In this document: one piece after another, positions 1 to 64,000 of the stretch
Layout: every line of letters begins with the position of its first letter
Numbering within the stretch: the first letter of the stretch is position 1
Assembly: GCF_001423885.1 (NCBI RefSeq)
Contig: NZ_LMPP01000001.1
Span: 1,456,134-1,520,133 of the forward strand
Source of the DNA: Rathayibacter sp. Leaf185
GTDB lineage: Bacteria > Actinomycetota > Actinomycetes > Actinomycetales > Microbacteriaceae
Length of the DNA stretch: 64,000 nucleotides
Reading direction: 5' to 3'
The notes under the pieces: model-generated
Seen by the model: only the letters and a program-made list of their open reading frames with translations
Told to the model about the DNA's origin: nothing
Database searches by the model: none
Program-made: the position numbers and the translations under genes

Positions 1-180
1 CTCGGTGCGACGTCGACCGGCTCCGAGCTGCTGGCGCTGCGCGCACTCACGGAGGCGTCGCCGCGCGACATCCTCGCCGCGCACCCGGACGCCGTCCCGT
101 CCTGGCGCGCGGGCGACCCCGCCGCCACCTCCGCCCTGGCCGCCCTCGCCCTCCGCCGCGCCGGCCTCCGCGCCCGCTGA
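1..180 (+). CDS. C-terminal end of a cut-off unknown protein
   Basis: Frame 1 is open from the left edge to a TGA at 178-180 and gives 59 residues rich in Ala, Leu and Arg. Codon use has the strong GC third-position bias of the neighbouring genes, so this looks like the true tail of a gene that starts outside the window. No motif identifies the family. It is followed by about 130 nt without a gene that holds the promoter of the ABC exporter. Confidence 0.55.
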   Translation, partial: LGATSTGSELLALRALTEASPRDILAAHPDAVPSWRAGDPAATSALAALALRRAGLRAR

Positions 181-312
181 CCGGGCCATCCGACCGCCCC
201 CGCTGACCCGCCCCCGTCCCCCGGAGGGATGACCGACCGGAGCCCACGCGGATGACGGTGCGGGCCCACCGGGCGACGACCGCGACGGACCCGCCTCCGT
301 AGCGTCGGAGGC

Positions 313-1065
313 ATGCAGAACCAGACCTCCACCGTTGTGGCGCGCGTCGAGAACGTGCGCAAGCTCTACGGCTCCACGCCTCCCGTCGTCGCCCTCGACG
401 GCGTCACCCTCTCGATCGAGCGCGGCGAGTTCACCGCCGTCATGGGGCCGAGCGGCTCGGGCAAGTCGACCCTCATGCACGTGCTCGCGGGGCTCGACTC
501 CGCCTCCGAGGGCCGCGTGTTCCTCGGCGACGTCGAGATCACCGGGATGGGCGACGCCGAGCTCACCCTGCTCCGCCGCCGCAGCGTCGGCTTCGTCTTC
601 CAGGCGTTCAACCTCGTCCCGACCCTCGACGTGCGCGGCAACATCCGCCTCCCGTTCGAGCTCGACGGACGCTCCGTCACGGCCGAGGAGGAGGAGTGGA
701 TCGGACGCCTCATCGTCTCGCTCGGGCTCCGCGACCGGCTCACCCACCGGCCCTACGAGCTGTCGGGCGGTCAGCAGCAGCGTGTCGCCATCGCCCGGGC
801 GCTCGCCACGAGACCGCAGCTGATCTTCGCCGACGAGCCCACCGGCAACCTCGACTCCCGCACCGGCAGGGAGGTGCTGACCCTGCTGCGCGCCTCGACG
901 CGCGAGTACGGCCAGTCGATCGCGATGGTGACCCACGACCCGATCGCGGCGGCCTACGCCGACCGGATCGTGTTCCTCCGCGACGGGGTCGTCGTCGACG
1001 ACCGCCGGGGGATGAGCGCCGAGGAGGTCTCGCGCGCCATGCTCGAGATGGAGCGCGCGGCGTGA
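313..1065 (+). CDS. MacB/LolD-type ABC transporter ATP-binding protein
   Basis: A 250-residue cytoplasmic ATPase that powers the FtsX-like permease encoded next. Walker A GPSGSGKST is near residues 45-53, the Q-loop Gln near 97, signature LSGGQQQR at 150-157, Walker B LIFADEP at 170-176 and the switch His at 208. The short Q-loop to signature spacing and the text around FQAFNLVPTLDVRGN are typical of the MacB/LolD subfamily, which handles lipoproteins, antimicrobial peptides or envelope stress. TAGCGT at 300-305 lies 7 nt before the ATG, so a leaderless mRNA is likely; GGAGG at 307-311 is too close to act as a normal ribosome site. The substrate cannot be read from sequence. Confidence 0.93.
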   Translation: MQNQTSTVVARVENVRKLYGSTPPVVALDGVTLSIERGEFTAVMGPSGSGKSTLMHVLAGLDSASEGRVFLGDVEITGMGDAELTLLRRRSVGFVFQAFNLVPTLDVRGNIRLPFELDGRSVTAEEEEWIGRLIVSLGLRDRLTHRPYELSGGQQQRVAIARALATRPQLIFADEPTGNLDSRTGREVLTLLRASTREYGQSIAMVTHDPIAAAYADRIVFLRDGVVVDDRRGMSAEEVSRAMLEMERAA

Positions 1066-2465
1066 GCGGCGTCAGAACGGGTTCGCGGCAGGGCGGAGGC
1101 GCGGTCGTCACCGTCGCAGCGCTCTCGGCGGCGTTCGGCGGGATCCTCGTGCAGCTCATCACCGACCTCACCGCCGCCTTCGCGGCCGCCGGCCTCGAGG
1201 ACATCGGCCCGATCGGCCTCCTGCTCGCCGTCGTGGGCGCCGTCTTCTTCGGCATCGCGGTGTTCGTCGGAGGCATCGTCACGGCCAACGCGGTCTCGAC
1301 CGTCATCGCGGGCCGCACGCGGGAGATCGCGCTGCTGCGCCTGCTGGGCGCCTCAGGTCGCTCCCTCCGCGGCGAGATCGTGCGCGGCGGATTCCGCCAG
1401 GGCGCCCTCGGGGCCCTGATCGGCACGGTCGTCGCGGTCGTGCTGGTCGCCGGCGGCGCCGAGATCGCGTTCCAGACCGGCGCGCTCGATCGCTTCGACG
1501 TCCCTCTCGCCTCGCCGGGACTGATCCTCCCCGTGCTCGCCGTCATCGCCTCCACGGTCATCGCCTCCTGGTCGGGCTCCCGGCGCGTCCTCGAGGTCGC
1601 TCCGGCCCAGGCCGCGGGCTCCTCCGCCGAGCCGCGCTACGACGAGCTGCGCGGTCGACGCGGGCGCAACGCCGTCGCGATCGTGCTCGTCGTCGTCGGG
1701 TTCGTGCTCCTCGCGGGCGGAGTCGTGGTGGGCCTCGTCTCGCCCGCGGGTGTCCTGATCGGCCTGGTGGGCGGCATGGTCTCGTTCTCGGGAGTGATCC
1801 TCGGGGCGCCGGTGCTGCTGCCTCCGCTGACCTCGCTCGTGGGGAGGGCGTTCGGCCGAGGGCCGGTCGCGCGTCTCGCCTCGGCCAACGCGATCCGGAA
1901 CCCGGCACGCAGTGCTCGCGCCGTCATCGGACTCGTGATCGGAGTGACGCTGGTCACGATGTTCGCCGTCGCCGCCGAGACCTTCGGCACGGTCGTGCGG
2001 GCCTCGGGCGAGACGAATCCGGAGGTGATCGCGGCGCTCGAGCAGTTCATCTCGGCCAGCACCGCGGTGATGAGCGTGCTGCTCGGCTTCTCGGTCGTGC
2101 TCGCGGCGGTCGGCATGGTGAACACGCTGTCGCTGAGCGTGCTGCAGCGCCGGCGAGAGCTGGGGCTGCTCCGGGCGCTCGGACTGACGGCCTCGCAGGT
2201 GCGCTCGATGGTGGTCCTCGAGGCGGCGCAGATGATCGTCGCGGCGACCCTCCTCGGTCTCGTCCTCGGCATCGCCTACGGATGGAGCGGCGCGATCGCG
2301 GTGTTCGGCTCGCTGAGCGGCGTCGGCCTGCTGGCGCCGGCCATCCCCGTGCCCGTGCTCGCCGCCGTGGTCGTCGTCGGCACGGTGATCACCGTCGTCT
2401 CGGCGGTCCTGCCCGCGCGCCGGGCGACCCGCGTGACTCCGGTCGCGGCCCTCGCCGTCGCCTGA
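1062..2465 (+). CDS. FtsX-like ABC transporter permease
   Basis: Partner permease (467 aa) of the preceding ATPase. I chose the GTG at 1062 because it overlaps the ATPase stop as GTGA, indicating translational coupling; the open frame extends further upstream but only as a shadow. It carries two FtsX modules, each with the conserved cytoplasmic RREL/REIALLRxLG-type element (REIALLRLLGA and RRELGLLRALG) between membrane segments. There are about eight hydrophobic segments in total. The large extracytoplasmic domain of full MacB permeases is much reduced, which suggests a mechanotransmission-type exporter with a small outside domain. The first about 15 residues before the first membrane segment are polar. 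Confidence 0.9.
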   Translation: MSGVRTGSRQGGGAVVTVAALSAAFGGILVQLITDLTAAFAAAGLEDIGPIGLLLAVVGAVFFGIAVFVGGIVTANAVSTVIAGRTREIALLRLLGASGRSLRGEIVRGGFRQGALGALIGTVVAVVLVAGGAEIAFQTGALDRFDVPLASPGLILPVLAVIASTVIASWSGSRRVLEVAPAQAAGSSAEPRYDELRGRRGRNAVAIVLVVVGFVLLAGGVVVGLVSPAGVLIGLVGGMVSFSGVILGAPVLLPPLTSLVGRAFGRGPVARLASANAIRNPARSARAVIGLVIGVTLVTMFAVAAETFGTVVRASGETNPEVIAALEQFISASTAVMSVLLGFSVVLAAVGMVNTLSLSVLQRRRELGLLRALGLTASQVRSMVVLEAAQMIVAATLLGLVLGIAYGWSGAIAVFGSLSGVGLLAPAIPVPVLAAVVVVGTVITVVSAVLPARRATRVTPVAALAVA

Positions 2466-2482
2466 GTCCCGGGCCTCCAGCG

Positions 2483-3091
2483 TCAGACCACCGAGAAGCC
2501 CTCGGCGAGCCGCTCGCGGCCGCTGAGGGCCATCAGGAGCTCCTCCGCCCGCCCGGAACGAGCGGCCAGAGCGCCGGTGAGCGCGCAGCACGCCTCCACC
2601 GCTGCGGCAGGCAGTGCGTGCGGGATCCCGGTCGCCCGTGACAGGTCGATCGTGTGCACGACCAGCTCGAGCACACGGGTGCGGAGGTACTCGCCGAGCC
2701 CGATGCCGTGGCCGCCGATCGAGACGAGGCGGTCGCGGCGCTGCTCGGCGACGAGGGTCGTCGCGCGGAGGATCGCCTCGGCGACCACCTGTCCCGGCGC
2801 GTCGCCGAGCCGCACTCCCGCCTCGACTCCGCGCCGCGCGACCTCTCCCGGGTCGGCGACGGTGCCGGCGAGCGCACGGTAGTAGGCGGGGGCGTCGTCG
2901 ATCGTGCTGCGCCCGGGGTCGTCGGCGAGGAGGTAGGTCTCGACGGTGAGGATCGCGCGCGCCGTGTGACCGGCGAGCCCCCGCACGTCCCAGTCGCCGA
3001 GTCCGGGGCGCGTCCACTGGTCGTCCTCGATCTGCTCGAGCAGGCGGAGGAACGCGGTGGCGGAGCTCTCGAACATCGCGGCACTGTCCAT
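2483..3091 (-). CDS. Mycothiol-dependent maleylpyruvate-isomerase-like (DinB fold) protein
   Basis: A 202-residue protein of the DinB/maleylpyruvate isomerase superfamily found widely in mycothiol-making actinobacteria. The pattern W-x-x-P-G-L-G-D-W-D-V-R-G-L-x-x-H near the N-terminus and the helix VLELVVHTIDLSRATG later in the chain are typical; the family binds a metal through His residues on these helices. The frame is open to 3163. I prefer the ATG at 3091 (alternative at 3100) because homologous N-termini begin shortly before the first helix. The gene is divergent from the acetyltransferase at 3156. Substrate unknown; a role in small-molecule detoxification is inference. Confidence 0.75.
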   Translation of the reverse strand: MDSAAMFESSATAFLRLLEQIEDDQWTRPGLGDWDVRGLAGHTARAILTVETYLLADDPGRSTIDDAPAYYRALAGTVADPGEVARRGVEAGVRLGDAPGQVVAEAILRATTLVAEQRRDRLVSIGGHGIGLGEYLRTRVLELVVHTIDLSRATGIPHALPAAAVEACCALTGALAARSGRAEELLMALSGRERLAEGFSVV

Positions 3092-3155
3092 GGACCACAT
3101 GCTGGCACGCGGTCTGGACTCCTCCGCTCCCGCCGAGGGACCCCAGAATGGCCGG

Positions 3156-3752
3156 GTGAGCATCCACCGTCCCGTCCCCGCCGCGCTGACCGGGCGCGTC
3201 GTCGTCCTCGAGCCGCTGGCCGACGAGCACGTCGAGCCTCTCTTCCGCGCGATCGCGCGCCCCGAGGTCTTCGCCGGCGGGTACGGAGGCGGACCTGCCG
3301 GTCTGCCGGAGTCGCTCGAGGATTTCGGCGGGTTCGTCCGCCGCTACTACCCATGGGCGACCGGGAACCCCTACGCGGTGCTGCTCGGCGGCCGCGTGGT
3401 CGGAACCACCTCCCTCGCCGACTTCGACGAGAGGAAGGAGGCGGCGCACCTCGGCTGGACCGCCTACGCCCCGGAGGTCTGGTCGACCGCGGTCAACCCG
3501 GACGCGAAGCGGCTCCTGCTCGGGCTCGCGTTCGACAGCGGCTATTCCCGGGTGAAGCTGCAGGCCGACGCCGCCAACGCGCGGTCGCGCGCCGCGATCC
3601 TCCGTCTGGGGGCGGTGCTCGAGGGCGTCCTGCGCCACGACCAGCGCCGGGCCGACGGCTCATGGCGCGACACCGCGGTGCACTCGATCCTGGTGGAGGA
3701 GTGGCCCGCGGTGCGCGATGCGCTCGACCGGCGCATCGACGCGCTGCAGTAG
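3156..3752 (+). CDS. GNAT family N-acetyltransferase (RimJ/RimL-like)
   Basis: A 198-residue acetyltransferase. It begins with the typical L-x-G-R-V-V-L-E-P-L strand, has the acceptor-binding middle with LGWTAYAP-type sequence, and ends with NARSRAAILRLGAVLEGVLR, the conserved Asn-x-Arg-S-x-x-x-x-x-x-x-LGF/A element of the RimL-like subgroup that packs against acetyl-CoA. The family acetylates protein N-termini or small amines. The frame is open from 3057, but GTG 3156 fits the family N-terminus and lies 6 nt after CAGAAT (3144-3149), a -10-like box that would give a leaderless mRNA. Confidence 0.85.
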   Translation: MSIHRPVPAALTGRVVVLEPLADEHVEPLFRAIARPEVFAGGYGGGPAGLPESLEDFGGFVRRYYPWATGNPYAVLLGGRVVGTTSLADFDERKEAAHLGWTAYAPEVWSTAVNPDAKRLLLGLAFDSGYSRVKLQADAANARSRAAILRLGAVLEGVLRHDQRRADGSWRDTAVHSILVEEWPAVRDALDRRIDALQ

Positions 3753-3853
3753 AGCCTCGGAGGGCGCGCGATCAGGATCGGCGCGACCTAGCAAGGGCGG
3801 GGTGGCCGCGCAACGGGGATGCCCGTGTCGGACCCGAGGAGTATCAAGGACGT

Positions 3854-4222
3854 ATGGAACGCATCCACTACGCGGGCAGCTCGGTGCTCACCGGCACGGC
3901 GATCGCTCGAGCCCTCGTGCGGTACGCCGAGGCTCTCGCCCTGCGGAAGGGTTCGATGACCGTCGAGATCCCGGTGCGCCGCGCCTCCGGGGGTGACGGC
4001 CGTGCATCCCTGCTCATCGGGCCGGCCAGTCAGCTGTTCTCGGAGTCGGAGGAGGGCGGCGGCGACGAGATCGTCGACGACGAGCTGGTGGCACGGCTGA
4101 CACGCGAGGCCGACGGGCTCGGAGTGTCGCGTCCGATCACCGAGACCGACTCGGACGAGGGCGCGATGCACGTGCCCGACTTCGACATCCCGCACTTCCA
4201 CGACGACGAGGGCGCCCGCTGA
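3854..4222 (+). CDS. Conserved actinobacterial protein of unknown function
   Basis: A 122-residue acidic cytoplasmic protein with no signal peptide or membrane segment. The ATG at 3854 is preceded by AAGGA at 3846-3850. The N-terminal half looks like a small alpha/beta domain (YAGSSVLTG, then a helix with ALVRYAEALA). The C-terminus is a low-complexity acidic tail ending in an Asp/His-rich stretch. It precedes two other small unknown genes that share the same style (short, acidic, no leader). I do not recognise a function. Confidence 0.7.
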   Translation: MERIHYAGSSVLTGTAIARALVRYAEALALRKGSMTVEIPVRRASGGDGRASLLIGPASQLFSESEEGGGDEIVDDELVARLTREADGLGVSRPITETDSDEGAMHVPDFDIPHFHDDEGAR

Positions 4223-4310
4223 GCATCCTCAGCACGCCCGGTACACTCGCGACGCCGCCATCGACCATGACTCCGTCGCAGTGGCGCGAACTCGAAAGGA
4301 CACCTCTCTG

Positions 4311-4640
4311 ATGGGCCGACTGATCTACGACTCGACCCTCGAGGCCGACTTCGACGACCGCCTGCTCGCGCACCTCCAGATCGTCATCGGCTCGAAGCTC
4401 GCCCGCAACGAGTCCTTCTACTTCTCGTGGAAGGACTCGCAGGCCGTCGGCGACGGACGCACGTCGATCTGGCTGCACCCGGCGATCCCGCTGCGGTTCA
4501 AATACCACGGCGGTCGCGCACCCGCGATCAACGCCGAGTGGATCAGGCAGCTGATCTCGGACTCGCACACCGCTCACGGGCTCCGCATCAGCGAGGAGCC
4601 CCGCGGCGCGAGCCGCCCGACCGAGGAGGGCGTGCTGTGA
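4311..4640 (+). CDS. Small conserved protein (DUF7882-like), unknown function
   Basis: A 109-residue protein with a distinctive conserved core: LLAHLQIVIGSKLARNES, then FSWKD, then WLHPAIPLRFKYHGG. I associate this with a small family of unknown function common in Microbacteriaceae (likely DUF7882); that assignment is from memory and should be checked. GAAAGGA about 12 nt before ATG 4311 serves as ribosome site. The next gene starts inside its stop codon (GTGA at 4637-4640), so the two are translated together. Confidence 0.8.
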   Translation: MGRLIYDSTLEADFDDRLLAHLQIVIGSKLARNESFYFSWKDSQAVGDGRTSIWLHPAIPLRFKYHGGRAPAINAEWIRQLISDSHTAHGLRISEEPRGASRPTEEGVL

Positions 4641-4843
4641 AGCGGGTCGAGATCACCTACGGCGGCCAGCCGTACAGCCTGCACGACACCACGGCCGCCG
4701 AGGTGCGAGAGAGCGTCGAGAAGGCGCTCGACGGCTCGGCGTCGCGGTGGCTCTCGGTCAACCAGGGCGAGGGGGAGCCGCGCGAGACGTCGATCCTCAT
4801 CACTCCGGGAGTCGCGTTCGCGGTCGCCGACGTCGCTCACTGA
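4637..4843 (+). CDS. Small unknown protein coupled to the preceding gene
   Basis: A 68-residue protein starting at GTG 4637, overlapping the previous stop by 4 nt. It begins with a beta-hairpin-like KRVEITYGGQPYSL stretch followed by a helix (VRESVEKALDG) and a second strand pair (ILITPGVAFAVADV). No signal peptide or cysteines. Its only clue is the tight coupling to the DUF7882-like gene, so it probably acts with that product. Function unknown. Confidence 0.75.
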   Translation: MKRVEITYGGQPYSLHDTTAAEVRESVEKALDGSASRWLSVNQGEGEPRETSILITPGVAFAVADVAH

Positions 4844-4868
4844 TCGGCAGTCCCCTGCGGAGGGCTTT

Positions 4869-4939
4869 CGGCTCGTGAAATCGCGTCGGGCTCGTGAGAA
4901 TCCGCGATTCCTGCGAGCCGAACGGGATTCTGCGAGCCG
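4869..4939. repeat. Dispersed nested palindrome, GGCTCG family, copy 1
   Basis: A 71-nt element made of nested inverted repeats: an outer GGCTCG...CGAGCC pair and an inner GGCTCG...GAATC...GATTC...CGAGCC pair. A second, clearly related copy lies at 32305-32375. It sits between the end of the small gene at 4843 and the lipoprotein start at 4996, and occupies nearly the whole gap. The RNA from either strand would fold into a long hairpin. There is no U-run, so it is not a classic terminator. Confidence 0.75.
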
Positions 4940-4995
4940 GAGATGCCTCGGAGGATCGCGGTGGCCGAGCGCAGGGTCACGCTAGGGTCGGGGGC

Positions 4996-5451
4996 GTGAA
5001 GCAGACGCGAGCGGCCGCTGTCCTCCTGACGGTGCTGGCGCTCGCCGGCTGCACGGCTCCGGCTCCGGAGGAGACCGCTGATTCGTCGGCCGCGGCGCGC
5101 GAGGAGTCGCGCGACAGAGTGACGGCCCTCGTCGAGTCGCTCACCGGTCCCCAGGTCGACACCTTCGCGTTCGCGCGCGAGGCGAGCGACGCGGGGGCGG
5201 AGGGCGTCGACCTGATCGGCATCGCCTCCTACGACGCCGAGACGCCCGAGGGCGCGTTCGGCACGCTGTCGTTCCGGACGCCGGTCGATGCGACGGCGTT
5301 CCCCGACGCGGGGGCCGACGCGTTCTGCTTCGAGGTGTACTTCTCGGCCGCCGGGCCGGTCGCGAGCGACGACTCCGGCGACGGCACCGTCGGCACCATC
5401 GAGTGCCCGGACGACGCGACCGTGATCACGCCGCCGCCGGCGGAGGGCTAG
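4996..5451 (+). CDS. Putative lipoprotein, unknown function
   Basis: A 151-residue exported lipoprotein: Lys/Arg start, hydrophobic run, and lipobox LAGC with Cys19 as lipidation site. The mature part begins with a Thr/Pro/Glu/Ala-rich linker and then a small domain with two cysteines (FCFEV and ECPDD) that could form a disulfide. GTG 4996 is chosen because it gives a proper signal peptide and lies 7 nt after TAGGGT (4983-4988), so the mRNA is probably leaderless; the frame is open from 4894. Its stop overlaps the stop of the convergent hydrolase by 4 nt. Confidence 0.85.
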   Translation: MKQTRAAAVLLTVLALAGCTAPAPEETADSSAAAREESRDRVTALVESLTGPQVDTFAFAREASDAGAEGVDLIGIASYDAETPEGAFGTLSFRTPVDATAFPDAGADAFCFEVYFSAAGPVASDDSGDGTVGTIECPDDATVITPPPAEG

Positions 5452-6134
5452 GCCGACACCGCCTTCACGACGGCCTTCAGCGTCCCCGGGTCGCCGAGGA
5501 TGCGGAAGTGCCCACCGGTCTCGATCCGCACGTTGGCCGCTCCCTCGAGCCTGCTGCCCTCGGGGATGTGCGGGTCGAAGAGTCCGTAGACCGAGGTGAT
5601 GCGGGCGTTCGCCTCGGGGCGGCTCGACAGCAGCAGAGTCGTCGCGTCGCGCGGCGAGAACGAGCGGAGGCTCTTCAGCGGCAGGTAGGCGGCGTACCGC
5701 GAGCCGCCGAACGGGGTCGAGACCGCGACCATCCGGTCGACGCGACCCTCGGGATCGAGCTCGGTCATCACGTACTTGCCGATCAGCCCGCCCTTGCTGT
5801 GCGCGACGACGACGACTCCGCGGAGGTCGTGCTCGGCCAGATAGGCGGCGACGTCCTCGGCGGTCCGCACCACCGGCCGGCCGTTGCGGCCGAGGCTCGT
5901 CAGCACGTGCAGCGGGTGGCCGTGCTCGTGCAGCGGGTCGATGATCGGGCGGAGGAAGGACCACGTCTCCCAGATCCCGGGGAGCACCAGGATCGGCCGC
6001 AGGTCTCCGGTGAGGTAGTCGTCGGGCGCGCGGCGCGAGACGAACCCGCGCACCTGCCAGGCGACGGCGTAGGCGTAGTCCTGCGCCCACCAGACGGCGT
6101 CGCGCAGCAGAGTCCTCAGGCGCACCGCTCTCAC
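5448..6134 (-). CDS. Esterase/lipase-like alpha/beta hydrolase
   Basis: A 228-residue hydrolase of the lipase/PGAP1-like type. After the oxyanion strand (LVLPGIWETW) comes the nucleophile elbow AHSKGG, typical of esterases acting on lipid-like substrates, and near the C-terminus TGGHFRILGDP supplies the His. GTG 6134 overlaps the stop of the upstream hydrolase as GTGA, so both are made from one mRNA. The alternative GTG at 6125 is less likely. The C-terminal stop codon (CTA on the plus strand at 5448-5450) overlaps the convergent lipoprotein stop, leaving no room for a terminator between them. Confidence 0.85.
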   Translation of the reverse strand: MRAVRLRTLLRDAVWWAQDYAYAVAWQVRGFVSRRAPDDYLTGDLRPILVLPGIWETWSFLRPIIDPLHEHGHPLHVLTSLGRNGRPVVRTAEDVAAYLAEHDLRGVVVVAHSKGGLIGKYVMTELDPEGRVDRMVAVSTPFGGSRYAAYLPLKSLRSFSPRDATTLLLSSRPEANARITSVYGLFDPHIPEGSRLEGAANVRIETGGHFRILGDPGTLKAVVKAVSA

Positions 6135-6904
6135 CGGGCCACCGGCTCGAGGTCGTCGGCGAAGCGCGCGAGGGCGCGGGCCAGCGGCTCCGCCTCGGTC
6201 CGCGGCACGACATGGCGGGAGGAGCGCATCTCGAGCAGCCGGCCGTCGGAGGCGTGGGCGACGAGCCGCTCGCACCAGTCGCGGGCGCCGACCGGGTCGT
6301 CGACGCCGCGGACGACGAGGACGGGCCGGGTGACCGCGGCGAGCCTCCGCTGGATCGGGTAGTGCAGCATCTCGGGGAGCTGCCGGAGGTACCAGCGGAC
6401 TCCTCCGCGCAGGTAGTCGGTGAGGACCAGCAGATCGACGGGAAGCGGCTCGCCGAGGGTGTCGCGGCCGAGCGCGAGGGCCTGCTGCAGTGCGGTGGGG
6501 CGCTGGGGATCGACGACCGGGCCGATCAGGACGACTCCGTCGACGAGCTCGGGAGAGCGGGCGGCGAGCTCGACCGCGACCTGGCTGCCCATCGAGTGGC
6601 CGACGACGACCGCGCTCGAGACGCCGCGGTCGGCCAGCACGCGACCGACGAGGCGGGCGTGATCGGCGATGCCGACGCGCTGCTCCGGTGCGCGGTTGGA
6701 GCCGAAGCCGGCCAGATCGACGGCGATCACCCGCCCGTGCTCGCGGAGGTGGACGGCGAGCTGCGAGAACGTGTGGTGGGACATCCCGATCCCGTGGACC
6801 AGCACGAAGGTGCGTGCGGCGTCGGCGCGGCCGGTGGCGTAGGAGCGGAGCTCGATCCCGTCGAACACGTGGCGCACGGAGGGATCGCGTCGGCGGAGGG
6901 GCAT
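6131..6904 (-). CDS. Alpha/beta fold hydrolase
   Basis: A 257-residue alpha/beta hydrolase. VHGIG forms the oxyanion region near residues 36-40, GHSMGS carries nucleophile Ser104, DDPV near 207 probably gives the acid and SRHVVP the catalytic His. The enzyme class covers esterases, C-C hydrolases and haloperoxidase-like proteins; the substrate is not evident. The start ATG 6904 is 6 nt after TACCCT on the minus strand (plus positions 6911-6916), which suggests a leaderless mRNA for this two-gene operon with the lipase-like gene. Confidence 0.88.
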   Translation of the reverse strand: MPLRRRDPSVRHVFDGIELRSYATGRADAARTFVLVHGIGMSHHTFSQLAVHLREHGRVIAVDLAGFGSNRAPEQRVGIADHARLVGRVLADRGVSSAVVVGHSMGSQVAVELAARSPELVDGVVLIGPVVDPQRPTALQQALALGRDTLGEPLPVDLLVLTDYLRGGVRWYLRQLPEMLHYPIQRRLAAVTRPVLVVRGVDDPVGARDWCERLVAHASDGRLLEMRSSRHVVPRTEAEPLARALARFADDLEPVAR

Positions 6905-7060
6905 GGGCCCAGGGTAGGCAGCCGCCGGGCGCGGGCGCGCGGGGATGCGCCGCGGTGGGCGCGTGGGCTAGGGCCCGCTGTCAACCGCCTCCGCTGCCCG
7001 CGGGGCGTGCCTAGCCTCGGAGGACGGTGGCACTCGCGCCGCCCGCGGAGGGACCATCAC

Positions 7061-8077
7061 ATGCGCATCGCGATCGTCGGGGCGACGGGCAATCTGGGCA
7101 CGGCGCTGCTGCGGCGGCTGCAGGGCGAGCCGTCGGTGGAGGAGATCGTCGGGGTGGCGCGCCGCGCCGCCCGGCCGGAGTCGCCCGAGTACCGAGGCGT
7201 GCGGTGGGTCGAGGTGGATGTCGCGTCGAGCGAGGCGCCGCGGCTGCTCCGCGAGGCGTTCACGGGGATGGACGCGGTCGTGCACCTCGCGTGGGCGCTG
7301 CAGCCGAGCCACGACGAGCCGTTCCAGCGGCTGGTCGACGTCGGAGGCACCGCCGCGGTGCTGGAGGCGGCCGCCGCGGCGGGCGTGGCCCAGGTGGCCG
7401 TCGCCTCCTCCGTCGGGGCCTACAGCTCCGCACCGAAGTCGATCCGGGTCGACGAGAGCTGGCCCACGGGCGGGCTGCACACCTCGACCTACAGCCGGCA
7501 CAAGGCGGCGAACGAGCGCGCGCTCGACGCGTTCGAGGCGGCGCATCCGGAGGTGGTCGTCACCCGGCTGCGCCCGGGCCTCGTGTTCCAGCGCGGGGCG
7601 GCGACCGAGATCGCGGGCCTGTTCGCCGGGCCGCGGTACCCGACGCGCTGGCTGAAGGCGGTGAAGCCGCCGGTGCTGCCGCTGCCGCGCACGCTGATCT
7701 TCCAGGGGGTGCACGCCGACGACGTCGCCGACGCGTTCTGGCGGGTGCTCGACCAGCGGGCCGGGGGCGCGTTCAACATCGCGGCGGAGCCGGTGCTCAC
7801 TCCGCAGCGTCTCGCCGACGCGTTCGGCGCGCGCCTGGTGACGGTGCCCTTCGGGCTCCTTCGCTCGATCGTGACCGCCACCTGGCACCTGCGCCTCCAG
7901 CGCACCGACGCCGGCTGGCTCGACATCGCGGGCAACATCCCGGTGATGTCGACCGAGCGGGCGCGCACGGTGCTCGGCTGGGAGCCGACCGTCACCGCCG
8001 AGGAGGCACTGCGCGAGCTGGTCGCCGGCCTGGGTGACCGCGCGACGGTCGCCGGCTCACCGCCGCTGCGCGGCTGA
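7061..8077 (+). CDS. NAD-dependent epimerase/dehydratase family protein
   Basis: A 338-residue extended short-chain dehydrogenase. The nucleotide-binding GATGNLG is at residues 7-13, and the active-site set appears as ASSVGAYSS with the YSRHK (Tyr-x-x-x-Lys) motif. Sugar-nucleotide epimerases, cinnamoyl-CoA reductases and related enzymes share this layout, and the substrate cannot be told. The ATG at 7061 has GGAGGGA upstream. A promoter-like pair TCAACCGCCT (6981-6990) and TAGCCT (7012-7017) resembles the one before the lipoprotein at 11224. Confidence 0.88.
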   Translation: MRIAIVGATGNLGTALLRRLQGEPSVEEIVGVARRAARPESPEYRGVRWVEVDVASSEAPRLLREAFTGMDAVVHLAWALQPSHDEPFQRLVDVGGTAAVLEAAAAAGVAQVAVASSVGAYSSAPKSIRVDESWPTGGLHTSTYSRHKAANERALDAFEAAHPEVVVTRLRPGLVFQRGAATEIAGLFAGPRYPTRWLKAVKPPVLPLPRTLIFQGVHADDVADAFWRVLDQRAGGAFNIAAEPVLTPQRLADAFGARLVTVPFGLLRSIVTATWHLRLQRTDAGWLDIAGNIPVMSTERARTVLGWEPTVTAEEALRELVAGLGDRATVAGSPPLRG

Positions 8078-8105
8078 GGGCCGCAGCGGGCAGGGCCCCG
8101 AGTCC

Positions 8106-9125
8106 TCAGGCCTCGTCGCTCACGCGGATCAGGACCTTGCCGGTCGCGCCGTGCTCGACGGCGTCGTGGGCGGCCGCGGTCTCCTCGAGGGGGAACCAGG
8201 TGAGCGGCAGGCCCGCGGACTCGCCGACGGGCAGGGCGCCGTCCTCGAGTGCGGCGGTGATGTCCTCCGCGGCGGCCTGCAGGGCCTCGTCACCGACGGT
8301 GTAGAGCAGCAGCCCCTGCCAGCGCGCGTTCTTCGCGAAGCTCGCGACGATCGGGACCGAGAAGTCGTCTCCGTTGTTGTTCGCGTAGTAGCCGATGCTG
8401 CCGTGGTTGGCGAGCACCTCGACGTCGAGAACCGCGTTCTGCGCGGGGGCGACCTCGACGATCTGCTCGACCCCGTCGGGCGCGATCTCGAGGATCCTCG
8501 AGGCCAGCGCGTCATCGGGGTACTGCAGCACGTGGTGCGCTCCCGCCGCGGTCGCGAGGGCGGCCTTGCCGTCGCTGCTCACGGTCGCGATCACCGTCGC
8601 TCCGGCCCAGACCGCGAGCTGGATCGCGGCGTGACCGACGGCTCCTGCACCGCCCTGCACCAGGACGGTGCGGCCCGCGAGCGCCCCGCGGGACAGACGC
8701 GTGGGCCCGTGCTCGTGCACGGTCAGCGCCCGGTGCGCCGTCATCGCCGGCACTCCGAGGCTCGCGCCGAGGTCGAAGCCCACGCCGTCGGGCAGGCGGA
8801 CGACGCGGTTCGCGGGCAGGACGGTCGACTCCTGCGCAGTGCCGGTCGGGCGGCGGTGCGCGGCCAGATGCAGCCAGACCCGGTCGCCGACGGCCAGGCC
8901 CTCGACGCCGTCGCCGAGCGCGTCGACGACTCCGGCGCCGTCCTGGTTCGGGACGACCTCGGCGAACGCGAGGTCGCCTCCCGCGCGGGCCTTCCAGTCG
9001 GTCGGGTTCACGCCGGAGGCGACCACGCGCACGCGCACCTCACCGGCCCCTGGATCGGCCGGCTCGCGGTCGACGAGCGAGAGGACGGAGGAGGCGCCGG
9101 TGGAGGAGTAGACGATCGATCTCAT
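8106..9125 (-). CDS. NADPH:quinone oxidoreductase-like medium-chain dehydrogenase
   Basis: A 339-residue zinc-free MDR enzyme of the quinone reductase group. The N-terminal GroES-like domain has VASGVNPTDWKAR and PNQDGAGVV, the Rossmann domain has VQGGAGAVGHAAIQLA, and no catalytic zinc ligands or structural Cys cluster are present. Such enzymes reduce quinones or alkenals with NADPH as protection against redox-active compounds. ATG 9125 is preferred over the 72-nt upstream extension because family members start at MRSIVY-like sequence. Confidence 0.88.
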   Translation of the reverse strand: MRSIVYSSTGASSVLSLVDREPADPGAGEVRVRVVASGVNPTDWKARAGGDLAFAEVVPNQDGAGVVDALGDGVEGLAVGDRVWLHLAAHRRPTGTAQESTVLPANRVVRLPDGVGFDLGASLGVPAMTAHRALTVHEHGPTRLSRGALAGRTVLVQGGAGAVGHAAIQLAVWAGATVIATVSSDGKAALATAAGAHHVLQYPDDALASRILEIAPDGVEQIVEVAPAQNAVLDVEVLANHGSIGYYANNNGDDFSVPIVASFAKNARWQGLLLYTVGDEALQAAAEDITAALEDGALPVGESAGLPLTWFPLEETAAAHDAVEHGATGKVLIRVSDEA

Positions 9126-9171
9126 ACGGGTGGCAAGAGCGTCCGGCCCGGAGGTATTCCCGGGAGACGAC

Positions 9172-9205
9172 GACGGGCGGCGGACCCGGAGGTCCACCGC
9201 CCGTC
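9172..9205 (-). terminator. Stem-loop terminator after the DUF3618 operon
   Basis: GACGGGCGG at 9172-9180 pairs with CCGCCCGTC at 9197-9205, with an inner GGACC/GGTCC pairing. It lies just after the stop of the DUF3618 gene on the minus strand and before the quinone reductase start. It is a GC-rich hairpin without a clear U tract, as is common in high-GC actinobacteria. Confidence 0.65.
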
Positions 9206-9218
9206 GATCGAGCAGAGG

Positions 9219-9800
9219 CTAGGCCTGTCCGTTCTCCTGCACCGCGTGCTTGGCCTCGCGGGCCGAGTCCTTGACGTCGTCGGTGGCGGAGGCGCCCGCC
9301 TCCTTGACGTTCTGCGCGGCGTCGGTCGCGGTCTCCTTGACCGAGGCGAAGGCCTGCTGGGCGGGCTCGCGGAGCTCGCCCGCGACATCCTTCGCGGCCT
9401 CGGTGACCTTGTCGACGACCGGCTGGGCCGTCTCCTTGACCTTCGAGGCGGCCTGCTTCTCGGCGGTCGAGGCCGGGATCAGCGAGGCGATGAGCATGCC
9501 GGCGCCCAGCGCGATCAGGCCGACCGCGAGCGGGTTGCCCTCGGCCTTGCCCTTGACGGAGCCGGCACCGCCCGAGACGGAGTCGCCGGCGTCGTGCGCG
9601 GCGCCCATCACGCGGTCGCGGACCGAGCCGACGGCCGACTTCACCTTGTCGGTCTGCCGCTGCGCGATGGCGCTGGGGCTGACCTTCTCGGCGAGGGCGT
9701 CGACGTCGCCGCCGAGCTCGAGGCGGGTGCGCTCGATCTCGGCGCGGATCTCCTCCGGCGTCTTGTTCGAGTAGTCGGTGCTTGCAGAGTCGTACGTCAT
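9219..9800 (-). CDS. DUF3618 domain-containing membrane-associated protein
   Basis: A 193-residue protein, last in a three-gene operon. The N-terminus KTPEEIRAEIERTRLELGGDVDAL matches the DUF3618 signature (a helix at the membrane surface). One hydrophobic segment follows near residues 95-112 (LAVGLIALGAGMLIASLIP), and then a long Lys/Ala/Glu-rich amphipathic helical tail with late-embryogenesis-like repeats. ATG 9800 overlaps the holin-family gene stop as ATGA. Operons of this make-up are widespread in actinobacteria; a role in envelope or desiccation stress is inference. Confidence 0.85.
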   Translation of the reverse strand: MTYDSASTDYSNKTPEEIRAEIERTRLELGGDVDALAEKVSPSAIAQRQTDKVKSAVGSVRDRVMGAAHDAGDSVSGGAGSVKGKAEGNPLAVGLIALGAGMLIASLIPASTAEKQAASKVKETAQPVVDKVTEAAKDVAGELREPAQQAFASVKETATDAAQNVKEAGASATDDVKDSAREAKHAVQENGQA

Positions 9801-10240
9801 CGTCCTGCCCCGTTCGGCTTGAGGGTTTCGGGAATCTTCTTGAGGGAGTCGACCGTCTCGGGTGCTCCGTCCACGGTCTTCAGGCTCTTGCGCCCGACGG
9901 AGTAGAGGATCGCGGCGACGATGCCCCAGAGGACGGCGACGACGACTCCGGACCAGCCGTTGCCGATCAGAGTGCCGAGCGCCCACCAGAGGGCGATCGA
10001 GAGGAACAGCACGGCCATGATCGCCGCGTAGCCGGCGCCGCCGAGGAGGCCCGCGCCCTTGCCCGCCTTGCCGGCGGACTCCTTGAGCTCGGCCTTCGCG
10101 AGCGCCATCTCCTGGCGGATCAGGGTCGAGAGATCGCGCGAGACCTCGCCGAGCAGGTCGCCGAGCGACGTGCTGCCCGCACGCTGGTCGGGTGTCGGCT
10201 CGCCGATCCCGGCGCGATGCGCTCCGGTGGAGTCGGTCAC
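9797..10240 (-). CDS. Phage holin family (superfamily III-like) membrane protein
   Basis: A 147-residue protein with an N-terminal soluble helix (LGDLLGEVSRDLSTLIRQEMALAKAEL, the recurrent start of this family) and two membrane helices near residues 70-90 and 96-115. Despite the family name it is a chromosomal housekeeping-type gene in actinobacteria and not evidence of a prophage. GTG 10240 overlaps the upstream stop (GTGA) and its own stop overlaps the DUF3618 start (ATGA), so all three products are translationally coupled. Confidence 0.88.
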   Translation of the reverse strand: MTDSTGAHRAGIGEPTPDQRAGSTSLGDLLGEVSRDLSTLIRQEMALAKAELKESAGKAGKGAGLLGGAGYAAIMAVLFLSIALWWALGTLIGNGWSGVVVAVLWGIVAAILYSVGRKSLKTVDGAPETVDSLKKIPETLKPNGAGR

Positions 10241-11019
10241 GGTCGCGTTCCCGTCGGGAAGGAGTCGTAGCCGGCCGAGGTCGGCGGCACGCTCAGCGGG
10301 TCGGCGATCGGCTCGGTGGGGAGATGATCGGTGTTCGTCGTGCCGTAGCTCGCCGCATCGGGGGCGGCGAACTCGGGACCGGAGGTGTCGCTCGCGGTCT
10401 CCTTCTCGTCCTTCGCCTCGGCGGTGAGGGCGCGCACGAGGCGGCCGGCGACGAGGCCGGTCGCGGCGGCGATCAGGATGAACGCTCCCGGACGGCGGCG
10501 GGCGAACGACTTGACGTCCTCCAGCAGCTCGGCGGGCTCGCGGTCCTCGAGCCAGGTGGCGACGCCCTGGGCGCGGCCGGCGAGGTTCGAGACGAGGTTC
10601 GCGGCCATGTTGTCCTGGCCGCCCTCCCCGTTCGCGAGCGAGGTGAGGTCGTCGCTGAAGGCGCGAGCGCCCTTGGCGGCGTTCTCCTTCTGCGCGTGGG
10701 CCTGCTCGGTGAGCTGGCTGCGGCTCTGGTCGAGAAGGTCCTTGACCTGGGTCTTGGCCTCCTGAGCGACGGTGGCCGCCTCTTCCTTGCCGGTGGCGAC
10801 GACGTCGCCCGCGGCCTGCTTGGCGTCGCCGGCGACGGAGGCGGCCTGCTCCTTGGCAGCGCCTGCCTGCTCCTTCGCGGCGTCGACGGTGCTCGACGAG
10901 CCGGAGCCCGACGTGGAGTGCGAGGTGGCAGTGGTGGTGTCGTCGGAGGTCGTGTCGGTCGCGGCGAAGTTTGCGGCGCCGTCTCCGAAGGGGGGTGAAG
11001 CGGGATCGATGGTGGACAT
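10237..11019 (-). CDS. Apolipoprotein/CsbD-like helical membrane protein, unknown function
   Basis: First gene of the coupled operon (260 aa). A Ser/Thr-rich start is followed by an Ala/Lys/Glu-rich helical stretch with repeated DAAKEQAGAAKEQA-type units (about residues 45-120), resembling apolipoprotein or stress-protein amphipathic helices. One membrane helix near 175-195 (RPGAFILIAAATGLVAGRLV) and a disordered tail follow. GGAAGGGA lies upstream of ATG 11019. The protein probably lines the inner face of the membrane. Function unknown. Confidence 0.82.
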   Translation of the reverse strand: MSTIDPASPPFGDGAANFAATDTTSDDTTTATSHSTSGSGSSSTVDAAKEQAGAAKEQAASVAGDAKQAAGDVVATGKEEAATVAQEAKTQVKDLLDQSRSQLTEQAHAQKENAAKGARAFSDDLTSLANGEGGQDNMAANLVSNLAGRAQGVATWLEDREPAELLEDVKSFARRRPGAFILIAAATGLVAGRLVRALTAEAKDEKETASDTSGPEFAAPDAASYGTTNTDHLPTEPIADPLSVPPTSAGYDSFPTGTRP

Positions 11020-11223
11020 CGTCGTTCCCTTCCAGGATCGAGTGGGGATGGATGCGTGCCGGCGTCGCCAGTCTGCGAGGCCCCCGAATGCGCGCCAAGG
11101 CCGTAGCGCTCGACCCTCGTCCGGGGCTACCATCGCGCGCCTCGGCGACGCCACCGCCACGCGCGGGGGTCGGAGAAGTCAAGCCCCTGCTGTCGGCGGG
11201 GAGTCGCGCCTAGCGTCGCCAGC

Positions 11224-11472
11224 ATGACTCCCCTCCGTCTCGACCCGGCCACGCCTCCCGCCCGCACCCTCGGCCGCGGGGTGCGCGTACTGGGGGCGCT
11301 CGGCGCCTCCGCTCTGCTGGTCGGACTGCTCGCGGGCTGCACGGGGGACGCGCAGACGCCGGTGCAGTCGGGGGTCGTCGTGCCGACCAGCGCCGATGAC
11401 GGGTCGAGCCAGACGCCGACCAACGAGCCGTCGCAGACGGTGCCGTCCGAGACGGCGACTCCCGCCACCTGA
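11224..11472 (+). CDS. Small Ser/Thr-rich lipoprotein
   Basis: An 82-residue predicted lipoprotein with an Arg-containing start, hydrophobic core and lipobox LAGC (Cys39). The mature part is only about 43 residues, low in complexity and rich in Thr, Pro and Gln, so it may be a surface tether or spacer. TAGCGT at 11211-11216 is 7 nt before the ATG (leaderless type). The element TCAAGCCCCT at 11179-11188, also seen upstream of the next two genes, precedes it. Confidence 0.75.
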   Translation: MTPLRLDPATPPARTLGRGVRVLGALGASALLVGLLAGCTGDAQTPVQSGVVVPTSADDGSSQTPTNEPSQTVPSETATPAT

Positions 11473-11604
11473 GATCCGGGCGCGAATCGTGGCACTGCGG
11501 TGATCCCCGATCAAGCCCCTCCCCGTATTCAGGGGACGAGCAGCCTGCGCTCCTACGGTCCTCAGTACGTACCGCGCACGACCGATCACGAAGGAGGCTT
11601 CACT

Positions 11605-11775
11605 ATGGGGCTCGATGACAAGATCAAGAACGCCGCTCAGGACATCGCCGGCAAGGCGAAGGAAGCCCTGGGCGACCACAAGAACGACGACAGCCTGAAG
11701 GCCGAAGGCCAGAAGGACCAGGCCGCAGCGTCGGCCAAGAAGACCGGCGAGGACATCAAGGACGTCTTCAAGTAG
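11605..11775 (+). CDS. CsbD family stress protein
   Basis: A 56-residue, highly charged CsbD-like protein: MGLDDKIKNAAQDIAGKAKE, GDHKNDDSLKAEGQKDQ, ending in DIKDVFK. CsbD proteins belong to general stress regulons in Gram-positive bacteria. AAGGAGG (11591-11597) is a strong ribosome site 7 nt before the ATG. TCAAGCCCCT lies at 11511-11520, and a strong hairpin terminator follows at once, so the gene is monocistronic. Confidence 0.93.
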   Translation: MGLDDKIKNAAQDIAGKAKEALGDHKNDDSLKAEGQKDQAAASAKKTGEDIKDVFK

Positions 11776-11785
11776 GTCTCCCCTC

Positions 11786-11828
11786 ACGACGAAGGCGGCG
11801 TCCCCACGGGGGCGCCGCCTTCGTCGTT
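11786..11828 (+). terminator. Strong intrinsic terminator after the CsbD gene
   Basis: ACGACGAAGGCGGCG at 11786-11800 pairs perfectly with its complement at about 11812-11826, with an inner CCCC/GGGG pairing and a tiny loop. It lies between the CsbD gene and the convergent alcohol dehydrogenase, so it can serve both directions. Confidence 0.88.
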
Positions 11829-11839
11829 CCCTCAGCCGG

Positions 11840-13015
11840 CTACGGCTGCAGGACGACCTTGATGCAGCCGTCCTCCTTCTTCTGGAAGGTCTCGTAGAGG
11901 CCCGGGGCGTCCTCGAGCGGGGCGCGGTGGGTGACGAGGTCCATGACACCCAGCGGGTCGCTCGAGTCCTCGACGAGCGGAAGCAGCTCGTCGATCCAGC
12001 GCTTGACGTTGCACTGGCCCATCTTCACCGTGACCTGCTTGTCGAACATCGACTTCAGCGGCAGCGGATCGGCCTCGCCGCCGTAGACGCCGCTGAGCGA
12101 GACGGAGCCGCCGCGACGGACGAGGTCGAGCGATGCGGTGACCGCGGCGAGCCGGTCGACTCCGACCGTGTCCATCGCCTTGCGCGCGATCGGGTCGGGC
12201 AGCAGCCCCGCCATCGTCTGCGCGAAGGACCCCATCGGCGAGCCGTGAGCCTCCATGCCGACCGCGTCGACGACGGAGTCGGGCCCGCGTCCGTCGGTCA
12301 GGTCGCGCAGCTGGTCGGCGATGTCGTCCGAGAGGTCGAAGACCTCGACACCGTGGCGCGCCGCCATGGCGCGGCGCTCGGCGACGGGGTCGACCGCGAG
12401 GACGCGGTAGCCCTTGTGCACGCCGATGCGCGACGCGAACTGGCCGACCGGGCCGAGCCCGAAGACGACGAGCGAGCCTCCGTCGGGCACCTGCGCGTAG
12501 TCGACGCCCTGCCACGCGGTGGGCACGATGTCGCTGAGGAACAGGTAGCGCTCGTCGGGGAGGTCGGTGCCGACGACGACCGAGTTGTAGTCGGCGAGCG
12601 GCACTCGGAGGAGCTCCGCCTGACCGCCGGGGACCTGGCCGTACATCTTGGTGTAGCCGAACAGCGAGGCTCCCGAGCCGTACTCGGTGACCTGCGTGGT
12701 CTCGCACTGCGACTGCAGTCCGCGGCGGCACATGAAGCACTCGCCGCAGGAGATGTTGAAGGGGACGACGACGCGGTCGCCGACCTTGAGCTTCGTGATA
12801 GCGCTGCCGACCTCCTCGACGATGCCCATCGGCTCGTGGCCGAGCACGTCGCCCTTGTCGAGGTAGGGGCCGAGGAGGCGGTAGAGGTGCAGATCCGAGC
12901 CGCAGATCGCCGTCGAGGTGATCCGGATGATCGCGTCCGTGGGCTGCTGGATGCGGGGGTCGGGAACCGTCTCGACCGAGACCTTCTCGATGCCCTGCCA
13001 GGTGAGTGCGCGCAT
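11840..13015 (-). CDS. Zinc-dependent alcohol dehydrogenase (formaldehyde-dehydrogenase-like)
   Basis: A 391-residue zinc MDR enzyme. Catalytic zinc ligands are Cys38, His60 and Glu61 (CGSDLH and GHEPMG motifs). The structural zinc is held by Cys90, Cys93, Cys96 and Cys104. VFGLGPVGQFASRIG is the NAD(P)-binding turn. Length and the FNISCGEC segment place it with glutathione-independent formaldehyde/threonine dehydrogenase-like enzymes that oxidise small alcohols or aldehydes. TCAAGCCCCT occurs on the coding strand upstream (plus 13088-13097), as before other stress genes here. GGAGCAGGCA is the ribosome site. Confidence 0.9.
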   Translation of the reverse strand: MRALTWQGIEKVSVETVPDPRIQQPTDAIIRITSTAICGSDLHLYRLLGPYLDKGDVLGHEPMGIVEEVGSAITKLKVGDRVVVPFNISCGECFMCRRGLQSQCETTQVTEYGSGASLFGYTKMYGQVPGGQAELLRVPLADYNSVVVGTDLPDERYLFLSDIVPTAWQGVDYAQVPDGGSLVVFGLGPVGQFASRIGVHKGYRVLAVDPVAERRAMAARHGVEVFDLSDDIADQLRDLTDGRGPDSVVDAVGMEAHGSPMGSFAQTMAGLLPDPIARKAMDTVGVDRLAAVTASLDLVRRGGSVSLSGVYGGEADPLPLKSMFDKQVTVKMGQCNVKRWIDELLPLVEDSSDPLGVMDLVTHRAPLEDAPGLYETFQKKEDGCIKVVLQP

Positions 13016-13195
13016 TGCCTGCTCCGTTCTGCCCGGCTGATCACCGGGCGCATGCCTCTACGCCACACCGTGCGCGGTCGCGGTGGGAGGGGCTTGACGA
13101 CTCCGCGCGGTTCTTTCCGAGCGGACGCACGGCTCCGAGCGTGCGTGCACCCGGCGTTCACCTGGCACTCGGGTGGGAGGTGGTGGGATGGGGGC

Positions 13196-13615
<420 letters not shown>

Positions 13616-13625
13616 CGCGACTCTC

Positions 13626-13663
13626 ACGAAGGCCCCCTCTCGTCGCCGGGAGGGGGCCTTCGT
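13626..13663 (+). terminator. Intrinsic terminator after ohr
   Basis: ACGAAGGCCCCCTC (13626-13639) pairs with GAGGGGGCCTTCGT (13650-13663) around a 10-nt loop, right after the Ohr stop. The -10 box of the chorismate mutase gene (13671-13676) begins 8 nt later, so the terminator also insulates that promoter. Confidence 0.88.
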
Positions 13664-13682
13664 CGTCGGTTAGGGTCGAGGC

Positions 13683-14003
13683 ATGATCGACGACGTGGCG
13701 CGCGACGAGGCCGAGGCCCGGGCCGAGCTGGAGCAGATCCGGCAGAGCATCGACAACATCGATGCGGCCCTGATCCACCTGCTCGCCGAGCGGTTCAAGT
13801 TCACCCAGAAGGTGGGGCGGCTGAAGGCGGCGCACGGTCTGCCGGCCGCCGACCTCGAGCGGGAGGGGCGCCAGATCGCCCGCCTGCGCGCGCTCGCGGA
13901 GGAGTCGCACCTCGACCCCGCGTTCGCCGAGAAGTTCCTCGGCTTCATCGTCGCGGAGGTCATCCACCACCACGAGCAGATCGCGAGCGGCGCGGCCGAC
14001 TGA
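13683..14003 (+). CDS. Chorismate mutase, AroQ type
   Basis: A 106-residue all-helical AroQ domain converting chorismate to prephenate for Phe/Tyr synthesis. ELEQIRQSIDNIDAALIHLLAERF is helix 1 with the Arg that enters the partner active site; QKVGRLKAAHGLP and the C-terminal helix VAEVIHHHEQIA complete the fold. No dehydratase or DAHP synthase domain is fused. TAGGGT (13671-13676) is 6 nt before the ATG, so a leaderless mRNA is likely. Confidence 0.92.
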   Translation: MIDDVARDEAEARAELEQIRQSIDNIDAALIHLLAERFKFTQKVGRLKAAHGLPAADLEREGRQIARLRALAEESHLDPAFAEKFLGFIVAEVIHHHEQIASGAAD

Positions 14004-14026
14004 CCCGCTCGTCGGCGCCCGACCCG

Positions 14027-14094
14027 CACAAGTAAGGCTGGATGCCCGGATCTCGCGATTTCTCGCGGATCCGCGGCGTCCAGCCTTACTTGTG
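14027..14094. repeat. Perfect 16-bp inverted repeat between convergent genes
   Basis: CACAAGTAAGGCTGGA at 14027-14042 is perfectly repeated in inverse at 14079-14094. The 36-nt centre holds a further imperfect GGATC...GATCC stem. It lies between the chorismate mutase stop and the YhgE gene stop, so it probably ends transcription from both sides. Its size and AT-rich outer arms differ from the simple terminators in this window and resemble the dispersed palindromes. Confidence 0.8.
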
Positions 14095-14098
14095 GCGG

Positions 14099-16324
14099 CT
14101 ACGCCTCGACGGGGCGGCGCAGGGCGCGGACCGTGGTGACGCGGCGGCGGGCGATGGCGGCGACGGTCAGCAGCAGGCCGAAGACGAGCCAGAGCACGAG
14201 GCCGACGACCGAGCCGCCGACGCCTCCGGAGCCCTCGACGACTCCCGACAGCGCGGTCTGCGCGGCCGACAGCGGCAGGAACCCGAGGGCGTCGTCGAAG
14301 ACGCCCGGCACGGTCGAGATGATGCCGGCGCCGAGGCCGATGACCGCGGCGAGCATCGCGATGAAGCGTCCCGTGCCTCCGAGCAGCGCCACGAGGCCCT
14401 GGTTGACGGCGGCGAACGAGGCGCCGACGAGCATCGACAGCAGGGCGAAGCCGACGAAGGTCCACGGCTCGAGGTCGGCGACGAACTGCATGACGATGGC
14501 CACCGCGAGCCCCTGCACGACCCCGATCACCAGCGCGGGAACGTAGGAGGAGAGGGCGAGCGCCGCGGAGGAGCGCGTCGACGAGAGAGCGCGGTGCGAG
14601 AACGCGGCGAGCACGAGGAAGCTCGCGAGCGCCCCGAGCCAGAGGGCGATCGTCGTGAAGAACGGCACGCTCGAGGCTCCGAACAGAGCTGTCGAGTCGC
14701 TGGCGTTCTCGACCGGGTCGGCGACGACGTCGGCGAGGTTCGTCGACTCGGCGTCGGTGTAGGTCGGCAGTTGCGCAACGGCCGCGTCGAGTCCGGTGGC
14801 GAGCGTGCGGGCGCCGTCGGCGAGCTGCACGGCGCCGTCCGAGACGCCGCTCGCGCCGTCGGCCAGCTGGTCGGCTCCGTCGGCGGCCGAGGAGGCTCCT
14901 GTGGCGAGCTGCGCGGCGCCGTCGGCCGCGGAGGTGGCTCCGGTCGCGAGCTGGCGGGCGCCGTCAGCCGCGGACGTGGCTCCTGTGGCGAGCTGCGTGG
15001 CGCCGTCGGCCGCGGAGGCGGCTCCGGTCGCGAGCTGCGTCAGACCGCCGGCCAGCGCTCCCGCGCCGTCGGCGATGCCGCGTGCTCCGGCGGCCGACTG
15101 CGCGGTCCCCGCGACGAGCGAGGGCTGCCCGTCCGCTCCGTCGTTGATCCCGGAGGAGATGCCTGCGGCGTACTGCGCGGTCGCGCCCGCCTGGTAGAGC
15201 GCGCCCGCCTGGTTCGTCGTGTCGAGCTGGGTTCCGGCCTCGGCGAGGATCTGCGCGCAGACGGGGTCGGTCGCGGCGCACGACTGCGCGAGTGCGGCGA
15301 TGGTGCCGAGGGAGGTGCCGGTGGTGGTCGCCGACTGCGAGGCGAGGCCCGCGGCCGTCTGCGCGGTGCCGCCGAGTGCCGCGACTCCGCTCGCGAGGCC
15401 GTCGAGACCGTCGGCGAGCGACGACGCGCCCGTCGCGAGGCCGGTCGCGCCGGTCGCGGACTGCTGCGCGCCGGTCGCGAGCTGCGAGACTCCGCCCGAG
15501 AGGTCGGACGCGCCCGTTCCGAGCGCGGCGACTCCGTCGGCGAGTGACGAGGTGCCGGTGCCGACCTGCGCGACTCCGCTCGAGAGGGAGGACGCGCCCG
15601 TCGCCAGCTCGTCGATGCCGTCGGCGAGCGAGGACGTGCCGTCGGCGAGCGAGGACGCTCCGGTGCCGAGCTGGTCGGCGCCGTCGGCGAGGCTGCCGGC
15701 GCCGTCGGCCGCCTGGCCGATCTGGTCGTTCAGCGTGTTGAAGCCGACGTAGACGTTCTCGAGGTACGCGGTCGTGAGCTGGGTGTTCAGGAGCGACGTG
15801 GCCGTGCTGGTCACGGTCGCCGAGATCGCGTCGTCGACGAGCTTCGCCTTGTCGCTCGTCGCGATGTCGATCGTCGCCTTGGTGGCGTCGGCGGCGTCTC
15901 CGGAGTAGGAGGTGGCGGCGGCCGAGAACTCGGAGGGGATCGTGACGACGGTCGCGTAGGTGCCGTCGGCGAGGCCCTGCGCGGCGTCGTCCTTGTCGGT
16001 GAGGACCCAGGTGAAGTTGCCGGTCGAGTCGGAGCCCGAGACGTTCGGCACCGGCGTCGGCGACGGCGTGGCCGTGCTCTCGGTGCCTCCGGTCACGAGA
16101 CCAGCCGCGAGCTGGCGGCCGAGGGGAACGGTCTGGCCGTTGATCTCGACGGGGGTGTCCTCGTTCACGACGGCGGCCGTGATCGTGTCGAGGCGGTCGG
16201 TCGGGTTCCAGAGCGCCCAGACCAGCAGGCCGCCGATGGCGAGGGGCACCATCACGATGCCGAGAAGGGTCAGCCACGACACCTTCTTGACGCCGCGGGG
16301 GCGTTCGAGGGAGAGCAGAGCCAT
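14099..16324 (-). CDS. YhgE/Pip domain membrane protein
   Basis: A 741-residue membrane protein of the YhgE/Pip (phage-infection-protein-like) family. One membrane helix at about 15-37 is followed by a long extracytoplasmic region. This contains a YhgE N-terminal domain and then roughly residues 210-480 of short helical repeats of the form LATGASSAADGA/LADGxSSLADG, predicted as a long coiled or stalk structure. Five membrane helices close the C-terminus. It starts 1 nt after the MMPL stop, so the two are one operon, controlled by the divergent TetR. YhgE proteins work with MMPL or type VII export machinery in Gram-positives; substrate unknown. Confidence 0.9.
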   Translation of the reverse strand: MALLSLERPRGVKKVSWLTLLGIVMVPLAIGGLLVWALWNPTDRLDTITAAVVNEDTPVEINGQTVPLGRQLAAGLVTGGTESTATPSPTPVPNVSGSDSTGNFTWVLTDKDDAAQGLADGTYATVVTIPSEFSAAATSYSGDAADATKATIDIATSDKAKLVDDAISATVTSTATSLLNTQLTTAYLENVYVGFNTLNDQIGQAADGAGSLADGADQLGTGASSLADGTSSLADGIDELATGASSLSSGVAQVGTGTSSLADGVAALGTGASDLSGGVSQLATGAQQSATGATGLATGASSLADGLDGLASGVAALGGTAQTAAGLASQSATTTGTSLGTIAALAQSCAATDPVCAQILAEAGTQLDTTNQAGALYQAGATAQYAAGISSGINDGADGQPSLVAGTAQSAAGARGIADGAGALAGGLTQLATGAASAADGATQLATGATSAADGARQLATGATSAADGAAQLATGASSAADGADQLADGASGVSDGAVQLADGARTLATGLDAAVAQLPTYTDAESTNLADVVADPVENASDSTALFGASSVPFFTTIALWLGALASFLVLAAFSHRALSSTRSSAALALSSYVPALVIGVVQGLAVAIVMQFVADLEPWTFVGFALLSMLVGASFAAVNQGLVALLGGTGRFIAMLAAVIGLGAGIISTVPGVFDDALGFLPLSAAQTALSGVVEGSGGVGGSVVGLVLWLVFGLLLTVAAIARRRVTTVRALRRPVEA

Positions 16325-16325
16325 G

Positions 16326-19121
16326 TCAGAGGACCTTTGCGACGTCGCGGCGCTCGGCCGCGGGGGAGAGCACCGAGTGATCGGAGGGGAGGAGATCGTC
16401 GAGCGCGTCGGCGTCGACGGAGGAGGCGATCACCGTGAAGGTGCGTCCGTCTCGGAGCGCGTGCTCGCGCATCGAGTCGAGCTCGCGCCTGATCTGCGTG
16501 CGCAGCAGCGGATCGGTGACCGTGTCGAGGTCGTCGAGCACCAGGATCGGCGGCGCGGTGAGCAGCGCTGAGCGGACCTCGCCGACCGGGTCGGCGGCTC
16601 CCGCGAGCCGCACGAGCCCCACTCGGCCCCGTACGGCGGAGGAGCGGATCGGCACGACGAGCCCGTCGACCTTGAGGCGGCCGGAGTCGGGAGCCAGCCG
16701 GCCCGCGAGCGTGAGCAGCAGGGCGGTGCGGCCCGAGCGGTGCGGCCCGTGCACGACGAGCGCTCCACCGGCGGGGACGCGCACGGCGACGTCGCTGTAG
16801 AGGGGGCCGTCGGGGCCGCCGAGCGTGAGGCCGTCGGCCGCGATCGCGTCGGTCGCGCCGGGCTCCGGCCAGTCGCGGAGCGCGAGCTCCTTGGTGAGCC
16901 CCTCGCCCTCGACGTCGAACGACGGCAGGATCCTGTCGAGCCAGCGCGGCATGTGCCAGGCGCGGTCGCCGAGCAGGTGCAGCACCGCCGGCACGAGGGT
17001 CATCCGCACAATGAACGCGTCGACGAACACCCCCACCGCGAGACCGAGGGCGATCGGCTTGATGCTGGTGTCACCCTCCGGGACGAACGCGGCGAAGACC
17101 GAGAACATGATGATCGCGGCCGCGGTGACCACCTTCGCCGAGCCGACGAAGCCCGACTCCACCGCCGCGCGCGCCGAGCGCCCGTGGACGTAGTCCTCGC
17201 GCATCCGCGAGACGAGGAACACCTCGTAGTCCATCGCGAGCCCGAACAGCACGCCCATCAGGATGATCGGCATGAAGCTGATGATCGGGCCGGTCTTGTC
17301 GACGTGCAGGGCGTCGGCGAACCATCCCCACTCGAAGACCGCCGCGACGGCGCCGAAGGAGGCACCGACCGAGAGCAGGTAGCCGAGAGTCGCCTTGAGC
17401 GGGACCCAGAGCGAGCGGAAGACCATCGTCAGCAGCACCAGCGAGAGGCCGACGACGAGCAGTCCGAAGGGGATCAGCGCCTGGGCGAGACGGTCGGAGA
17501 TGTCGATGCCGACCGCCGACTGCCCGGTCACCGCGAGGTCGACGCCGTACTGCTCCTGAAAGTAGTCGTGCTTGTCGCGGATCTCGGCGACGAGCGCCTT
17601 GGTCGCCTCCGAATCGGGGCTGCCCTCGGGGATCACCTGGATGATGCCGGTGTCGGCGTTCTCGTTCGGGGTGGCGAGCGGCACGGAGGCGACGCCGTCG
17701 AGCCCCTCGATCTCGCTCTTGAGATCGGCCATCAGCCCGAGCGGATCGGTCGAGCCGATGATCGTGCCGGTGACGATGAGGGGGCCGTTGTAGCCGGGGC
17801 CGAAGTTCTCGGCGAGGAGGTCGTAGGTGTCGCGCGCGGGCGTGCCCTCGGCCTGGTAGCCCGCGTCGGGCAGCGCGAGGCGCAGGCTCATCGTCGGGAT
17901 GGTCGCGACTCCGAGGACGCCGACGACGGCGATGATCGTGACGAGCGGGAACCGGGTGACGACGCGGACCCAGCCGCGGAAGAAGCCGGCGGGGACCTCG
18001 GCGGGGGCGTGCGGGTCGGCGTCGACGGCCGCCTCGGGGTCGGTGTGGGCGCCCTTGGCGGCCTTCTGCGCGGCGGCGGCCTTCTTCTTCCTGCGCGGCT
18101 TGGGCCGGAGGCGCTCGCCGGCGAACCCGAGCAGCGCCGGCGTGAGCGTCAGCGCGATGACCACCGCGATCGCGACTCCGCCCGCCGCGGCGATGCCCAT
18201 CGTGGTGAGGAACGGGATGCCCGCGACCGACAGGCCGACGAGGGCGATGATCACGGTCAGGCCGGCGAACACGACGGCGGAGCCGGCGGTCGCCGTGGCG
18301 CGGGCCGTCGACTCCTCGGGGTCCATGCCCTGCCGCAGCTGGTCCTGGTGGCGGCTGATGATGAAGAGGGCGTAGTCGATGCCGACCGCGAGGCCGAGCA
18401 TCAGGGCGAGCAGCGGAGTCGTCGACGAGATCGAGGCGAAGCGCGTGGCGATGAAGATGGCCGACATCGAGAGCGCGACGCCGAGCAGCGCGGTGACCAG
18501 CGGCATGCCGGCCGCGAGGAACGATCCGAACGTGAGCACGAGGACCACGAGGGCGACGACGAGGCCGATCGCCTCGGTGATCGTGACTCCGGGCAGGCTC
18601 TGCGAGAAGAGGTCGCCGCCGAGCGAGACGGTGGTGCCCGCGGGCAGCGCATCTTCGAGCGTGGTCGCCTCGGCCTTCAGGGCGTCGCGCGCCTCGGTCG
18701 AGGTGGTGGTCGCGGAGCCGTCCATCTGCACCGTGATGACGAGGGCGTCGCCCTTCTCGGAGATCGTGCCCTCGATCGTGTCGGAGTAGGGGTCGGTCAC
18801 GGCGGCGACCTCGTCGACTCCCTCGAGCTCGGTCACGGCGTCGCCGACCGGTCCCGAGATCGCCGCGTTCTCGACGCTGCTGCCGTCGGCGGTGACCACG
18901 ACGTAGCGGGCGGACGTGCCGCTGACCTGCGGGAAGGTGCGCTCGAGCTGATCGAGAGCCGTCTGCGACTCGGTCCCCGGGATCGCGAAGGCATTGTCGG
19001 TGCCCTGGTTGAGCAGCAGCGCGCCTCCGCCCGCGAGGACGACGACGGCGAGCCAGAGGACGGCGACGAGACGGTGGGCGCGGTGCACCCAGCGTCCGAG
19101 TCGGTACAGCAGCGACGACAC
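16326..19121 (-). CDS. MMPL/RND transporter with C-terminal degenerate P-loop domain
   Basis: A 931-residue exporter. Residues 1 to about 755 form a full MMPL transporter: 12 membrane helices in two halves, with the SSD-like segment GLAVGIDYALFIISRHQDQL and the second-half counterpart FGLAMDYEVFLVSRMREDY. Residues about 770-925 are extra and ABC-ATPase-like: GPHRSGRT (792-799) is a Walker A with Lys replaced by Arg, and ILVLDDLD (about 859-866) is a Walker B. I see no LSGGQ signature. GTG 19121 has AGGAGACC before it and gives a normal N-terminus; the open frame extends to 19280 through the operators. Likely exports a lipid or drug under TetR control. Confidence 0.9.
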   Translation of the reverse strand: MSSLLYRLGRWVHRAHRLVAVLWLAVVVLAGGGALLLNQGTDNAFAIPGTESQTALDQLERTFPQVSGTSARYVVVTADGSSVENAAISGPVGDAVTELEGVDEVAAVTDPYSDTIEGTISEKGDALVITVQMDGSATTTSTEARDALKAEATTLEDALPAGTTVSLGGDLFSQSLPGVTITEAIGLVVALVVLVLTFGSFLAAGMPLVTALLGVALSMSAIFIATRFASISSTTPLLALMLGLAVGIDYALFIISRHQDQLRQGMDPEESTARATATAGSAVVFAGLTVIIALVGLSVAGIPFLTTMGIAAAGGVAIAVVIALTLTPALLGFAGERLRPKPRRKKKAAAAQKAAKGAHTDPEAAVDADPHAPAEVPAGFFRGWVRVVTRFPLVTIIAVVGVLGVATIPTMSLRLALPDAGYQAEGTPARDTYDLLAENFGPGYNGPLIVTGTIIGSTDPLGLMADLKSEIEGLDGVASVPLATPNENADTGIIQVIPEGSPDSEATKALVAEIRDKHDYFQEQYGVDLAVTGQSAVGIDISDRLAQALIPFGLLVVGLSLVLLTMVFRSLWVPLKATLGYLLSVGASFGAVAAVFEWGWFADALHVDKTGPIISFMPIILMGVLFGLAMDYEVFLVSRMREDYVHGRSARAAVESGFVGSAKVVTAAAIIMFSVFAAFVPEGDTSIKPIALGLAVGVFVDAFIVRMTLVPAVLHLLGDRAWHMPRWLDRILPSFDVEGEGLTKELALRDWPEPGATDAIAADGLTLGGPDGPLYSDVAVRVPAGGALVVHGPHRSGRTALLLTLAGRLAPDSGRLKVDGLVVPIRSSAVRGRVGLVRLAGAADPVGEVRSALLTAPPILVLDDLDTVTDPLLRTQIRRELDSMREHALRDGRTFTVIASSVDADALDDLLPSDHSVLSPAAERRDVAKVL

Positions 19122-19153
19122 GCAGGTCTCCTGACGGTGAGGGGGAGGAAGGC

Positions 19154-19203
19154 GATACGTCTCTGTATCCGATACGTGAATGTATCCGATACAGTCATGT
19201 ATC
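19154..19203. promoter_or_regulatory. Triple tandem TetR operator GATAC-N6-GTATC
   Basis: Three inverted repeats GATAC-N6-GTATC follow each other at 19154-19169, 19171-19186 and 19188-19203, with exact 17-bp spacing. They fill the space between the MMPL-YhgE operon start (19121, minus) and the TetR start (19240, plus). This is the expected place for divergent autoregulation. Half-sites are identical in all copies, while the 6-bp centres differ. Confidence 0.9.
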
Positions 19204-19239
19204 TCAATGCAGCTCCACAGCTCCCGGAGGAGACACAGG

Positions 19240-19884
19240 ATGACGTCCGAGGTCCCGGAGACCGCCCGCCGCAGCCGCACTCGCGAGCGCCTGCTCGACG
19301 CGGCCTACGAGGTCTTCGCCGACGTCGGCGTGCACACCGCCTCGGTCGAGCAGATCAGCGAGGCCGCCGGATTCACGCGCGGCGCCTTCTACTCGAACTT
19401 CTCGAGCAAGGAGGAGCTGTTCTTCGCACTGATGGAGCGCGAGAACGACGCGCGGATCACCACGCTCGTCCAGCAGATGGGGCACAGCCTCCCCAAGGTG
19501 GCCGACGGGCCGCTGACGGCCGAGACCCTCGCCGTGGTCATCCTCGACTTCCTGCAGGGCCCTTTCAACGACAATCGGCGCTGGTGCGTCGTGCAGTCCG
19601 AGTTCGAGCTGCTGGCGCTGCGCGACGCCGCGATCGCACCGCAGTACCGAGACTTCCGCGCGGGCTTCGACGCGTCGCTCGTGCAGATCGTCGACGACGC
19701 GCTGCGCCAGGTGCAGCGCGAGTTCGCGCTCGAGCCGACGACGGCCGTGCGCCTGCTCATCGCGAGCTACGACGACGCGGTGAAGCAGTCGATCCTCGAG
19801 GGCGACTCCGACCCGGGGGCGCTCGAGCGCCTCCGGAGCACCCTCACCGCGGTCGTGCTGGCGATCTCGCGCTCGACGGACTGA
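19240..19884 (+). CDS. TetR/AcrR family repressor of the MMPL-YhgE operon
   Basis: A 214-residue TetR regulator. The HTH is at about 12-60 (RTRERLLDAAYEVFADVGVHTASVEQI, then AAGFTRGAFYSNFSSKEEL), followed by an all-helical ligand-binding domain. GGAGGAG at 19226-19232 sets ATG 19240. It is divergent from the MMPL operon with three identical operators between them, so it almost certainly represses both directions and responds to a transported compound. Confidence 0.93.
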   Translation: MTSEVPETARRSRTRERLLDAAYEVFADVGVHTASVEQISEAAGFTRGAFYSNFSSKEELFFALMERENDARITTLVQQMGHSLPKVADGPLTAETLAVVILDFLQGPFNDNRRWCVVQSEFELLALRDAAIAPQYRDFRAGFDASLVQIVDDALRQVQREFALEPTTAVRLLIASYDDAVKQSILEGDSDPGALERLRSTLTAVVLAISRSTD

Positions 19885-19928
19885 AGGGCGCGTCCCCGGC
19901 GACGCCTCCGCGCGACGAGGATGGACCC

Positions 19929-20816
19929 ATGGAACTGCGTCAGCTCGAACACTTCCTCGCCGTGGCGAAGGAGCAGCACTTCACGCGCGCGGCGAGCGCC
20001 CTGCAGATCTCGCAGTCGGGGCTGTCGGCCTCGATCCGCGCGCTCGAGAGCGAGCTGGGCAGCCCGCTCTTCACGCGCAGCACCCGCCGGGTCGAGCTGA
20101 CCCCGGCCGGGCGCGCGATGCTCGAGGAGTCGGAGCGCTCGGTGGCCAGCGCCGTCGCCGCCCGCGACGCCGTGCTCGCGGTGCAGGGCGTGCTGCGCGG
20201 CAGCCTCGCGGTCGGCACCGAGGAGTGCCTGGGTGGCGTGCACCTGCCGCGCGAGCTCGCGACCTTCCGCCGGCAGCACCCGGGGATCGCGCTGCGGCTC
20301 ATGCACGACGGCTCGGGGACGCTGCTCGACTCCGTCGCGGCCGGACGGCTCGATCTGGCGCTCGTCGCCGACATCGGCTCGACGCCGACCGGGGTACGGA
20401 CGCGGCCGCTGGCCAGCGAGGGCTTCGCGGTGCTCGTGCACCCCGATCATCCGCTCGCCGACCGCGATGAGTGCCGCATCCCGGATCTCGAGGGCGAGAC
20501 GATCGTGGGGCTGCAGGAGCACTGGGGCGCGCGGCACCTGGCGGCGCAGGCGTTCGCCGAGCAGGGCGTTCCGTTCGAGGTCGAGCTCGAGGTCAACGAC
20601 GTGCACACGCTGCTCGACCTCGTCGAGTACGGGATGGGCGTCGCGGTGGTGCCGGCGCACTTCGCCGAGAAGCGGCCCGCGGGGCTCCGGGCGGTGCCGC
20701 TCGACGAGCCGCGGCTGGTCTGGCGGACGATGGTCGCGGTGCCGGAGCGGCCGAGCGCGGCGGCACGCGCCTTCGTGGCGGCGCTGCCGGGCTCGTCGGA
20801 GCAGAACATCAGCTGA
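19929..20816 (+). CDS. LysR family transcriptional regulator
   Basis: A 295-residue LysR regulator. MELRQLEHFLAVAKEQHFTR starts the winged HTH, with LQISQSGLSASIRALESELG as recognition helix, then a two-lobed periplasmic-binding-like effector domain. Its last codons and stop lie inside a 17-bp perfect inverted repeat that probably forms the shared terminator with the convergent aldo/keto reductase. GAGGAT lies 6 nt before the ATG and could be a leaderless -10, though it is a weak match. Target unknown; the two reductases are the closest candidates. Confidence 0.92.
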   Translation: MELRQLEHFLAVAKEQHFTRAASALQISQSGLSASIRALESELGSPLFTRSTRRVELTPAGRAMLEESERSVASAVAARDAVLAVQGVLRGSLAVGTEECLGGVHLPRELATFRRQHPGIALRLMHDGSGTLLDSVAAGRLDLALVADIGSTPTGVRTRPLASEGFAVLVHPDHPLADRDECRIPDLEGETIVGLQEHWGARHLAAQAFAEQGVPFEVELEVNDVHTLLDLVEYGMGVAVVPAHFAEKRPAGLRAVPLDEPRLVWRTMVAVPERPSAAARAFVAALPGSSEQNIS

Positions 20817-20854
20817 GAGGCAGCCTGGCCGGGTCCCCTCAGCTGATGTTCTGC
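20801..20854. terminator. Bidirectional terminator overlapping the lysR end
   Basis: GCAGAACATCAGCTGAG (20801-20817) and its exact inverse (20838-20854) flank a 20-nt loop. The left arm encodes the last residues and stop of the LysR gene. The right arm ends 4 nt before the stop of the convergent aldo/keto reductase. A stem of 17 perfect pairs between convergent genes supports termination in both directions. Confidence 0.85.
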
Positions 20855-20858
20855 CCGC

Positions 20859-21716
20859 TCAGCCGAGCGAGGCGAGCTCCTCCGGCGTGAGCGTCAGGTC
20901 GGCCGCGGTCGCGGAGTCGCGGATGCTCTCGGGCCGCGAGGAGCCGGGGATCGGCAGCACGATCGGCGCCTTCGCCAGCTCCCAGGCCAGGCAGACCACC
21001 TGGGGCGAGACTCCGTGGGCCTCCGCGACCGTGCCGAACGCCGCGTTGCGCGAGCCGAGCTCGGCGGCGGAGGTGATGCCTCCGAGCGGGCTCCACGGCA
21101 GGAACGCGATCCCCAGCTCGGCGCACAGCTCGAGCTCCGGCTCGCTCGAGCGGAACGACGGCGAGAACTGGTTCTGCACCGAGACGAGCCGCGAGCCGAG
21201 GATCCCGTGCGCCTCGCGGATCTGATCGGGGTCGGCGTTCGAGATGCCGGCGCGCACGATGACGCCCTCGTCGAGCAGCTCGACGAGCGCACCGATCGAG
21301 TCGGCGTACGGCACCGACGGGTCCGGCCGGTGGAACTGGTAGAGGCCGATCGCGTCGACGCCGAGGCGCTCGGCGGAGGCGCGGGCCGCCTCCTTCAGGT
21401 GCTCGGGGCGGCCGTCCTGCGTCCAGTTCTCGCCCGGAGGACGCAGGTGCCCGCCCTTCGTCGCGACGAGGACGCCGGAGGTGTCGCCGCCGTAGCTGCG
21501 GAGCGCCTCGGCGATGAGGAGCTCGTTGTGGCCGAGGTCGCCCTCGACGGGCAGGTGGTAGGCGTCGGCCGTGTCGATCAGGGTGACGCCGGCGTCGAGG
21601 GCGGCGTGGATCGTGGCGACCGCTCGCTCGCGGTCGGGGCGGCCCTCGATCGACATCGGCATGCCGCCGAGTCCGATGGCGCCGACCTGGAGGTCGCCGA
21701 TGGTGCGCTGCTTCAT
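20859..21716 (-). CDS. Aldo/keto reductase (NADPH)
   Basis: A 285-residue TIM-barrel oxidoreductase. The catalytic set is Asp48, Tyr53, Lys87 and His129 (LIDTADAYH, TKGGH, YQFHRPD motifs). The C-terminal IPGSSRPESIRDS binds NADPH phosphate. It reduces aldehydes or ketones; substrate unknown. It begins 63 nt after the end of a second aldo/keto reductase on the same strand, so the two may share a transcript. Confidence 0.92.
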   Translation of the reverse strand: MKQRTIGDLQVGAIGLGGMPMSIEGRPDRERAVATIHAALDAGVTLIDTADAYHLPVEGDLGHNELLIAEALRSYGGDTSGVLVATKGGHLRPPGENWTQDGRPEHLKEAARASAERLGVDAIGLYQFHRPDPSVPYADSIGALVELLDEGVIVRAGISNADPDQIREAHGILGSRLVSVQNQFSPSFRSSEPELELCAELGIAFLPWSPLGGITSAAELGSRNAAFGTVAEAHGVSPQVVCLAWELAKAPIVLPIPGSSRPESIRDSATAADLTLTPEELASLG

Positions 21717-21779
21717 GGGTGTGGTCCTTCGTGTGTCTGGAGTGAGAGGAGTGTCAGTGGGGCGATCAGGCGGCGCCGA

Positions 21780-22787
21780 TCACCAGGCGTAGTCCTCCGG
21801 CGCCGTGCGGTGGCCGGGGAAGATCTCGTCGAGGCGGGCGAGGTCGTCGGAGTCGAGGGTGATGTCGACCGCGGCGACCGCGCTCTCGAGCTGCTCCATC
21901 GTCCGGGGTCCCGTGATCGGGCCCGTCACTCCGGGCTGGTGCAGCAGCCAGGCGAGCGCGAGCTCACCCGGCGCGATACCGCGCTGGCGGGCGAAGGCCT
22001 CGTACTGCTCGAGGGCGGGGCGGTGCTTCTCGATCGCCTCGAGACCGCGGGCCGAGGTGCGGCGGCTCCCCGACTCCGTCTTCTCGAGCACGCCGCCGAG
22101 GAGCCCGCCCTGCAGCGGCGACCAGGGGATGACGCCCAGGCCGTAGTGGCGCGCGGCGGGCAGGACCTCGCGCTCGATGTCGCGCACGGTGAGGTTGTAG
22201 ATCGACTGCTCCGAGGCGAGGCCGGTGAAGTGGCGGGCCTTCGCGGCCTCCTGTGCCTGCGCGATGTGCCAGCCGGCGAAGTTGCTCGAGCCGACGTAGA
22301 GCACCTTGCCCTGCTGCACGGCGACCTCCATCGCCTGCCAGATCTCGTCCCACGGGGTCGTGCGATCGACGTGGTGGAACTGGTACAGGTCGATGTGGTC
22401 GGTCTGCAGGCGGCGCAGGCTGTCATCGAGGGCGCGGCGGAGGTTCAGTGCCGAGAGGCGGCCGCCGTTGGGCCAGGAGTCGCGGCCGCGCTCGGATCCG
22501 GGCGCCGCGTACTGCTCCATGTCGCCGAAGAACTTGGTCGCCAGCACCGTGCGCTCGCGGCGCTCGCCGCCCTGCGCGAACCAGCGGCCGACGATCTCCT
22601 CGGTCGCACCGCGCGCGCCCTCGCCGCCGTAGACGTTCGCCGTGTCGAAGAAGTTGACGCCGAGCTCGTGCGCACGATCCATGATCGCGAACGAGTCGGG
22701 CTCGGTGGTCTCGGGGCCGAAGTTCATGGTGCCGAGGATCGCGCGGGAGACGGACAGGCCTGTGCGGCCGAGGTGCGTGTACTGCAT
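21780..22787 (-). CDS. Aldo/keto reductase (second)
   Basis: A 335-residue aldo/keto reductase of the larger YajO/IolS-like type. FFDTANVYGGEG gives Asp and Tyr, LATKFFGDM gives Lys, and YQFHHVDR gives His; TGPITGPRTMEQL closes the cofactor site. It is only distantly similar to the downstream enzyme, so this is not a recent duplication. ATG 22787 is the natural start; upstream frame extension is noncoding in character. Confidence 0.92.
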   Translation of the reverse strand: MQYTHLGRTGLSVSRAILGTMNFGPETTEPDSFAIMDRAHELGVNFFDTANVYGGEGARGATEEIVGRWFAQGGERRERTVLATKFFGDMEQYAAPGSERGRDSWPNGGRLSALNLRRALDDSLRRLQTDHIDLYQFHHVDRTTPWDEIWQAMEVAVQQGKVLYVGSSNFAGWHIAQAQEAAKARHFTGLASEQSIYNLTVRDIEREVLPAARHYGLGVIPWSPLQGGLLGGVLEKTESGSRRTSARGLEAIEKHRPALEQYEAFARQRGIAPGELALAWLLHQPGVTGPITGPRTMEQLESAVAAVDITLDSDDLARLDEIFPGHRTAPEDYAW

Positions 22788-22918
22788 GACCCCCAGCCAA
22801 CGCCTCCCGGGGCCGGGTGTCCAACACGGAGCCGCGATGGGATTCAGCGGCGGTGGAGGTGAATGGCGGCGCGGCGGGGTTCCCGATCGACGCCTCCGCC
22901 CCGGGCTAGAGTCGCGGG

Positions 22919-23536
22919 GTGACCACCAGGACGTACCCCCAGCGCACCGTGATCGCCCTCGCGTCGGTGCTGCTGCTGGCGGGGTGCACGTCGGCACCCG
23001 AGATCTCGGCGACGACTCCCGCGGGATCGGAGTCGTCCGCCGCGGCGGCTCCGGCCGCGACGGCTCCGGCCGAGACCGGCGAGGCGGAGACGGGCCCGCG
23101 GCCGGTCCCGAGCGTCACCCTCACCCCCGAGCCGGTCGTCACCAGCCCCGAGCCGGTGCCCGCGACGGGGGTGTGCGAGATCAGCTACGTCGACGCGGCC
23201 GAGGCCGGCACCGTCGGCGGACTCGACATCGAGGTCGTGCGCGACCGCGGCTCGCGCACCGGCGCCACCGGAGAGGTGACGACGGGGACCGACGGGACCC
23301 CCGCCTCCTATCTGGTGGCCGTGGGCGACGTCAGCGAGAACATCGCCGACCGCTTCTGCGTCAGCGCGGAGTTCCTCGACGCGCTCAACTCGGTGCGCCG
23401 CGACGGCGTCACGATCGACAGCCTCTTCGCGGGCGACACCCTCAATCTCAGTCCCACGACCGTGACCAGCGTCGGCACCCAGAACGGACGCGTGCTCGAG
23501 AATCCCGAGCCCGAGACCCTCCCCGACCAGGACTGA
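22919..23536 (+). CDS. LysM-domain lipoprotein
   Basis: A 205-residue lipoprotein with lipobox LLAGC (Cys23), a Pro/Thr/Ala-rich linker (about 25-80) and a C-terminal LysM-like module (YLVAVGDVSENIADRFCVS, later LFAGDTLNLSP). LysM binds N-acetylglucosamine polymers, so the protein probably sits on the membrane and touches peptidoglycan. Two cysteines (one before and one within the LysM) could pair. GTG 22919 is 6 nt after TAGAGT (22907-22912), so a leaderless mRNA is likely. Confidence 0.85.
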   Translation: MTTRTYPQRTVIALASVLLLAGCTSAPEISATTPAGSESSAAAAPAATAPAETGEAETGPRPVPSVTLTPEPVVTSPEPVPATGVCEISYVDAAEAGTVGGLDIEVVRDRGSRTGATGEVTTGTDGTPASYLVAVGDVSENIADRFCVSAEFLDALNSVRRDGVTIDSLFAGDTLNLSPTTVTSVGTQNGRVLENPEPETLPDQD

Positions 23537-23553
23537 CGGCCCGCGCCCCCTCG

Positions 23554-23606
23554 AGTCCTCAAGAGTTGTCGTACTCGCACGTCGACTACGACAACTCTTG
23601 AGGACT
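23554..23606. repeat. Dispersed palindrome, GTTGTCGTACT family, copy 1
   Basis: A 20-bp perfect inverted repeat (arms 23554-23573 and 23587-23606) around a 13-nt centre that itself pairs TCG/CGA. A diverged copy with the same GTTGTCGTACT and TACGAC cores lies at 25652-25704. It sits between convergent genes, after the LysM lipoprotein and before the end of the small membrane gene. Confidence 0.85.
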
Positions 23607-23637
23607 GGAACGGTTCATCCGCGTGCGGGTGGCGCGG

Positions 23638-23997
23638 TCAGAGGCCGATGACGCCGACGAACGCGGCGGACAGGGCGAGGGTGCCGGCGAAGCCGAGTGC
23701 GCGCGTGCGGCTCCGCGCCGGATCCTCGAGCCACGGGAGCGCGGGCCAGCGCAGCACCGCGCCGGCCGCTCCCGCCGCCACCACGGCAACCAGCACCAGC
23801 CAGGGGACGATCGTCAGCAGCGTCCAGTCGGCGAAGGATCGCACGAGGAACAGGACGATCACCGCCTCCACACCGCGAGTGAGCACCCGCAGGCGATCGC
23901 GGTCGAGGAGTGTCGCGCGGAGCCGGAGGGTCCCGAGCGCGAACCGGACTGCCGTCCAGGCGGCGACGATCAGGGCGATGACGGTGGCGATGATCAC
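23638..23997 (-). CDS. Small integral membrane protein
   Basis: A 119-residue protein with about four hydrophobic segments (residues 1-20, 38-55, 60-80, 95-118) and Arg-rich cytoplasmic loops. GTG 23997 overlaps the stop of the serine hydrolase gene as GTGA. It is the third gene of the ArsR-hydrolase operon. No family recognised. Confidence 0.78.
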   Translation of the reverse strand: MIIATVIALIVAAWTAVRFALGTLRLRATLLDRDRLRVLTRGVEAVIVLFLVRSFADWTLLTIVPWLVLVAVVAAGAAGAVLRWPALPWLEDPARSRTRALGFAGTLALSAAFVGVIGL

Positions 23998-25073
23998 GAG
24001 TCCTCCTCCAGGACGTGGCTGAGCAGTCGCATCCCGAGGCTGTCGACCGTGCTCGCGGTGTTGCCGTTGACGAACACGGCGACGCCGCGCTCCCTGTCCA
24101 TCGCGAGCATCGTCGCGTAGCCGGCGGTGCCTCCGTTGTGCCACGTCGCCGACCCGCCGCCGACGGCCTCGGAGGTGAACCAGGAGAGCCCGATGCGGTC
24201 GCCGTCACCCGCGTCGAACCGCGGATCGAGGACATCGGCGGCCGGAGCACCGAGCGCGGGGTCGTCGGTCAGGAGTGCCTGGGCGTAGCGGGCCATGTCG
24301 GCGGCGGTCGAGCGCACGCCTCCTGCCGGCGCGTAGCCCTCGAGCGTCCAGGCGTCGACCGCGCGGCCCGACTCGGAGGAGCCGGTCGGTGCGCCGGGCG
24401 CGAGGGCGTCGGCCGTGGTCGGGATCGAGCTCGCGTCCATGCCGAGCGGGGCGAAGACGCGGTCGCGCAGGAGGTCGGCGTACTCGACACCCTCTGCGCG
24501 GGCGAGGGCCTGCCCGAGGACGGCGGCGCCGAGGTTGGAGTACGCGACCTCGCCGTCGCCGAGCGGAGCCGCGGCCGCGTGGCGCAGGACGTCGTCCTCC
24601 GAGAACGAGGCGTACGGATCCGCGCCCCGCAGCTGGGCGAGCGCCGTCACGGCCGTGTCGCGCAGGTCGGAGGAGAGGCGGGGCAGCCCTGAGCGATGGC
24701 TCGCCAGCTCCTCGAGGGTGCCGGGGAAGTCGCCGAGCTCGGCGTGGTCGGACGCCGGATCGTCGAGGGCGACCGTGCCGTCCGCCGCGCTCTGGGCGAG
24801 GAGGAGCGAGGTCATGGTCTTGGTCACCGAGCCGATCTCGACCTCGGTGCTCTCGTCGGCCCCGAGCCCGGCGAAGCGGACGCCGTCGGGGGTGACCACC
24901 GCGGCGACGAGCTGGTCGCGCGCGCCTCCTCCGACGTTCTCGTGCAGCCAGTCGGCGATCCCGGCGTCGCCGGTGCGCTCGGCCGAGAGGGCCGGAGTGG
25001 CGGGGCGGAGCAGCACGCCGCCGACCAGGACGGCGAGGGCCGCGGCTCCGGCGGCGATCTTCAGTCGGTTCAT
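23994..25073 (-). CDS. Serine hydrolase (class C beta-lactamase / DD-peptidase-like)
   Basis: A 359-residue exported enzyme with an N-terminal signal anchor (residues 5-25). Ser82 in GSVTK (S-x-x-K), YSN in VAYSNLG and HNGG in WHNGGTAGYA form the beta-lactamase-fold active site with the esterase/peptidase-type HxG triad in place of KTG. It may cleave D-amino acid peptides or esters outside the cell. ATG 25073 overlaps the ArsR stop (ATGA), so its expression is coupled to that regulator. Confidence 0.9.
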   Translation of the reverse strand: MNRLKIAAGAAALAVLVGGVLLRPATPALSAERTGDAGIADWLHENVGGGARDQLVAAVVTPDGVRFAGLGADESTEVEIGSVTKTMTSLLLAQSAADGTVALDDPASDHAELGDFPGTLEELASHRSGLPRLSSDLRDTAVTALAQLRGADPYASFSEDDVLRHAAAAPLGDGEVAYSNLGAAVLGQALARAEGVEYADLLRDRVFAPLGMDASSIPTTADALAPGAPTGSSESGRAVDAWTLEGYAPAGGVRSTAADMARYAQALLTDDPALGAPAADVLDPRFDAGDGDRIGLSWFTSEAVGGGSATWHNGGTAGYATMLAMDRERGVAVFVNGNTASTVDSLGMRLLSHVLEEDS

Positions 25074-25594
25074 CGAGGGCCTCCCGAGGCGAGCAGGATC
25101 ACGAGCAGCGGCACGAGGCGCTCGGGAGGGATGCCGTAGCGGCCCCGCCCGCGCGCCTCGAGCCATCCGGCCGCGACGAGCTGGTTGACGTGGTGGTAGA
25201 TCTGACCGGTCGTGCCGGCTCCCTCGCTCTCGGCGAGCTGGGCGACGGTCTCGACTCCGCCCGCGATCGCCTGCAGGAAGCGCAGGCGCACCGGGCTGCC
25301 GAGCGCCGCGAGCGCGGTCGGGCCGGGGCTCGAGCCCCAGTCGCGCTCGAAGAAGGCGTCGGTCGTGAGCCCGTACTGCCACTCGACCGGGCCGGCCGGG
25401 GTGCCGACCGCGCCGGCGAAGACGACTCCGCCGGGCGAGGGCAGGCGCTCTTTGAGGGCGGTGAGGGCCCAGAAGGGGTCGACGGCGGCGGAGGCGTCCC
25501 GCGGCGCCGCGACGCCGCCCGCACTCTCGAGGAGGTCGAGCCTCTCGCGGAGCTCGTCGAGCTCGGCGGCGAGGTCGCGCGGTGCTCCGGTCAT
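25070..25594 (-). CDS. ArsR-type winged-helix regulator
   Basis: A 174-residue regulator. The C-terminal half carries an ArsR-like HTH (ALGSPVRLRFLQAIAGGV, then GAGTTGQIYHHVNQLVAAGWLEARGRGRY); the N-terminal half starts with a short coiled coil and has a small, perhaps ligand-binding, domain. It heads the operon with the serine hydrolase and the small membrane protein. The ATG lies 6 nt after AATAGT (leaderless type), and a perfect 16-bp palindrome at 25614-25629 sits where the -35 region should be, so it is probably autoregulated. Confidence 0.85.
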   Translation of the reverse strand: MTGAPRDLAAELDELRERLDLLESAGGVAAPRDASAAVDPFWALTALKERLPSPGGVVFAGAVGTPAGPVEWQYGLTTDAFFERDWGSSPGPTALAALGSPVRLRFLQAIAGGVETVAQLAESEGAGTTGQIYHHVNQLVAAGWLEARGRGRYGIPPERLVPLLVILLASGGPR

Positions 25595-25613
25595 GCCTCG
25601 ACTATTGCAAACA

Positions 25614-25629
25614 TTCCGTAATTACGGAA
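25614..25629. promoter_or_regulatory. Perfect 16-bp palindrome, likely ArsR operator
   Basis: TTCCGTAATTACGGAA is a perfect palindrome 19 nt upstream of the ArsR start codon and just upstream of the -10-like box (25601-25606). Winged-helix ArsR proteins bind such 12-2-12 or 8+8 sites; its position makes autorepression the simplest reading. Confidence 0.8.
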
Positions 25630-25651
25630 GTCGGGTAGGCGCCACTGTCCA

Positions 25652-25704
25652 CTCCGCAGAAGTTGTCGTACTGGGAGGTCGAGTACGACGACTTCTGGAG
25701 GGTG
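25652..25704. repeat. Dispersed palindrome, GTTGTCGTACT family, copy 2
   Basis: CAGAAGTTGTCGTACT (25657-25672) is inverted at 25682-25697 with one mismatch; CTCC and GGAG extend the stem. The core is the same as in the copy at 23554-23606, although flanking arms differ. It lies between the purL stop and the ArsR promoter and could stop purL transcription. Confidence 0.8.
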
Positions 25705-25723
25705 GAGCGGCTCAGGCGGCCGC

Positions 25724-28009
25724 TCAGGCGAAGTGGGCGGGCAGCACGGCGCCGTTCACGGCGCGGAGCTCGTCGAGGGGGAGTGTGAACAGCCCCTGCA
25801 CCTCGACCACGGGCGCCTCCGCGTCGGTCACGCCGATGCGCAGCACCGGGTAGCCCCGGCCCTCGCACAGTCCGCGGAATTTCACGTCGTCCTCGCGCGG
25901 CACCGACACGAGCACGCGGCCGGTCGACTCCGAGAACAGGGCGGCCGTCGCGTCGACGCCGTCGCGCTCCATCAGCTCGTCGAGCCAGATGCGCACGCCC
26001 ACGCCGAAGCGCAGCGCCGACTCGGCGAGCGCGACGACGAGTCCGCCGTCGGCGAGGTCGTGAGCGGAGGCGAGGAGCGACTCCCGCGAGCCCGCCGCGA
26101 TCAGCTCGGCCAGAGCCTTCTCGGCGGCGAGGTCGAGCCGCGGAGGCAGGCCGCCGAGGTGGTCGTGCACGGTCCCGGCCCATGCCGAGCCGTCGAGCTC
26201 GTCGCGGGTGACGCCGAGCAGGTAGACGTTGTCACCCTCGTCCTGCCAGCCCGAGGGGATGCGGCGGCCGACGTCGTCGATCACGCCGAGCACGCCGACC
26301 ACGGGAGTCGGGAAGATCGGCACGTCGCCGGTCTGGTTGTAGAACGAGACGTTGCCGCCGGTGACGGGGATCTCGAGCTCGAGGCACGCATCGGCCAGGG
26401 CGCCGACGGCCTCGCGGAACTGCCACATCACCTCGGGGTTCTCGGGGCTACCGAAGTTGAGGCAGTCCGAGACGGCGACCGGGGTCGCCCCGGTCACGGC
26501 GACGTTCCGGAACGCCTCCGCGAGCGCCAGCCTGGCGCCCTGGGCCGGGTCGAGCTGGCACCAGCGGCCGTTGGCGTCGGTGGCGACCGCGAAGCCGAGC
26601 CCCGACTCCTCGTCGACGCGGATCATGCCTCCGTCGTCGGGGTAGCTCAGCGCCGTGTTGCCGAGCACGTAGCGGTCGTACTGCGAGGTGATCCAGCTCT
26701 TGTCGGCGAGGTTCGCCGAGCCCAGCAGCGCGAGGGTCTCGGCGCGGAGCGCGTCGCCGTCGCTCGAGCGGGGGAGGCGCGAGGACGAGTCGGCCTGCAG
26801 CGCGTCGAGCCACGCCGGGTACTCGATCGGGCGCTCGTAGACCGGGCCGTCGACCGCGACGGTGCGCGGGTCGACGTTGACGATCTCCTCGCCGTGCCAG
26901 TTGATGATCAGGCGGCCGGAGTCGGTGACCTCGCCCAGCACGCTGGTCTCGACGTCCCACTTGCCGACGACCTCGAGGAACGCGTCGAGCTTGTCGGGGC
27001 GGACGACGGCCATCATCCGCTCCTGCGACTCCGACATCAGGATCTCCTCGGCGGTGAGCGAGGGGTCGCGCAGCAGCACCGAGTCGAGCTCGATGAACAT
27101 GCCGCCGTCGCCGTTCGAGGCGAGCTCGGAGGTGGCGCACGAGATGCCGGCGGCGCCCAGATCCTGGATGCCCTCGACCAGGTCCATGCGGAACAGCTCG
27201 AGGCAGCACTCGATGAGCACCTTCTCGGCGAACGGGTCGCCGACCTGCACCGCGGGGCGCTTGGTCGGGCCGCCGTCGGCGAACGTGTCGGAGGCGAGGA
27301 TCGACGCGCCGCCGATGCCGTCGCCTCCCGTGCGCGCACCGAAGAGCACGACCTTGTTGCCGACGCCGCGGGCGTTCGCGAGGTGCAGGTCCTCGTGGCG
27401 GAGGACCCCGACCGCGAGCGCGTTCACGAGCGGGTTGCCCTGGTAGACGGAGTCGAAGTAGGTCTCGCCACCGATGTTGGGCAGGCCGAGGCAGTTGCCG
27501 TAGAAGGAGATGCCGGCGACCACGCCGTGCACGACGCGGGCGGTGTCGGGGTCGTCGATCGCACCGAAGCGCAGCGCGTCCATGATCGCGACCGGCCGCG
27601 CGCCCATCGAGATGATGTCGCGGACGATGCCGCCGACTCCGGTCGCCGCGCCCTGGAACGGCTCGATGTAGCTCGGGTGGTTGTGGCTCTCGATCTTGAA
27701 GGTGACGGCCCAGCCCTCGCCGACGTCGACGACTCCGGCGTTCTCGCCCATGCCGACCATGAGGTTCTTCTTCATGGCGGGCGACACCTTCTGCCCGAAC
27801 TGGCGGAGGTACATCTTCGACGACTTGTACGAGCAGTGCTCGCTCCACATCACCGAGTACATCGCCAGCTCGCCGCTCGTGGGGCGGCGGCCGAGGATCT
27901 CGCGGATGCTCGCGTACTCGTCGGGCTTCAGGCCCAGGGCGGCGTAGGGCTGCTCGCGCTCGGGCGTCGCCTCGGCGTTCGCGGTGGTGTCGGGGACGCT
28001 GTGTGCCAT
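25724..28009 (-). CDS. purL: Phosphoribosylformylglycinamidine synthase subunit PurL
   Basis: The large subunit (761 aa, usual length for the small PurL type) of FGAM synthase, step 4 of purine synthesis. MWSEHCSYK (His58 catalytic) opens the AIRS-type domain. [30 protein letters not shown] and the second-domain [10 protein letters not shown] motifs are all present. It works with PurQ and PurS, encoded 26 kb away at 53508-54457, so the three subunits are split into two loci. ATG 28009 is followed by a Thr/Glu-rich leader typical of actinobacterial PurL. Confidence 0.97.
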
Positions 28010-28105
28010 GGCTCGAGGGCTCCAGGAGAGGGGGGCGGGATGCGCGACGATCCTACCGGCCGCCGGATGCGGGCCTGAGGGGGCCGTCGGCTTAGGCTCG
28101 TGCGC

Positions 28106-29506
28106 GTGAAGCGGGCGGGGACGGCAGCACGAGGCGTCGCACTGGTCGGGGTCTTCCTCTGGGGGCTCTACCAGTGCTTCGGCAGCCTCGGTGCGGCGAA
28201 CATCTCCTCCGACGAGCCCGTCTACCTCACCGCCGGCTGGGACTACCTGCACGGCGACGTGAGCGCGAACCTCGAGCACCCGCCAACGGCCAAGTACCTG
28301 ATCGGCCTCGCGCAGGTCCTCCTCGGCGAAGGAGTCGTCGCGGGGCGCGTCGCGGCCGGGGCGGCCGCGTTCCTCACCGGCGTCATCCTCTGGTTCTGGC
28401 TCAAGCGCGAGCTGGGCGCCGTCCTGGCGCTCGTGCCGGCCGGGCTCTTCCTGCTCTTCCCGCGGACCACGCCGGACGGCAGCACGCGCATCGACCGGCT
28501 CGGGCTGCTCGACCCCTTCATGGTGCTGTTCGCGGTGGCGGCGATGGCCGCGGCGTGGGCCTGGGCGCGGCGAGGCCGCTCCGAGGAGCCCGATCGCGGC
28601 TGGCTGATCGCCCTCGCCGGCGTCCTCTTCGCTCTCTCCGTCACCTCGAAGCTGCCGACCGCGATGCTGGCGCCCGTGTTCCTCCTGCCGCTGATCATGG
28701 TCGGGAGCCGCCGCCGCGCCCTGCGCGGATTCGTCGCGTTCTCGGCCGCGTTCGTCGTCTCGGCGCTGCTGCTCTACCTGCCCGTGCACCCCGTCGAGGC
28801 GATCCGGTACCTGCTCGAGTTCCAGTCGGAGCACAACGCTGGCGGTCACCTGATCGACGTCGCCGGGCGGGCGTACCAGTACCCGCCGTGGTGGGCGAAC
28901 CTGTGGTTCACGGCCGCGGGGATGGGGCCGTTCGCCGTCACGATCCTCGTCATCGGCTGCGTCCTGGCCCTGTTCGCGCCGCGACAGCGCGCGCTCGTGC
29001 TCTACCTCGGGAGCGCGACCGCGCTCCTCCTGGTGTTCCACGTGCTGATCAGCTCGGTCGCCCTGCCGCACTACTACGGGGCGTGGGCGTGGCTGCTCTG
29101 CGCGATCGCCGGGGTCGGCATCGCGGAGGCGCTGCGCGGCCGGCTCGTGGTGCCCTTCGCGCGGCCGCTCGGCGCGCTCCTGCTCGCCGCCTCCGTCGTG
29201 GTCGCGGTGGCCACGACGGCCGGGATCGCCCAGGAGCGCCCGACCGGCATCGCCCGCGTGCCGGAGGCGCTGCACGAGCGCGGGCTCGACGAGGGGCTGA
29301 TCCTCGTGCAGGGCATGTCGTCGGGCCGGTACTCGCCCTACATCGGCGACCGTGTCACGACCGATCCGGCGGCCCCGGGGATCGTCGCGATCGCGATCCA
29401 GCGGTCGGCGCGCTTCCCCGTCGTCCCCGAGGTCGAGGCCTACCTCGAGACCGATCCGGCCACGGTGCAGCTCGACGGGCTGACGCTGGTGCTCGGCGCT
29501 CCCTGA
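28106..29506 (+). CDS. GT-C glycosyltransferase (ArnT/PMT-like)
   Basis: A 466-residue integral membrane protein with about 11 membrane segments. The first outside loop has DE at 36-37 and then EHPP at 57-60, the arrangement seen in GT39/GT83-type enzymes that use polyprenyl-phosphate sugars. It probably mannosylates or otherwise glycosylates surface proteins or lipids. GTG 28106 is preferred over GTG 28100 because TAGGCT (28093-28098) lies exactly 7 nt before it (leaderless type). It ends 4 nt before the stop of the convergent MarP-like gene. Confidence 0.85.
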
Positions 29507-29510
29507 CGGG

Positions 29511-30692
29511 TCAGTGCGCCGTGCACGCCCCGGAGTCGACCGTCGCCGACAGCCCAGCGGCCTGCGACGCGACCGGCGCGAGCACCGAGAGCGGGATCGC
29601 GTAGCCGACGTTGTCGACCGACGCCGCCTTGCCGAAGACGACTCCCGACACGGTGCCGTCGAGCGAGAGCAGCGGGCCGCCGGAGTTGCCCTGGTTGACG
29701 ACCGCCGCGAGCGTCAGCACCTCCCGCATCGTCGGTGCGCCGTCGACCATCAGCGAGACGGTGGCGTCGGAGGAGATCTCGGCCGAGCCGAGCGTCAGCG
29801 GTCCGCCGAAGGGGTAGCCGGCCACGACCGCGTCGTCACCCGCCGCGACCGTGTCGTCGAGGGCGAGCGGAGTCGCGTCGAGGCCGTCGACCGCGATGAC
29901 CGCCAGGTCGGCGGCCGGGTCGACGTAGACCACGCGGCCGGTGCGCGGCGGTTCGCCGGGCGACTCGACCACCGGCTCCGACACTCCGGCGACCACGTGC
30001 GCGTTGGTCACGACCCGGTCGTCGGACACGACGAAGCCGCTGCCCGTGACTCCGACGTCGCAGGCCCAGGCGGTCCCGGAGACGCGCACCACGGAGTCGG
30101 CCGCGGTCGCCACCTCGGGGTCGTCGGTCGAGACCTCGGGGATGCTCGGCGCCTCGGTCGGTGCGTCGAGGGCGTCGACGACCCACGAGGTGCCCTGGTC
30201 GACGACGGTCGACTGCAGCTGGGCGAGGAACGCCCGCACCGGGTCCGGGGTCAGGTCGTCGATGGTGCGGATGACGGTGGAGCCGGCGACGGACGTGGTG
30301 ACCAGCGGGACGCCGAGCAGCGAGACGGCGGAGGTGACCGCGATCCAGACGAGCCCGGTGATGGCGACGCCGGCGACGCCTCCGGCCAGGCGGTCGAGCA
30401 GCCCCAGCTTCACCTTGTCGGCGCCGCGCCCGAACACCGCGCCGATCGTCGCTCCGATCGCGTAGCCGATACCCAGGCACAGGATCGCCGTGCCGATCAC
30501 GGCGAGCAGGCGCCACTCGCTGCCCGCGGCCCACGACGAGACGGCCGGCACGGCGAAGGAGGCGGCGACGGCGCCGGCGACGACACCCGCGAGGCCGCCG
30601 ACCGTGCGCAGCAGCCCGCGGCGGAGGCCGTCGACGAGCGCGCCGATGAGGCTGAGGACGACGATGACATCGACGATCACGGATGCACCCAT
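29511..30692 (-). CDS. MarP-like membrane serine protease
   Basis: A 393-residue protease in the mould of mycobacterial MarP: four membrane helices of the CvpA domain (residues 1-125), a linker and an extracytoplasmic trypsin-like domain with His232 (TNAHVV), Asp262 (ADLAVI) and Ser337 (GNSGGP). Cys211 and the near-terminal Cys390 match the disulfide pair that controls MarP activity. MarP protects mycobacteria in acid and oxidative stress by processing a peptidoglycan hydrolase; the same role here is inference. GAGGAG precedes ATG 30692. The repeat cluster at 30784-30943 lies directly upstream. Confidence 0.92.
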
Positions 30693-30783
30693 GCGGTGCT
30701 CCTCACGGTCGCGGCGGGCGGGGGTCCTCCAGCATGACCGACGGCGGATGCGCGGACGCCCGGAGGAGCCTGCGAGTCGCGGG

Positions 30784-30943
30784 TGCTGGTGCGGTGTGCA
30801 AGTGCTGGTGCCATCTGCAGGTGATCGTGCGATCTGCAGGTGATGAGGCCTCTCCGCCCGGCGAACACGCTGCGGGAGGCGCTTTCCTCACGCGATCTCC
30901 TGCAGATCGCACCGACTCCTGCACATCGCACCCGGGCGTACCC
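30784..30943. repeat. Inverted array of ~20-nt units, cluster 1
   Basis: Units of the form GGTGCGATCTGCAGGAGAT occur forward three times (about 30788-30845, the first degenerate) and inverted twice (about 30890-30932), separated by about 45 nt. The array can fold back on itself. The same unit forms a second cluster at 56932-57132. The region carries no plausible gene. It lies between the Eis-type gene end and the MarP-like start. Confidence 0.8.
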
Positions 30944-30949
30944 CCCGGC

Positions 30950-32233
30950 TCAGAAGAACGAGATGCAGTACGGCTCCGCGATCGGCGCGAAGAAGCGGTC
31001 GACGCGCTCGCGATCGGCGACGGCGATGCCGACCGTGCCCGCGCGCGCGAGCGTCGACGGGCGCACCGACCCGAGCAGCAGCGAGCCGAGATCGGCGACG
31101 TCCAGCTCGACGGTCGGTGAATCGGAGGACCGCTCGACGCGGCCCTCGCCGCCGGACGCCGTGATCCGGTACGAGCCGTCGACGAGACCGAGCGCGTCCT
31201 GCACGGCGATCACGAGGGTGCCGTCGGTCGTCCACGGGCGGGCCTCGAACGCGGCGGCGACGTCGAGCACCCGGGTCCAGATCAGGTCGGACACGCTGGT
31301 CACCGAGACCACCCGCGGGTCGCGCAGCGCCCAGGCGAGCGGGTCGTCGCCGGGGGCCATGTCCCAGGTGACGGAGGAGGCGAGGTCGACGGCGCCGAGG
31401 AAGCCCCAGAGCCCGAGGTAGGCGTCGTCGCTGCCCGCGACGAAGTCCACGATCTCGAGGACGCGGTCGTCCTCGTCGGGACCGGTGGCGCGATAGGTGA
31501 CGTAGCCGTCGAGCGTGCCGTCGGCGGCGAGGTGCACCGCCGAGCGGACGTCGCGGCCCGGATCCGTCGCGCCCGTCTCGGTGCCGACGGCGTTCGCGGC
31601 GTAGCGCGACTGGCGGGTGAGCGATCCGGGCGTGCGCGCCTGGAACAGGGCGAACACCTCCTCGACCCGCGACTGCAGCCAGGTGGTCGCGACGACCTCG
31701 ACGCGGCCGGCCGGCTCGACCTGGAGGCCGAACCGCGGACCGGTGTCGACGCGGACGGAGCGCGTGAACGCCGAGCGGCCGAAGCCGAAGCGGCGGTAGA
31801 TCGAGGCCTCACTGGCGGTGAGCACGGCGACGGCGGCGCCGCTCTGCTGGGCGAGGCGCAGATCCTCCGTGATCATCGCGCGGAGGATGCCGCGACGGCG
31901 GTGCGTCGCCCGCACCGTCACCTGCGAGACGAGGTGCGCGGTGAGCTCGCGGCCGCGGCCGACCTGCAGCGAGCCGGGGAAGCCGGCGTAGGTCGCGACG
32001 GGCACGCCCGCTCCGTCGAGCCCCTCGGGGGCGGCGGAGTCGAGCACCGCGGTCAGCACGCGGCCGTCGGCGACCATGTGCTCGGCCCAGTCGCGCCACT
32101 GCTCGGGCGTGTACTCCTTCTCGTGGAATCCCGCGTTGATCGCGACGCCCCAGGCGGCCGTGGCGGTGTCGGGGCCGCCGTCGGCGGAGAGGGCGGCGGG
32201 GAAGCGTCGGAAGTCGAGACCGGGGAGGGACAT
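30950..32233 (-). CDS. Eis-family GNAT acetyltransferase
   Basis: A 427-residue protein with the three-part Eis architecture: N-terminal GNAT domain with the acetyl-CoA loop (VTVRATHRRRGILRAM), a second GNAT-like region and a C-terminal SCP2-like domain. The chain ends with Phe-Phe, whose free carboxylate acts in Eis catalysis. Eis enzymes acetylate several amines of aminoglycosides and lysines of proteins. TAGGCT on the minus strand is 6 nt before ATG 32233, so the mRNA is probably leaderless. Confidence 0.9.
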   Translation of the reverse strand: MSLPGLDFRRFPAALSADGGPDTATAAWGVAINAGFHEKEYTPEQWRDWAEHMVADGRVLTAVLDSAAPEGLDGAGVPVATYAGFPGSLQVGRGRELTAHLVSQVTVRATHRRRGILRAMITEDLRLAQQSGAAVAVLTASEASIYRRFGFGRSAFTRSVRVDTGPRFGLQVEPAGRVEVVATTWLQSRVEEVFALFQARTPGSLTRQSRYAANAVGTETGATDPGRDVRSAVHLAADGTLDGYVTYRATGPDEDDRVLEIVDFVAGSDDAYLGLWGFLGAVDLASSVTWDMAPGDDPLAWALRDPRVVSVTSVSDLIWTRVLDVAAAFEARPWTTDGTLVIAVQDALGLVDGSYRITASGGEGRVERSSDSPTVELDVADLGSLLLGSVRPSTLARAGTVGIAVADRERVDRFFAPIAEPYCISFF

Positions 32234-32304
32234 CCGTCCAGCCTATTGATCGGGCGCGCCCGTCGTCGTCTCGCGCCCCGATCCCGTGCACGCCCGGGCA
32301 CCTC

Positions 32305-32375
32305 GGGCTCGCGGAACCCGGTTCGGCTCGTCGAATCGGCCGATTCATACGAGCCGAACGCGATTCCACGAGCCG
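32305..32375. repeat. Dispersed nested palindrome, GGCTCG family, copy 2
   Basis: A 71-nt relative of 4869-4939: the outer GGCTCG/CGAGCC and inner TTCGGCTCG...GAATC...GATTC...CGAGCCGAA pairs are kept, and the right half (CGAGCCGAACGcGATTC) is almost identical. It lies between the Eis-type start and the end of the gene at 32385, both on the minus strand. Confidence 0.75.
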
Positions 32376-32384
32376 AAGCTCCCG

Positions 32385-33119
32385 TCAGACCGCCGACCAC
32401 CGGCGCTCGAGCGCCGCGTCCACCGCGTCCGCCAGCTCGCCCACCCGCGCCGACGACTCCGGAGCCCCCGCGAGCACCCGCGCGCACGCCTCCGCCACCG
32501 CCGCGCGCCGCCGGGGCAGCGTCGCGGTGAACGCGCAGTCGCGCAGCAGCAGCAGCGTCCGCTCGACCGGCAGCGCCTCGACCGGCACGGCCGCCAGCCG
32601 CCGCTCGAACGACGACTCGGCCGTCATCACGCGGAGGAAGCCGTCCGGATCCTGGAACGCCGCCGGCGGATCCGGCACCCGTGCGAGCAGGGCCAGCGCC
32701 GAGGCGAGCGCGTCGAGGTCTCCGCCCTCCACCAGCGCGCGCAGCTGCGAGTCGACGTCGGCCGCCGGGCCCGGCCCCAGGGTGACGGCCGCGAGCGCCT
32801 CCGCGTCGAGGCGCCGCTCCTCCTCCTCGCTCGGGATCGTCTCGATCGAGGACCACCACGAGAGCAGCGGAGTCGCGGCGACGGCGAAGTCGCCGGGTCG
32901 CCGCTCCAGCGCGATCATCAGATCGGCGCGGGCGGCGAGGCCGATCAGCGCGTCGACATCGACGGCGAGCACCGTGCCCGACTGCGGCGGCAGCACGAGG
33001 TGCCGGCCCGACGGAGGCGTGACCTCCGCCCGGGTCCGCGCCCCCGGCCCGCGCGTGCTCGCGCGCAGGATGTCGTCCTCGAGCCCGCCGCCCCGTCGTC
33101 GTCCGCTTCCGCGCGCCAT
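32385..33119 (-). CDS. Soluble protein resembling the C-terminal half of DUF2254
   Basis: A 244-residue protein without membrane segments. The stretch LVLPPQSGTVLAVDVDALIGLAARADLMIALERRPGDFAV recalls the cytoplasmic region of DUF2254 membrane proteins (about 430 aa), but the N-terminal membrane helices and the SPGINDP-type motif are not seen. It may be a shortened relative. The match is from memory and tentative. TAGCGT is 6 nt before ATG 33119, overlapping the divergent promoter of the DUF1697 gene. Confidence 0.65.
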   Translation of the reverse strand: MARGSGRRRGGGLEDDILRASTRGPGARTRAEVTPPSGRHLVLPPQSGTVLAVDVDALIGLAARADLMIALERRPGDFAVAATPLLSWWSSIETIPSEEEERRLDAEALAAVTLGPGPAADVDSQLRALVEGGDLDALASALALLARVPDPPAAFQDPDGFLRVMTAESSFERRLAAVPVEALPVERTLLLLRDCAFTATLPRRRAAVAEACARVLAGAPESSARVGELADAVDAALERRWSAV

Positions 33120-33142
33120 GCCGCCACGCTACCGTCGGCCGC
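33120..33142. promoter_or_regulatory. Overlapping divergent leaderless -10 boxes
   Basis: Only 23 nt separate two divergent start codons. TAGCGT on the minus strand (plus 33126-33131) is 6 nt from ATG 33119, and TACCGT on the plus strand (33130-33135) is 7 nt from ATG 33143. The boxes share two base pairs. Each -35 region must lie in the other gene's coding sequence, so the two genes cannot easily be transcribed at the same time. Confidence 0.65.
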
Positions 33143-33670
33143 ATGACCCGATTCGTCGCGCTGCTGCGCGGAGTGAACGTCAACGGCCGCACCGTCCGCA
33201 GCGCCGAGCTCGCCGAGACCGTCGCGGCTCTCGGGGTGGAGCGGGTGCGCACCGTCCTCGCGAGCGGCAACGTCGCCTTCGACTCCGACCGCGACTCCGC
33301 CGACCTGAAGCCCGCCCTCGAGGCGGCCCTCGGCGAGCGCTTCGGCTACGACGCCTGGATCGTCCTCGTGACGCAGGAGGCGCTCGCCGCGGCCGCGCGC
33401 GCCTACCCGTTCCCGCGGATCGACGACGAGGCGCATCCGTACATCGTGTTCGGCTCGGACCCCGCGGCGCTCGATGCGCTGGAAGCGGCGATCGGCGAGC
33501 CCGACCCGGCGATCGAGCTGCTCGCCCGCGGCGACGGAGTCGTCTACTGGCGCTGCCCCCGCGGCTCCTCGACCGACACCCCCGCCGCGAAGGTGCTGGC
33601 GCGCGCGGCGTACCGCTCGAGCACGACGACCCGCAACCTCCGCACCGTCGAGAAGCTCGTCACCGCCTGA
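33143..33670 (+). CDS. DUF1697 family protein
   Basis: A 175-residue DUF1697 protein: FVALLRGVNVNGR at the N-terminus, the conserved TVLASGNVAFDS turn, and a C-terminal TTTRNLRTVEKL segment, all hallmarks of the family. Function is unknown in all organisms. Start ATG 33143 is supported by TACCGT 7 nt upstream. It is divergent from the DUF2254-like gene and is followed by the iron box. Confidence 0.92.
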   Translation: MTRFVALLRGVNVNGRTVRSAELAETVAALGVERVRTVLASGNVAFDSDRDSADLKPALEAALGERFGYDAWIVLVTQEALAAAARAYPFPRIDDEAHPYIVFGSDPAALDALEAAIGEPDPAIELLARGDGVVYWRCPRGSSTDTPAAKVLARAAYRSSTTTRNLRTVEKLVTA

Positions 33671-33698
33671 GCACCCGAGGCTGAGAAGTCCCACATTA

Positions 33699-33717
33699 TT
33701 TGGTTAGGCTGTCCTTA
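33699..33717. promoter_or_regulatory. DtxR/IdeR iron box
   Basis: The 19-bp site TTTGGTTAGGCTGTCCTTA matches the known DtxR/IdeR consensus at 15 of 19 positions by eye. It lies 56 nt before the siderophore-binding lipoprotein and in the promoter region, so iron-bound IdeR should repress the four-gene importer. Confidence 0.87.
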
Positions 33718-33772
33718 GTGCTCGGCCCCGCGAAGGGCCACAGCGCTCCACGACCGCCTCCGAAAGGGAACA

Positions 33773-34792
33773 ATGCCCCGCGCCACGAAGCCGCTCGCGC
33801 TGCTCGCCACTGCCCTGCTCACCGCCGGCCTCGCCGGCTGCTCCTCCGCCGCGACAGGGTCGGAGGACGCGTCGAGCGGCTTCAGCCCGATCACGATCGA
33901 GCACGCGCTCGGCACGACGACCATCGAGGCGCAGCCCGAGCGCGTCGCGACCGTCAACTGGGCCAACCACGAGGTCCCGCTCGCGCTGGGCGTCGTCCCG
34001 GTCGGCATGGCCGCCGCCAACTTCGGCGACGACGACGGCGACGGACTCCTCCCGTGGGTGACCGAGAAGCTCGACGAGCTCGGCGGCGAGACCCCCGTGC
34101 TGTTCGACGAGACCGACGGCATCGACTTCGAGGCCGTGGCCGACACCCGGCCCGACGTCATCCTCGCCGCCTACTCCGGCCTGACCCAGGAGGACTACGA
34201 CACCCTGAGCGAGATCGCTCCCGTCGTGGCGTACCCCGAGACCGCGTGGGGCACCTCCTGGCGCGACACCATCACCCTGAACAGCCGGGCCATGGGCATG
34301 GCCGACGAGGGCGAGGAGCTCGTCACCGAGCTCGAGGGCGAGATCGAGGAGGCCGCGGCCGCGTTCCCGCAGCTGGCCGACACCTCCGCGATGTTCCTGA
34401 CCCACGTCGACCCGACCGACCTCAGCCAGGTCAGCTTCTACACGACGCACGACACGCGCCCGGCGTTCTTCGCCGACCTCGGACTCGCCACCCCCGGGAG
34501 CATCGAGACCGCCTCCGCCTCCACGGACGCGTTCTCGCTCACGCAGAGCGCCGAGCAGGCCGACGCCTTCACCGACGTCGACGTCATCGTGACCTACGGC
34601 GACGACGAGCTCGTCGCCACCCTGAAGGCCGACCCGCTGCTCTCGCAGATCCCGGCCGTCGCGAACGACGCCATCGTCCGCCTGCCCTCCACTCCCTTGG
34701 GCACCGCCGCGAACCCGACCCCGCTGTCGATCTCGTACGTCCTCGACGACTACCTCGCCCTGCTGGCCGAGGCCGCCGACAAGGCCGCGTGA
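33773..34792 (+). CDS. Iron-siderophore ABC transporter substrate-binding lipoprotein
   Basis: A 339-residue lipoprotein (lipobox LAGC, Cys23) of the FecB/FhuD class: the first lobe starts at ITIEHALGTTTIEAQPERV, the typical entry of this family, and the second lobe holds DVIVTYGDDE. It captures ferric siderophores outside the cell for the two permeases and ATPase that follow. AAAGGGA precedes ATG 33773. The IdeR box upstream gives iron repression. The next start overlaps its stop (GTGA). Confidence 0.94.
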   Translation: MPRATKPLALLATALLTAGLAGCSSAATGSEDASSGFSPITIEHALGTTTIEAQPERVATVNWANHEVPLALGVVPVGMAAANFGDDDGDGLLPWVTEKLDELGGETPVLFDETDGIDFEAVADTRPDVILAAYSGLTQEDYDTLSEIAPVVAYPETAWGTSWRDTITLNSRAMGMADEGEELVTELEGEIEEAAAAFPQLADTSAMFLTHVDPTDLSQVSFYTTHDTRPAFFADLGLATPGSIETASASTDAFSLTQSAEQADAFTDVDVIVTYGDDELVATLKADPLLSQIPAVANDAIVRLPSTPLGTAANPTPLSISYVLDDYLALLAEAADKAA

Positions 34793-35832
34793 CCCTCACC
34801 GCCCCTCCTGCCGCCTCGGGCGTCGCCGCCGTGCGGCGCCCGAGGCGTCTGCGTGCGCTCTGGCTGCTCGCCGCGGTCGGGGCGCTGGTCGGCGTGGGCG
34901 TCCTCTCGGTGCTGATCGGCTCGCGCGATGTGGGCTGGAGCGATGTGATCGCGGCGCTCGGAGGATCGACGGACGGCTTCGAGCAGGCGGCGGTGGCCAA
35001 GCGCCTCCCGCGCACCGCGCTCGCGATGATCGCCGGCGCCGCACTGGGCGTGGCCGGCGTGCTGATGCAGGGCGTCACCCGCAATCCGCTCGCCGACCCC
35101 GGCATCCTCGGTGTCAACACCGGAGCCTCGCTCGCGGTCGTCACCGGCATCGTCTTCTTCGGCCTCAGCACCGCGACCGGCTACATCTGGGTCGCGATCA
35201 CAGGCGCGGCCGTCGCGGCGGTCTTCGTCTACGTCGTCGGCTCCCTCGGGCGCGGGGGAGCGACCCCGCTCAAGCTCGCCCTCGCCGGTGCCGCCACCTC
35301 GGCGGCGCTCGTCTCGGTGATCAGCGCGATCATCCTGCCGCGCGCCGACCTCTCCGGGGGCATCCGCTCGTGGCAGATCGGCGGACTGGGCGGCGGCGCC
35401 TTCGCGAGCATCGGCCAGGTGCTGCCCTTCCTCGCCGTCGGCCTCGTGATCTGCGTGCTCTCGGCCAAGAGCCTGAACACCCTGGCGCTCGGCGACGAGC
35501 TGGCGGCCGGCCTCGGGGAGCGGGTGGCCGTGGCCCGCGGAGCAGCGGCCCTGGGTGCCGTGATCCTGTGCGGAGCGACCACCGCGATCACGGGGCCGAT
35601 CGGCTTCGTCGGCCTGGTCGTCCCGCACGCGTGCCGCCTGATCGTCGGAGTGGACCACCGCTGGCTGCTCCCCTTCTCGGCCGTCACCGGCGCGATCCTC
35701 CTCACCGGCGCCGACATCGTGGGTCGCATCGTCGCGCGCCCGAGCGAGATCGACGTCGGCATCATCACCGCGCTCATCGGCGCTCCTGTCTTCATCGCGA
35801 TCGTCCGCCGTCAGAAGGTGCGGGAGCTGTGA
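34789..35832 (+). CDS. FecCD-type iron-siderophore permease 1
   Basis: A 347-residue permease with about nine to ten membrane helices. LPRTALAMIAGAALGVAGVLMQGVTRNPLADPGILGVN is the family signature and GFVGLVVPHACRLIVG is the ATPase-coupling loop. GTG 34789 overlaps the binding-protein stop as GTGA. It forms a heterodimer with the next permease. Confidence 0.95.
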   Translation: MTLTAPPAASGVAAVRRPRRLRALWLLAAVGALVGVGVLSVLIGSRDVGWSDVIAALGGSTDGFEQAAVAKRLPRTALAMIAGAALGVAGVLMQGVTRNPLADPGILGVNTGASLAVVTGIVFFGLSTATGYIWVAITGAAVAAVFVYVVGSLGRGGATPLKLALAGAATSAALVSVISAIILPRADLSGGIRSWQIGGLGGGAFASIGQVLPFLAVGLVICVLSAKSLNTLALGDELAAGLGERVAVARGAAALGAVILCGATTAITGPIGFVGLVVPHACRLIVGVDHRWLLPFSAVTGAILLTGADIVGRIVARPSEIDVGIITALIGAPVFIAIVRRQKVREL

Positions 35833-36884
35833 CCGCCGTGCTCGAGCGGAGCCGCTCCGACACCGCTGCCGCCGTCGCCGCGGGCCGTCGTCGCCGCGGC
35901 GCCCGCCGCCGCGCGATCGTCGTCGTGCTCGCGGTCTCGGTCGCCGTCGCCTTCGGACTCTCGCTGGTCTACGGCCAGACCGTCTACACGCCCGGCGAGG
36001 TGCTCCGCGTCGTGCTCGGCGAGCAGGTGCCGGGCGCCGGCTTCACCGTCGGGCGCCTCCGCCTCCCGCGCGCCGTGCTCGCGGTGCTCGTCGGCCTCTG
36101 CTTCGGCATCGGCGGAGTCAGCTTCCAGACGATGCTGCGCAACCCGCTCGCGAGCCCCGACATCATCGGCATCAGTGCCGGCGCGTCCGCCGCCGCAGCG
36201 TTCGCCATCGTGACGCTGTCGCTCGGGTCCACGCAGGTGTCCGCCCTCGCCATCGCCGCCGGTCTCGCGGTCGCCCTGATCGTCTACGCCCTCGCCTACC
36301 GGAGCGGAGTCGCGGGTACCCGCCTGATCCTGATCGGGATCGGCGTGGCGGCGATGCTCGACAGCCTCACCGCCTACGTCCTCTCGCGCGCCGCCGCCTG
36401 GGACTTCCAGGAGGCGAGCCGCTGGCTCACCGGCAGCCTCAACGGTGCGCGGTGGGACGAGGTCGTCCCGGTCCTGGTGGCCGTGGTCGTGCTCGCTCCC
36501 GTGCTGCTGCTGTGCTCGCGGGACCTCGCGGGCACGCAGCTCGGCGACGACACCGCCTCGGCCCTCGGCATCCGCGTGAACCGCACGCGCCTCGTCGTGA
36601 TCGTCGCCGCCGTCGGCCTCATCGCCTTCGCCACCGCGGCCGCAGGCCCGATCGCCTTCGTCGCCTTCCTCTCCGGACCCATCGCCGCCCGGCTGGTCGG
36701 CCCCGGAGCCTCCCTGCTGGTGCCGTCCGCCCTCGTCGGCGCGCTGCTCGTGCTCGTCGCCGATCTCGTCGGGCAGTACGCCCTGGGCCTGCGCTACCCG
36801 GTCGGAGTCGTCACCGGCGTCCTCGGCGCCCCGTACCTGATCTACCTCATCGTCCGCAGCAACCGATCGGGAGGCTCCCTGTGA
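35829..36884 (+). CDS. FecCD-type iron-siderophore permease 2
   Basis: A 351-residue partner permease: LPRAVLAVLVGLCFGIGGVSFQ, MLRNPLASPDIIGISAGASA and the coupling element GPIAFVAFLSGPIAARLVG. An Arg-rich cytoplasmic start precedes the first helix. GTG 35829 overlaps the previous stop (GTGA) and its stop overlaps the ATPase start in the same way, so the order binding protein, permease, permease, ATPase is fully coupled. Confidence 0.95.
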   Translation: MTAVLERSRSDTAAAVAAGRRRRGARRRAIVVVLAVSVAVAFGLSLVYGQTVYTPGEVLRVVLGEQVPGAGFTVGRLRLPRAVLAVLVGLCFGIGGVSFQTMLRNPLASPDIIGISAGASAAAAFAIVTLSLGSTQVSALAIAAGLAVALIVYALAYRSGVAGTRLILIGIGVAAMLDSLTAYVLSRAAAWDFQEASRWLTGSLNGARWDEVVPVLVAVVVLAPVLLLCSRDLAGTQLGDDTASALGIRVNRTRLVVIVAAVGLIAFATAAAGPIAFVAFLSGPIAARLVGPGASLLVPSALVGALLVLVADLVGQYALGLRYPVGVVTGVLGAPYLIYLIVRSNRSGGSL

Positions 36885-37714
36885 CCGCCGAGCACACCCT
36901 CCTCGTCGAGGATCTGACCCTCGGCTACGGCGACCGCACCGTCGTCTCCGGCCTCGATCTCGTCGTGCCGCCGGGCCGCATCACCGCGATCGTCGGCTCG
37001 AACGCCTGCGGCAAGTCCACCCTCCTCCGCTCGATGTCGCGCCTGCTGGCCCCGCGCGCGGGCACCGTCCTGCTCGACGGGAAGGCCGTGCACCGCACAC
37101 CCGCGAAGCAGCTCGCGCGCACGCTCGGCCTCCTCCCGCAGTCGCCGATCGCACCGGAGGGAATCACCGTCGCCGATCTCGTCGGCCGCGGACGCCATCC
37201 GCATCAGGGCCTGCTCAGCCGGTGGAGCGCCCACGACGACGAGGCCGTCGCCACCGCGCTCGACGCGACCGACACGGCGGCCCTCGCCGATCGCGCGGTC
37301 GACGAGCTCTCGGGCGGGCAGCGCCAGCGGGTCTGGATCGCGATGGCGCTCGCTCAGGAGACCGATCTGCTGCTGCTCGACGAGCCGACGACGTTCCTCG
37401 ACGTCAGCCACCAGATCGAGGTGCTCGATCTGCTCGTCGACCTCAATCGCACCCGCGGTACGACGGTCGTGATGGTCCTGCACGACCTCAACCTCGCGGC
37501 CCGCTATGCCGACCACCTGGTGGCCCTCGCGGGTGGCGCGGTGCATGCCTCCGGGACCCCCGCCCAGGTGCTCACCGAGGAGACGGTGCTCGCCGTCTTC
37601 GGCCTCGACAGCCGGATCATCACCGACCCGACCTCGGGCACGCCGCTGATGCTGCCCCTCGGCCGCCACCGGCTCGCGGACGACGCGGCGCGCCCGAGCT
37701 CACCCGGAATGTGA
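36881..37714 (+). CDS. Iron-siderophore ABC transporter ATPase (FepC-like)
   Basis: A 277-residue ATPase: Walker A GSNACGKST (39-47), Q-loop in LLPQSP, signature LSGGQRQR, Walker B LLLLDEPTTFLD and switch His in LHDLNLA. Length and the GRGRHPHQG element are typical of the siderophore class (FepC/FhuC). GTG 36881 is coupled to permease 2. A small stem-loop overlaps its stop codon. Confidence 0.95.
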   Translation: MTAEHTLLVEDLTLGYGDRTVVSGLDLVVPPGRITAIVGSNACGKSTLLRSMSRLLAPRAGTVLLDGKAVHRTPAKQLARTLGLLPQSPIAPEGITVADLVGRGRHPHQGLLSRWSAHDDEAVATALDATDTAALADRAVDELSGGQRQRVWIAMALAQETDLLLLDEPTTFLDVSHQIEVLDLLVDLNRTRGTTVVMVLHDLNLAARYADHLVALAGGAVHASGTPAQVLTEETVLAVFGLDSRIITDPTSGTPLMLPLGRHRLADDAARPSSPGM

Positions 37715-37732
37715 CGCTTTCGGGTACATTCC
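37706..37732 (+). terminator. Possible weak terminator after the iron importer
   Basis: GGAATGT (37706-37712) pairs with ACATTCC (37726-37732) around 13 nt, overlapping the ATPase stop codon. It is weaker than other terminators here and could instead be a regulator site at the promoter of the following cassette. A further imperfect repeat GCCTG...CAGGC lies at 37762-37778. Confidence 0.4.
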
Positions 37733-37807
37733 GTCCATAGATCACGATAGCCGCCTGATTAGCCTGGGTATTTCAGGCCCTAAACCGTCGCTCGGCCTCT
37801 TGATAGA

Positions 37808-37832
37808 GAGACACGCTGTCCATTAGTGTCTC
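37808..37832. promoter_or_regulatory. Inverted repeat upstream of the VWA/OmpA cassette
   Basis: GAGACAC (37808-37814) and GTGTCTC (37826-37832) form a perfect 7+7 inverted repeat with an 11-nt centre, 42 nt before the first cassette gene. Flanking TA pairs extend the symmetry. The size and place suit a dimeric regulator; the TetR at 42067 is a candidate. Confidence 0.6.
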
Positions 37833-37873
37833 GATACACCCGGCGCTCCGGTCGGGTCCGAGAGGAGTCTGCG

Positions 37874-37993
37874 ATGAGCCACGTCAGCATCGGTGAACGC
37901 GAGTGGGAGACGACCTGCGGAATCTGCGGGTTCGTCGGCAAGGGGAACGGCCGGAAGCCGAAGGCCTGCCCGGCATGCCAGAGCCAGTGGTGA
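37874..37993 (+). CDS. 39-residue zinc-ribbon protein
   Basis: A tiny gene with AGAGGAG upstream of ATG 37874. The product has two CxxC knuckles (Cys15/Cys18 in TCGICGF and Cys32/Cys35 in ACPACQ) with basic residues between them, giving a rubredoxin-like zinc ribbon. It ends in Trp. Its last 19 nt overlap the next gene in another frame. It is first in a five-gene cassette encoding surface VWA proteins, which suggests a regulatory or chaperone part, not a general one. Function unknown. Confidence 0.72.
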   Translation: MSHVSIGEREWETTCGICGFVGKGNGRKPKACPACQSQW

Positions 37994-38172
37994 CTCCGGA
38001 CGACAGGCGGGTCCTGCAGGCCGTCGAGCTGGTCCAGAGGCTCGAGCGCGATCTCGCCGACGCCGAGCGCGCGGCTCGCGCCTCAGGGAGCCGCACGACC
38101 TCGACCCTCGATCGGCTCCGACGAGACCTGCAGGCCGCCCGCGCCTCTCTCCAGGCGGCCAGGAGGGGGTGA
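37975..38172 (+). CDS. 65-residue coiled-coil protein
   Basis: Starts at ATG 37975 inside the end of the zinc-ribbon gene (19-nt overlap). The product is a charged helical hairpin: LQAVELVQRLERDLADAERA, a short SGSRTTS turn, then LDRLRRDLQAARASLQAAR. It is probably a small dimeric coiled coil that works with the zinc-ribbon or the membrane protein that follows. The frame is open from 37903, but ATG 37975 is the natural coupled start. Not recognised. Confidence 0.62.
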   Translation: MPEPVVTPDDRRVLQAVELVQRLERDLADAERAARASGSRTTSTLDRLRRDLQAARASLQAARRG

Positions 38173-38319
38173 CCGACCGGCGGGCCCCGTCGTGCTCGCC
38201 ACTCCTCCACCCGGACCCGTTCTCCTCGCCCCTCACGGCGACGTGACCAGTCCCGCTCCGAGCACCACCCGCCCCGCCCGAGGGACACGATGCCGAGGGA
38301 ATCGATGCCGAGGAGAACG

Positions 38320-39834
38320 ATGAAGAACCCCCTGAGCCGCACCGGCTCGCCGAGCCGCATCAACGAGACCCGGCAGGCCACCACGACCCTGGCGCAGGAC
38401 CTGCTGCGGGCGAAGGCGAGGGCGACGAGCCCGATGCCGGCCCCGCTGGCCGCTCTGGGGCTCCGGGCGCTCGTGTCCGCCAGGTCCCGCGGCCGTCGCC
38501 GCGCCACGTCTCTCGCCGAGAGCTCCCGGGCGGTCGTCCGTGCCGAGCAGGACCGGCGATCGCGTGTCGCCGCGCTCCGGGCCGGGATCACCAGCACGCA
38601 CTACCGCGCCCGGTACGAGCAGGCGCTCGATGCCGACCGCAGACACGCTTCCGTCGCGCACCTCACCTCCTGGATCCCGGGCTGGGCGGCCTACCTCATC
38701 GCCGCCGCGATGCTCCTCAGCGATCCCCTCTTCCTCCTCACCACGATGCGGACCATCTTCGACGTCTCCGAGAGCCAGTGGCTCCCGACCGACGTGAACG
38801 TCGTCCTCGCCTACGCGATGGCCCTCGGTGTCCCGGCGATCGTCCTGCTGTCGGCGCATCTCGCGGGTCGAGCCTTCGCGGCGCTGCTGTTCCGCGGTGT
38901 TCTCGCGAAGCGCCCCGCCGAGTTCCCGGAGGCGCGCCGGAGCGAGCAGGTGCTCCCCGTGCGTCTCGTGCTGGCACTCGGGGCGCTCGGTCTCGTCCTC
39001 CTGATCGCGACGACCGTTCTGCTCTACCAGCTCGCTCACGAGCGGTTCTCCGGCGGCGTGGCGGGCATCATCAGCGGCACCGGCCCGAGCGCTGCGGCCG
39101 GCGCGGTGACTGCCTACATCACGGCGCTGCCCCTGGCCGTCCTCGTCGTCGAGACGGTGGCGGCCGCACCGTCGTTCGCGCACGCGCGGCACGCTGCGCG
39201 GTGGTCTCGGCAGGCGCGCCGGCTCGAGCGCCGCACCATCCGTCGAGACGAGCGCGACCTCGCCCGGAGCCGCCGCCTCCTGGCGGTGGCCGACACCGCC
39301 GCCGCACAGCTGAGCGACATGATCGCCGACGTCACCGCGCGCGCGCAGTCCGAGGTGATCGAGGCCGAGATCGAGAGCGGGCTCGCCGACTCCGATCCGG
39401 TCGCCCGCTCCCTCGGCATGGCCGGGCCCGGTCGGGAGCCGGCGGTTCCCCAGCGCTCCGGCGCCGACGGGTCGGCCGCAGCAGACGAGGATGCTGCCAA
39501 GGCGCTCGCCGGGGTGCAGCAGCCGACGGCACCGGCCGTCGACGTGACAGAGGTGTCGATCGGTGTCGGCCGGGCGGCGATCGACACCAGCGGCCGGATC
39601 CGCACGGGCGTGCAGGACGTCGCGGTCGACAACCTCGTGGCGCAGGCCTTCGCCCTCTACCGTGCCGTGTCGGCGATACCCGACACCTCGACCGCCGCCG
39701 AGGCCTGGCGTGCGCTCCGCGAGTCGATGGTCCGGCCCGACTCCTCCCGCACTGCCGAACCAGCCCCGGGACCTCAGCGCCTCCACGTCATCGAGCCCGA
39801 CGGCGACGACCTCGTCGAGTCGGCCGCCCGCTGA
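38320..39834 (+). CDS. Four-TM membrane protein of the VWA/OmpA cassette
   Basis: A 504-residue protein. An Arg/Ala-rich cytoplasmic N-terminal part (about 1-115, helical) leads to four membrane helices near 119-140, 160-184, 213-236 and 262-283. Then come a long basic coiled-coil (about 288-355) and a disordered, Ala/Pro-rich tail ending in a small conserved-looking helix. GAGGAG just before ATG 38320 decides the start; ATGs at 38290 and 38305 are in a direct repeat and lack such a site. The layout is that of a membrane scaffold. I recognise no family. Confidence 0.82.
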   Translation: MKNPLSRTGSPSRINETRQATTTLAQDLLRAKARATSPMPAPLAALGLRALVSARSRGRRRATSLAESSRAVVRAEQDRRSRVAALRAGITSTHYRARYEQALDADRRHASVAHLTSWIPGWAAYLIAAAMLLSDPLFLLTTMRTIFDVSESQWLPTDVNVVLAYAMALGVPAIVLLSAHLAGRAFAALLFRGVLAKRPAEFPEARRSEQVLPVRLVLALGALGLVLLIATTVLLYQLAHERFSGGVAGIISGTGPSAAAGAVTAYITALPLAVLVVETVAAAPSFAHARHAARWSRQARRLERRTIRRDERDLARSRRLLAVADTAAAQLSDMIADVTARAQSEVIEAEIESGLADSDPVARSLGMAGPGREPAVPQRSGADGSAAADEDAAKALAGVQQPTAPAVDVTEVSIGVGRAAIDTSGRIRTGVQDVAVDNLVAQAFALYRAVSAIPDTSTAAEAWRALRESMVRPDSSRTAEPAPGPQRLHVIEPDGDDLVESAAR

Positions 39835-39882
39835 CCCCGGACCTCCCGCCCTTCCGCTCCGCCGACTCCAGGAAAGGCCGTC

Positions 39883-41196
39883 GTGCCCACTCCCCGCCCC
39901 CGCAGGCCGGCGCTCAACGCCTCCTTCCTCACCCTCCTCCTCCTCGGCGCGAGCCTCGCCGGCTGCTCGGCGTCGGCGGAGTCGACCAGCGCCGCCGGGG
40001 ACGAGGGAGCCGGCCCCGTCTCCGTGACCGAGCTGGCAGAGGCTCAGAGAGCCGGGTGCGCCGAGGTGCTCGGGGGCCCGGTGGTCGAGAGCGAGCCGCA
40101 GGGCCCGGTGGTCGGTGAGACGGTCGTCGTCGTCGACCGCTCCGCATCGCACGTCCTCACGACGATGCCCGATGAGCTCTCGGAGCAGATCCGCGAGGCG
40201 AGCAGACAGGGCGGGACCATCACTCTCGTCGCCGTCGACGGCGAGGATGTCGAACCGCGGATCCTCCTCAAGGACTCCCCGCTCAGCACGCCCGGCGAGC
40301 GCGACCGGCCGTCCGTCGGCTCGCTCGCCGCATCGATGCCGTCCTGCATCGCCGATGTCATCGCGCGGGAGTCGGCTCCCACGGCGCGGGGCTCCGACCT
40401 CCACCGCGCTCTCGCGCTGGCGAAGGAGCTGGCCGGCGCGTCGGCGACGATGTGGCTCGTCAGCGACCTCGTGTCGACGACGGGTGCCTTCGCGCTCGAC
40501 GATCGGATGCTGGCGTCGAGCGTCGAGGAGGCGAGCGGGCGGATCGCCTCTGTCGCCTCCCTCGATCTCGGCGGAGCGCCCCTGCACATGCTGGGCATCG
40601 GCAACACCTCGACCGCCCTCCGCAGCGGCGACCGCGAGTGGCTGAGGGATCTCGGTCGGCGGCTGTGCGCCGCCTGGAACGCATCGGAGTGCGACGCGAT
40701 CGTCGTGGATCCGGTCAACGCCGAGGCTCCGGACGCGTCGCTGCCGGAGGATCCCCTCCCGGGGTTCCCCGCCGTCGCGACCAGCGCGCTGCCCGGTGGT
40801 GACTGCGAGTTCACGGTCCCGGCGAACCTCGCCTTCAGCGAGGACTCACCGGTCCCTCGCGAGGACGCGGCCGTCGCCCTCGCCGCCCCCCTCGCGCTCG
40901 CCGTCGACTCCGCGGGTGCCACTGTGCAGATCACCGGTCACGCGGCCAGCTCCGCGACCTGGACGCAGGAGGCCCTCGTGACGCTCTCGGAGGACCGCGC
41001 GGACGCGGTCGCCGGGCTCTTCGAAGCCGCCGGTGTGCCCGCGGACCGCGTCATGGCGCGGGGAGTCGGGGACAGCGAACCCCTCGCCGAGGACATCGAC
41101 GCCGCGACGGGTGAGCAGATCCCCGACAGGGCCGCCGCGGAGAGGCGCGTCGACATCGTCGTCGCAGGCGTCGGCGAGGGAGGGTGCGGGCCGTGA
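39883..41196 (+). CDS. Lipoprotein with VWA-like and OmpA-like domains
   Basis: A 437-residue lipoprotein (lipobox LAGC, Cys28). Residues about 80-280 look like a von Willebrand A fold: VVVVDRSAS gives the MIDAS D-x-S-x-S (Asp85, Ser87, Ser89) and VSDLVST the later Asp194. Residues about 308-428 form an OmpA-like peptidoglycan domain (VQITGHAAS, TLSEDRADAVAGLFEAAGV, GVGDSEP, AAERRVDIVV). The Asp that normally follows GHT and binds diaminopimelate is replaced by Ala355, but Arg372 is kept. AGGAAAGG precedes GTG 39883. It would link membrane and cell wall outside the cytoplasm. Next start overlaps its stop. Confidence 0.85.
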   Translation: MPTPRPRRPALNASFLTLLLLGASLAGCSASAESTSAAGDEGAGPVSVTELAEAQRAGCAEVLGGPVVESEPQGPVVGETVVVVDRSASHVLTTMPDELSEQIREASRQGGTITLVAVDGEDVEPRILLKDSPLSTPGERDRPSVGSLAASMPSCIADVIARESAPTARGSDLHRALALAKELAGASATMWLVSDLVSTTGAFALDDRMLASSVEEASGRIASVASLDLGGAPLHMLGIGNTSTALRSGDREWLRDLGRRLCAAWNASECDAIVVDPVNAEAPDASLPEDPLPGFPAVATSALPGGDCEFTVPANLAFSEDSPVPREDAAVALAAPLALAVDSAGATVQITGHAASSATWTQEALVTLSEDRADAVAGLFEAAGVPADRVMARGVGDSEPLAEDIDAATGEQIPDRAAAERRVDIVVAGVGEGGCGP

Positions 41197-41951
41197 CCGC
41201 TCCCTTGACCACCGCGAGCAGGGCGCTGCCGCCCCTCCGGTCGCCCGTCCCTCTCCGGGCTCCGCGCCGCCCGCCCTGGTGGCTCGCACTCCTGCTGATC
41301 CCGCTGATCGGCGCCGCCCTGCTCACGTGGGCGCTCGCCGACCGCCCGACCGAGATCGCCGAGGTCGCCCTGGTCGGTCCGAGGGCGCCTGTGCCGCTGG
41401 ACGTCGTGCTGCTCCTGGACGAATCGGGGAGCTTCAGCGGGTACTCCGATGTCCGCACCGCGGCCATCGACCAGATCTTCGAGTGGGCGCCGGAGAATCT
41501 CCGCGCCGACGACACCGTCACGATCATCGCCTTCGCCGAGGACGCCGTCCTCCGCCTCCCCCCGACGCCCGTGTCCGAGCTCGACTCCGGGATGCTCCTG
41601 ACCTCTTCTGCACCGGTCCCGGACGGCACGGCCATCCAGCCGGCGTTCCGCACCGCGGTCGACGTGCTCGGCGAGCCGACGAGCCCCCGCACGGTCATCG
41701 CCGTCACCGACACCATCGTGGGCGATGCCGACGCGGCGCGCCTGGGCGAACTGGTGTCCAGACTCGGCGCGACGACGGCATCGGTGATCGTCCCCAGCGG
41801 AGTCGCGGTCGACCCCGCCTGGGAGGCCGCGCTGGACTGGGAGGCGGAGTTCTCCGCGGACGCGCTCTCGGCCGACGCGACCGGTCTCGCCGTGGCCGAC
41901 GCTCTCTCGCACGCCACGGGTCAGACTCTCGAGCGGTCCTCCGGCCGGTGA
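41193..41951 (+). CDS. Membrane-anchored VWA domain protein
   Basis: A 252-residue protein with one membrane helix at about 29-49 and a VWA domain outside. The metal site is complete: DESGS (Asp76, Ser78, Ser80), Thr146 in PDGTAI and Asp173 in VTDTIVG. VWA domains bind partner proteins through a Mg ion. GTG 41193 overlaps the OmpA-VWA stop (GTGA); GTG 41184 is an alternative. Paired with the previous lipoprotein it suggests a surface adhesion or sensing complex. Function unknown. Confidence 0.87.
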   Translation: MTAPLTTASRALPPLRSPVPLRAPRRPPWWLALLLIPLIGAALLTWALADRPTEIAEVALVGPRAPVPLDVVLLLDESGSFSGYSDVRTAAIDQIFEWAPENLRADDTVTIIAFAEDAVLRLPPTPVSELDSGMLLTSSAPVPDGTAIQPAFRTAVDVLGEPTSPRTVIAVTDTIVGDADAARLGELVSRLGATTASVIVPSGVAVDPAWEAALDWEAEFSADALSADATGLAVADALSHATGQTLERSSGR

Positions 41952-42066
41952 GTCCCTCACCCACCCGGCCGCGGGCCGCGTCCGGCCGGCCGACGCCCAG
42001 GACGATCGGCGCCACCGCCGCACGATTCCGGATCGGCCGCGCGTCGTCCGCCGTAAGCTGTTCCGA

Positions 42067-42870
42067 ATGGAACCAGAGCCCTCCGGCGGAGTGAAGCCCC
42101 GCGCGCGTCGAACATCTCCGGAGACCACGAAGCGGCTGATCCTCGACGAGGCCAAGGCGCGCATCGCAGCCGAGGGAGGCATCACCCTCAGCTTCGAGCA
42201 CATCCCGCTCGAGAGCTACATCAAGGCCGCCGGAGCGCCGCGGAGCTCGGTCTACCGGATCTGGAAGTCCCACGCGGCCTTCGTCGCCGACCTCATCCAG
42301 GACCTCTTCGAGGGCGGCGACTTCGCCCGCGGATTCGATCCGTCCACGCGCCACGCGATCGAGGCGGTGCTGCGCGAGCACGTCGGGCTGATCCGGGGGA
42401 CGAGTGAGGAGCGCCGCGCTCTGATGCGGGAGATGGTCCGCGTCGGCGTCTCCGCCAATCTCCGGGCGGCCTCCGCGTCGGAGTTCCGCCGCTCGTACTG
42501 GACGCTCGCCTCCGCCGTGCCGAGCATCGCGCCCGGTCCGGCGCGCGAGACGGCGGTCGCGACCGTCACGCGGATCGAGGCCTCGTTCCTCTCGGCGATG
42601 TCGTCGTTCTACGAGACCGTTCTCGGCCTGATCGGGCTCCGGCTCCGGGAGCCGTTCACCCCGCGCCACATCGCCGTCCTGACCAATTCGATCGTCGACG
42701 CCTTCACCCGGCGGTTCGAACTCGACCGAGGCATCGTCGAGACCGTCTTCGAGGGCCCGGCGCTCGGGGGAGGCTCCGCCGAGTGGACCTTCGCCGCCTG
42801 GTCGATCGCGAGCGCTGTCGACGGCATGACCGAGAGCTACGCCCCCACCTCCGGCGACGCCGCCGGGTGA
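42067..42870 (+). CDS. TetR-like transcriptional regulator
   Basis: A 267-residue TetR-type regulator: an N-terminal HTH with TTKRLILDEAKARIAAEGG and IPLESYIKAAGAPRSSVYRIWKSHAAF (the YR-x-W-K-S recognition end), then a large helical domain. The HTH insert LSFEHIPLESY is longer than usual. TAAGCT (42054-42059) is 7 nt before ATG 42067, so the gene probably has its own leaderless promoter separate from the VWA cassette 115 nt upstream. It may regulate that cassette. Confidence 0.88.
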   Translation: MEPEPSGGVKPRARRTSPETTKRLILDEAKARIAAEGGITLSFEHIPLESYIKAAGAPRSSVYRIWKSHAAFVADLIQDLFEGGDFARGFDPSTRHAIEAVLREHVGLIRGTSEERRALMREMVRVGVSANLRAASASEFRRSYWTLASAVPSIAPGPARETAVATVTRIEASFLSAMSSFYETVLGLIGLRLREPFTPRHIAVLTNSIVDAFTRRFELDRGIVETVFEGPALGGGSAEWTFAAWSIASAVDGMTESYAPTSGDAAG

Positions 42871-42898
42871 TCGCGTCGTCCGGGTCGGGCCGGGGCGC

Positions 42899-43687
42899 TC
42901 AGCGCCTCCCCACTCGGTCGGCGATGGCGAACGGAGCCCGGCCGACGAGGTGGCCCAGCGCCACGCCGGCCATTCCGATCGCCTGCCCCCACTCCGGTTG
43001 CACGAGCAGCGGCTGACCGAGGGCCGAGCTCGTCTGCAGGAACAGCGGCAGCGCGACCGCGAGAACGGCGACCGCCAGGGTTGCGAGGAACACCGTCAGC
43101 TTCGGCGCGAGGCCGATGAGGAGGCCGAGGGCTCCGGCGCAGGCCGTCCCGACGACGACGGCCTCGGGACTCATCGGTGCGGAGCCCAGGGGGAGTCCGA
43201 AGGGCGAGAGGAGGAAGTCGAGCAGTGCCACGCCGCCGAGGAGGGCCGCTCCGTCGACCCGCGGGAGTCGCAGCCGGAAGGTGCTGAGGGCCAGACCGGC
43301 CGCGAGTGCACCGAGGTGCAGGAGGAGCGCCACCGAGACCTCCCAGCCGCCGCCGAACCGCGTGACGAGGATGCCGGCCGTGACGACGAACGCGACGAAA
43401 GACAGGGCCGCATCGCGGATCGGGAGGAACATCCCGAACGTCAGGGCGCCGCACAGCATGCCGAACGCGGCTCCGAGCCAGAACACGGCCGCCCCGGTCG
43501 TGGCGGGCACGGCGGCGTCGAGCAGGCCCAGAGCGCCCGCGAGCACGAGCACGGGCTTGCTCGCGAGCGCGAGCGACTCGGGGTCTCGGTAGCGGCCGCG
43601 TCGGCTGATCAGCCGGAACGACCCGACGACCGCCGCGGTCACGATCGCGAGCAGGACGACGGCCGGGACCGTGTCGGATCCGGTCAT
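42899..43687 (-). CDS. Integral membrane protein, unknown function
   Basis: A 262-residue hydrophobic protein with about eight membrane helices and short Arg-rich loops; no transport signature is visible. GAGGAG precedes ATG 43687. It lies downstream of the acyltransferase candidate on the same strand with 152 nt between them, which contain an inverted repeat (43758-43780) and likely its own promoter. It could handle the acyl product, which is inference only. Confidence 0.8.
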   Translation of the reverse strand: MTGSDTVPAVVLLAIVTAAVVGSFRLISRRGRYRDPESLALASKPVLVLAGALGLLDAAVPATTGAAVFWLGAAFGMLCGALTFGMFLPIRDAALSFVAFVVTAGILVTRFGGGWEVSVALLLHLGALAAGLALSTFRLRLPRVDGAALLGGVALLDFLLSPFGLPLGSAPMSPEAVVVGTACAGALGLLIGLAPKLTVFLATLAVAVLAVALPLFLQTSSALGQPLLVQPEWGQAIGMAGVALGHLVGRAPFAIADRVGRR

Positions 43688-43757
43688 CGAGGACTCCTCA
43701 TTCTCTGTCCGTCCGGGGGTCGGAGCACCGCCGTTCGCGCGGTCGCAGCGGACCTCC

Positions 43758-43780
43758 GGACACTTATGTACATCATGTCC
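43758..43780. promoter_or_regulatory. GGACA...TGTCC inverted repeat before the membrane protein gene
   Basis: GGACA at 43758-43762 and TGTCC at 43776-43780 flank a palindromic ATGTACAT core. The two symmetries are half a base out of register, so as a duplex operator it is imperfect. It is AT-rich for this genome and lies 71 nt before the start of the membrane protein gene. Confidence 0.5.
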
Positions 43781-43839
43781 ATATATGCGCCTGGCGCACT
43801 ACTGCGAGCGGCCCGAGGCCGTGCCGCTCGCAGGGGCGT

Positions 43840-44538
43840 CTACCCGTAGAGCACCGGGTCCGTGGACGCCGCACCGACGTCGGCGAGCACCGCCCGGCGG
43901 ATCAGCACCGGCACCTTCGGCGTCGGGTACTCGAGCATCCGCGCCGGGCTGAGCTCCTCGAGAGGCAGGAACCGGCGCATCGGCCGGACCAGTTCGTCGC
44001 CGAGCATCGCGTAGGCGTCTCCGCCGGCGGCGGCCGTGGACACGCCGGCGGTGAACGCGACCAGTGCCGCGAGCATCCGCAGGCGGAGCGCGCCGCTGTC
44101 CGCGACGATGCACAGCCGGCTGACCTCGACGCTGTCCGACGGGAGCGGAGCGTCGAAGAGATCACCGAAGTGCCCCTCGGTCTCGATGGGGAGCGGCAGC
44201 TCGATCGTGCCGCTGTCGTCGAGGATCGTCCGGAAGATGAGGCGGACTCCGCCCGCGACCCGGGCGAGGCCTCCGCCGATGTTCTCGACGACGGCGATCG
44301 CGCACGCACGGTCCTCGTCGGCATCGCGCTCCGGTCCTCGGAGCAGGCCTCGCCCGACGAACACGAGCTCGCGGACAGCGGAGCTCCGTGCGTGCACCTC
44401 CTCGCGCCGGGGGAGGGCCGCGCCTCCGCGGGCCGCGACGAGCACGGCGAAGCGGCTCGCCGGGCTGGTCTCGAAGACATCGCTCTCGAACGCGGCGTCG
44501 GCGAGGGTGGACGGGTGGGCGTGGTGTCGGGCGGACAT
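43840..44538 (-). CDS. LuxI/FeeM-like acyltransferase candidate (GNAT fold)
   Basis: A 232-residue protein that fits the acyl-ACP-dependent N-acyltransferase pattern: REEVHARSSAVRELVFV like the R-x-x-V-F helix of autoinducer synthases, an acidic stretch (DADED), AGGVRLIF (Arg99), ELPLPIE and EVSRLCIV (Glu138, Ser140, Arg141). These occur in LuxI and in FeeM/N-acyl amino acid synthases. GAGAGGAG sets ATG 44538 (GTG 44544 is possible). It would make an N-acyl amine or signal lipid. The family call is my pattern reading and needs a profile search. Confidence 0.6.
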   Translation of the reverse strand: MSARHHAHPSTLADAAFESDVFETSPASRFAVLVAARGGAALPRREEVHARSSAVRELVFVGRGLLRGPERDADEDRACAIAVVENIGGGLARVAGGVRLIFRTILDDSGTIELPLPIETEGHFGDLFDAPLPSDSVEVSRLCIVADSGALRLRMLAALVAFTAGVSTAAAGGDAYAMLGDELVRPMRRFLPLEELSPARMLEYPTPKVPVLIRRAVLADVGAASTDPVLYG

Positions 44539-44544
44539 CGACAC

Positions 44545-44913
44545 TCCTCTCGAAGGTGGTGTCCGCTACACCGGTCCCGACCGTGGGCGCCGGCGCCGCA
44601 CTCCTCCGATCCGCTCCCGCCGTCGTCGGGCGCGGGTCCGCCGTCGTCGGCTCCGATGCGGAACCGACGTCGAGGGAGGTCCGGGCGTCCGCCGCTGGGC
44701 AGAGGCCGATCGGGGCGGGGCGGCCGACAGCTCGCCCTCGGTGATCCCGGCCTGTGGCGCGGAACAGCGCTCCCGACGGCGCGTAGATGTCCGACGTGTA
44801 AACGGTTCCAGGAGGCGCCCGCGGGGCCGATACGATACCTTCCAGTCCTCGGCGGACGGCCGCCACCGGCGGATCCCGCCGCACCCGAGCCCCGATCCGA
44901 GAGCCTCCCCGCC
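44545..44913. other. Intergenic region before the HAD-GH65 operon
   Basis: No gene is visible in 369 nt between divergent genes. TACGAT at 44828-44833 could be the -10 of the HAD-GH65 operon. TGTAAACGGTTCCA (44797-44810) resembles half of a LacI-type operator, with a poor second half. No hairpin of note. Confidence 0.4.
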
Positions 44914-45693
44914 GTGACTGCTTCCCCGCCGCGCCCCGACGCCTCCGCCCTCCGCGACCTCAGGGCGCTCCTGTTCGACCTCGACGGGGTGCTCACGCCG
45001 ACCGCCGATGTGCACATGCACGCCTGGTCGCGGCTGTTCACGCCCTACCTCGAGTCGAAGGGCATCGAGGGCGGCTACTCCGACGCCGACTACTTCCGGT
45101 ACATCGACGGACGCCCGCGCTACGACGGCGTCCGCGCGCTGCTCGCCTCCCGCGGCCTGACCCTGCCCGAGGGCTCGCCCGCCGACGATCCCGCGCTCGA
45201 GACGGTCTGCGGGCTCGGCAACCGCAAGAACGCGGCCTTCAACGCCACGCTCGACGAGGAGGGGGTCGCCCCCTACCCCGGTTCGCTGGCCTTCCTCGAC
45301 GCCGCGATCGCCGCGGGTGTAGAGGTGGCCGTCGTCACCTCCTCCCGCAACGGCGTCCCCGTGCTCGAGGCCGCGGGTCTCCGCGACCGCTTCGAGGTCG
45401 TCGTCGACGGACTGCTCGCCGCCGACCGCGGCATCGCCGGCAAGCCCGCGCCCGACACCTACCTCTACGCCGCCGAGCTGCTCGGCCTGACCGCGGCCGA
45501 GTGCGTCGTCGTCGAGGACGCGCACTCAGGAGTCGCCGCCGGCCGAGCGGGCGCGTTCGGCCTCGTCGTCGGAGTCGACCGCGGGGTGGGCGCCGAGACC
45601 CTGCTCGAGCACGGCGCCGACATCGTCGTCGACGATCTCGCCGAGCTGCTCCCCTTCCTCCCCACAGCCCCCGTTCCCGAGGACGCCGCATGA
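44914..45693 (+). CDS. HAD-family beta-phosphoglucomutase-like enzyme
   Basis: A 259-residue HAD-IA phosphatase/mutase: LLFDLDGVLTPT (DxD nucleophile), a helical cap, VVTSSRN (motif II), GKPAPDTYL (motif III Lys) and VVEDAHSGVAAG (motif IV). Beta-phosphoglucomutase converts beta-glucose-1-phosphate to glucose-6-phosphate, the step needed after a GH65 disaccharide phosphorylase. The next gene overlaps its stop (ATGA) and encodes exactly such an enzyme. GTG 44914 has only a weak ribosome site. Confidence 0.9.
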   Translation: MTASPPRPDASALRDLRALLFDLDGVLTPTADVHMHAWSRLFTPYLESKGIEGGYSDADYFRYIDGRPRYDGVRALLASRGLTLPEGSPADDPALETVCGLGNRKNAAFNATLDEEGVAPYPGSLAFLDAAIAAGVEVAVVTSSRNGVPVLEAAGLRDRFEVVVDGLLAADRGIAGKPAPDTYLYAAELLGLTAAECVVVEDAHSGVAAGRAGAFGLVVGVDRGVGAETLLEHGADIVVDDLAELLPFLPTAPVPEDAA

Positions 45694-48194
45694 ACCCCAT
45701 CACCTCCGACCCGCTCGACCGCAACCGCTTCCCGGTCGACGAGTGGGCCCTCGTCGAGACCGAGTTCGCGACCGAGCTCCAGGGCCGCACCGAGACGCTC
45801 TTCGCCACCGGCAACGGCTACCTCGGCCTCCGCGGCAACGTCGAGGAGGGCCGCGACGGATACGCCTACGGGACCTTCATCAACGGCTTCCACGAGACGT
45901 GGCCGATCCGGCACGCCGAGGAGGCGTTCGGCTTCGCCCGCGTGGGACAGACCATCGTCAACGTCCCCGACGCCAAGATCATCCGCCTCTACGTCGACGA
46001 CGAGCCGTTCGTGCTGAGCGAGGCCGACGTCCTCGCCTACACGCGCCGCCTCGACTTCGCCAACGGCGTGCTCACCCGCGAGATCGAGTGGCGCACCCCG
46101 TCGGGCAAGGGCGTCCTCATCCGCGCCCGCCGTCTCGTGTCGTTCACCGATCGGCATCTCGCGATCCTCGACTACGAGGTCGAGATGATCGACGCCGACG
46201 CCTCCGTGCTCATCTCGAGTCAGATCCTGAACCGCCAGGACGGCATCGACGAGTACCACGCGCCCTCGGGAAGCGAGGGTGCCGCCTTCGACCCGCGCAA
46301 GGCGGAGTCCTTCGAGGACCGCGTGCTCCAGCCGCGCCTCAAGCGGGTCAACGGCACCCGTTACCTGCTCGGCTACCGCACCACCAACTCCGGGATGACC
46401 ATCGCCTGCGGCGCCGAGCACGTGCTCGAGACCGAGAACGAGTGGGACCAGACCTCGCAGATCGACGACGACCTCGCCAAGCACGTCTACCGGGTGAAGG
46501 CGAAGGCGGGCGTTCCGGTCCGCCTCGTCAAGACGCTGACCTACCACACCTCCCGCGGCGTGCCCGTGCGCGAGCTCGCCGACCGCTGCGACCGCACCCT
46601 CGATCGTGCCCGCGAGACGCCGGTCGAAGAGCAGTTCACCAAGCAGCGCGAGTGGCTCGACGACTTCTGGCAGCGCTCCGACGTCCAGATCGACGGCCAG
46701 CCCGCGATCCAGCAGGCCACGCGCTGGAACCTCTTCCAGCTGGCGCAGTCGACCGCCCGCACCGACGGCGGCGGCGTCGCGGCCAAGGGCGTGTCGGGCT
46801 CCGGATACGGCGGCCACTACTTCTGGGACACCGAGGTCTACGTCCTCCCCTTCCTCAGCTACACCGCGCCGCTGGTCGCACGGAACGCGCTGCGCTTCCG
46901 CCAGAACATGCTCGAGGCTGCTCGCGCCCGCGCCACCGAGCTCAACCAGCGCGGCGCGCTGTTCCCCTGGCGCACGATCAACGGTCAGGAGTCGTCGGCG
47001 TACTACGCCGCCGGCACCGCTCAGTACCACATCGACGCCGACATCTCGTACGCGCTGATGCAGTACGTCGGTGCGACCGGCGACGACGACTTCCTCGCCC
47101 GCGGCGCGATCGACATCCTCGTCGAGACCGCGCGGATGTGGGCCGACCTGGGCTTCTGGCGCAGCAACGGCGACGACCACTTCCACATCCACGGAGTGAC
47201 CGGACCCGATGAGTACACGACCGTCGTCAACGACAACCTGTACACGAACGTCATGGCGCGCTCGAACCTCCGAGCCGCGGCTCGGGCCGTCGAGCTGCTG
47301 AAGGCCGTCGAGCCGGCCGCCTACGAGCGGATGGTCGCGCGCCTCCACGTCGTCGAGGACGAGGTCATCGAGTGGGCCCGCGCGGCCGACAAGATGCACA
47401 TCCCCTTCGACCAGCGGGCCGGAATCCACCCGCAGGACGCCGCGTTCCTCGAGAAGGAGCTGTGGGACCTCGAGAACACGCCCGCGAGCAAGCGCCCTCT
47501 GCTGCTGCACTTCCACCCGCTGGTGATCTACCGCTTCCAGGTGCTGAAGCAGGCCGACGTCGTGCTCGCGCTGCTGCTGCAGGGCAACGAGTTCACCGCC
47601 GAGCAGAAGCGCGCCGACTTCGAGTACTACGACGCGCTGACCACCGGCGACTCGACGCTCTCGGCCGTCGTGCAGTCGATCATCGCGGCCGAGGTGGGCT
47701 ACCACGAGCTGTCCCGCGACTACTTCCTGTCGGCGCTGTTCGTCGACCTCGCCGATCTGCACCGCAACACGGCCGACGGCATCCACGTCGCGTCGACCGG
47801 CGGCGTGTGGAGCGCCCTGGTCTACGGCTTCGGCGGGATGCGCGACCACGGCGGGCGCATCACGCTCGACCCCCGCCTCCCCGACGGCTGGGACCGTCTG
47901 ACCTTCCGGATCACCCTGCACGGCACCCGGGTCCGGGTCGAGGTGACGCAGGAGTCGGTGCTCCTCACCATCGAGACCGGCGACGCCGCCGCGATCTCGG
48001 TCCGCGACGAGCGGGTGCACGTCGAGGCGGGCAACCCCGTGCGCGTCGGGCTCGGCCACCAGGGTCCGCGCCTGATCGGCGCACCGACCACGTCCGACAT
48101 CGAGGGGACCCGCCGCTCCGACGGCACGGTGATCACCGCCTCCATCCCCACGATCTCGATGACCCCCGAGCCCGAGGTGCTCACCGGACCCTGA
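45690..48194 (+). CDS. Glycoside hydrolase family 65 disaccharide phosphorylase
   Basis: An 834-residue GH65 enzyme: an N-terminal beta-sandwich (GNGYLGLRGN), a catalytic (alpha/alpha)6 barrel with GYGGHYFWDTE and IHGVTGPDEYT, in which Glu508 is the general acid, and a C-terminal sheet. GH65 phosphorylases split maltose, trehalose, kojibiose or nigerose with phosphate, releasing beta-glucose-1-phosphate for the HAD enzyme made just before it. Which disaccharide is used cannot be read. Coupled to the HAD gene by ATGA. Confidence 0.93.
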   Translation: MNPITSDPLDRNRFPVDEWALVETEFATELQGRTETLFATGNGYLGLRGNVEEGRDGYAYGTFINGFHETWPIRHAEEAFGFARVGQTIVNVPDAKIIRLYVDDEPFVLSEADVLAYTRRLDFANGVLTREIEWRTPSGKGVLIRARRLVSFTDRHLAILDYEVEMIDADASVLISSQILNRQDGIDEYHAPSGSEGAAFDPRKAESFEDRVLQPRLKRVNGTRYLLGYRTTNSGMTIACGAEHVLETENEWDQTSQIDDDLAKHVYRVKAKAGVPVRLVKTLTYHTSRGVPVRELADRCDRTLDRARETPVEEQFTKQREWLDDFWQRSDVQIDGQPAIQQATRWNLFQLAQSTARTDGGGVAAKGVSGSGYGGHYFWDTEVYVLPFLSYTAPLVARNALRFRQNMLEAARARATELNQRGALFPWRTINGQESSAYYAAGTAQYHIDADISYALMQYVGATGDDDFLARGAIDILVETARMWADLGFWRSNGDDHFHIHGVTGPDEYTTVVNDNLYTNVMARSNLRAAARAVELLKAVEPAAYERMVARLHVVEDEVIEWARAADKMHIPFDQRAGIHPQDAAFLEKELWDLENTPASKRPLLLHFHPLVIYRFQVLKQADVVLALLLQGNEFTAEQKRADFEYYDALTTGDSTLSAVVQSIIAAEVGYHELSRDYFLSALFVDLADLHRNTADGIHVASTGGVWSALVYGFGGMRDHGGRITLDPRLPDGWDRLTFRITLHGTRVRVEVTQESVLLTIETGDAAAISVRDERVHVEAGNPVRVGLGHQGPRLIGAPTTSDIEGTRRSDGTVITASIPTISMTPEPEVLTGP

Positions 48195-48410
48195 CGCGTC
48201 TCCCGTCCCCTGGCGAGCGGAGGTGCGTCCAGCGCCCTCGGCGTCGCGCCCTGAGAGCGTCGCGCTTTCTATCGTGCCTGCGCAGGGCGACCACGCGACA
48301 GTCGCGCCTCGACCTTTCCGCGGACGGTTACGCTGCCGCTGCCGGTCGAGGCGGGCGTCGTTCTCGCCAGGCTCTCGCGCACGGCGCAGCACCGGGGAGG
48401 CGGGTCGAAC
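48195..48410. other. Intergenic region before the AraC gene
   Basis: 216 nt without a gene. A TATCGT-type -10 is near 48271; nothing else stands out. GGGGAGGC lies upstream of the AraC start. Confidence 0.4.
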
Positions 48411-49316
48411 ATGAGCGACCAGATCGCGGCGCACGCGGGTCGCACCGTGGCGCTCCGCGGCGACGCTGCCGCGGAGTGGCTGCGCGAACGCGGGCAGGAG
48501 CCGCAGTCGGCCGACGACCTGCGGATCTTCGGCGACGAGATCCGGTTCGGAGCCTTTCGTCTCGCCCGGCTCCGGCACTCCCCGCTCCACGCCCGCGTCA
48601 GGATTCCGCCCGGGATCGTCCGGGTCGTCCTCGTCGTCGAGGGCGATGCGCGGATCGCTGCGTCGGACGCGCGTGCCGCAGCGGACGTCGGCCCCGGTGA
48701 CTCCTTCGTCGTCGTCGGTCCCGCCAGCGGCGAGTACCGGGCGCTCGAGGCGGTCGCCCGCTACGAGATCGACGTCTCCGTTCTCGAGGTCCCGGCGGGC
48801 GTCCTGCGGGGGATCGGAGAGGGCGTCGCGCTGCATCCCGACGCGTCCCCGTGCCGCGCGATGATCATGGCGCTCACGAACACCGTCCTGAACTCGGACG
48901 CGGATCACGCCACCGCGGCAGGGCCGCTGTCCTCCGCCGTCGCCTCACTGGTCTCAGGACTGCTGGTCGATGCCGTCTCAGCGCGCTCGCGGAAGGAGCC
49001 CGCCCGGGCGCCGGAGTCGTACTCGAGGGCGCTCGGTGTCATCCTCGGGCGCGCTCGGGATCAGCGCTTCGGCGTGGCCGAGCTCGCCGAGGCGGTCAAT
49101 CTCTCGAGCGGGTACCTGCGCAAGGTCTTCGCCGCGCACGGCTCCCGCCCCTCGGAGGCGATCGAGCAGGCCCGTCTGGCGATCGCGCAGCGGCACCTCG
49201 CGGCGACCGGTTCGCCGCGGAGGACGAGGGCCGAGATCGCGACGATGTCCGGCTTCTCCAGCGCGAGGGCGCTGTCCGACGCGCTCGCGCGGCAGCAGCG
49301 GAGCCGCTCGGCCTGA
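48411..49316 (+). CDS. AraC family transcriptional regulator
   Basis: A 301-residue regulator with an N-terminal beta-rich sensor domain and a C-terminal AraC double HTH (about residues 205-300): FGVAELAEAVNLSSGYLRKVF as first HTH and TRAEIATMSGFSSARALSDAL as second. It is convergent with the repeat-protein gene and separated from it by a strong terminator. Target unknown; the GH65 operon upstream is one candidate. Confidence 0.88.
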   Translation: MSDQIAAHAGRTVALRGDAAAEWLRERGQEPQSADDLRIFGDEIRFGAFRLARLRHSPLHARVRIPPGIVRVVLVVEGDARIAASDARAAADVGPGDSFVVVGPASGEYRALEAVARYEIDVSVLEVPAGVLRGIGEGVALHPDASPCRAMIMALTNTVLNSDADHATAAGPLSSAVASLVSGLLVDAVSARSRKEPARAPESYSRALGVILGRARDQRFGVAELAEAVNLSSGYLRKVFAAHGSRPSEAIEQARLAIAQRHLAATGSPRRTRAEIATMSGFSSARALSDALARQQRSRSA

Positions 49317-49330
49317 GGCCCCGCCGTCGC

Positions 49331-49362
49331 GGTGGCGTCGCGCAGGATCGCGCGACGCCACC
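49331..49362. terminator. Bidirectional terminator between araC and the repeat protein gene
   Basis: GGTGGCGTCGCGC (49331-49343) pairs perfectly with GCGCGACGCCACC (49350-49362) around a 6-nt loop, between convergent genes. Confidence 0.87.
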
Positions 49363-49371
49363 GCCGAGCCG

Positions 49372-50667
49372 TCAGTCGCAGTCGGCGACGTCGACCCACG
49401 AGACGTAGGTGTTGCCGCCGTCGGTCTCCGCGACGGCCTGGGAGACGACGTGGTTCCCCGAGACCTTGGTGCCGTTGACCCACACCTCGCCTGCGAGAGA
49501 GAGGAAGGCGTTCCAGCCGAGCGCGGTGGAGCCGACGGGGGCACCGCCGCCGGTGAGCGCGTAGCCGTTCGCCGAGGTGACCTTGACGGTGTCGCCGGTG
49601 GAGTTGACGTAGCTGACGTAGGTGTTGCCGCCGTCCAGCTCGCCGACGGCCTGGGTGACGACTCCGGCGCCGGAGCGCTTGGCGCCGTTGATCCAGACCT
49701 CGCCGTCCGAGGTGAGATAGGCGTTCCAGCCGATCGCGGTCGAGCCGTCGGGGACGCCGCTCGCGCCGATGACGTAGCCGTTCGCAGAGTTCGTCCCGAA
49801 CGCTTTGCCATCGGTGTCGACCCACGAGACGTAGGTGTTGCCGCCGTCGGTCTCTGCGACGGCCTGGGACACGACGTGGCTGCCCGAGACCTTCGTGCCG
49901 TTGATCCACACCTCGCCTGCGGGAGAGAGGAACGCGTTCCAGCCGAGCGCGGTCGAGCCGACGGGGGCACCGCCGCCGGTGAGTGCGTAGCCGTTCGCCG
50001 AGGAGACCTTGACGGTGTTGCCGGTGGAGTTGACGTAGCCGACGTAGGTGTTCCCGCCGTCGAGCTCGCCGACGGCCTGCGTCACGACTCCGTTGCCGGA
50101 GCGCTTGGCACCGTTGATCCAGACCTCGCCGTTCGAGGTGAGGTACGAGTTCCAGCCGATGGGGGTCGACCCCGAGGGCACTCCGCTCGCTCCGACGACG
50201 TAGCCGTTCGCCGAGCTCGTCTGGAACGCCAGGCCGTCGGCGACGGTGGAGGTGACAGAGGCGCTCGCGTTCAGCGCATCGGAGCTCGCGGTGAAGGTGG
50301 CGGTTCCGCCCGTCGCGGGTACCGAGATCGGCGGGAGCGTGATCAGCCCGGCCGCATCGGTCGTGCCGGTGTAGGTGGACGACCCGTTGATCGTGTAGCC
50401 GGCGGGCAGCGTGACCGTCACGCTCTCGCCGGCATCCGCGGTCGACCCGTCCGTCGTCCGCCGCACCTGCACGCCGGTGAGCGTGCCGCAGCCGGTCGCC
50501 GTGTAGCTCGACTGCGTGAATGCCAGCGTCGGGGCGTTGGGTGAGGCGGCAGCGCTTGGCGCGGCGAGGGCGGTGGCGATGACGGGGATCGTCCAGGCGG
50601 CACCCGCGACGATCGTCCGCCGCTGGATGTTCTCGTTCTCGGGCGCAGGGAAGGTGTGGGGAGCCAT
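49372..50667 (-). CDS. Tat-exported protein with four 71-residue repeats
   Basis: A 431-residue secreted protein. The start has a twin-arginine signal (QRRTIVAGAAWTIPVIATAL, cleavage near ASAA). An Ig-like domain follows (about 45-145, with a possible disulfide-forming Cys). Then come four tandem repeats of exactly 71 residues in A-B-A-B order: A has SANGYVVGASGVPSGST and GELDGGNTYV, B has SANGYALTGGGAPVGST and AETDGGNTYVSW; all share the GEVWINGxK core. There is no LPXTG or membrane anchor, so it is released or bound by the repeats. Not recognised; probably a surface adhesin-like protein. Confidence 0.85.
   Translation of the reverse strand: MAPHTFPAPENENIQRRTIVAGAAWTIPVIATALAAPSAAASPNAPTLAFTQSSYTATGCGTLTGVQVRRTTDGSTADAGESVTVTLPAGYTINGSSTYTGTTDAAGLITLPPISVPATGGTATFTASSDALNASASVTSTVADGLAFQTSSANGYVVGASGVPSGSTPIGWNSYLTSNGEVWINGAKRSGNGVVTQAVGELDGGNTYVGYVNSTGNTVKVSSANGYALTGGGAPVGSTALGWNAFLSPAGEVWINGTKVSGSHVVSQAVAETDGGNTYVSWVDTDGKAFGTNSANGYVIGASGVPDGSTAIGWNAYLTSDGEVWINGAKRSGAGVVTQAVGELDGGNTYVSYVNSTGDTVKVTSANGYALTGGGAPVGSTALGWNAFLSLAGEVWVNGTKVSGNHVVSQAVAETDGGNTYVSWVDVADCD
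49373..50224. repeat. Tandem 213-bp repeat within the Tat-exported protein gene
   Basis: The marker GTAGCCGTTCGC recurs at about 49561, 49774, 49987 and 50200, giving an exact 213-bp period and four units. Units 1 and 3, and units 2 and 4, are most alike, so an A-B pair of 426 bp was duplicated. All units stay in frame. Confidence 0.9.
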
Positions 50668-50959
50668 GCTGTCTCAGCTTTCTCGAGGGATGTGAATCAT
50701 CCTCATGGTGGGATCCCACCCGGTTCGTCGCGAGCCACGGACAGGGGGAGGAGCGCTATCCGCAGTTGCTCGAGAGCGATCACTGCACGCCGAGGAGCTG
50801 TCCATGCCGCAACCACACCTGTATTGACGGCGCGACGATGCTCGACGGCCTCGCGCCAGCTTCGGTCCGTCGCGAGGCCATCAGCGATATTGCTCGGGAC
50901 GGGTGACCGATCGGCCGCAGCTGCGCGGCCCCGAACCCGCGTCTCGAAGGAGAGGGCTG
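50668..50959. other. Divergent promoter region with GGTGGGATCCCACC palindrome
   Basis: 292 nt between the Tat-exported protein gene (minus) and the beta-helix gene (plus). A perfect 14-bp palindrome at 50707-50720 lies 40 nt before the Tat protein start and may bind a regulator. Short open frames here lack coding character. Confidence 0.6.
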
Positions 50960-53440
50960 ATGAACAATCACGATGGCCGCCGATGGCGGACTCGAATCTC
51001 AGGGGTGGCCGCAGGGGCGGTGCTGATGTCGGTGCTGGTCGCCTCGCCGGCGGAGGCGGCCGACCTCGTCCTGCACGCCTCACCGAACGGAGTCGGCGAC
51101 TGCTCCACAGCGGCAGCGCCCTGCAGCCTGCCCGTCGCTCAGGGACAGGTGCGCACGCTCGTCGCGGCCGGCCTGACGGGCAGCGTGACCGTGGAGCTCG
51201 CCGGCGGCACCTACCGGTCGCCGAGCCCGGTCGACGGGACCCCGATCCTGTCGCTCGATCGCAGTGACCAGGGTGCGGGCGCCGACAAGCGGGTGATCTA
51301 CAAGAACGCAGCGGGCGCCACTCCGGTCTTCGACGGGGGCATGCCGCTGACCGGTTGGACGGTGGACACGTCGGGAGCGGTCACGCCCGACGGTGGCGCG
51401 CAGGTGTACTCGACGACGGTCCCGCGGGACTTCACCTCCCGTCAGATCTGGGTCGACGGGCAGGTCGCGCAGCTCGCTCGGCAGGCGGCGGCCGTCCTGA
51501 ATCTCGGCACGGTCAAGGTCGATGTCGACGACAACCCCACCGGCTACGCCTTCGAGAACGCCGGTTCTCCCGCATCGTCCTGGCCCGACGCTGCGGGGAT
51601 GCGGCTCGGGTGGATCGGCGGCGGGGACAACCCCGGCTCCCCGGTGAGCTACTTCACCGACGTGACCTGCGACGTCGATTCCGTCACCTCGGCCGGGATG
51701 ACGATGACGGAGTCGTGCTTCGAGGTGGCTCGAGATCAGAGGGCGCAGATCACGGTCAGCAAGCCGACCTTCGTCGAGAACGCGCGCGAGCTGCTGAAGA
51801 CCGCCGGGCAGTTCTACATCGACCCGACGGCGACGGCGACCAGCGGGAGGATCTACTACATCCCCCGCCCGGGCGAGGATCTGTCCACCGCCTCGGTGGT
51901 GGCTCCTGTGCAGACGACTCTGCTCGAGATCAGCGGCTATCCCGGGACGGCCGGTCTGCCGGTCGCCACGAACGGTCACGACCGCGCCAAGTTCCTCTCG
52001 ATCGAGGGCATCACCTTCGAGCACGCCGGTTGGAATCCGTCGGAGAGCGAGGGGGTCGTCACGCAGCAGACCAACAACCTTCTCTCGAAGAACCCGCTCA
52101 GCGGGCCGGACGTTCCTCCGTTCCTCGTCCGCCGCCCCGACGCCGCGGTCGAGGTGCACGCCGGCGGTCAGATCGAGTTGACCGGCAACACCGTGCGGCA
52201 TGTCGGAGGAAACGGCATCAACTTCGACAAGGGCTCCGCCAACTCGATGATCCTGCGGAACACGGTGACCGATGTCGCCGGTGACGGCATCGCCGTCGGC
52301 CAGACCGCCCACGGACGTAACGAAACCTCGAAGGTCCCCAACTTGGTCTCCTACCTCGATCAGGCGCACACGATCGAGGACAACCTGGTCTACGACTTCG
52401 GCAACCGCTGGACGAGTGCGGCCGGGATCAACCTCGGCTACGTCAAGGACATGACGGTCAGGCACAACGAGGTCGGCCACAGCCCGTACATCGGCATCGA
52501 GCTCGGGTGGGGATTCGGACGTCCGGACAAGGGCCAGGCGAACAACCGCATCACCTACAACTACGTGCACGACGTGATGACCTCCTCCCTCAGGGACGGC
52601 GGAGGCATCTACGTCAACGGTGCCAACGCGCCGGGTGCATCGGCCGAGACCTCTTCGGTGATCTCGAACAACCACGTCAGCCGGGTGGGGGGGCAGCAGG
52701 CGCACGCCCTCTACCTCGATGCCGGATCCAGCTACTGGACCGTGGCGAACAACCTCGTCACCGGCTCCAACGTCTCGTGGCTCGGCATGCAGACCGGCTC
52801 GGGTGACACGGCCTTCCAGCTGACGAACCACAACACGGCGACCGAGAACTGGGTCGGCGGCCCCGATGTCCACACCGTCCCTGCCGAACCGACGAACGTG
52901 GTCACGAACAACCACTTCAACGTGACCGCTCCGCTGCCGGCTGCGGCTCAAGCGATCAAGGACAACGCGGTGCTCCTCACTCCTCGCCCCGACGTCGTCA
53001 CCGACGGCAATCTCGCCCAGGGCAAGGCGGTCGTCGTCTCCTCCCTGAAGGATGCGTCGACCAATCCCGCCGCCGCGGCGGTCGACGGAGTGAACGTCGG
53101 CGGCTGGGCATCCACGGTCGACGACCCGGGCGCCTACCTCCGGGTCGACCTCGGAGCGCAGTACAGCCTGAGCGACATCCGGATGGTCACCCGAGCGGGA
53201 GACAACGATCAGGACGCCACGCGCCGTTCCTTCGTGGTCGAGGTCTTCAACACTCCCGGAGATCCGGCCAAGACGCTCGTGTGCTCGGTCGGCAAGAACA
53301 CCCTCGGCAAGCGGGAGCCGCTCGAGTGCCCCGTGCTCGGCACGGGGACCTGGCGGTACGTGAAGATCACCAAGGTCGCGAACGCCGCGGGCGACTTCGG
53401 CCCGCTCTTCGTCGGAGAGCTGCGCGTCTACGGCCACTAG
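50960..53440 (+). CDS. Secreted right-handed beta-helix protein with C-terminal F5/8-type domain
   Basis: An 826-residue exported protein: Sec signal (about 1-36, ending AEAA), a polysaccharide-lyase-like parallel beta-helix (about 40-660, rungs such as NTVRHVGGNGINF, NLVYDFG, NEVGHSPYIGI, NYVHDV, NHVSRVGG) and a galactose-binding/F5/8-type C domain at about 685-826 (GWASTVDDPGAYLRVDLGA, LSDIRMVTR). Such proteins cut or bind plant or cell-wall polysaccharides. GAAGGAGAGG precedes ATG 50960. It is divergent from the Tat-exported repeat protein. Confidence 0.9.
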   Translation: MNNHDGRRWRTRISGVAAGAVLMSVLVASPAEAADLVLHASPNGVGDCSTAAAPCSLPVAQGQVRTLVAAGLTGSVTVELAGGTYRSPSPVDGTPILSLDRSDQGAGADKRVIYKNAAGATPVFDGGMPLTGWTVDTSGAVTPDGGAQVYSTTVPRDFTSRQIWVDGQVAQLARQAAAVLNLGTVKVDVDDNPTGYAFENAGSPASSWPDAAGMRLGWIGGGDNPGSPVSYFTDVTCDVDSVTSAGMTMTESCFEVARDQRAQITVSKPTFVENARELLKTAGQFYIDPTATATSGRIYYIPRPGEDLSTASVVAPVQTTLLEISGYPGTAGLPVATNGHDRAKFLSIEGITFEHAGWNPSESEGVVTQQTNNLLSKNPLSGPDVPPFLVRRPDAAVEVHAGGQIELTGNTVRHVGGNGINFDKGSANSMILRNTVTDVAGDGIAVGQTAHGRNETSKVPNLVSYLDQAHTIEDNLVYDFGNRWTSAAGINLGYVKDMTVRHNEVGHSPYIGIELGWGFGRPDKGQANNRITYNYVHDVMTSSLRDGGGIYVNGANAPGASAETSSVISNNHVSRVGGQQAHALYLDAGSSYWTVANNLVTGSNVSWLGMQTGSGDTAFQLTNHNTATENWVGGPDVHTVPAEPTNVVTNNHFNVTAPLPAAAQAIKDNAVLLTPRPDVVTDGNLAQGKAVVVSSLKDASTNPAAAAVDGVNVGGWASTVDDPGAYLRVDLGAQYSLSDIRMVTRAGDNDQDATRRSFVVEVFNTPGDPAKTLVCSVGKNTLGKREPLECPVLGTGTWRYVKITKVANAAGDFGPLFVGELRVYGH

Positions 53441-53461
53441 CGCAGAGCGACCCGACCGAAC

Positions 53462-53502
53462 GACGCCGTCCTGCCGCGGAGCTCCCGCAGCAGGACGGCG
53501 TC
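53462..53502. terminator. Bidirectional terminator before purQ
   Basis: GACGCCGTCCTGC (53462-53474) pairs with GCAGGACGGCGTC (53490-53502) between the convergent beta-helix gene and purQ. Confidence 0.87.
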
Positions 53503-53507
53503 GCCCG

Positions 53508-54206
53508 TCAGACGGAGGCGACCAGCGCCCTCATCGCGGACGTGAAGAACGCGAGGCCGTCGATGCCCGACCGCATCGCGGCGGGGGTGTCGGGGCCGAA
53601 GCCGGGCTCGATCGCGTGCTCGGGGTGCGGCATCAGGCCGACGACGTTGCCGCGCGCGTTGCTGATGCCGGCGATGTCGTTCATCGAGCCGTTCGGGTTC
53701 TCGCCGAGGTAGCGGACCACGACGCGGCCCTCGCCCTCGAGTTCCGCGAGCGTCTCCGTCGAGGCGATGTAGCCGCCCTCACCGTTCTTCAGCGGGATCG
53801 TGATCTCCTGGCCGGGCTCGAACTCGCGCGTCCAGACCGACGACGTGTTCGCGACGAGGAGTCGCTGGTCGCGGCAGACGAACGAGCCGATGTCGTTGCG
53901 GATCAGTCCGCCGGGCAGCAGGTGCGCCTCGGTCAGCATCTGGAAGCCGTTGCAGATGCCGAGCACAGGGGTGCCCGCGTTCGCCGCGGCGATGACCTCG
54001 CGCATGATCGGGGAGTGCGAGGCGATGGCTCCGCAGCGCAGGTAGTCGCCGTAGGAGAAGCCACCGGGCAGCACGATCGCGTCGACGTCGTCGAGGTCGT
54101 GGTCGCCGTGCCAGAGCGCGACGGCCTCGGCACCGGCGCGGCGCACGGCGCGCTGGGCGTCGCGGTCGTCGAGGGACCCCGGGAAGGTGATGACTCCGAT
54201 GCGCAT
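53508..54206 (-). CDS. purQ: FGAM synthase glutaminase subunit PurQ
   Basis: A 232-residue class I glutamine amidotransferase delivering ammonia to PurL. GICNGFQ holds nucleophile Cys85; HPE (His193, Glu195) completes the triad; [14 protein letters not shown] is the usual signature. Its ATG 54206 shares one base with the purS stop (TGATG), so PurS and PurQ are made in step. Confidence 0.97.
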
Positions 54207-54457
54207 CAGGCGGTCTCGGGGTAGTGGATGCCGACGACGTCCTCGATCACCGAGTTCGACAGCATGTCGTCGGCGATCGCCTCGACGCTCGCGCGCACCT
54301 CGTCGGTGACCTCGTCGACGGTGATCTCGAAGCGCTTGCCCACGCGCACGCCCCTCACCGTCGAGTGGCCGAGTCGCGAGAGCGCCCCGGCGACGGCCTT
54401 CCCCTGCGGATCGAGCAGCTCGGCCTTGGGCATGACTTCAACGACGATCGTGGGCAC
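54206..54457 (-). CDS. purS: FGAM synthase subunit PurS
   Basis: An 83-residue PurS (usual 80-84 aa) bridging PurL and Pur[19 protein letters not shown] and the later [17 protein letters not shown] are hallmarks. GTG 54457 is preferred over ATG 54502 because family members start at PTIVVEV and CCGGAG sits at proper distance. Confidence 0.95.
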
Positions 54458-54533
54458 CGTGTACTCCGGAGTCTCGGGGGAGTGCGAATTCCGCGCCCCC
54501 ATCGTACCCGGCCCGCAATCCGGCGGAGCGGGC

Positions 54534-55409
54534 TCAGTCGCCCGCCGGCGTCACCCTGATCGCGTTCGACCACGGGTCCTCGAACGCCAGCGTCCGCCCG
54601 TCGTCCGCGGTCGTGACCCGCGCGTGGCGGAGGCGCTCGCCGAGCGCGCCGACGTCGTCCGCTCCCGGAACCACGATCTCGACCTGGCCGAGCCCGAGTG
54701 CGAGCTGGCGCCGCCCGGCGCCGAGCGAGTTCCACGTGTTCATCGCCATGTGGTGGTGATACCCGCCGGCCGACACGAAGAGCGCCTGCCCGCCGTACGC
54801 GATCGTCGTCTCGAAGCCGAGCCGGTCGACGTAGAACTCCTTCGCGGTCGCGACGTCGCCCACGCTCAGGTGGACGTGGCCGACGGTGGCGCCGCCCAGT
54901 CGAGGCTGCGCGATCGCCTCGTCGGTCAGGTGCTCCTGGAGGAAGGTGTTCGGGTCGAGGAACAGCGTCGACATCTCGATCCGCCCGTGCGTCCACGACC
55001 ACTCGGTCCGGTCGCGGTCCCAGTAGAGCTCGACTCCGTTGTGCTCGGGGTCGTCGAAGTAGAAGGCCTTGCTCACGAGGTGGTCGGAGCTGCCGGTGAA
55101 CGAGCCGGGGTGCCGGGTCGCGACGCTGTAGACCGCCGCGGCGAGCGCCGCCTCCGACTCGAAGAGGATCGCCGTGTGGAACAGCCCCGCGCTGCGCGGC
55201 CCCGCGTGCCGCAGCTCGGGCGCGTGCTGCAGGATCACGGAGGCGACACCGCCGCGGCCGAGCACCGCGACCGGTCCGTCGTGCGAGAGCAGGTCGAGGG
55301 TGACGGCGTCGCGGTAGTAGGCGATCATCCCGTCGAGGTCGGCGACGCGCAGGGTGACCGCGCCCATCGTCGTGTCGGGCGCGAGCAGATCGGGGGCAGT
55401 GGCGTTCAT
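54534..55409 (-). CDS. VOC-family extradiol dioxygenase-like protein (CatE type)
   Basis: A 291-residue protein with two VOC domains: TLRVADLDGMIAYYRDAV starts the first and HVHLSVGDVATAKEFYVDRLGFE the second. Metal ligands are likely His in FHTAI and GHVHL and Glu in VELYWDR. CatE-like proteins act on catechols or quinones. The frame allows GTG 55418, but TAGCGT on the minus strand is exactly 7 nt before ATG 55409 (leaderless type). An inverted repeat overlaps the -35 region. Confidence 0.9.
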   Translation of the reverse strand: MNATAPDLLAPDTTMGAVTLRVADLDGMIAYYRDAVTLDLLSHDGPVAVLGRGGVASVILQHAPELRHAGPRSAGLFHTAILFESEAALAAAVYSVATRHPGSFTGSSDHLVSKAFYFDDPEHNGVELYWDRDRTEWSWTHGRIEMSTLFLDPNTFLQEHLTDEAIAQPRLGGATVGHVHLSVGDVATAKEFYVDRLGFETTIAYGGQALFVSAGGYHHHMAMNTWNSLGAGRRQLALGLGQVEIVVPGADDVGALGERLRHARVTTADDGRTLAFEDPWSNAIRVTPAGD

Positions 55410-55432
55410 CTCTTTCACGCTAGAGCCAACTC

Positions 55433-55448
55433 AGTTGTAGCCACAAGT
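55433..55448. promoter_or_regulatory. Inverted repeat over the VOC gene -35 region
   Basis: AGTTGTAGCCACAAGT: 6-bp half-sites with one mismatch around a 4-bp centre, covering the -35 region of the VOC gene promoter. MarR-type quinone sensors bind similar sites; none is encoded next door. Confidence 0.6.
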
Positions 55449-55578
55449 ATTTCCTTGCGCCGATGAACTTTGCCTTCATAAGCCGTCCATAGGATTCGTC
55501 CAGCCGCCGCGATGCGCACGGTCGTCGAATGGACTCCGGTCGCCGATACGGGGCGGCCCCGGCCACGAGGACGACACC

Positions 55579-56904
55579 ATGAACGAGCAGCACGCATCCC
55601 AGGGCGACGAGCCCACCACCGCCGAGCCCACCACCGCCGAGCCGACCACCGCCGACCAGCGCCTGGCCCTGCGCACCGACGACCGCCGCCGTCGCCGTCG
55701 CGCCCTCCTGGCCGGCGGCGCCGGCCTCGCCGTCCTGATCGGGCTCGCCGCGGGAGGCATCTCCTCCGCCGGCCGCACCGAGGTCGCCGCGTCGTCCGGC
55801 GGCTCGAGCGCGAGCACCATCGTCTACCCCGGCGGCTCACGCGGCGGATTCGGAGGCGGCACCACCGTCTCGCCCTACTCCGGTGGCATCACGCTCTCGC
55901 CCTACCCCGGCGGCTCGGGCTACGGCTCCTCCTCCGGTAGCTCCTCGACGAGCACCGCGACCGACGCCGTCGCCGCGAGTGCCGCGCAGACCGCGGGCGT
56001 CGTCACGATCACCTCCGACCTCACCTACGAGAGCGCCACCTCGGCCGGGACCGGCATCATCCTCACCTCCGACGGCATGATCCTGACCAACAACCACGTC
56101 GTCGAGGGCGCGACGAGCATCCAGGTCACGGTCGAGTCGACCGGCGAGACCTACACCGCCCGCGTCGTCGGAACCGACAAGACGAACGACATCGCCGTCC
56201 TCCAGCTCGAGAACGCCTCGGGCCTGACCCCCGCGACGCTCGACACCGACGGGGTCGCCGCGGGCGATGCCGTCACCGCCGTCGGCAACGCGGAGGGGAC
56301 AGGGAACCTCGTCGCCGCGTCCGGTTCCGTGACGGCGCTCGCGCAGAGCATCACGACCCAGTCCGAGACCGGCATTTCGGGGGAGACCCTCTCGGGCCTC
56401 ATCCAGGTCGACGCCGACATCGTCTCGGGCGACTCCGGCGGGCCCCTCCTCGACTCCGACGGACAGGTCGTCGGGATCGACACGGCAGCCTCGAGCGGAT
56501 CCGCCGACATCACCGGTTTCGCCATCCCGATCTCGACGGCTCTCGACATCGTCGCGACGATCGAGGCCGGAGCCGACACCGCCACCGTCGAGATCGGCTA
56601 CCCGGCGTTCCTCGGAGTCGCGCTCTCGTCGACCGCGTCGGCCTCGCCCTACCGCTCGGCGGTCTCGGCCACCGAGGGTGCAGTGGTCTCCGGAGTCGTC
56701 ACCGACGGACCCGCTGCGGAGGCGGGCCTCGCGGCCGGTGACACCATCACCTCCGTCAATGGCACGGTCGTCGCCTCCTCCGACGAGCTCTCGGCCGATC
56801 TCGCGCAGCGCGAGCCCGGCGAGTCGGTGACTCTCACCTGGATCGACACCACCGGCGCCTCGCACTCGGCGCAGGTCACCCTGGTCGAGGGCCCTGTCGC
56901 CTGA
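55579..56904 (+). CDS. HtrA/DegP-like serine protease with PDZ domain
   Basis: A 441-residue protease: disordered Thr/Glu-rich start with three EPTTA repeats, Arg-rich stretch and one membrane helix (about 42-62), a Gly/Ser/Tyr-rich linker (about 72-125), trypsin-like domain with His173 (NNHVV), Asp204 (NDIAVL) and Ser286 (GDSGGP), and a PDZ domain (about 350-435; GPAAEAGLAAGDTITSVNG). It acts outside the membrane in protein quality control. GAGGACG lies upstream of ATG 55579. The repeat cluster follows. Confidence 0.95.
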   Translation: MNEQHASQGDEPTTAEPTTAEPTTADQRLALRTDDRRRRRRALLAGGAGLAVLIGLAAGGISSAGRTEVAASSGGSSASTIVYPGGSRGGFGGGTTVSPYSGGITLSPYPGGSGYGSSSGSSSTSTATDAVAASAAQTAGVVTITSDLTYESATSAGTGIILTSDGMILTNNHVVEGATSIQVTVESTGETYTARVVGTDKTNDIAVLQLENASGLTPATLDTDGVAAGDAVTAVGNAEGTGNLVAASGSVTALAQSITTQSETGISGETLSGLIQVDADIVSGDSGGPLLDSDGQVVGIDTAASSGSADITGFAIPISTALDIVATIEAGADTATVEIGYPAFLGVALSSTASASPYRSAVSATEGAVVSGVVTDGPAAEAGLAAGDTITSVNGTVVASSDELSADLAQREPGESVTLTWIDTTGASHSAQVTLVEGPVA

Positions 56905-56931
56905 TGCTGGCGCACCTCCCGGGGTGCTCGA

Positions 56932-57132
56932 GGCGCGATCCGGAGGTGATGGTGCGGTCTGCAGGAGGCTCGCGTGCGATTTGCAGGAGATGGTGCGGTC
57001 TGCAGGCGATCAGGGCCGGAACGGTCCGCGATCAAGTCGAGATCCCCGTATTCCGCCCTTCGTCCTGCAGATAGCACACCTCTGCAGATCACACACCTCT
57101 GCAGATCGCACACACCTCTGCAGGCCGCACCG
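56932..57132. repeat. Inverted array of ~20-nt units, cluster 2
   Basis: Forward units like GGTGCGGTCTGCAGGAG at about 56950-57010 (three, plus a degenerate one before them) face inverted units at about 57062-57131 (four). They are related to the cluster at 30784-30943: each unit centres on CTGCAG. It lies between the HtrA-like gene and furA and could form a large hairpin in RNA. Confidence 0.85.
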
Positions 57133-57228
57133 CGACCCCGCGCCCTGCGCTAGTACCGCGCATCCCGCGCCCGCACCGCGCGCCTGCACCCCGGCGATCC
57201 CCTCCGCACCCTCTGCGAAACGCCGCAG

Positions 57229-57251
57229 TTGTTTTGACTCACTCAACACAA
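57229..57251. promoter_or_regulatory. FurA operator over the furA-katA promoter
   Basis: TTGTTTTGA (57229-57237) and TCAACACAA (57243-57251) are 9-bp arms with one mismatch around CTCAC. The site covers -35 TTGACT (57234-57239); -10 TAGCGT (57258-57263) is 18 nt downstream. This arrangement suits autorepression of furA and the catalase gene, as known for actinobacterial FurA/CatR. Confidence 0.88.
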
Positions 57252-57270
57252 CTCCGCTAGCGTGACCGAT

Positions 57271-57693
57271 ATGACGACACCGGACGAACGCCTCCGAGCC
57301 TCAGGGCTCAAGGCCACCGCCACCCGGCGGGCCGTCCTGCAGGCCCTCGAGGGCTACCCGCACTCCGACGTCGACGCCGTCCTCGCCCGAGTGCGCACCG
57401 AGCTCCCCGACGCCTCCGCTCAGGCGGTGTACGGAGTGCTCTCGGCATTCACCGAGGCCGGCCTCACCCGCCGCATCGAGCCGGAGGGTCACCCCCGACG
57501 GTTCGAGCTGCGGGTCGACGACAACCACCACCACGTCGTCTGCCGCACCTGCGGCGCCGTGGCCGACGTCGACTGCGTCGTCGGTCAGGCGCCCTGCCTG
57601 CACCCGTCCACCTCGAACGGCTTCGCCATCGAGACGGCCGACGTCACGTTCTGGGGCACCTGCCCCGACTGCCTCGCGGCAGCGCAGAGCTGA
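57271..57693 (+). CDS. furA: Fur-family peroxide/metal regulator (FurA/CatR-like)
   Basis: A 140-residue Fur protein: winged HTH with [14 protein letters not shown] and [19 protein letters not shown] at 86-88 near the regulatory metal site and two CxxC pairs (Cys91/Cys94, Cys131/Cys134) for structural zinc. It precedes a catalase gene, the classical FurA/CatR layout, so it likely represses catalase until peroxide oxidises it. ATG 57271 is 7 nt after TAGCGT; GTG 57262 is less likely. Confidence 0.95.
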
Positions 57694-57749
57694 CCGAGAC
57701 CCCCATCACCGCAGCGGCACGGCCCCGGCCCGCCGCCGACAGGAGGAAC

Positions 57750-59249
57750 ATGACCGAGGAACGATTCACGACGACCAATTCCGGAGCACCCGTCGCCAGC
57801 GACGAGCACTCGCTGAGTGTCGGAGCCGACGGCCCCCTCGCCCTCCACGACCACTACCTCCTCGAGAAGCTCGCGCAGTTCAACCGCGAGCGCATCCCGG
57901 AGCGCGTCGTCCACGCCAAGGGCGGCGGAGCGTTCGGTCGCTTCGTGACCACGGGCGACGTCAGCGCCTACACGCGCGCCGCGCTCTTCCAGCCCGGCGT
58001 CGAGACCGAGATGCTCGCCCGCTTCTCGACCGTCGCCGGCGAGCAGGGCTCGCCCGACACCTGGCGCGACCCGCGCGGCTTCGCGCTGAAGTTCTACACG
58101 AGCGAGGGCAACTACGACCTCGTCGGCAACAACACCCCCGTCTTCTTCCTCCGCGACGGCATCAAGTTCCCCGACTTCATCCGCTCGCAGAAGCGCCTCC
58201 CGGGCACGCACCTGCGCGACCACGACATGCAGTGGGACTTCTGGACCCTCTCGCCCGAGTCGGCTCACCAGGTCACCTGGCTGATGGGCGACCGGGGGCT
58301 CCCGAGCTCGTGGCGGCACATGGACGGCTTCGGCTCGCACACCTACCAGTGGATCAACGCGGCCGGCGAGCGGTTCTGGGTCAAGTACCACTTCAAGACC
58401 GATCAGGGCATCGAGATCCTGAGCCAGGAGCAGGCCGACCAGATCGCGGGAGAGGACGCCGACTTCCACATCCGCGACCTGTCCTCCGCGATCGAGCGCG
58501 GCGATCACCCGTCGTGGACCCTCTCCGTCCAGGTCATGCCCTACGAGGACGCGAAGAGCTACCGGTTCAACCCGTTCGATCTCACCAAGGTCTGGCCGCA
58601 CGCCGACTACCCGCTGATCGAGGTCGGCTCGATGATCCTCGACCGCAATCCCGAGAACTACTTCGCGCAGATCGAGCAGGCCGCGTTCGCTCCGTCGAAC
58701 TTCGTGCCCGGAATCGCGGCGAGCCCCGACAAGATGCTGCTCGCCCGCATCTTCAGCTATGCGGATGCGCACCGCTACCGCGTCGGTGCGAACCACGCGC
58801 AGCTCCCGGTCAACGCGCCGAAGTCGCCGGTGCACTCCTACTCGAAGGACGGGCCGATGCGGTTCGACTTCCAGAAGGCCGAGCTCCCCGTCTACGCGCC
58901 GAACACGACCGGAGGCGCGCACGCCGATCCCGCTCGCGCAGCGGAGTCGACGGGCTGGGAGAGCGACGGCGAGCTCACGCGCGCCGCAGCGACCCTCCAC
59001 CCCGAGGACGACGACTTCGGTCAGGCCGGGACCCTCTACCGCGAGGTGCTCGACGACGACGCGAAGGCCCGCCTGGTCGCGAACATCGCCGGGCACGTCT
59101 CGAAGGTGACCCGCCCCGAGCTGCGCCAGCGCGTGCTCCAGTACTGGGCGAACGTCGACAGCTCGCTGTCGCAGCGCGTGGCCGAGGCTCTCGAGCCCTC
59201 GGCTCCGGGCGCCGACGTCTCGCCCGAGGAAGTCGGCATCGGAGCCTGA
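57750..59249 (+). CDS. katA: Clade-3-like small-subunit heme catalase
   Basis: A 499-residue monofunctional catalase dismutating hydrogen peroxide. RVVHAKG gives distal His55, VGNNTPVFF the distal Asn, and [14 protein letters not shown] the proximal heme Tyr. All are present and length is normal. AGGAGG lies just before ATG 57750. It is 56 nt after furA and probably co-transcribed from its promoter. A perfect-stem terminator follows. Confidence 0.97.
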
Positions 59250-59262
59250 CTCCGAGCCGAGT

Positions 59263-59294
59263 GCGCGGTGCCGGGCTGGACCCCGGCACCGCGC
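59263..59294 (+). terminator. Terminator after catalase
   Basis: GCGCGGTGCCGGG (59263-59275) pairs with CCCGGCACCGCGC (59282-59294) right after the catalase stop. Confidence 0.85.
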
Positions 59295-59329
59295 GAGTCC
59301 GACGAACCCCTAGCCGTGAAAGCAGAGTC

Positions 59330-59506
59330 ATGTCCATCGAACGATCCTCAGAGTACGTCCCCTCCCCGATGTGGGGCTCCTACGTCACGACGACGGCAGT
59401 GATCCCGAAGACGGTCGGCCGCTACACCGACGCCGCCCCCGCACCTCGGCGGGCACGGCGCGAGTACGCGGTCGCGACCGGCGCGGTCGCACTGCCCTCG
59501 ACCTGA
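59330..59506 (+). CDS. Small 58-residue hypothetical protein
   Basis: An open frame from ATG 59330 to TGA 59506 with good third-position GC and no overlap with another gene. The product (IERSSEYVPSPMWGSYVTT start, basic middle, ATGAVALPST end) has no signal peptide or motif. Between two terminators, it looks like a separate small transcript; TAGCCGT at 59311-59317 may be its -10. I cannot exclude a chance frame. Confidence 0.5.
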   Translation: MSIERSSEYVPSPMWGSYVTTTAVIPKTVGRYTDAAPAPRRARREYAVATGAVALPST

Positions 59507-59530
59507 CCTCCGCGTCCGCGGACCACGATC

Positions 59531-59577
59531 AGCGGACGGTGCGGGCTGTCGCATGCGGCCCCGCACCGTCCGCTTCC
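59531..59577. terminator. Bidirectional terminator between the small gene and MMPL gene
   Basis: AGCGGACGGTGCGGG (59531-59545) pairs with CCCGCACCGTCCGCT (59560-59574), between convergent genes. Confidence 0.87.
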
Positions 59578-59584
59578 CCGTTCC

Positions 59585-61660
59585 TCAGGCGCTCGCGGTG
59601 TGCTTCGCGCTCCGCTTCGTGCTCGGCCACCAGAACGCGTCACCGGTGAGGAACACGAGCGCCGGCACCAGGACCGTGCGCACGACGAGCGTGTCGAGCA
59701 GGACGCCGATGCACACGATCACGCCGATCTGGGTGAGCGCGACGACCGGCAGCACGCCGAGCACGGCGAAGACCGCCGCCAGCAGGATGCCCGCGCTCGT
59801 GATCACTCCGCCGGTCGAGGCGAGCGCGCGCACCATGCCCTCGCGGGTGCCGTGCCGTGCCCGCTCCTCGCGCGCTCGGGTGACGAGGAAGATGTTGTAG
59901 TCGACTCCGAGCGCCACCAGGAACAGGAACGCGAACAGCACCACGTTCGCGTCGAAGGCGGGGAAACCGAGCAGTCCGCGGAAGAGCAGGTTCGCCGCTC
60001 CCAGGCTCGCGAAGAACGTGGCCAGCACGCTCGCGATGAGCAGCACCGGCGCGACGAGCGAGCGCAGGAGCAGCGCCAGGATCAGGAAGACGATGGCCAG
60101 GATGATCGGGATGATCAGCCCCTGGTCGCGCTCCGACGCGGACTGCGTGTCGAATGCCGTGGCGTCGCTCCCGCCGACGAGGGTCTCCGAGACCGGGCCG
60201 CTCGAGTCGGTGTAGGCCGCGCGCAGCGCCGTGATCGTCTCGAAGCTCTCGGCGCTCTCGGGTTCGGAGGCGAGCACGAGGCTCACCGAGGTGAGTCCGT
60301 TCGCGCTCTCGCCGGCCCGTGCCGACACGACTCCGGCGGTTCCCTCGGCGAGGGTGGTCGCCTCGGCGACGGCCGCGTCCGGAGTCAGCACCGTGGTCTG
60401 CGCGGTGAGGCCCGCACCGAAGGAGTCGTCGATCACGGCCTGGGCCTGCACGGACTCCGGATCCCCGAGCAGCTGGTCGGTCTGCGAGAGTCCGACCTTC
60501 GCGCCGACGAGTCCGAGCGACAGCAGGGCGACACCGACGGTGGCGATGATCGCCACGCGTCCTGGGCGGCGGGCGACCGCACGTCCGAGCCGCGTCCACA
60601 GTCCGTCCTTGCGAGGGGCGGTGCCCGAGGCCGCGACGCGCGGTCTCGGCACGAAAGGCCAGAAGAGACCGCGTCCGCAGAGCACGAGGGCGGAGGGGAG
60701 CACGGCCAGCGCGAACACGATCGCGATCACGACCCCGACGGCGCAGGCGAATCCGAGCGCGCGGTTGCCGGCGAGCTCGGCGAGCAGCAGGGTCAGCAGG
60801 CTGAGCGCGACGGTCCCGCCACTCGCGGCGATGGCCGGCCCGGCACTCCTGACCGCTGTCGTCATCGCGCGGTGCCGGTCCTCCTCGTGGAGCAGCTCCT
60901 CCCGGTACCGGGCGACGAGCAGCAGTGCGTAGTTCGTCCCCGCACCGAAGACCAGCACCGAGAGGATTCCGCTCACCGAGGCGTCGATCGACACTCCGAC
61001 CGCTTCGGCGAGAGCGGCGACGACGATCCGCGCCAGGCCATCGGCGATGCCGACGACCGCGAGGGGGACGATCCAGAGGATCGGACTGCGGTAGGTCGCG
61101 ATCAGGAGCACCGCCACCACGATCACGGTGACGAGCAGGAGGCGGAAGTCGGCTCCGGCGAACGCGTTCGAGATGTCCGCCTGGAAACCGACCGCTCCGG
61201 TGAGGTAGCTCTCGAGCCCCGTCGGCAGGTCGGCGGATCCCGCTGCGCGGAGGCGGTCCGCGACCGATTCGACGTCGGCCTCGACCTCTGCCGCCGAGAG
61301 GGGGACGGCGACGAGCGCGGCGCGACCGTCGTCGCTGAACTGCGGCCGCACGGCATCGGGAGTCGTCGACAGCGAAGCCAGTTCGACGGCACGCTGACCG
61401 ATCGCCGTGGTGTCCGCGTCGGTCAGACCACTGTCCCGGTTCCAGAGGAGGACTCCCGCTGTCGCGTCGGCCGACGGGAACTCCTCGAGCAGCGCGGCGA
61501 CCTCGGCCGACTGCGCCGAGTCGGGAAGCCCCGTCTGGGGGAAGCCGGACTCTCCGCCCGAGGGGAGGAGGGCGAAGAGAGCGCCCACCGCGATGATCGC
61601 GGAGACGACGGTGATCCATGCGCTGCGCCGCGAGTGGACGAGCAGTGCGAGGGGGGACAT
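59585..61660 (-). CDS. MMPL family RND transporter
   Basis: A 691-residue MMPL exporter of the short actinobacterial type: two sets of six membrane helices with the GTNYALLLVARYREEL and LGVDYNIFLVTRAREE elements after helices 4 and 10, and two extracytoplasmic loops. Unlike the one at 16326 it lacks a C-terminal ATPase-like part. GGAGGAG precedes ATG 61660. A 22-bp near-perfect palindrome lies in its promoter, but no MarR/TetR gene is adjacent. Confidence 0.93.
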   Translation of the reverse strand: MSPLALLVHSRRSAWITVVSAIIAVGALFALLPSGGESGFPQTGLPDSAQSAEVAALLEEFPSADATAGVLLWNRDSGLTDADTTAIGQRAVELASLSTTPDAVRPQFSDDGRAALVAVPLSAAEVEADVESVADRLRAAGSADLPTGLESYLTGAVGFQADISNAFAGADFRLLLVTVIVVAVLLIATYRSPILWIVPLAVVGIADGLARIVVAALAEAVGVSIDASVSGILSVLVFGAGTNYALLLVARYREELLHEEDRHRAMTTAVRSAGPAIAASGGTVALSLLTLLLAELAGNRALGFACAVGVVIAIVFALAVLPSALVLCGRGLFWPFVPRPRVAASGTAPRKDGLWTRLGRAVARRPGRVAIIATVGVALLSLGLVGAKVGLSQTDQLLGDPESVQAQAVIDDSFGAGLTAQTTVLTPDAAVAEATTLAEGTAGVVSARAGESANGLTSVSLVLASEPESAESFETITALRAAYTDSSGPVSETLVGGSDATAFDTQSASERDQGLIIPIILAIVFLILALLLRSLVAPVLLIASVLATFFASLGAANLLFRGLLGFPAFDANVVLFAFLFLVALGVDYNIFLVTRAREERARHGTREGMVRALASTGGVITSAGILLAAVFAVLGVLPVVALTQIGVIVCIGVLLDTLVVRTVLVPALVFLTGDAFWWPSTKRSAKHTASA

Positions 61661-61684
61661 GGTTCTCCTCCGACCCGATCGGGA

Positions 61685-61706
61685 ATTAGTCAGCCTGCTG
61701 AGTAAT
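61685..61706. promoter_or_regulatory. MarR-like palindrome in the MMPL promoter
   Basis: ATTAGTCAGC and GCTGAGTAAT (9 of 10 pairs) flank CT, 25 nt before the MMPL start codon. Size and bases are like MarR-family operators. No regulator gene lies nearby. Confidence 0.7.
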
Positions 61707-61721
61707 AGTGCCACGCCACTC

Positions 61722-63215
61722 TCATCGGGGGAAGCCGAGCCGTCGCAGCCAGTCCGCCAGCACCTCCCCGCTGACGTCGAACAGCTCGGTCCCGCGGTGC
61801 GGCGCGTCGATCTCGGTGCTCGTGACGCGCACTCCCCGCGGCAGCACCTCGACGATCGACGCCCCCGACGCGGCCACCGACCGCTCGTGCGCCGGGCCGG
61901 CGAGGACGTCCGTGCGGTTCGCCGCCCCGGGAGCGACGACCACCGGTGCGGGAGTCGTCGTGTCGACGAACGCGTGGTGCCAGTGCCCGGAGAGCACCGC
62001 AAGGACGGGAGCCCCCTCGACCGCCTCCCAGAGGTCGTGCGGGTTCGCGAGCCCCATCCGCCGGTGCAGCGGCGTGACGGCGTCGATCGGAGGGTGGTGA
62101 AGAACGAGCACCGTGGGGGTGAGCGGGTCCGTGAGGAACCGCCCCCGCAACCAGGCCAGCGTCGGCTCCGTCAGCAGTCCCCAGGACGCGCCGCCCGGGA
62201 CGGACGAGTCGAGCGCGACGATCCGGGTGCCGCCCACCAGGGTCTCGGTGTTCCAGGGCGCGGGCGAGCCGAAGTTCTCGCGGTCGTCGTGGTTGCCCAG
62301 GGCGAGGACGAGAGCAGCACCGCGTTGCTCGCACCACGGGGTGAGGATCTCGCGCAGGGCCGAGTAGGAGTCGGCCGAGCCGTCGCCGCTCAGATCCCCC
62401 GAGACGATCACGGCATCGATGTCCTGGATCGCAGCGTGGGCGTCGAGCACCGCCGCGAGACTCGCGCGCGTGTCGATGACGCGGTTGTAGCGGGAGCCGG
62501 GATCCCCGAGCAGATGGGTGTCCGAGAGATGCAGCAGTCGGAGTGGACGCTCCGGCGTCGGAGAGAGGATCGCGTCGGCCCGTTCGGCGGCGGCCTCGAT
62601 CCGCTCGGCATTGCGCTCGTCGGGGCCGTCGCTCCAGGCGAGCGCGTCGTCGAGGGTCTTGCCGAACCGGAGGTGCCGAGCGACCAGACGCGTGCGCCGC
62701 ACCACCGGATCGATGCGGAGGTGGAAGGTCAGATCGAGCAGGGGCGCGACCTCGCCCCACCCCTCCTCGCCGAGCAGCAGGTAGTTCCCCTCGATCACGA
62801 CGACAGTCGGATCCCCGATCGTGAGGACCGTCCCGTCCGGGACCGGCTCCTCGATCGCGCGGTCGAACGAGGCGAAGCGCAGCACGTCGCCGGGCTGCGC
62901 GAGGCGGAGGCGGCGGAGCGCTCCGACGAAGCCGGCCGTGTCGAAGGTGTCGGGCGCGCCCATCCGCTCCCGCCGACCGAGCTCACGCAGTCTCGCCTGC
63001 GGGAGGTGGTAGCCGTCGATCCCCAGCACCACGGCTCCGGGGATGCTCGCACGGAGCTCCTCGGCGATCGTCGACTTGCCGGCTCCGGGAGAGCCGGTCA
63101 GCCCGACGAGCAGGAGCGCCCGGCCGGCCGATGCGCGGACGATCGACTCGACCGCTTCGTCGAGCGAGCGGACGACGGTTCGCTGAGGGGCGGGATCGGA
63201 AGGATCGGGGGTCAT
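61722..63215 (-). CDS. Fusion of nucleoside-kinase-like P-loop domain and metallophosphoesterase
   Basis: A 497-residue two-domain protein. Residues about 30-215: uridine-kinase/PanK-like P-loop domain with Walker A GSPGAGKST (41-49), GIDGYHLP and VVIEGNYLLL. Residues about 225-497: calcineurin-like phosphoesterase with SDTH (Asp232, His234), GDLSGDG (Asp274), GNHDDREN (Asn308, His309), HHPP and GHWHH, the 3',5'-cAMP phosphodiesterase (Icc/CpdA) pattern. Both active sites look intact. GAGAAT is 6 nt before ATG 63215 (possible leaderless start). It may phosphorylate a sugar or nucleoside and remove a phosphate from a related compound. Confidence 0.85.
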   Translation of the reverse strand: MTPDPSDPAPQRTVVRSLDEAVESIVRASAGRALLLVGLTGSPGAGKSTIAEELRASIPGAVVLGIDGYHLPQARLRELGRRERMGAPDTFDTAGFVGALRRLRLAQPGDVLRFASFDRAIEEPVPDGTVLTIGDPTVVVIEGNYLLLGEEGWGEVAPLLDLTFHLRIDPVVRRTRLVARHLRFGKTLDDALAWSDGPDERNAERIEAAAERADAILSPTPERPLRLLHLSDTHLLGDPGSRYNRVIDTRASLAAVLDAHAAIQDIDAVIVSGDLSGDGSADSYSALREILTPWCEQRGAALVLALGNHDDRENFGSPAPWNTETLVGGTRIVALDSSVPGGASWGLLTEPTLAWLRGRFLTDPLTPTVLVLHHPPIDAVTPLHRRMGLANPHDLWEAVEGAPVLAVLSGHWHHAFVDTTTPAPVVVAPGAANRTDVLAGPAHERSVAASGASIVEVLPRGVRVTSTEIDAPHRGTELFDVSGEVLADWLRRLGFPR

Positions 63216-63349
63216 GCACTCATTCTCGCGAGCACCTCCGACGGTCGCGGGCGGGTCGTCGTGAACGGTGGACGGACGGAGGGCCTCGGCATCTGTGGAG
63301 GAAGCACGCTCGGACGACACGCCCGGGATGCAGGAAAATCACCCGGCGT

Positions 63350-63378
63350 TTGACACGACCCGGGAGCCTGCGTAAATT
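63350..63378 (+). promoter_or_regulatory. rRNA promoter P1
   Basis: TTGACA (63350-63355), 17-bp spacer and TAAATT (63373-63378), pointing to the right edge. Near-consensus for the housekeeping sigma factor. Confidence 0.85.
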
Positions 63379-63647
63379 ATTCCGAGTCGCCACAAAGGCC
63401 GCAGGGAAACGGAAAGAACAGGCCTCCTCCGGGGGTGCAAATCCTACGTCCCGGCCTCAATCGGGACCATCCCACCGAAGACAGCTTCTCGGAGCACGTC
63501 GTCGTGACGGATGTAAAGCCATCGCAGGATCCTTCGGATCCAGCCTCTTCGCCGCCCGGCGCCGGACCACGGTCCAGATCCAGGCAGTCCCTGACGGGAC
63601 AACGTCGGAGCGCCCACAAGCGCACTGACACGGTGAAGAAGCCGGAT

Positions 63648-63675
63648 TTGACACGGCCTGCGGATGTGCTAAGTT
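63648..63675 (+). promoter_or_regulatory. rRNA promoter P2
   Basis: TTGACA (63648-63653), 16-bp spacer and TAAGTT (63670-63675). Together with P1 it is the tandem arrangement usual for rRNA operons; no open frame in 63216-64000 looks coding. Confidence 0.85.
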
Positions 63676-63758
63676 ATACAAGTTGCCACGGCGGCCGAGA
63701 GAATAACTTCTCCAGCTTAGCCGAGTTGCTTGTCACTGACAACCAATAACTGCAACAT

Positions 63759-63969
63759 CTTCGATCACTCTCGTTGTGAAGCGCTTTCTTTGGGCGTGGA
63801 GGCGGGGTGTGTCCGATTCTTGAGAACTCAACAGCGTGCACTATGTTCAATGCCAAATAATATGCTTCGATCACTCTCGTTGTGAAGCGCTTTCTTTGGG
63901 CGTGGAGGCGGGGTGTGTCCGATTCTTGAGAACTCAACAGCGTGCACTATGTTCAATGCCAAATAATAT
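63759..63969 (+). repeat. Tandem duplicated rRNA leader segment
   Basis: A 105-nt block (63759-63863) is repeated without change at 63865-63969 (106-nt period). Each copy has TTGAGAACTCAA (63820-63831 and 63926-63937), a palindrome known from actinobacterial rRNA leaders and spacers near boxA/processing sites. The 16S gene is expected just beyond the window. Confidence 0.93.
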
Positions 63970-64000
63970 ATAACCTCGGCCATTGATTCTGTTTCTGCCT

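What the first reader, a model, noticed from the sequence alone, without database searches (positions are those of the whole stretch)
37874..41951. Candidate undescribed surface system: zinc ribbon, coiled-coil, four-TM scaffold, VWA-OmpA lipoprotein, VWA protein
Five genes in one direction: two tiny overlapping cytoplasmic proteins, a four-helix membrane protein with a long coiled coil, a lipoprotein joining a MIDAS-bearing VWA domain to an OmpA-like wall-binding domain, and a membrane-anchored VWA protein with a complete metal site. The last two overlap by GTGA. Domain facts are seen in sequence; that they form one complex spanning membrane and wall is inference. OmpA domains and paired VWA domains are unusual in a monoderm actinobacterium, and I know no named system with this gene order.
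Basis: partly seen in the sequence, partly recalled or inferred. Interest (0 to 1): 0.78.

Follow-up and report, generated by a model that had tools for sequence, protein, structure and literature searches.

The report
Mobile wall-anchored envelope sensor module
Three adjacent genes in an actinobacterium, sitting in a stretch that four close relatives lack at that site and kept in the same order in two other genomes, encode a predicted four-helix membrane protein, a predicted lipoprotein with a cell-wall-binding-type (OmpA) domain and a second predicted surface protein, which would together form a wall-anchored complex that likely senses attack on the cell envelope.

Summary
The window holds a real three-gene operon (C-D-E, 38320-41951) rather than a five-gene system. 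C is a predicted 4-TM protein with long cytoplasmic helices; D a predicted lipoprotein joining a MIDAS-bearing VWA-like domain to an OmpA domain; E a predicted membrane-anchored VWA protein. C-D-E stand in this order in all three close loci I could read (window, Cellulomonas chitinilytica, genome G006). The two small upstream genes have no significant match there, and the second (B) has no coding signal. The operon lies in a ~7.1-kb stretch absent at that site from four of four relatives read; one of them, G006, has a diverged copy elsewhere. Full-length D is rare (own and one other of 40 relatives; own only of 398 family genomes). A wider actinobacterial family of D-type proteins pairs with multi-TM genes, beside changing partners (CHAT, kinase, Crp-like, FHA-FtsK, GmrSD). 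No library I searched names C or the set as a system. Layout resembles Zorya's ZorAB, but C matches no MotA/ZorA model and D has a lipobox instead of a motor helix. Best reading: a mobile wall-anchored envelope sensor, probably in conflict or defence. Anatomy is well supported; function is inferred and untested.

The parts
37678..44754 (.). ~7.1-kb accessory stretch; flanks lie next to each other, or 0.9-1.1 kb apart, in four same-genus genomes (approximate ends; right end 44755-44793 depending on the relative)
   Evidence: blastn of window against L077-L080; no convincing flanking repeats
37874..37993 (+). A: 39-aa four-cysteine (CxxC...CxxC) zinc-ribbon-like protein; membership uncertain
   Evidence: PF23470 9.4e-5, below cut-off; weak codon signal; no significant match in L003 or G006
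37975..38172 (+). B: possible 65-aa helical protein overlapping A by 19 nt; doubtful gene
   Evidence: codon log-odds -1.9; not chosen by the gene caller; no significant match in relatives
38320..39834 (+). C: predicted 4-TM membrane protein, predicted cytoplasmic N and C termini, long helices 41-90 and 284-352 (upstream ATG at 38290 also possible)
   Evidence: model of low confidence, pLDDT 57.8; counterparts in L003 and L023; remote similarity to the 4-TM proteins of L028/L060/L088 as a group
39883..41196 (+). D: predicted lipoprotein (Cys28), VWA-like domain ~79-264 with MIDAS D85/S87/S89, S171, D195, then OmpA domain ~297-431
41193..41951 (+). E: predicted single-pass N-in protein with extracytoplasmic VWA domain, MIDAS D76/S78/S80, T146, D173; GTGA overlap with D (upstream GTG at 41184 also possible)
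42067..42870 (+). TetR-like regulator (weak NCBIfam match only) inside the insert; role in the module unproven
   Evidence: E 0.0096, below cut-off; this genome has two homologues at E<=1e-30, each of the other 14 genus genomes one, at 34-39% identity; inside the insert

Best explanation
C-D-E is a likely horizontally gained operon for a predicted envelope-spanning complex: C is predicted to sit in the membrane with long cytoplasmic helices, D is predicted to be lipid-anchored and would hold the wall through its OmpA domain, and E would present a second MIDAS-type VWA domain outside the membrane; together they likely sense disturbance of the wall or surface, such as phage entry, and relay it inward. 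Steps: (1) Shown: three genes in conserved order with short gaps or overlaps, sparse distribution, and a stretch absent at this site from four relatives. (2) Predicted from sequence and model: topology, lipid anchor, OmpA fold, metal-site residues in E and D; six further cysteines are invariant in close D proteins, which suggests disulfides. (3) Inferred: D grips peptidoglycan or another wall polymer while its VWA-like domain binds E or an outside ligand; wall damage or ligand binding shifts the D-E contact, and C transmits this to its cytoplasmic helices. (4) Inferred: C then engages a cytoplasmic partner. Related loci offer several (CHAT protease-like proteins, a kinase, an FHA-FtsK protein, unassigned proteins of 400-830 aa). 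In this window no obvious effector lies in the insert; zinc-ribbon protein A or a protein encoded elsewhere would have to serve. A defence or conflict role is the most likely use because the module is rare, sits in inserts or islands and changes partners.
Against: No effector is recognisable in the window's insert. PADLOC gives A, B, E and the TetR-like gene no match, C and D only weak ones (Cas5 0.0059; ZorB3 0.014 through the OmpA part), and no match to 13 other neighbours in L003, L023, L028, L060 and L061. Some related loci sit beside ordinary metabolic genes (for example L088, L091, L094). The OmpA aspartate that binds DAP in Acinetobacter OmpA is Ala in 11 of 11 close D, so classical DAP binding is doubtful. 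E is found in only 4 of 15 D loci. No physical interaction was tested; the C model is of low confidence. Neighbour domains were scanned for chosen genes only and not counted against matched background loci.
Confidence: 0.42

Rival explanations
1. Surface adhesion or display module: the two MIDAS VWA domains bind an outside ligand (surface, neighbour cell, metal-dependent polymer), D holds the complex on the wall and C is only a scaffold.
For: MIDAS residues in E and D; VWA domains commonly bind proteins or matrix (recalled); extracytoplasmic placement predicted.
Against: C devotes about 120 N-terminal and 200-230 C-terminal residues to the predicted cytoplasmic side, more than a scaffold needs; relatives lie beside genes for CHAT, kinase, Crp-like and FHA-FtsK proteins; 6 of 6 distant relatives P0015-P0020 have lost the MIDAS residues while keeping the two-domain layout.
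Confidence: 0.2
2. Wall-maintenance module: an accessory Tol-Pal-like link between membrane and wall that stabilises the envelope during growth or division, without a conflict role.
For: OmpA/Pal-type fold; the Rhodococcus E homologue is next to a CHAP-domain gene.
Against: Very sparse, insert- or island-borne distribution is unlike a maintenance function; C has no MotA/TolQ/ExbB match.
Confidence: 0.18
3. Part of the transfer or exclusion machinery of a mobile element (conjugation, surface exclusion) rather than a host-protective device.
For: G006 copy in an island, E homologue on a conjugative plasmid; one close D relative (P0010) carries a plasmid label in its source name; in L094 the 713-aa neighbour matches TrwB_AAD_bind just over its cut-off (21.4 vs 20.5 bits, among other ATPase matches); the L028 D-type protein has a sub-cut-off TrbK match (E 0.031).
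Against: No relaxase or T4SS gene was recognised by Pfam among the neighbours scanned in the window or in L003; no hit for window C or D in 72,556 plasmid records, and none for the D or C profile in viral contigs.
Confidence: 0.1
4. Hitchhikers: genes of separate function kept together by chance or by joint transfer.
For: The wider family changes its partners, and E is missing from most distant D loci: an E-profile hit in 4 of 15 D loci; E occurs on a Rhodococcus plasmid stretch in which no C or D was found.
Against: C-D-E order, gaps and overlaps conserved at about 35-53% protein identity in three genomes; D with a multi-TM neighbour across the class.
Confidence: 0.07

Closest known systems
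Zorya anti-phage system (ZorA/ZorB core)
   Same: Multi-TM membrane protein with long cytoplasmic helices paired with an OmpA-type peptidoglycan-binding protein; in the Zorya paper the ZorA tail and ZorB wall binding are needed for defence (PMC11890865, passages including part of the abstract).
   Different: C matches no MotA/ExbB or ZorA model; D has a lipobox and an added VWA-like domain where ZorB has a motor helix; no ZorC/D/E match among A-E and the TetR-like gene; E has no counterpart. PADLOC ZorB3 touches D only through the OmpA part (E 0.014).
iSTAND MoxR-vWA ternary conflict systems (Kaur et al. 2020, PMC7159879)
   Same: vWA domains, OmpA domains typically preceded by TM segments in some members, changing effectors, inferred membrane-proximal role (passages).
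   Different: No MoxR AAA+ or STAND NTPase recognised in the insert; here a VWA-like and an OmpA domain are in one lipoprotein next to a 4-TM protein.
Tol-Pal / Pal-type lipoproteins
   Same: Predicted lipid-anchored OmpA-domain protein.
   Different: No TolQ/TolR/TolB match; VWA-like domain added; below the cut-off of every NCBIfam model listed.
BatA/BatB aerotolerance VWA proteins
   Same: The E profile's best match among solved structures is BatB (E 0.0019).
   Different: No MoxR-BatA-BatB operon recognised; E is paired with D.
Rv0899/OmpATb of Mycobacterium tuberculosis
   Same: Actinobacterial membrane protein with an OmpA domain (matched by the D profile).
   Different: No VWA-like domain or C/E partners (recalled).

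Membership tests
OmpA domain (PF00691) | score over curated cut-off and OmpA fold | tested here: met
OmpA domain (PF00691) | DAP-binding Asp/Arg pair (Asp271/Arg286 in Acinetobacter OmpA, PMC7901484, passages) | tested here: not met
   Arg kept in 21 of 21; Asp replaced by Ala in 11 of 11 close D and 6 of 6 of P0015-P0020, present in 4 of 4 of L028/P0012-P0014; by alignment only
VWA domain | profile match and MIDAS in E | tested here: met
   VWA_2 34.4 bits vs 27; DESGS, T146, D173 invariant in 3 of 3
VWA domain | profile match and fold for D residues 79-264 | tested here: inconclusive
   No Pfam match in window D, weak VWA_2 in relative L060 (0.0012, below cut-off) and none in five other D-type proteins scanned; MIDAS complete in 9 of 11 close D; predicted strand/helix order fits VWA; the fold lists shown are filled by the OmpA domain; no profile similarity to E
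Zorya | ZorA: MotA/TolQ/ExbB-type proton channel | tested here: not met
   no Pfam MotA/ExbB and no PADLOC ZorA match at E<=1 for C; by sequence only, the C model is too weak for fold tests
Zorya | ZorB: TM helix plus OmpA domain | tested here: not met
   D has a lipobox signal peptide; two further mildly hydrophobic stretches (221-239, 330-348) fall inside the folded domains of the model
Zorya | ZorC/ZorD or ZorE effector genes adjacent | tested here: not met
   PADLOC on A-E and the TetR-like gene found none; 42899-43687 and 43840-44538 were not run through PADLOC
MoxR-vWA ternary (iSTAND) systems | adjacent MoxR AAA+ and iSTAND NTPase | tested here: not met
   7 of 8 ORFs of the insert scanned with Pfam, no P-loop ATPase; 42899-43687 not scanned
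Tol-Pal | TolQ/TolR/TolB partners | tested here: not met
   no such match for A-E

The most novel reading that the evidence does not exclude
A previously undescribed family of actinobacterial conflict systems is built around a wall-gripping VWA-OmpA lipoprotein and a 4-TM relay protein: an outside-facing sensor that works without a MotA-type motor and is plugged into interchangeable cytoplasmic effectors (CHAT proteases, kinases, cyclic-nucleotide regulators, STAND-like and FtsK-like ATPases), with C-D-E as a compact mobile version.
Probability: 0.3. Interest if true: 0.78.

Novelty: new variant of a known kind. Interest (0 to 1): 0.55.

Why it matters
If right, it would show how monoderm bacteria couple wall or surface disturbance to cytoplasmic effectors without an ion-driven motor, and would give boundaries to a set of hypothetical genes spread over Actinomycetes. 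The pairing rule (a D-type lipoprotein next to a multi-TM protein) makes the family searchable, and the compact three-gene version is small enough to move into a laboratory strain for a direct test.

Tried and rejected
Searches with no match for the module: plasmids with D, C, P0010 and the G006 C; viral contigs with the D and C profiles; phages with D gave only a weak match through the OmpA part; the C protein search over 5.8 billion sequences returned only itself among the 7997 candidates scored. The genome-contig scan gave one real relative (L003); L004 (Comamonas) matched the OmpA part only and was dropped. L029 (G423, OmpA part only) and the OmpA-only hits were dropped from the locus counts. 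Homology of D's VWA-like domain to E by profile was not seen. C against distant 4-TM neighbours: supported for the L028/L060/L088 group; the L089/L090 group is not matched directly (0.18) but matches that group; as single sequences only L028 and L060 score clearly better than the null; L059, L061 and L091-L094 share topology at most. Fold search with the low-confidence C model gave nothing at E<=0.001 and is not used as evidence of a new fold. VWA folds are absent from the rows shown for D, which the OmpA domain fills. Flanking repeats at the insert: only short chance-like ones. Literature: searches found no description of this gene set; PMC12419801 (passages) was unrelated.
Full report
Observation. 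C, D and E have strong codon signal in their own frame only; A is weak and B is negative, and my gene caller leaves B out. D carries a lipobox and an OmpA domain over the Pfam cut-off; E carries VWA_2 over the cut-off; C has no match in Pfam or NCBIfam at E<=1 and only a weak Cas5 match in PADLOC (0.0059) that I take as chance. The claim that OmpA domains are unusual in such organisms does not hold: 14 of 40 genomes, the own included, match the D profile at E<=0.001, 12 of them through the OmpA part only, and the own genome has two matches to the Pfam OmpA model over its cut-off.

Close relatives. The protein search with D gave eight further relatives at 40-47% identity, among them Rathayibacter, Microbacterium and an Arthrobacter protein labelled as plasmid-borne. 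I could read the surroundings of two close copies: L003, Cellulomonas chitinilytica, and G006, a genome of the same genus. Both carry C, D and E in the same order, with D-E start/stop overlaps; tblastn identities to the window are 35-38% for C, 46-48% for D and 48-53% for E. A and B find no significant match at either place. L003 and G006 instead share another small Cys-bearing protein upstream of C, and two small proteins elsewhere. The neighbourhoods of P0003-P0010 could not be reached.

How rare. Full-length D: own and G006 of 40 genomes; own only of 398 family genomes at E<=1e-30 (G006 cannot have been in that draw); own plus one distant full-length copy (G464) and one OmpA-part match (G423) of 396 order genomes at E<=1e-20; 0 of 295 genomes of another genus of the family at E<=1e-40, a draw without a positive control. 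With the broader profile, 22 of 396 phylum genomes match at E<=1e-18, but only four genomes (five places) over the full length; of 394 class genomes 11 match at E<=1e-30, 12 places, each over most of the length. The phylum and class draws overlap.

An insert. In four same-genus loci fetched (L077-L080, of 15 genomes searched), the ABC ATPase gene that precedes A in the window is followed by the HAD-type gene that comes after the insert, at 92 bp in one and after 0.9-1.1 kb of other DNA in three; identity is 89-94% on both sides. Window homology stops at 37677 and resumes at 44755-44793. G006 is one of these four: it lacks the module here and has its own copy elsewhere. The ~7.1-kb stretch holds A-E, a TetR-like gene, a membrane protein found at E<=1e-30 only in the own genome of 15 and one more ORF. 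For the TetR-like gene the own genome has two homologues and the other 14 one each, at 34-39% identity. No convincing flanking repeats were seen. The G006 copy lies in a ~20-kb stretch of 60-67% G+C with 72-79% on either side, with an ImmA/IrrE-HTH protein.

The wider family. I examined 15 D-type loci (window, L003, L023, L028, L059-L062, L088-L094). In 12 of 15 an immediate same-strand neighbour has at least three predicted TM segments, against 30 of 222 other genes (p 7e-8). One of the 12 (L062) is only 142 aa and not C-like. Of the other three, L061 has a 4-TM gene one gene away, L089's neighbour has four segments at a lower threshold, and L093 has a 4-TM gene two genes away with an E-like gene between. 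The close C profile matches the L028/L060/L088 4-TM group (E 3.8e-6, 181 columns) where the best of 34 unrelated multi-TM proteins, compared as single sequences, reaches 0.025; that group matches L089/L090 at 5e-20, while the direct comparison of close C with L089/L090 does not (0.18). For the remaining loci only topology is shared. An E profile finds the three E proteins, L093 (8.9e-5) and a Rhodococcus ruber conjugative plasmid (3.2e-30), and no other ORF of at least 80 aa in the 16 loci searched.

Partners. Among the neighbours scanned with Pfam (chosen genes, not all): CHAT proteins in L059 (two) and L061; Ser/Thr kinases in L059 and L091, a Cdc48-type AAA and a radical SAM protein in L059; Crp-like cyclic-nucleotide regulators in L060, L088 and L089; a marginal nSTAND3 match in L060, below its cut-off; an FHA-FtsK protein, a P-loop ATPase with a TrwB_AAD_bind match just over its cut-off, an HNH protein and a melibiase in L094; GmrSD with a RAMA domain in L028; a DEAD helicase near L003. 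Two unassigned proteins of the G006 island match two of the own genome's second D locus, L061. On the Rhodococcus plasmid the E gene follows a CHAP-domain gene, ~9 kb from a CHAT gene. Of the 15 non-C, non-E proteins of relatives given to PADLOC, it matches the L003 helicase (generic helicase relatives) and the L028 GmrSD protein; 13 have no match. Changing partners, sparse spread and inserts are what conflict systems show (Kaur et al. 2020, passages); this is an argument by analogy, and the partner genes were not counted against matched background loci.

Mechanism. I favour a wall-anchored sensor: D holds the wall, D and E carry metal-site domains outside, and C relays to the cytoplasm. Layout and logic resemble ZorA/ZorB (PMC11890865, passages), but the channel and motor features that define it were tested by sequence and not met, so it is not filed as Zorya. 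Complex formation, wall binding, the stimulus and the effector are all untested. Adhesion is the main rival.

Noticed in passing
L061 (own genome, G000:C1:1287000-1306900): A second, divergent D-type locus in the same genome: CHAT-containing 994-aa protein, 4-TM 520-aa protein, Cys-rich 60-aa protein, D-type lipoprotein, and three unassigned proteins (603, 427, 404 aa); the D-type gene is found at E<=1e-20 only in the own genome of 15 in the genus.
   Followed up: partly
L060, L088, L089, L090: These loci share an apparent operon: Crp-like cyclic-nucleotide regulator (not called in L090), ~250-aa unassigned protein (not seen as such in L088), ~715-830-aa unassigned protein, ~300-350-aa unassigned protein (called shorter in L088), D-type lipoprotein, multi-TM protein.
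   Followed up: partly
L095 (Rhodococcus ruber pYYL1.1, NZ_CP024892.1): An E homologue sits between a CHAP-domain gene and IS256 elements on a conjugative plasmid, with a CHAT gene ~9 kb away and no C or D match in the stretch.
   Followed up: partly
window 39883-41196 and A6 alignment: OmpA Asp-to-Ala change in all 11 close D proteins while the Arg is kept; may reflect walls without DAP, but the Lentzea relatives P0015 and P0016 also have Ala, so the link is not clean.
   Followed up: partly
window A; L003:7956-8351; L061:11069-11251; N termini of 4-TM proteins in L028, L060, L088: Small Cys-rich (zinc-finger-like) elements recur beside, or at the N terminus of, the 4-TM protein; L091, L092 and L094 have one or no Cys in the first 130 residues; no homology shown between the elements, except L003 with G006.
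   Followed up: partly
L079 (G006:C1:217000-229000) 2178-2860: The spot that holds the insert in the window holds other DNA in G006, by eye a HicA/HicB-like small gene pair: a variable site.
   Followed up: no
window 43840-44538 (-): 232-aa protein at the end of the insert, only a marginal GNAT-like match (PF13444, E 0.14).
   Followed up: no
L023/L024 (G006 island): Island ORF of 1397 aa with, by eye, a Lon-like and a WD40-like part around a TM segment, beside lipoprotein genes; read across two adjoining pieces and not searched further.
   Followed up: no
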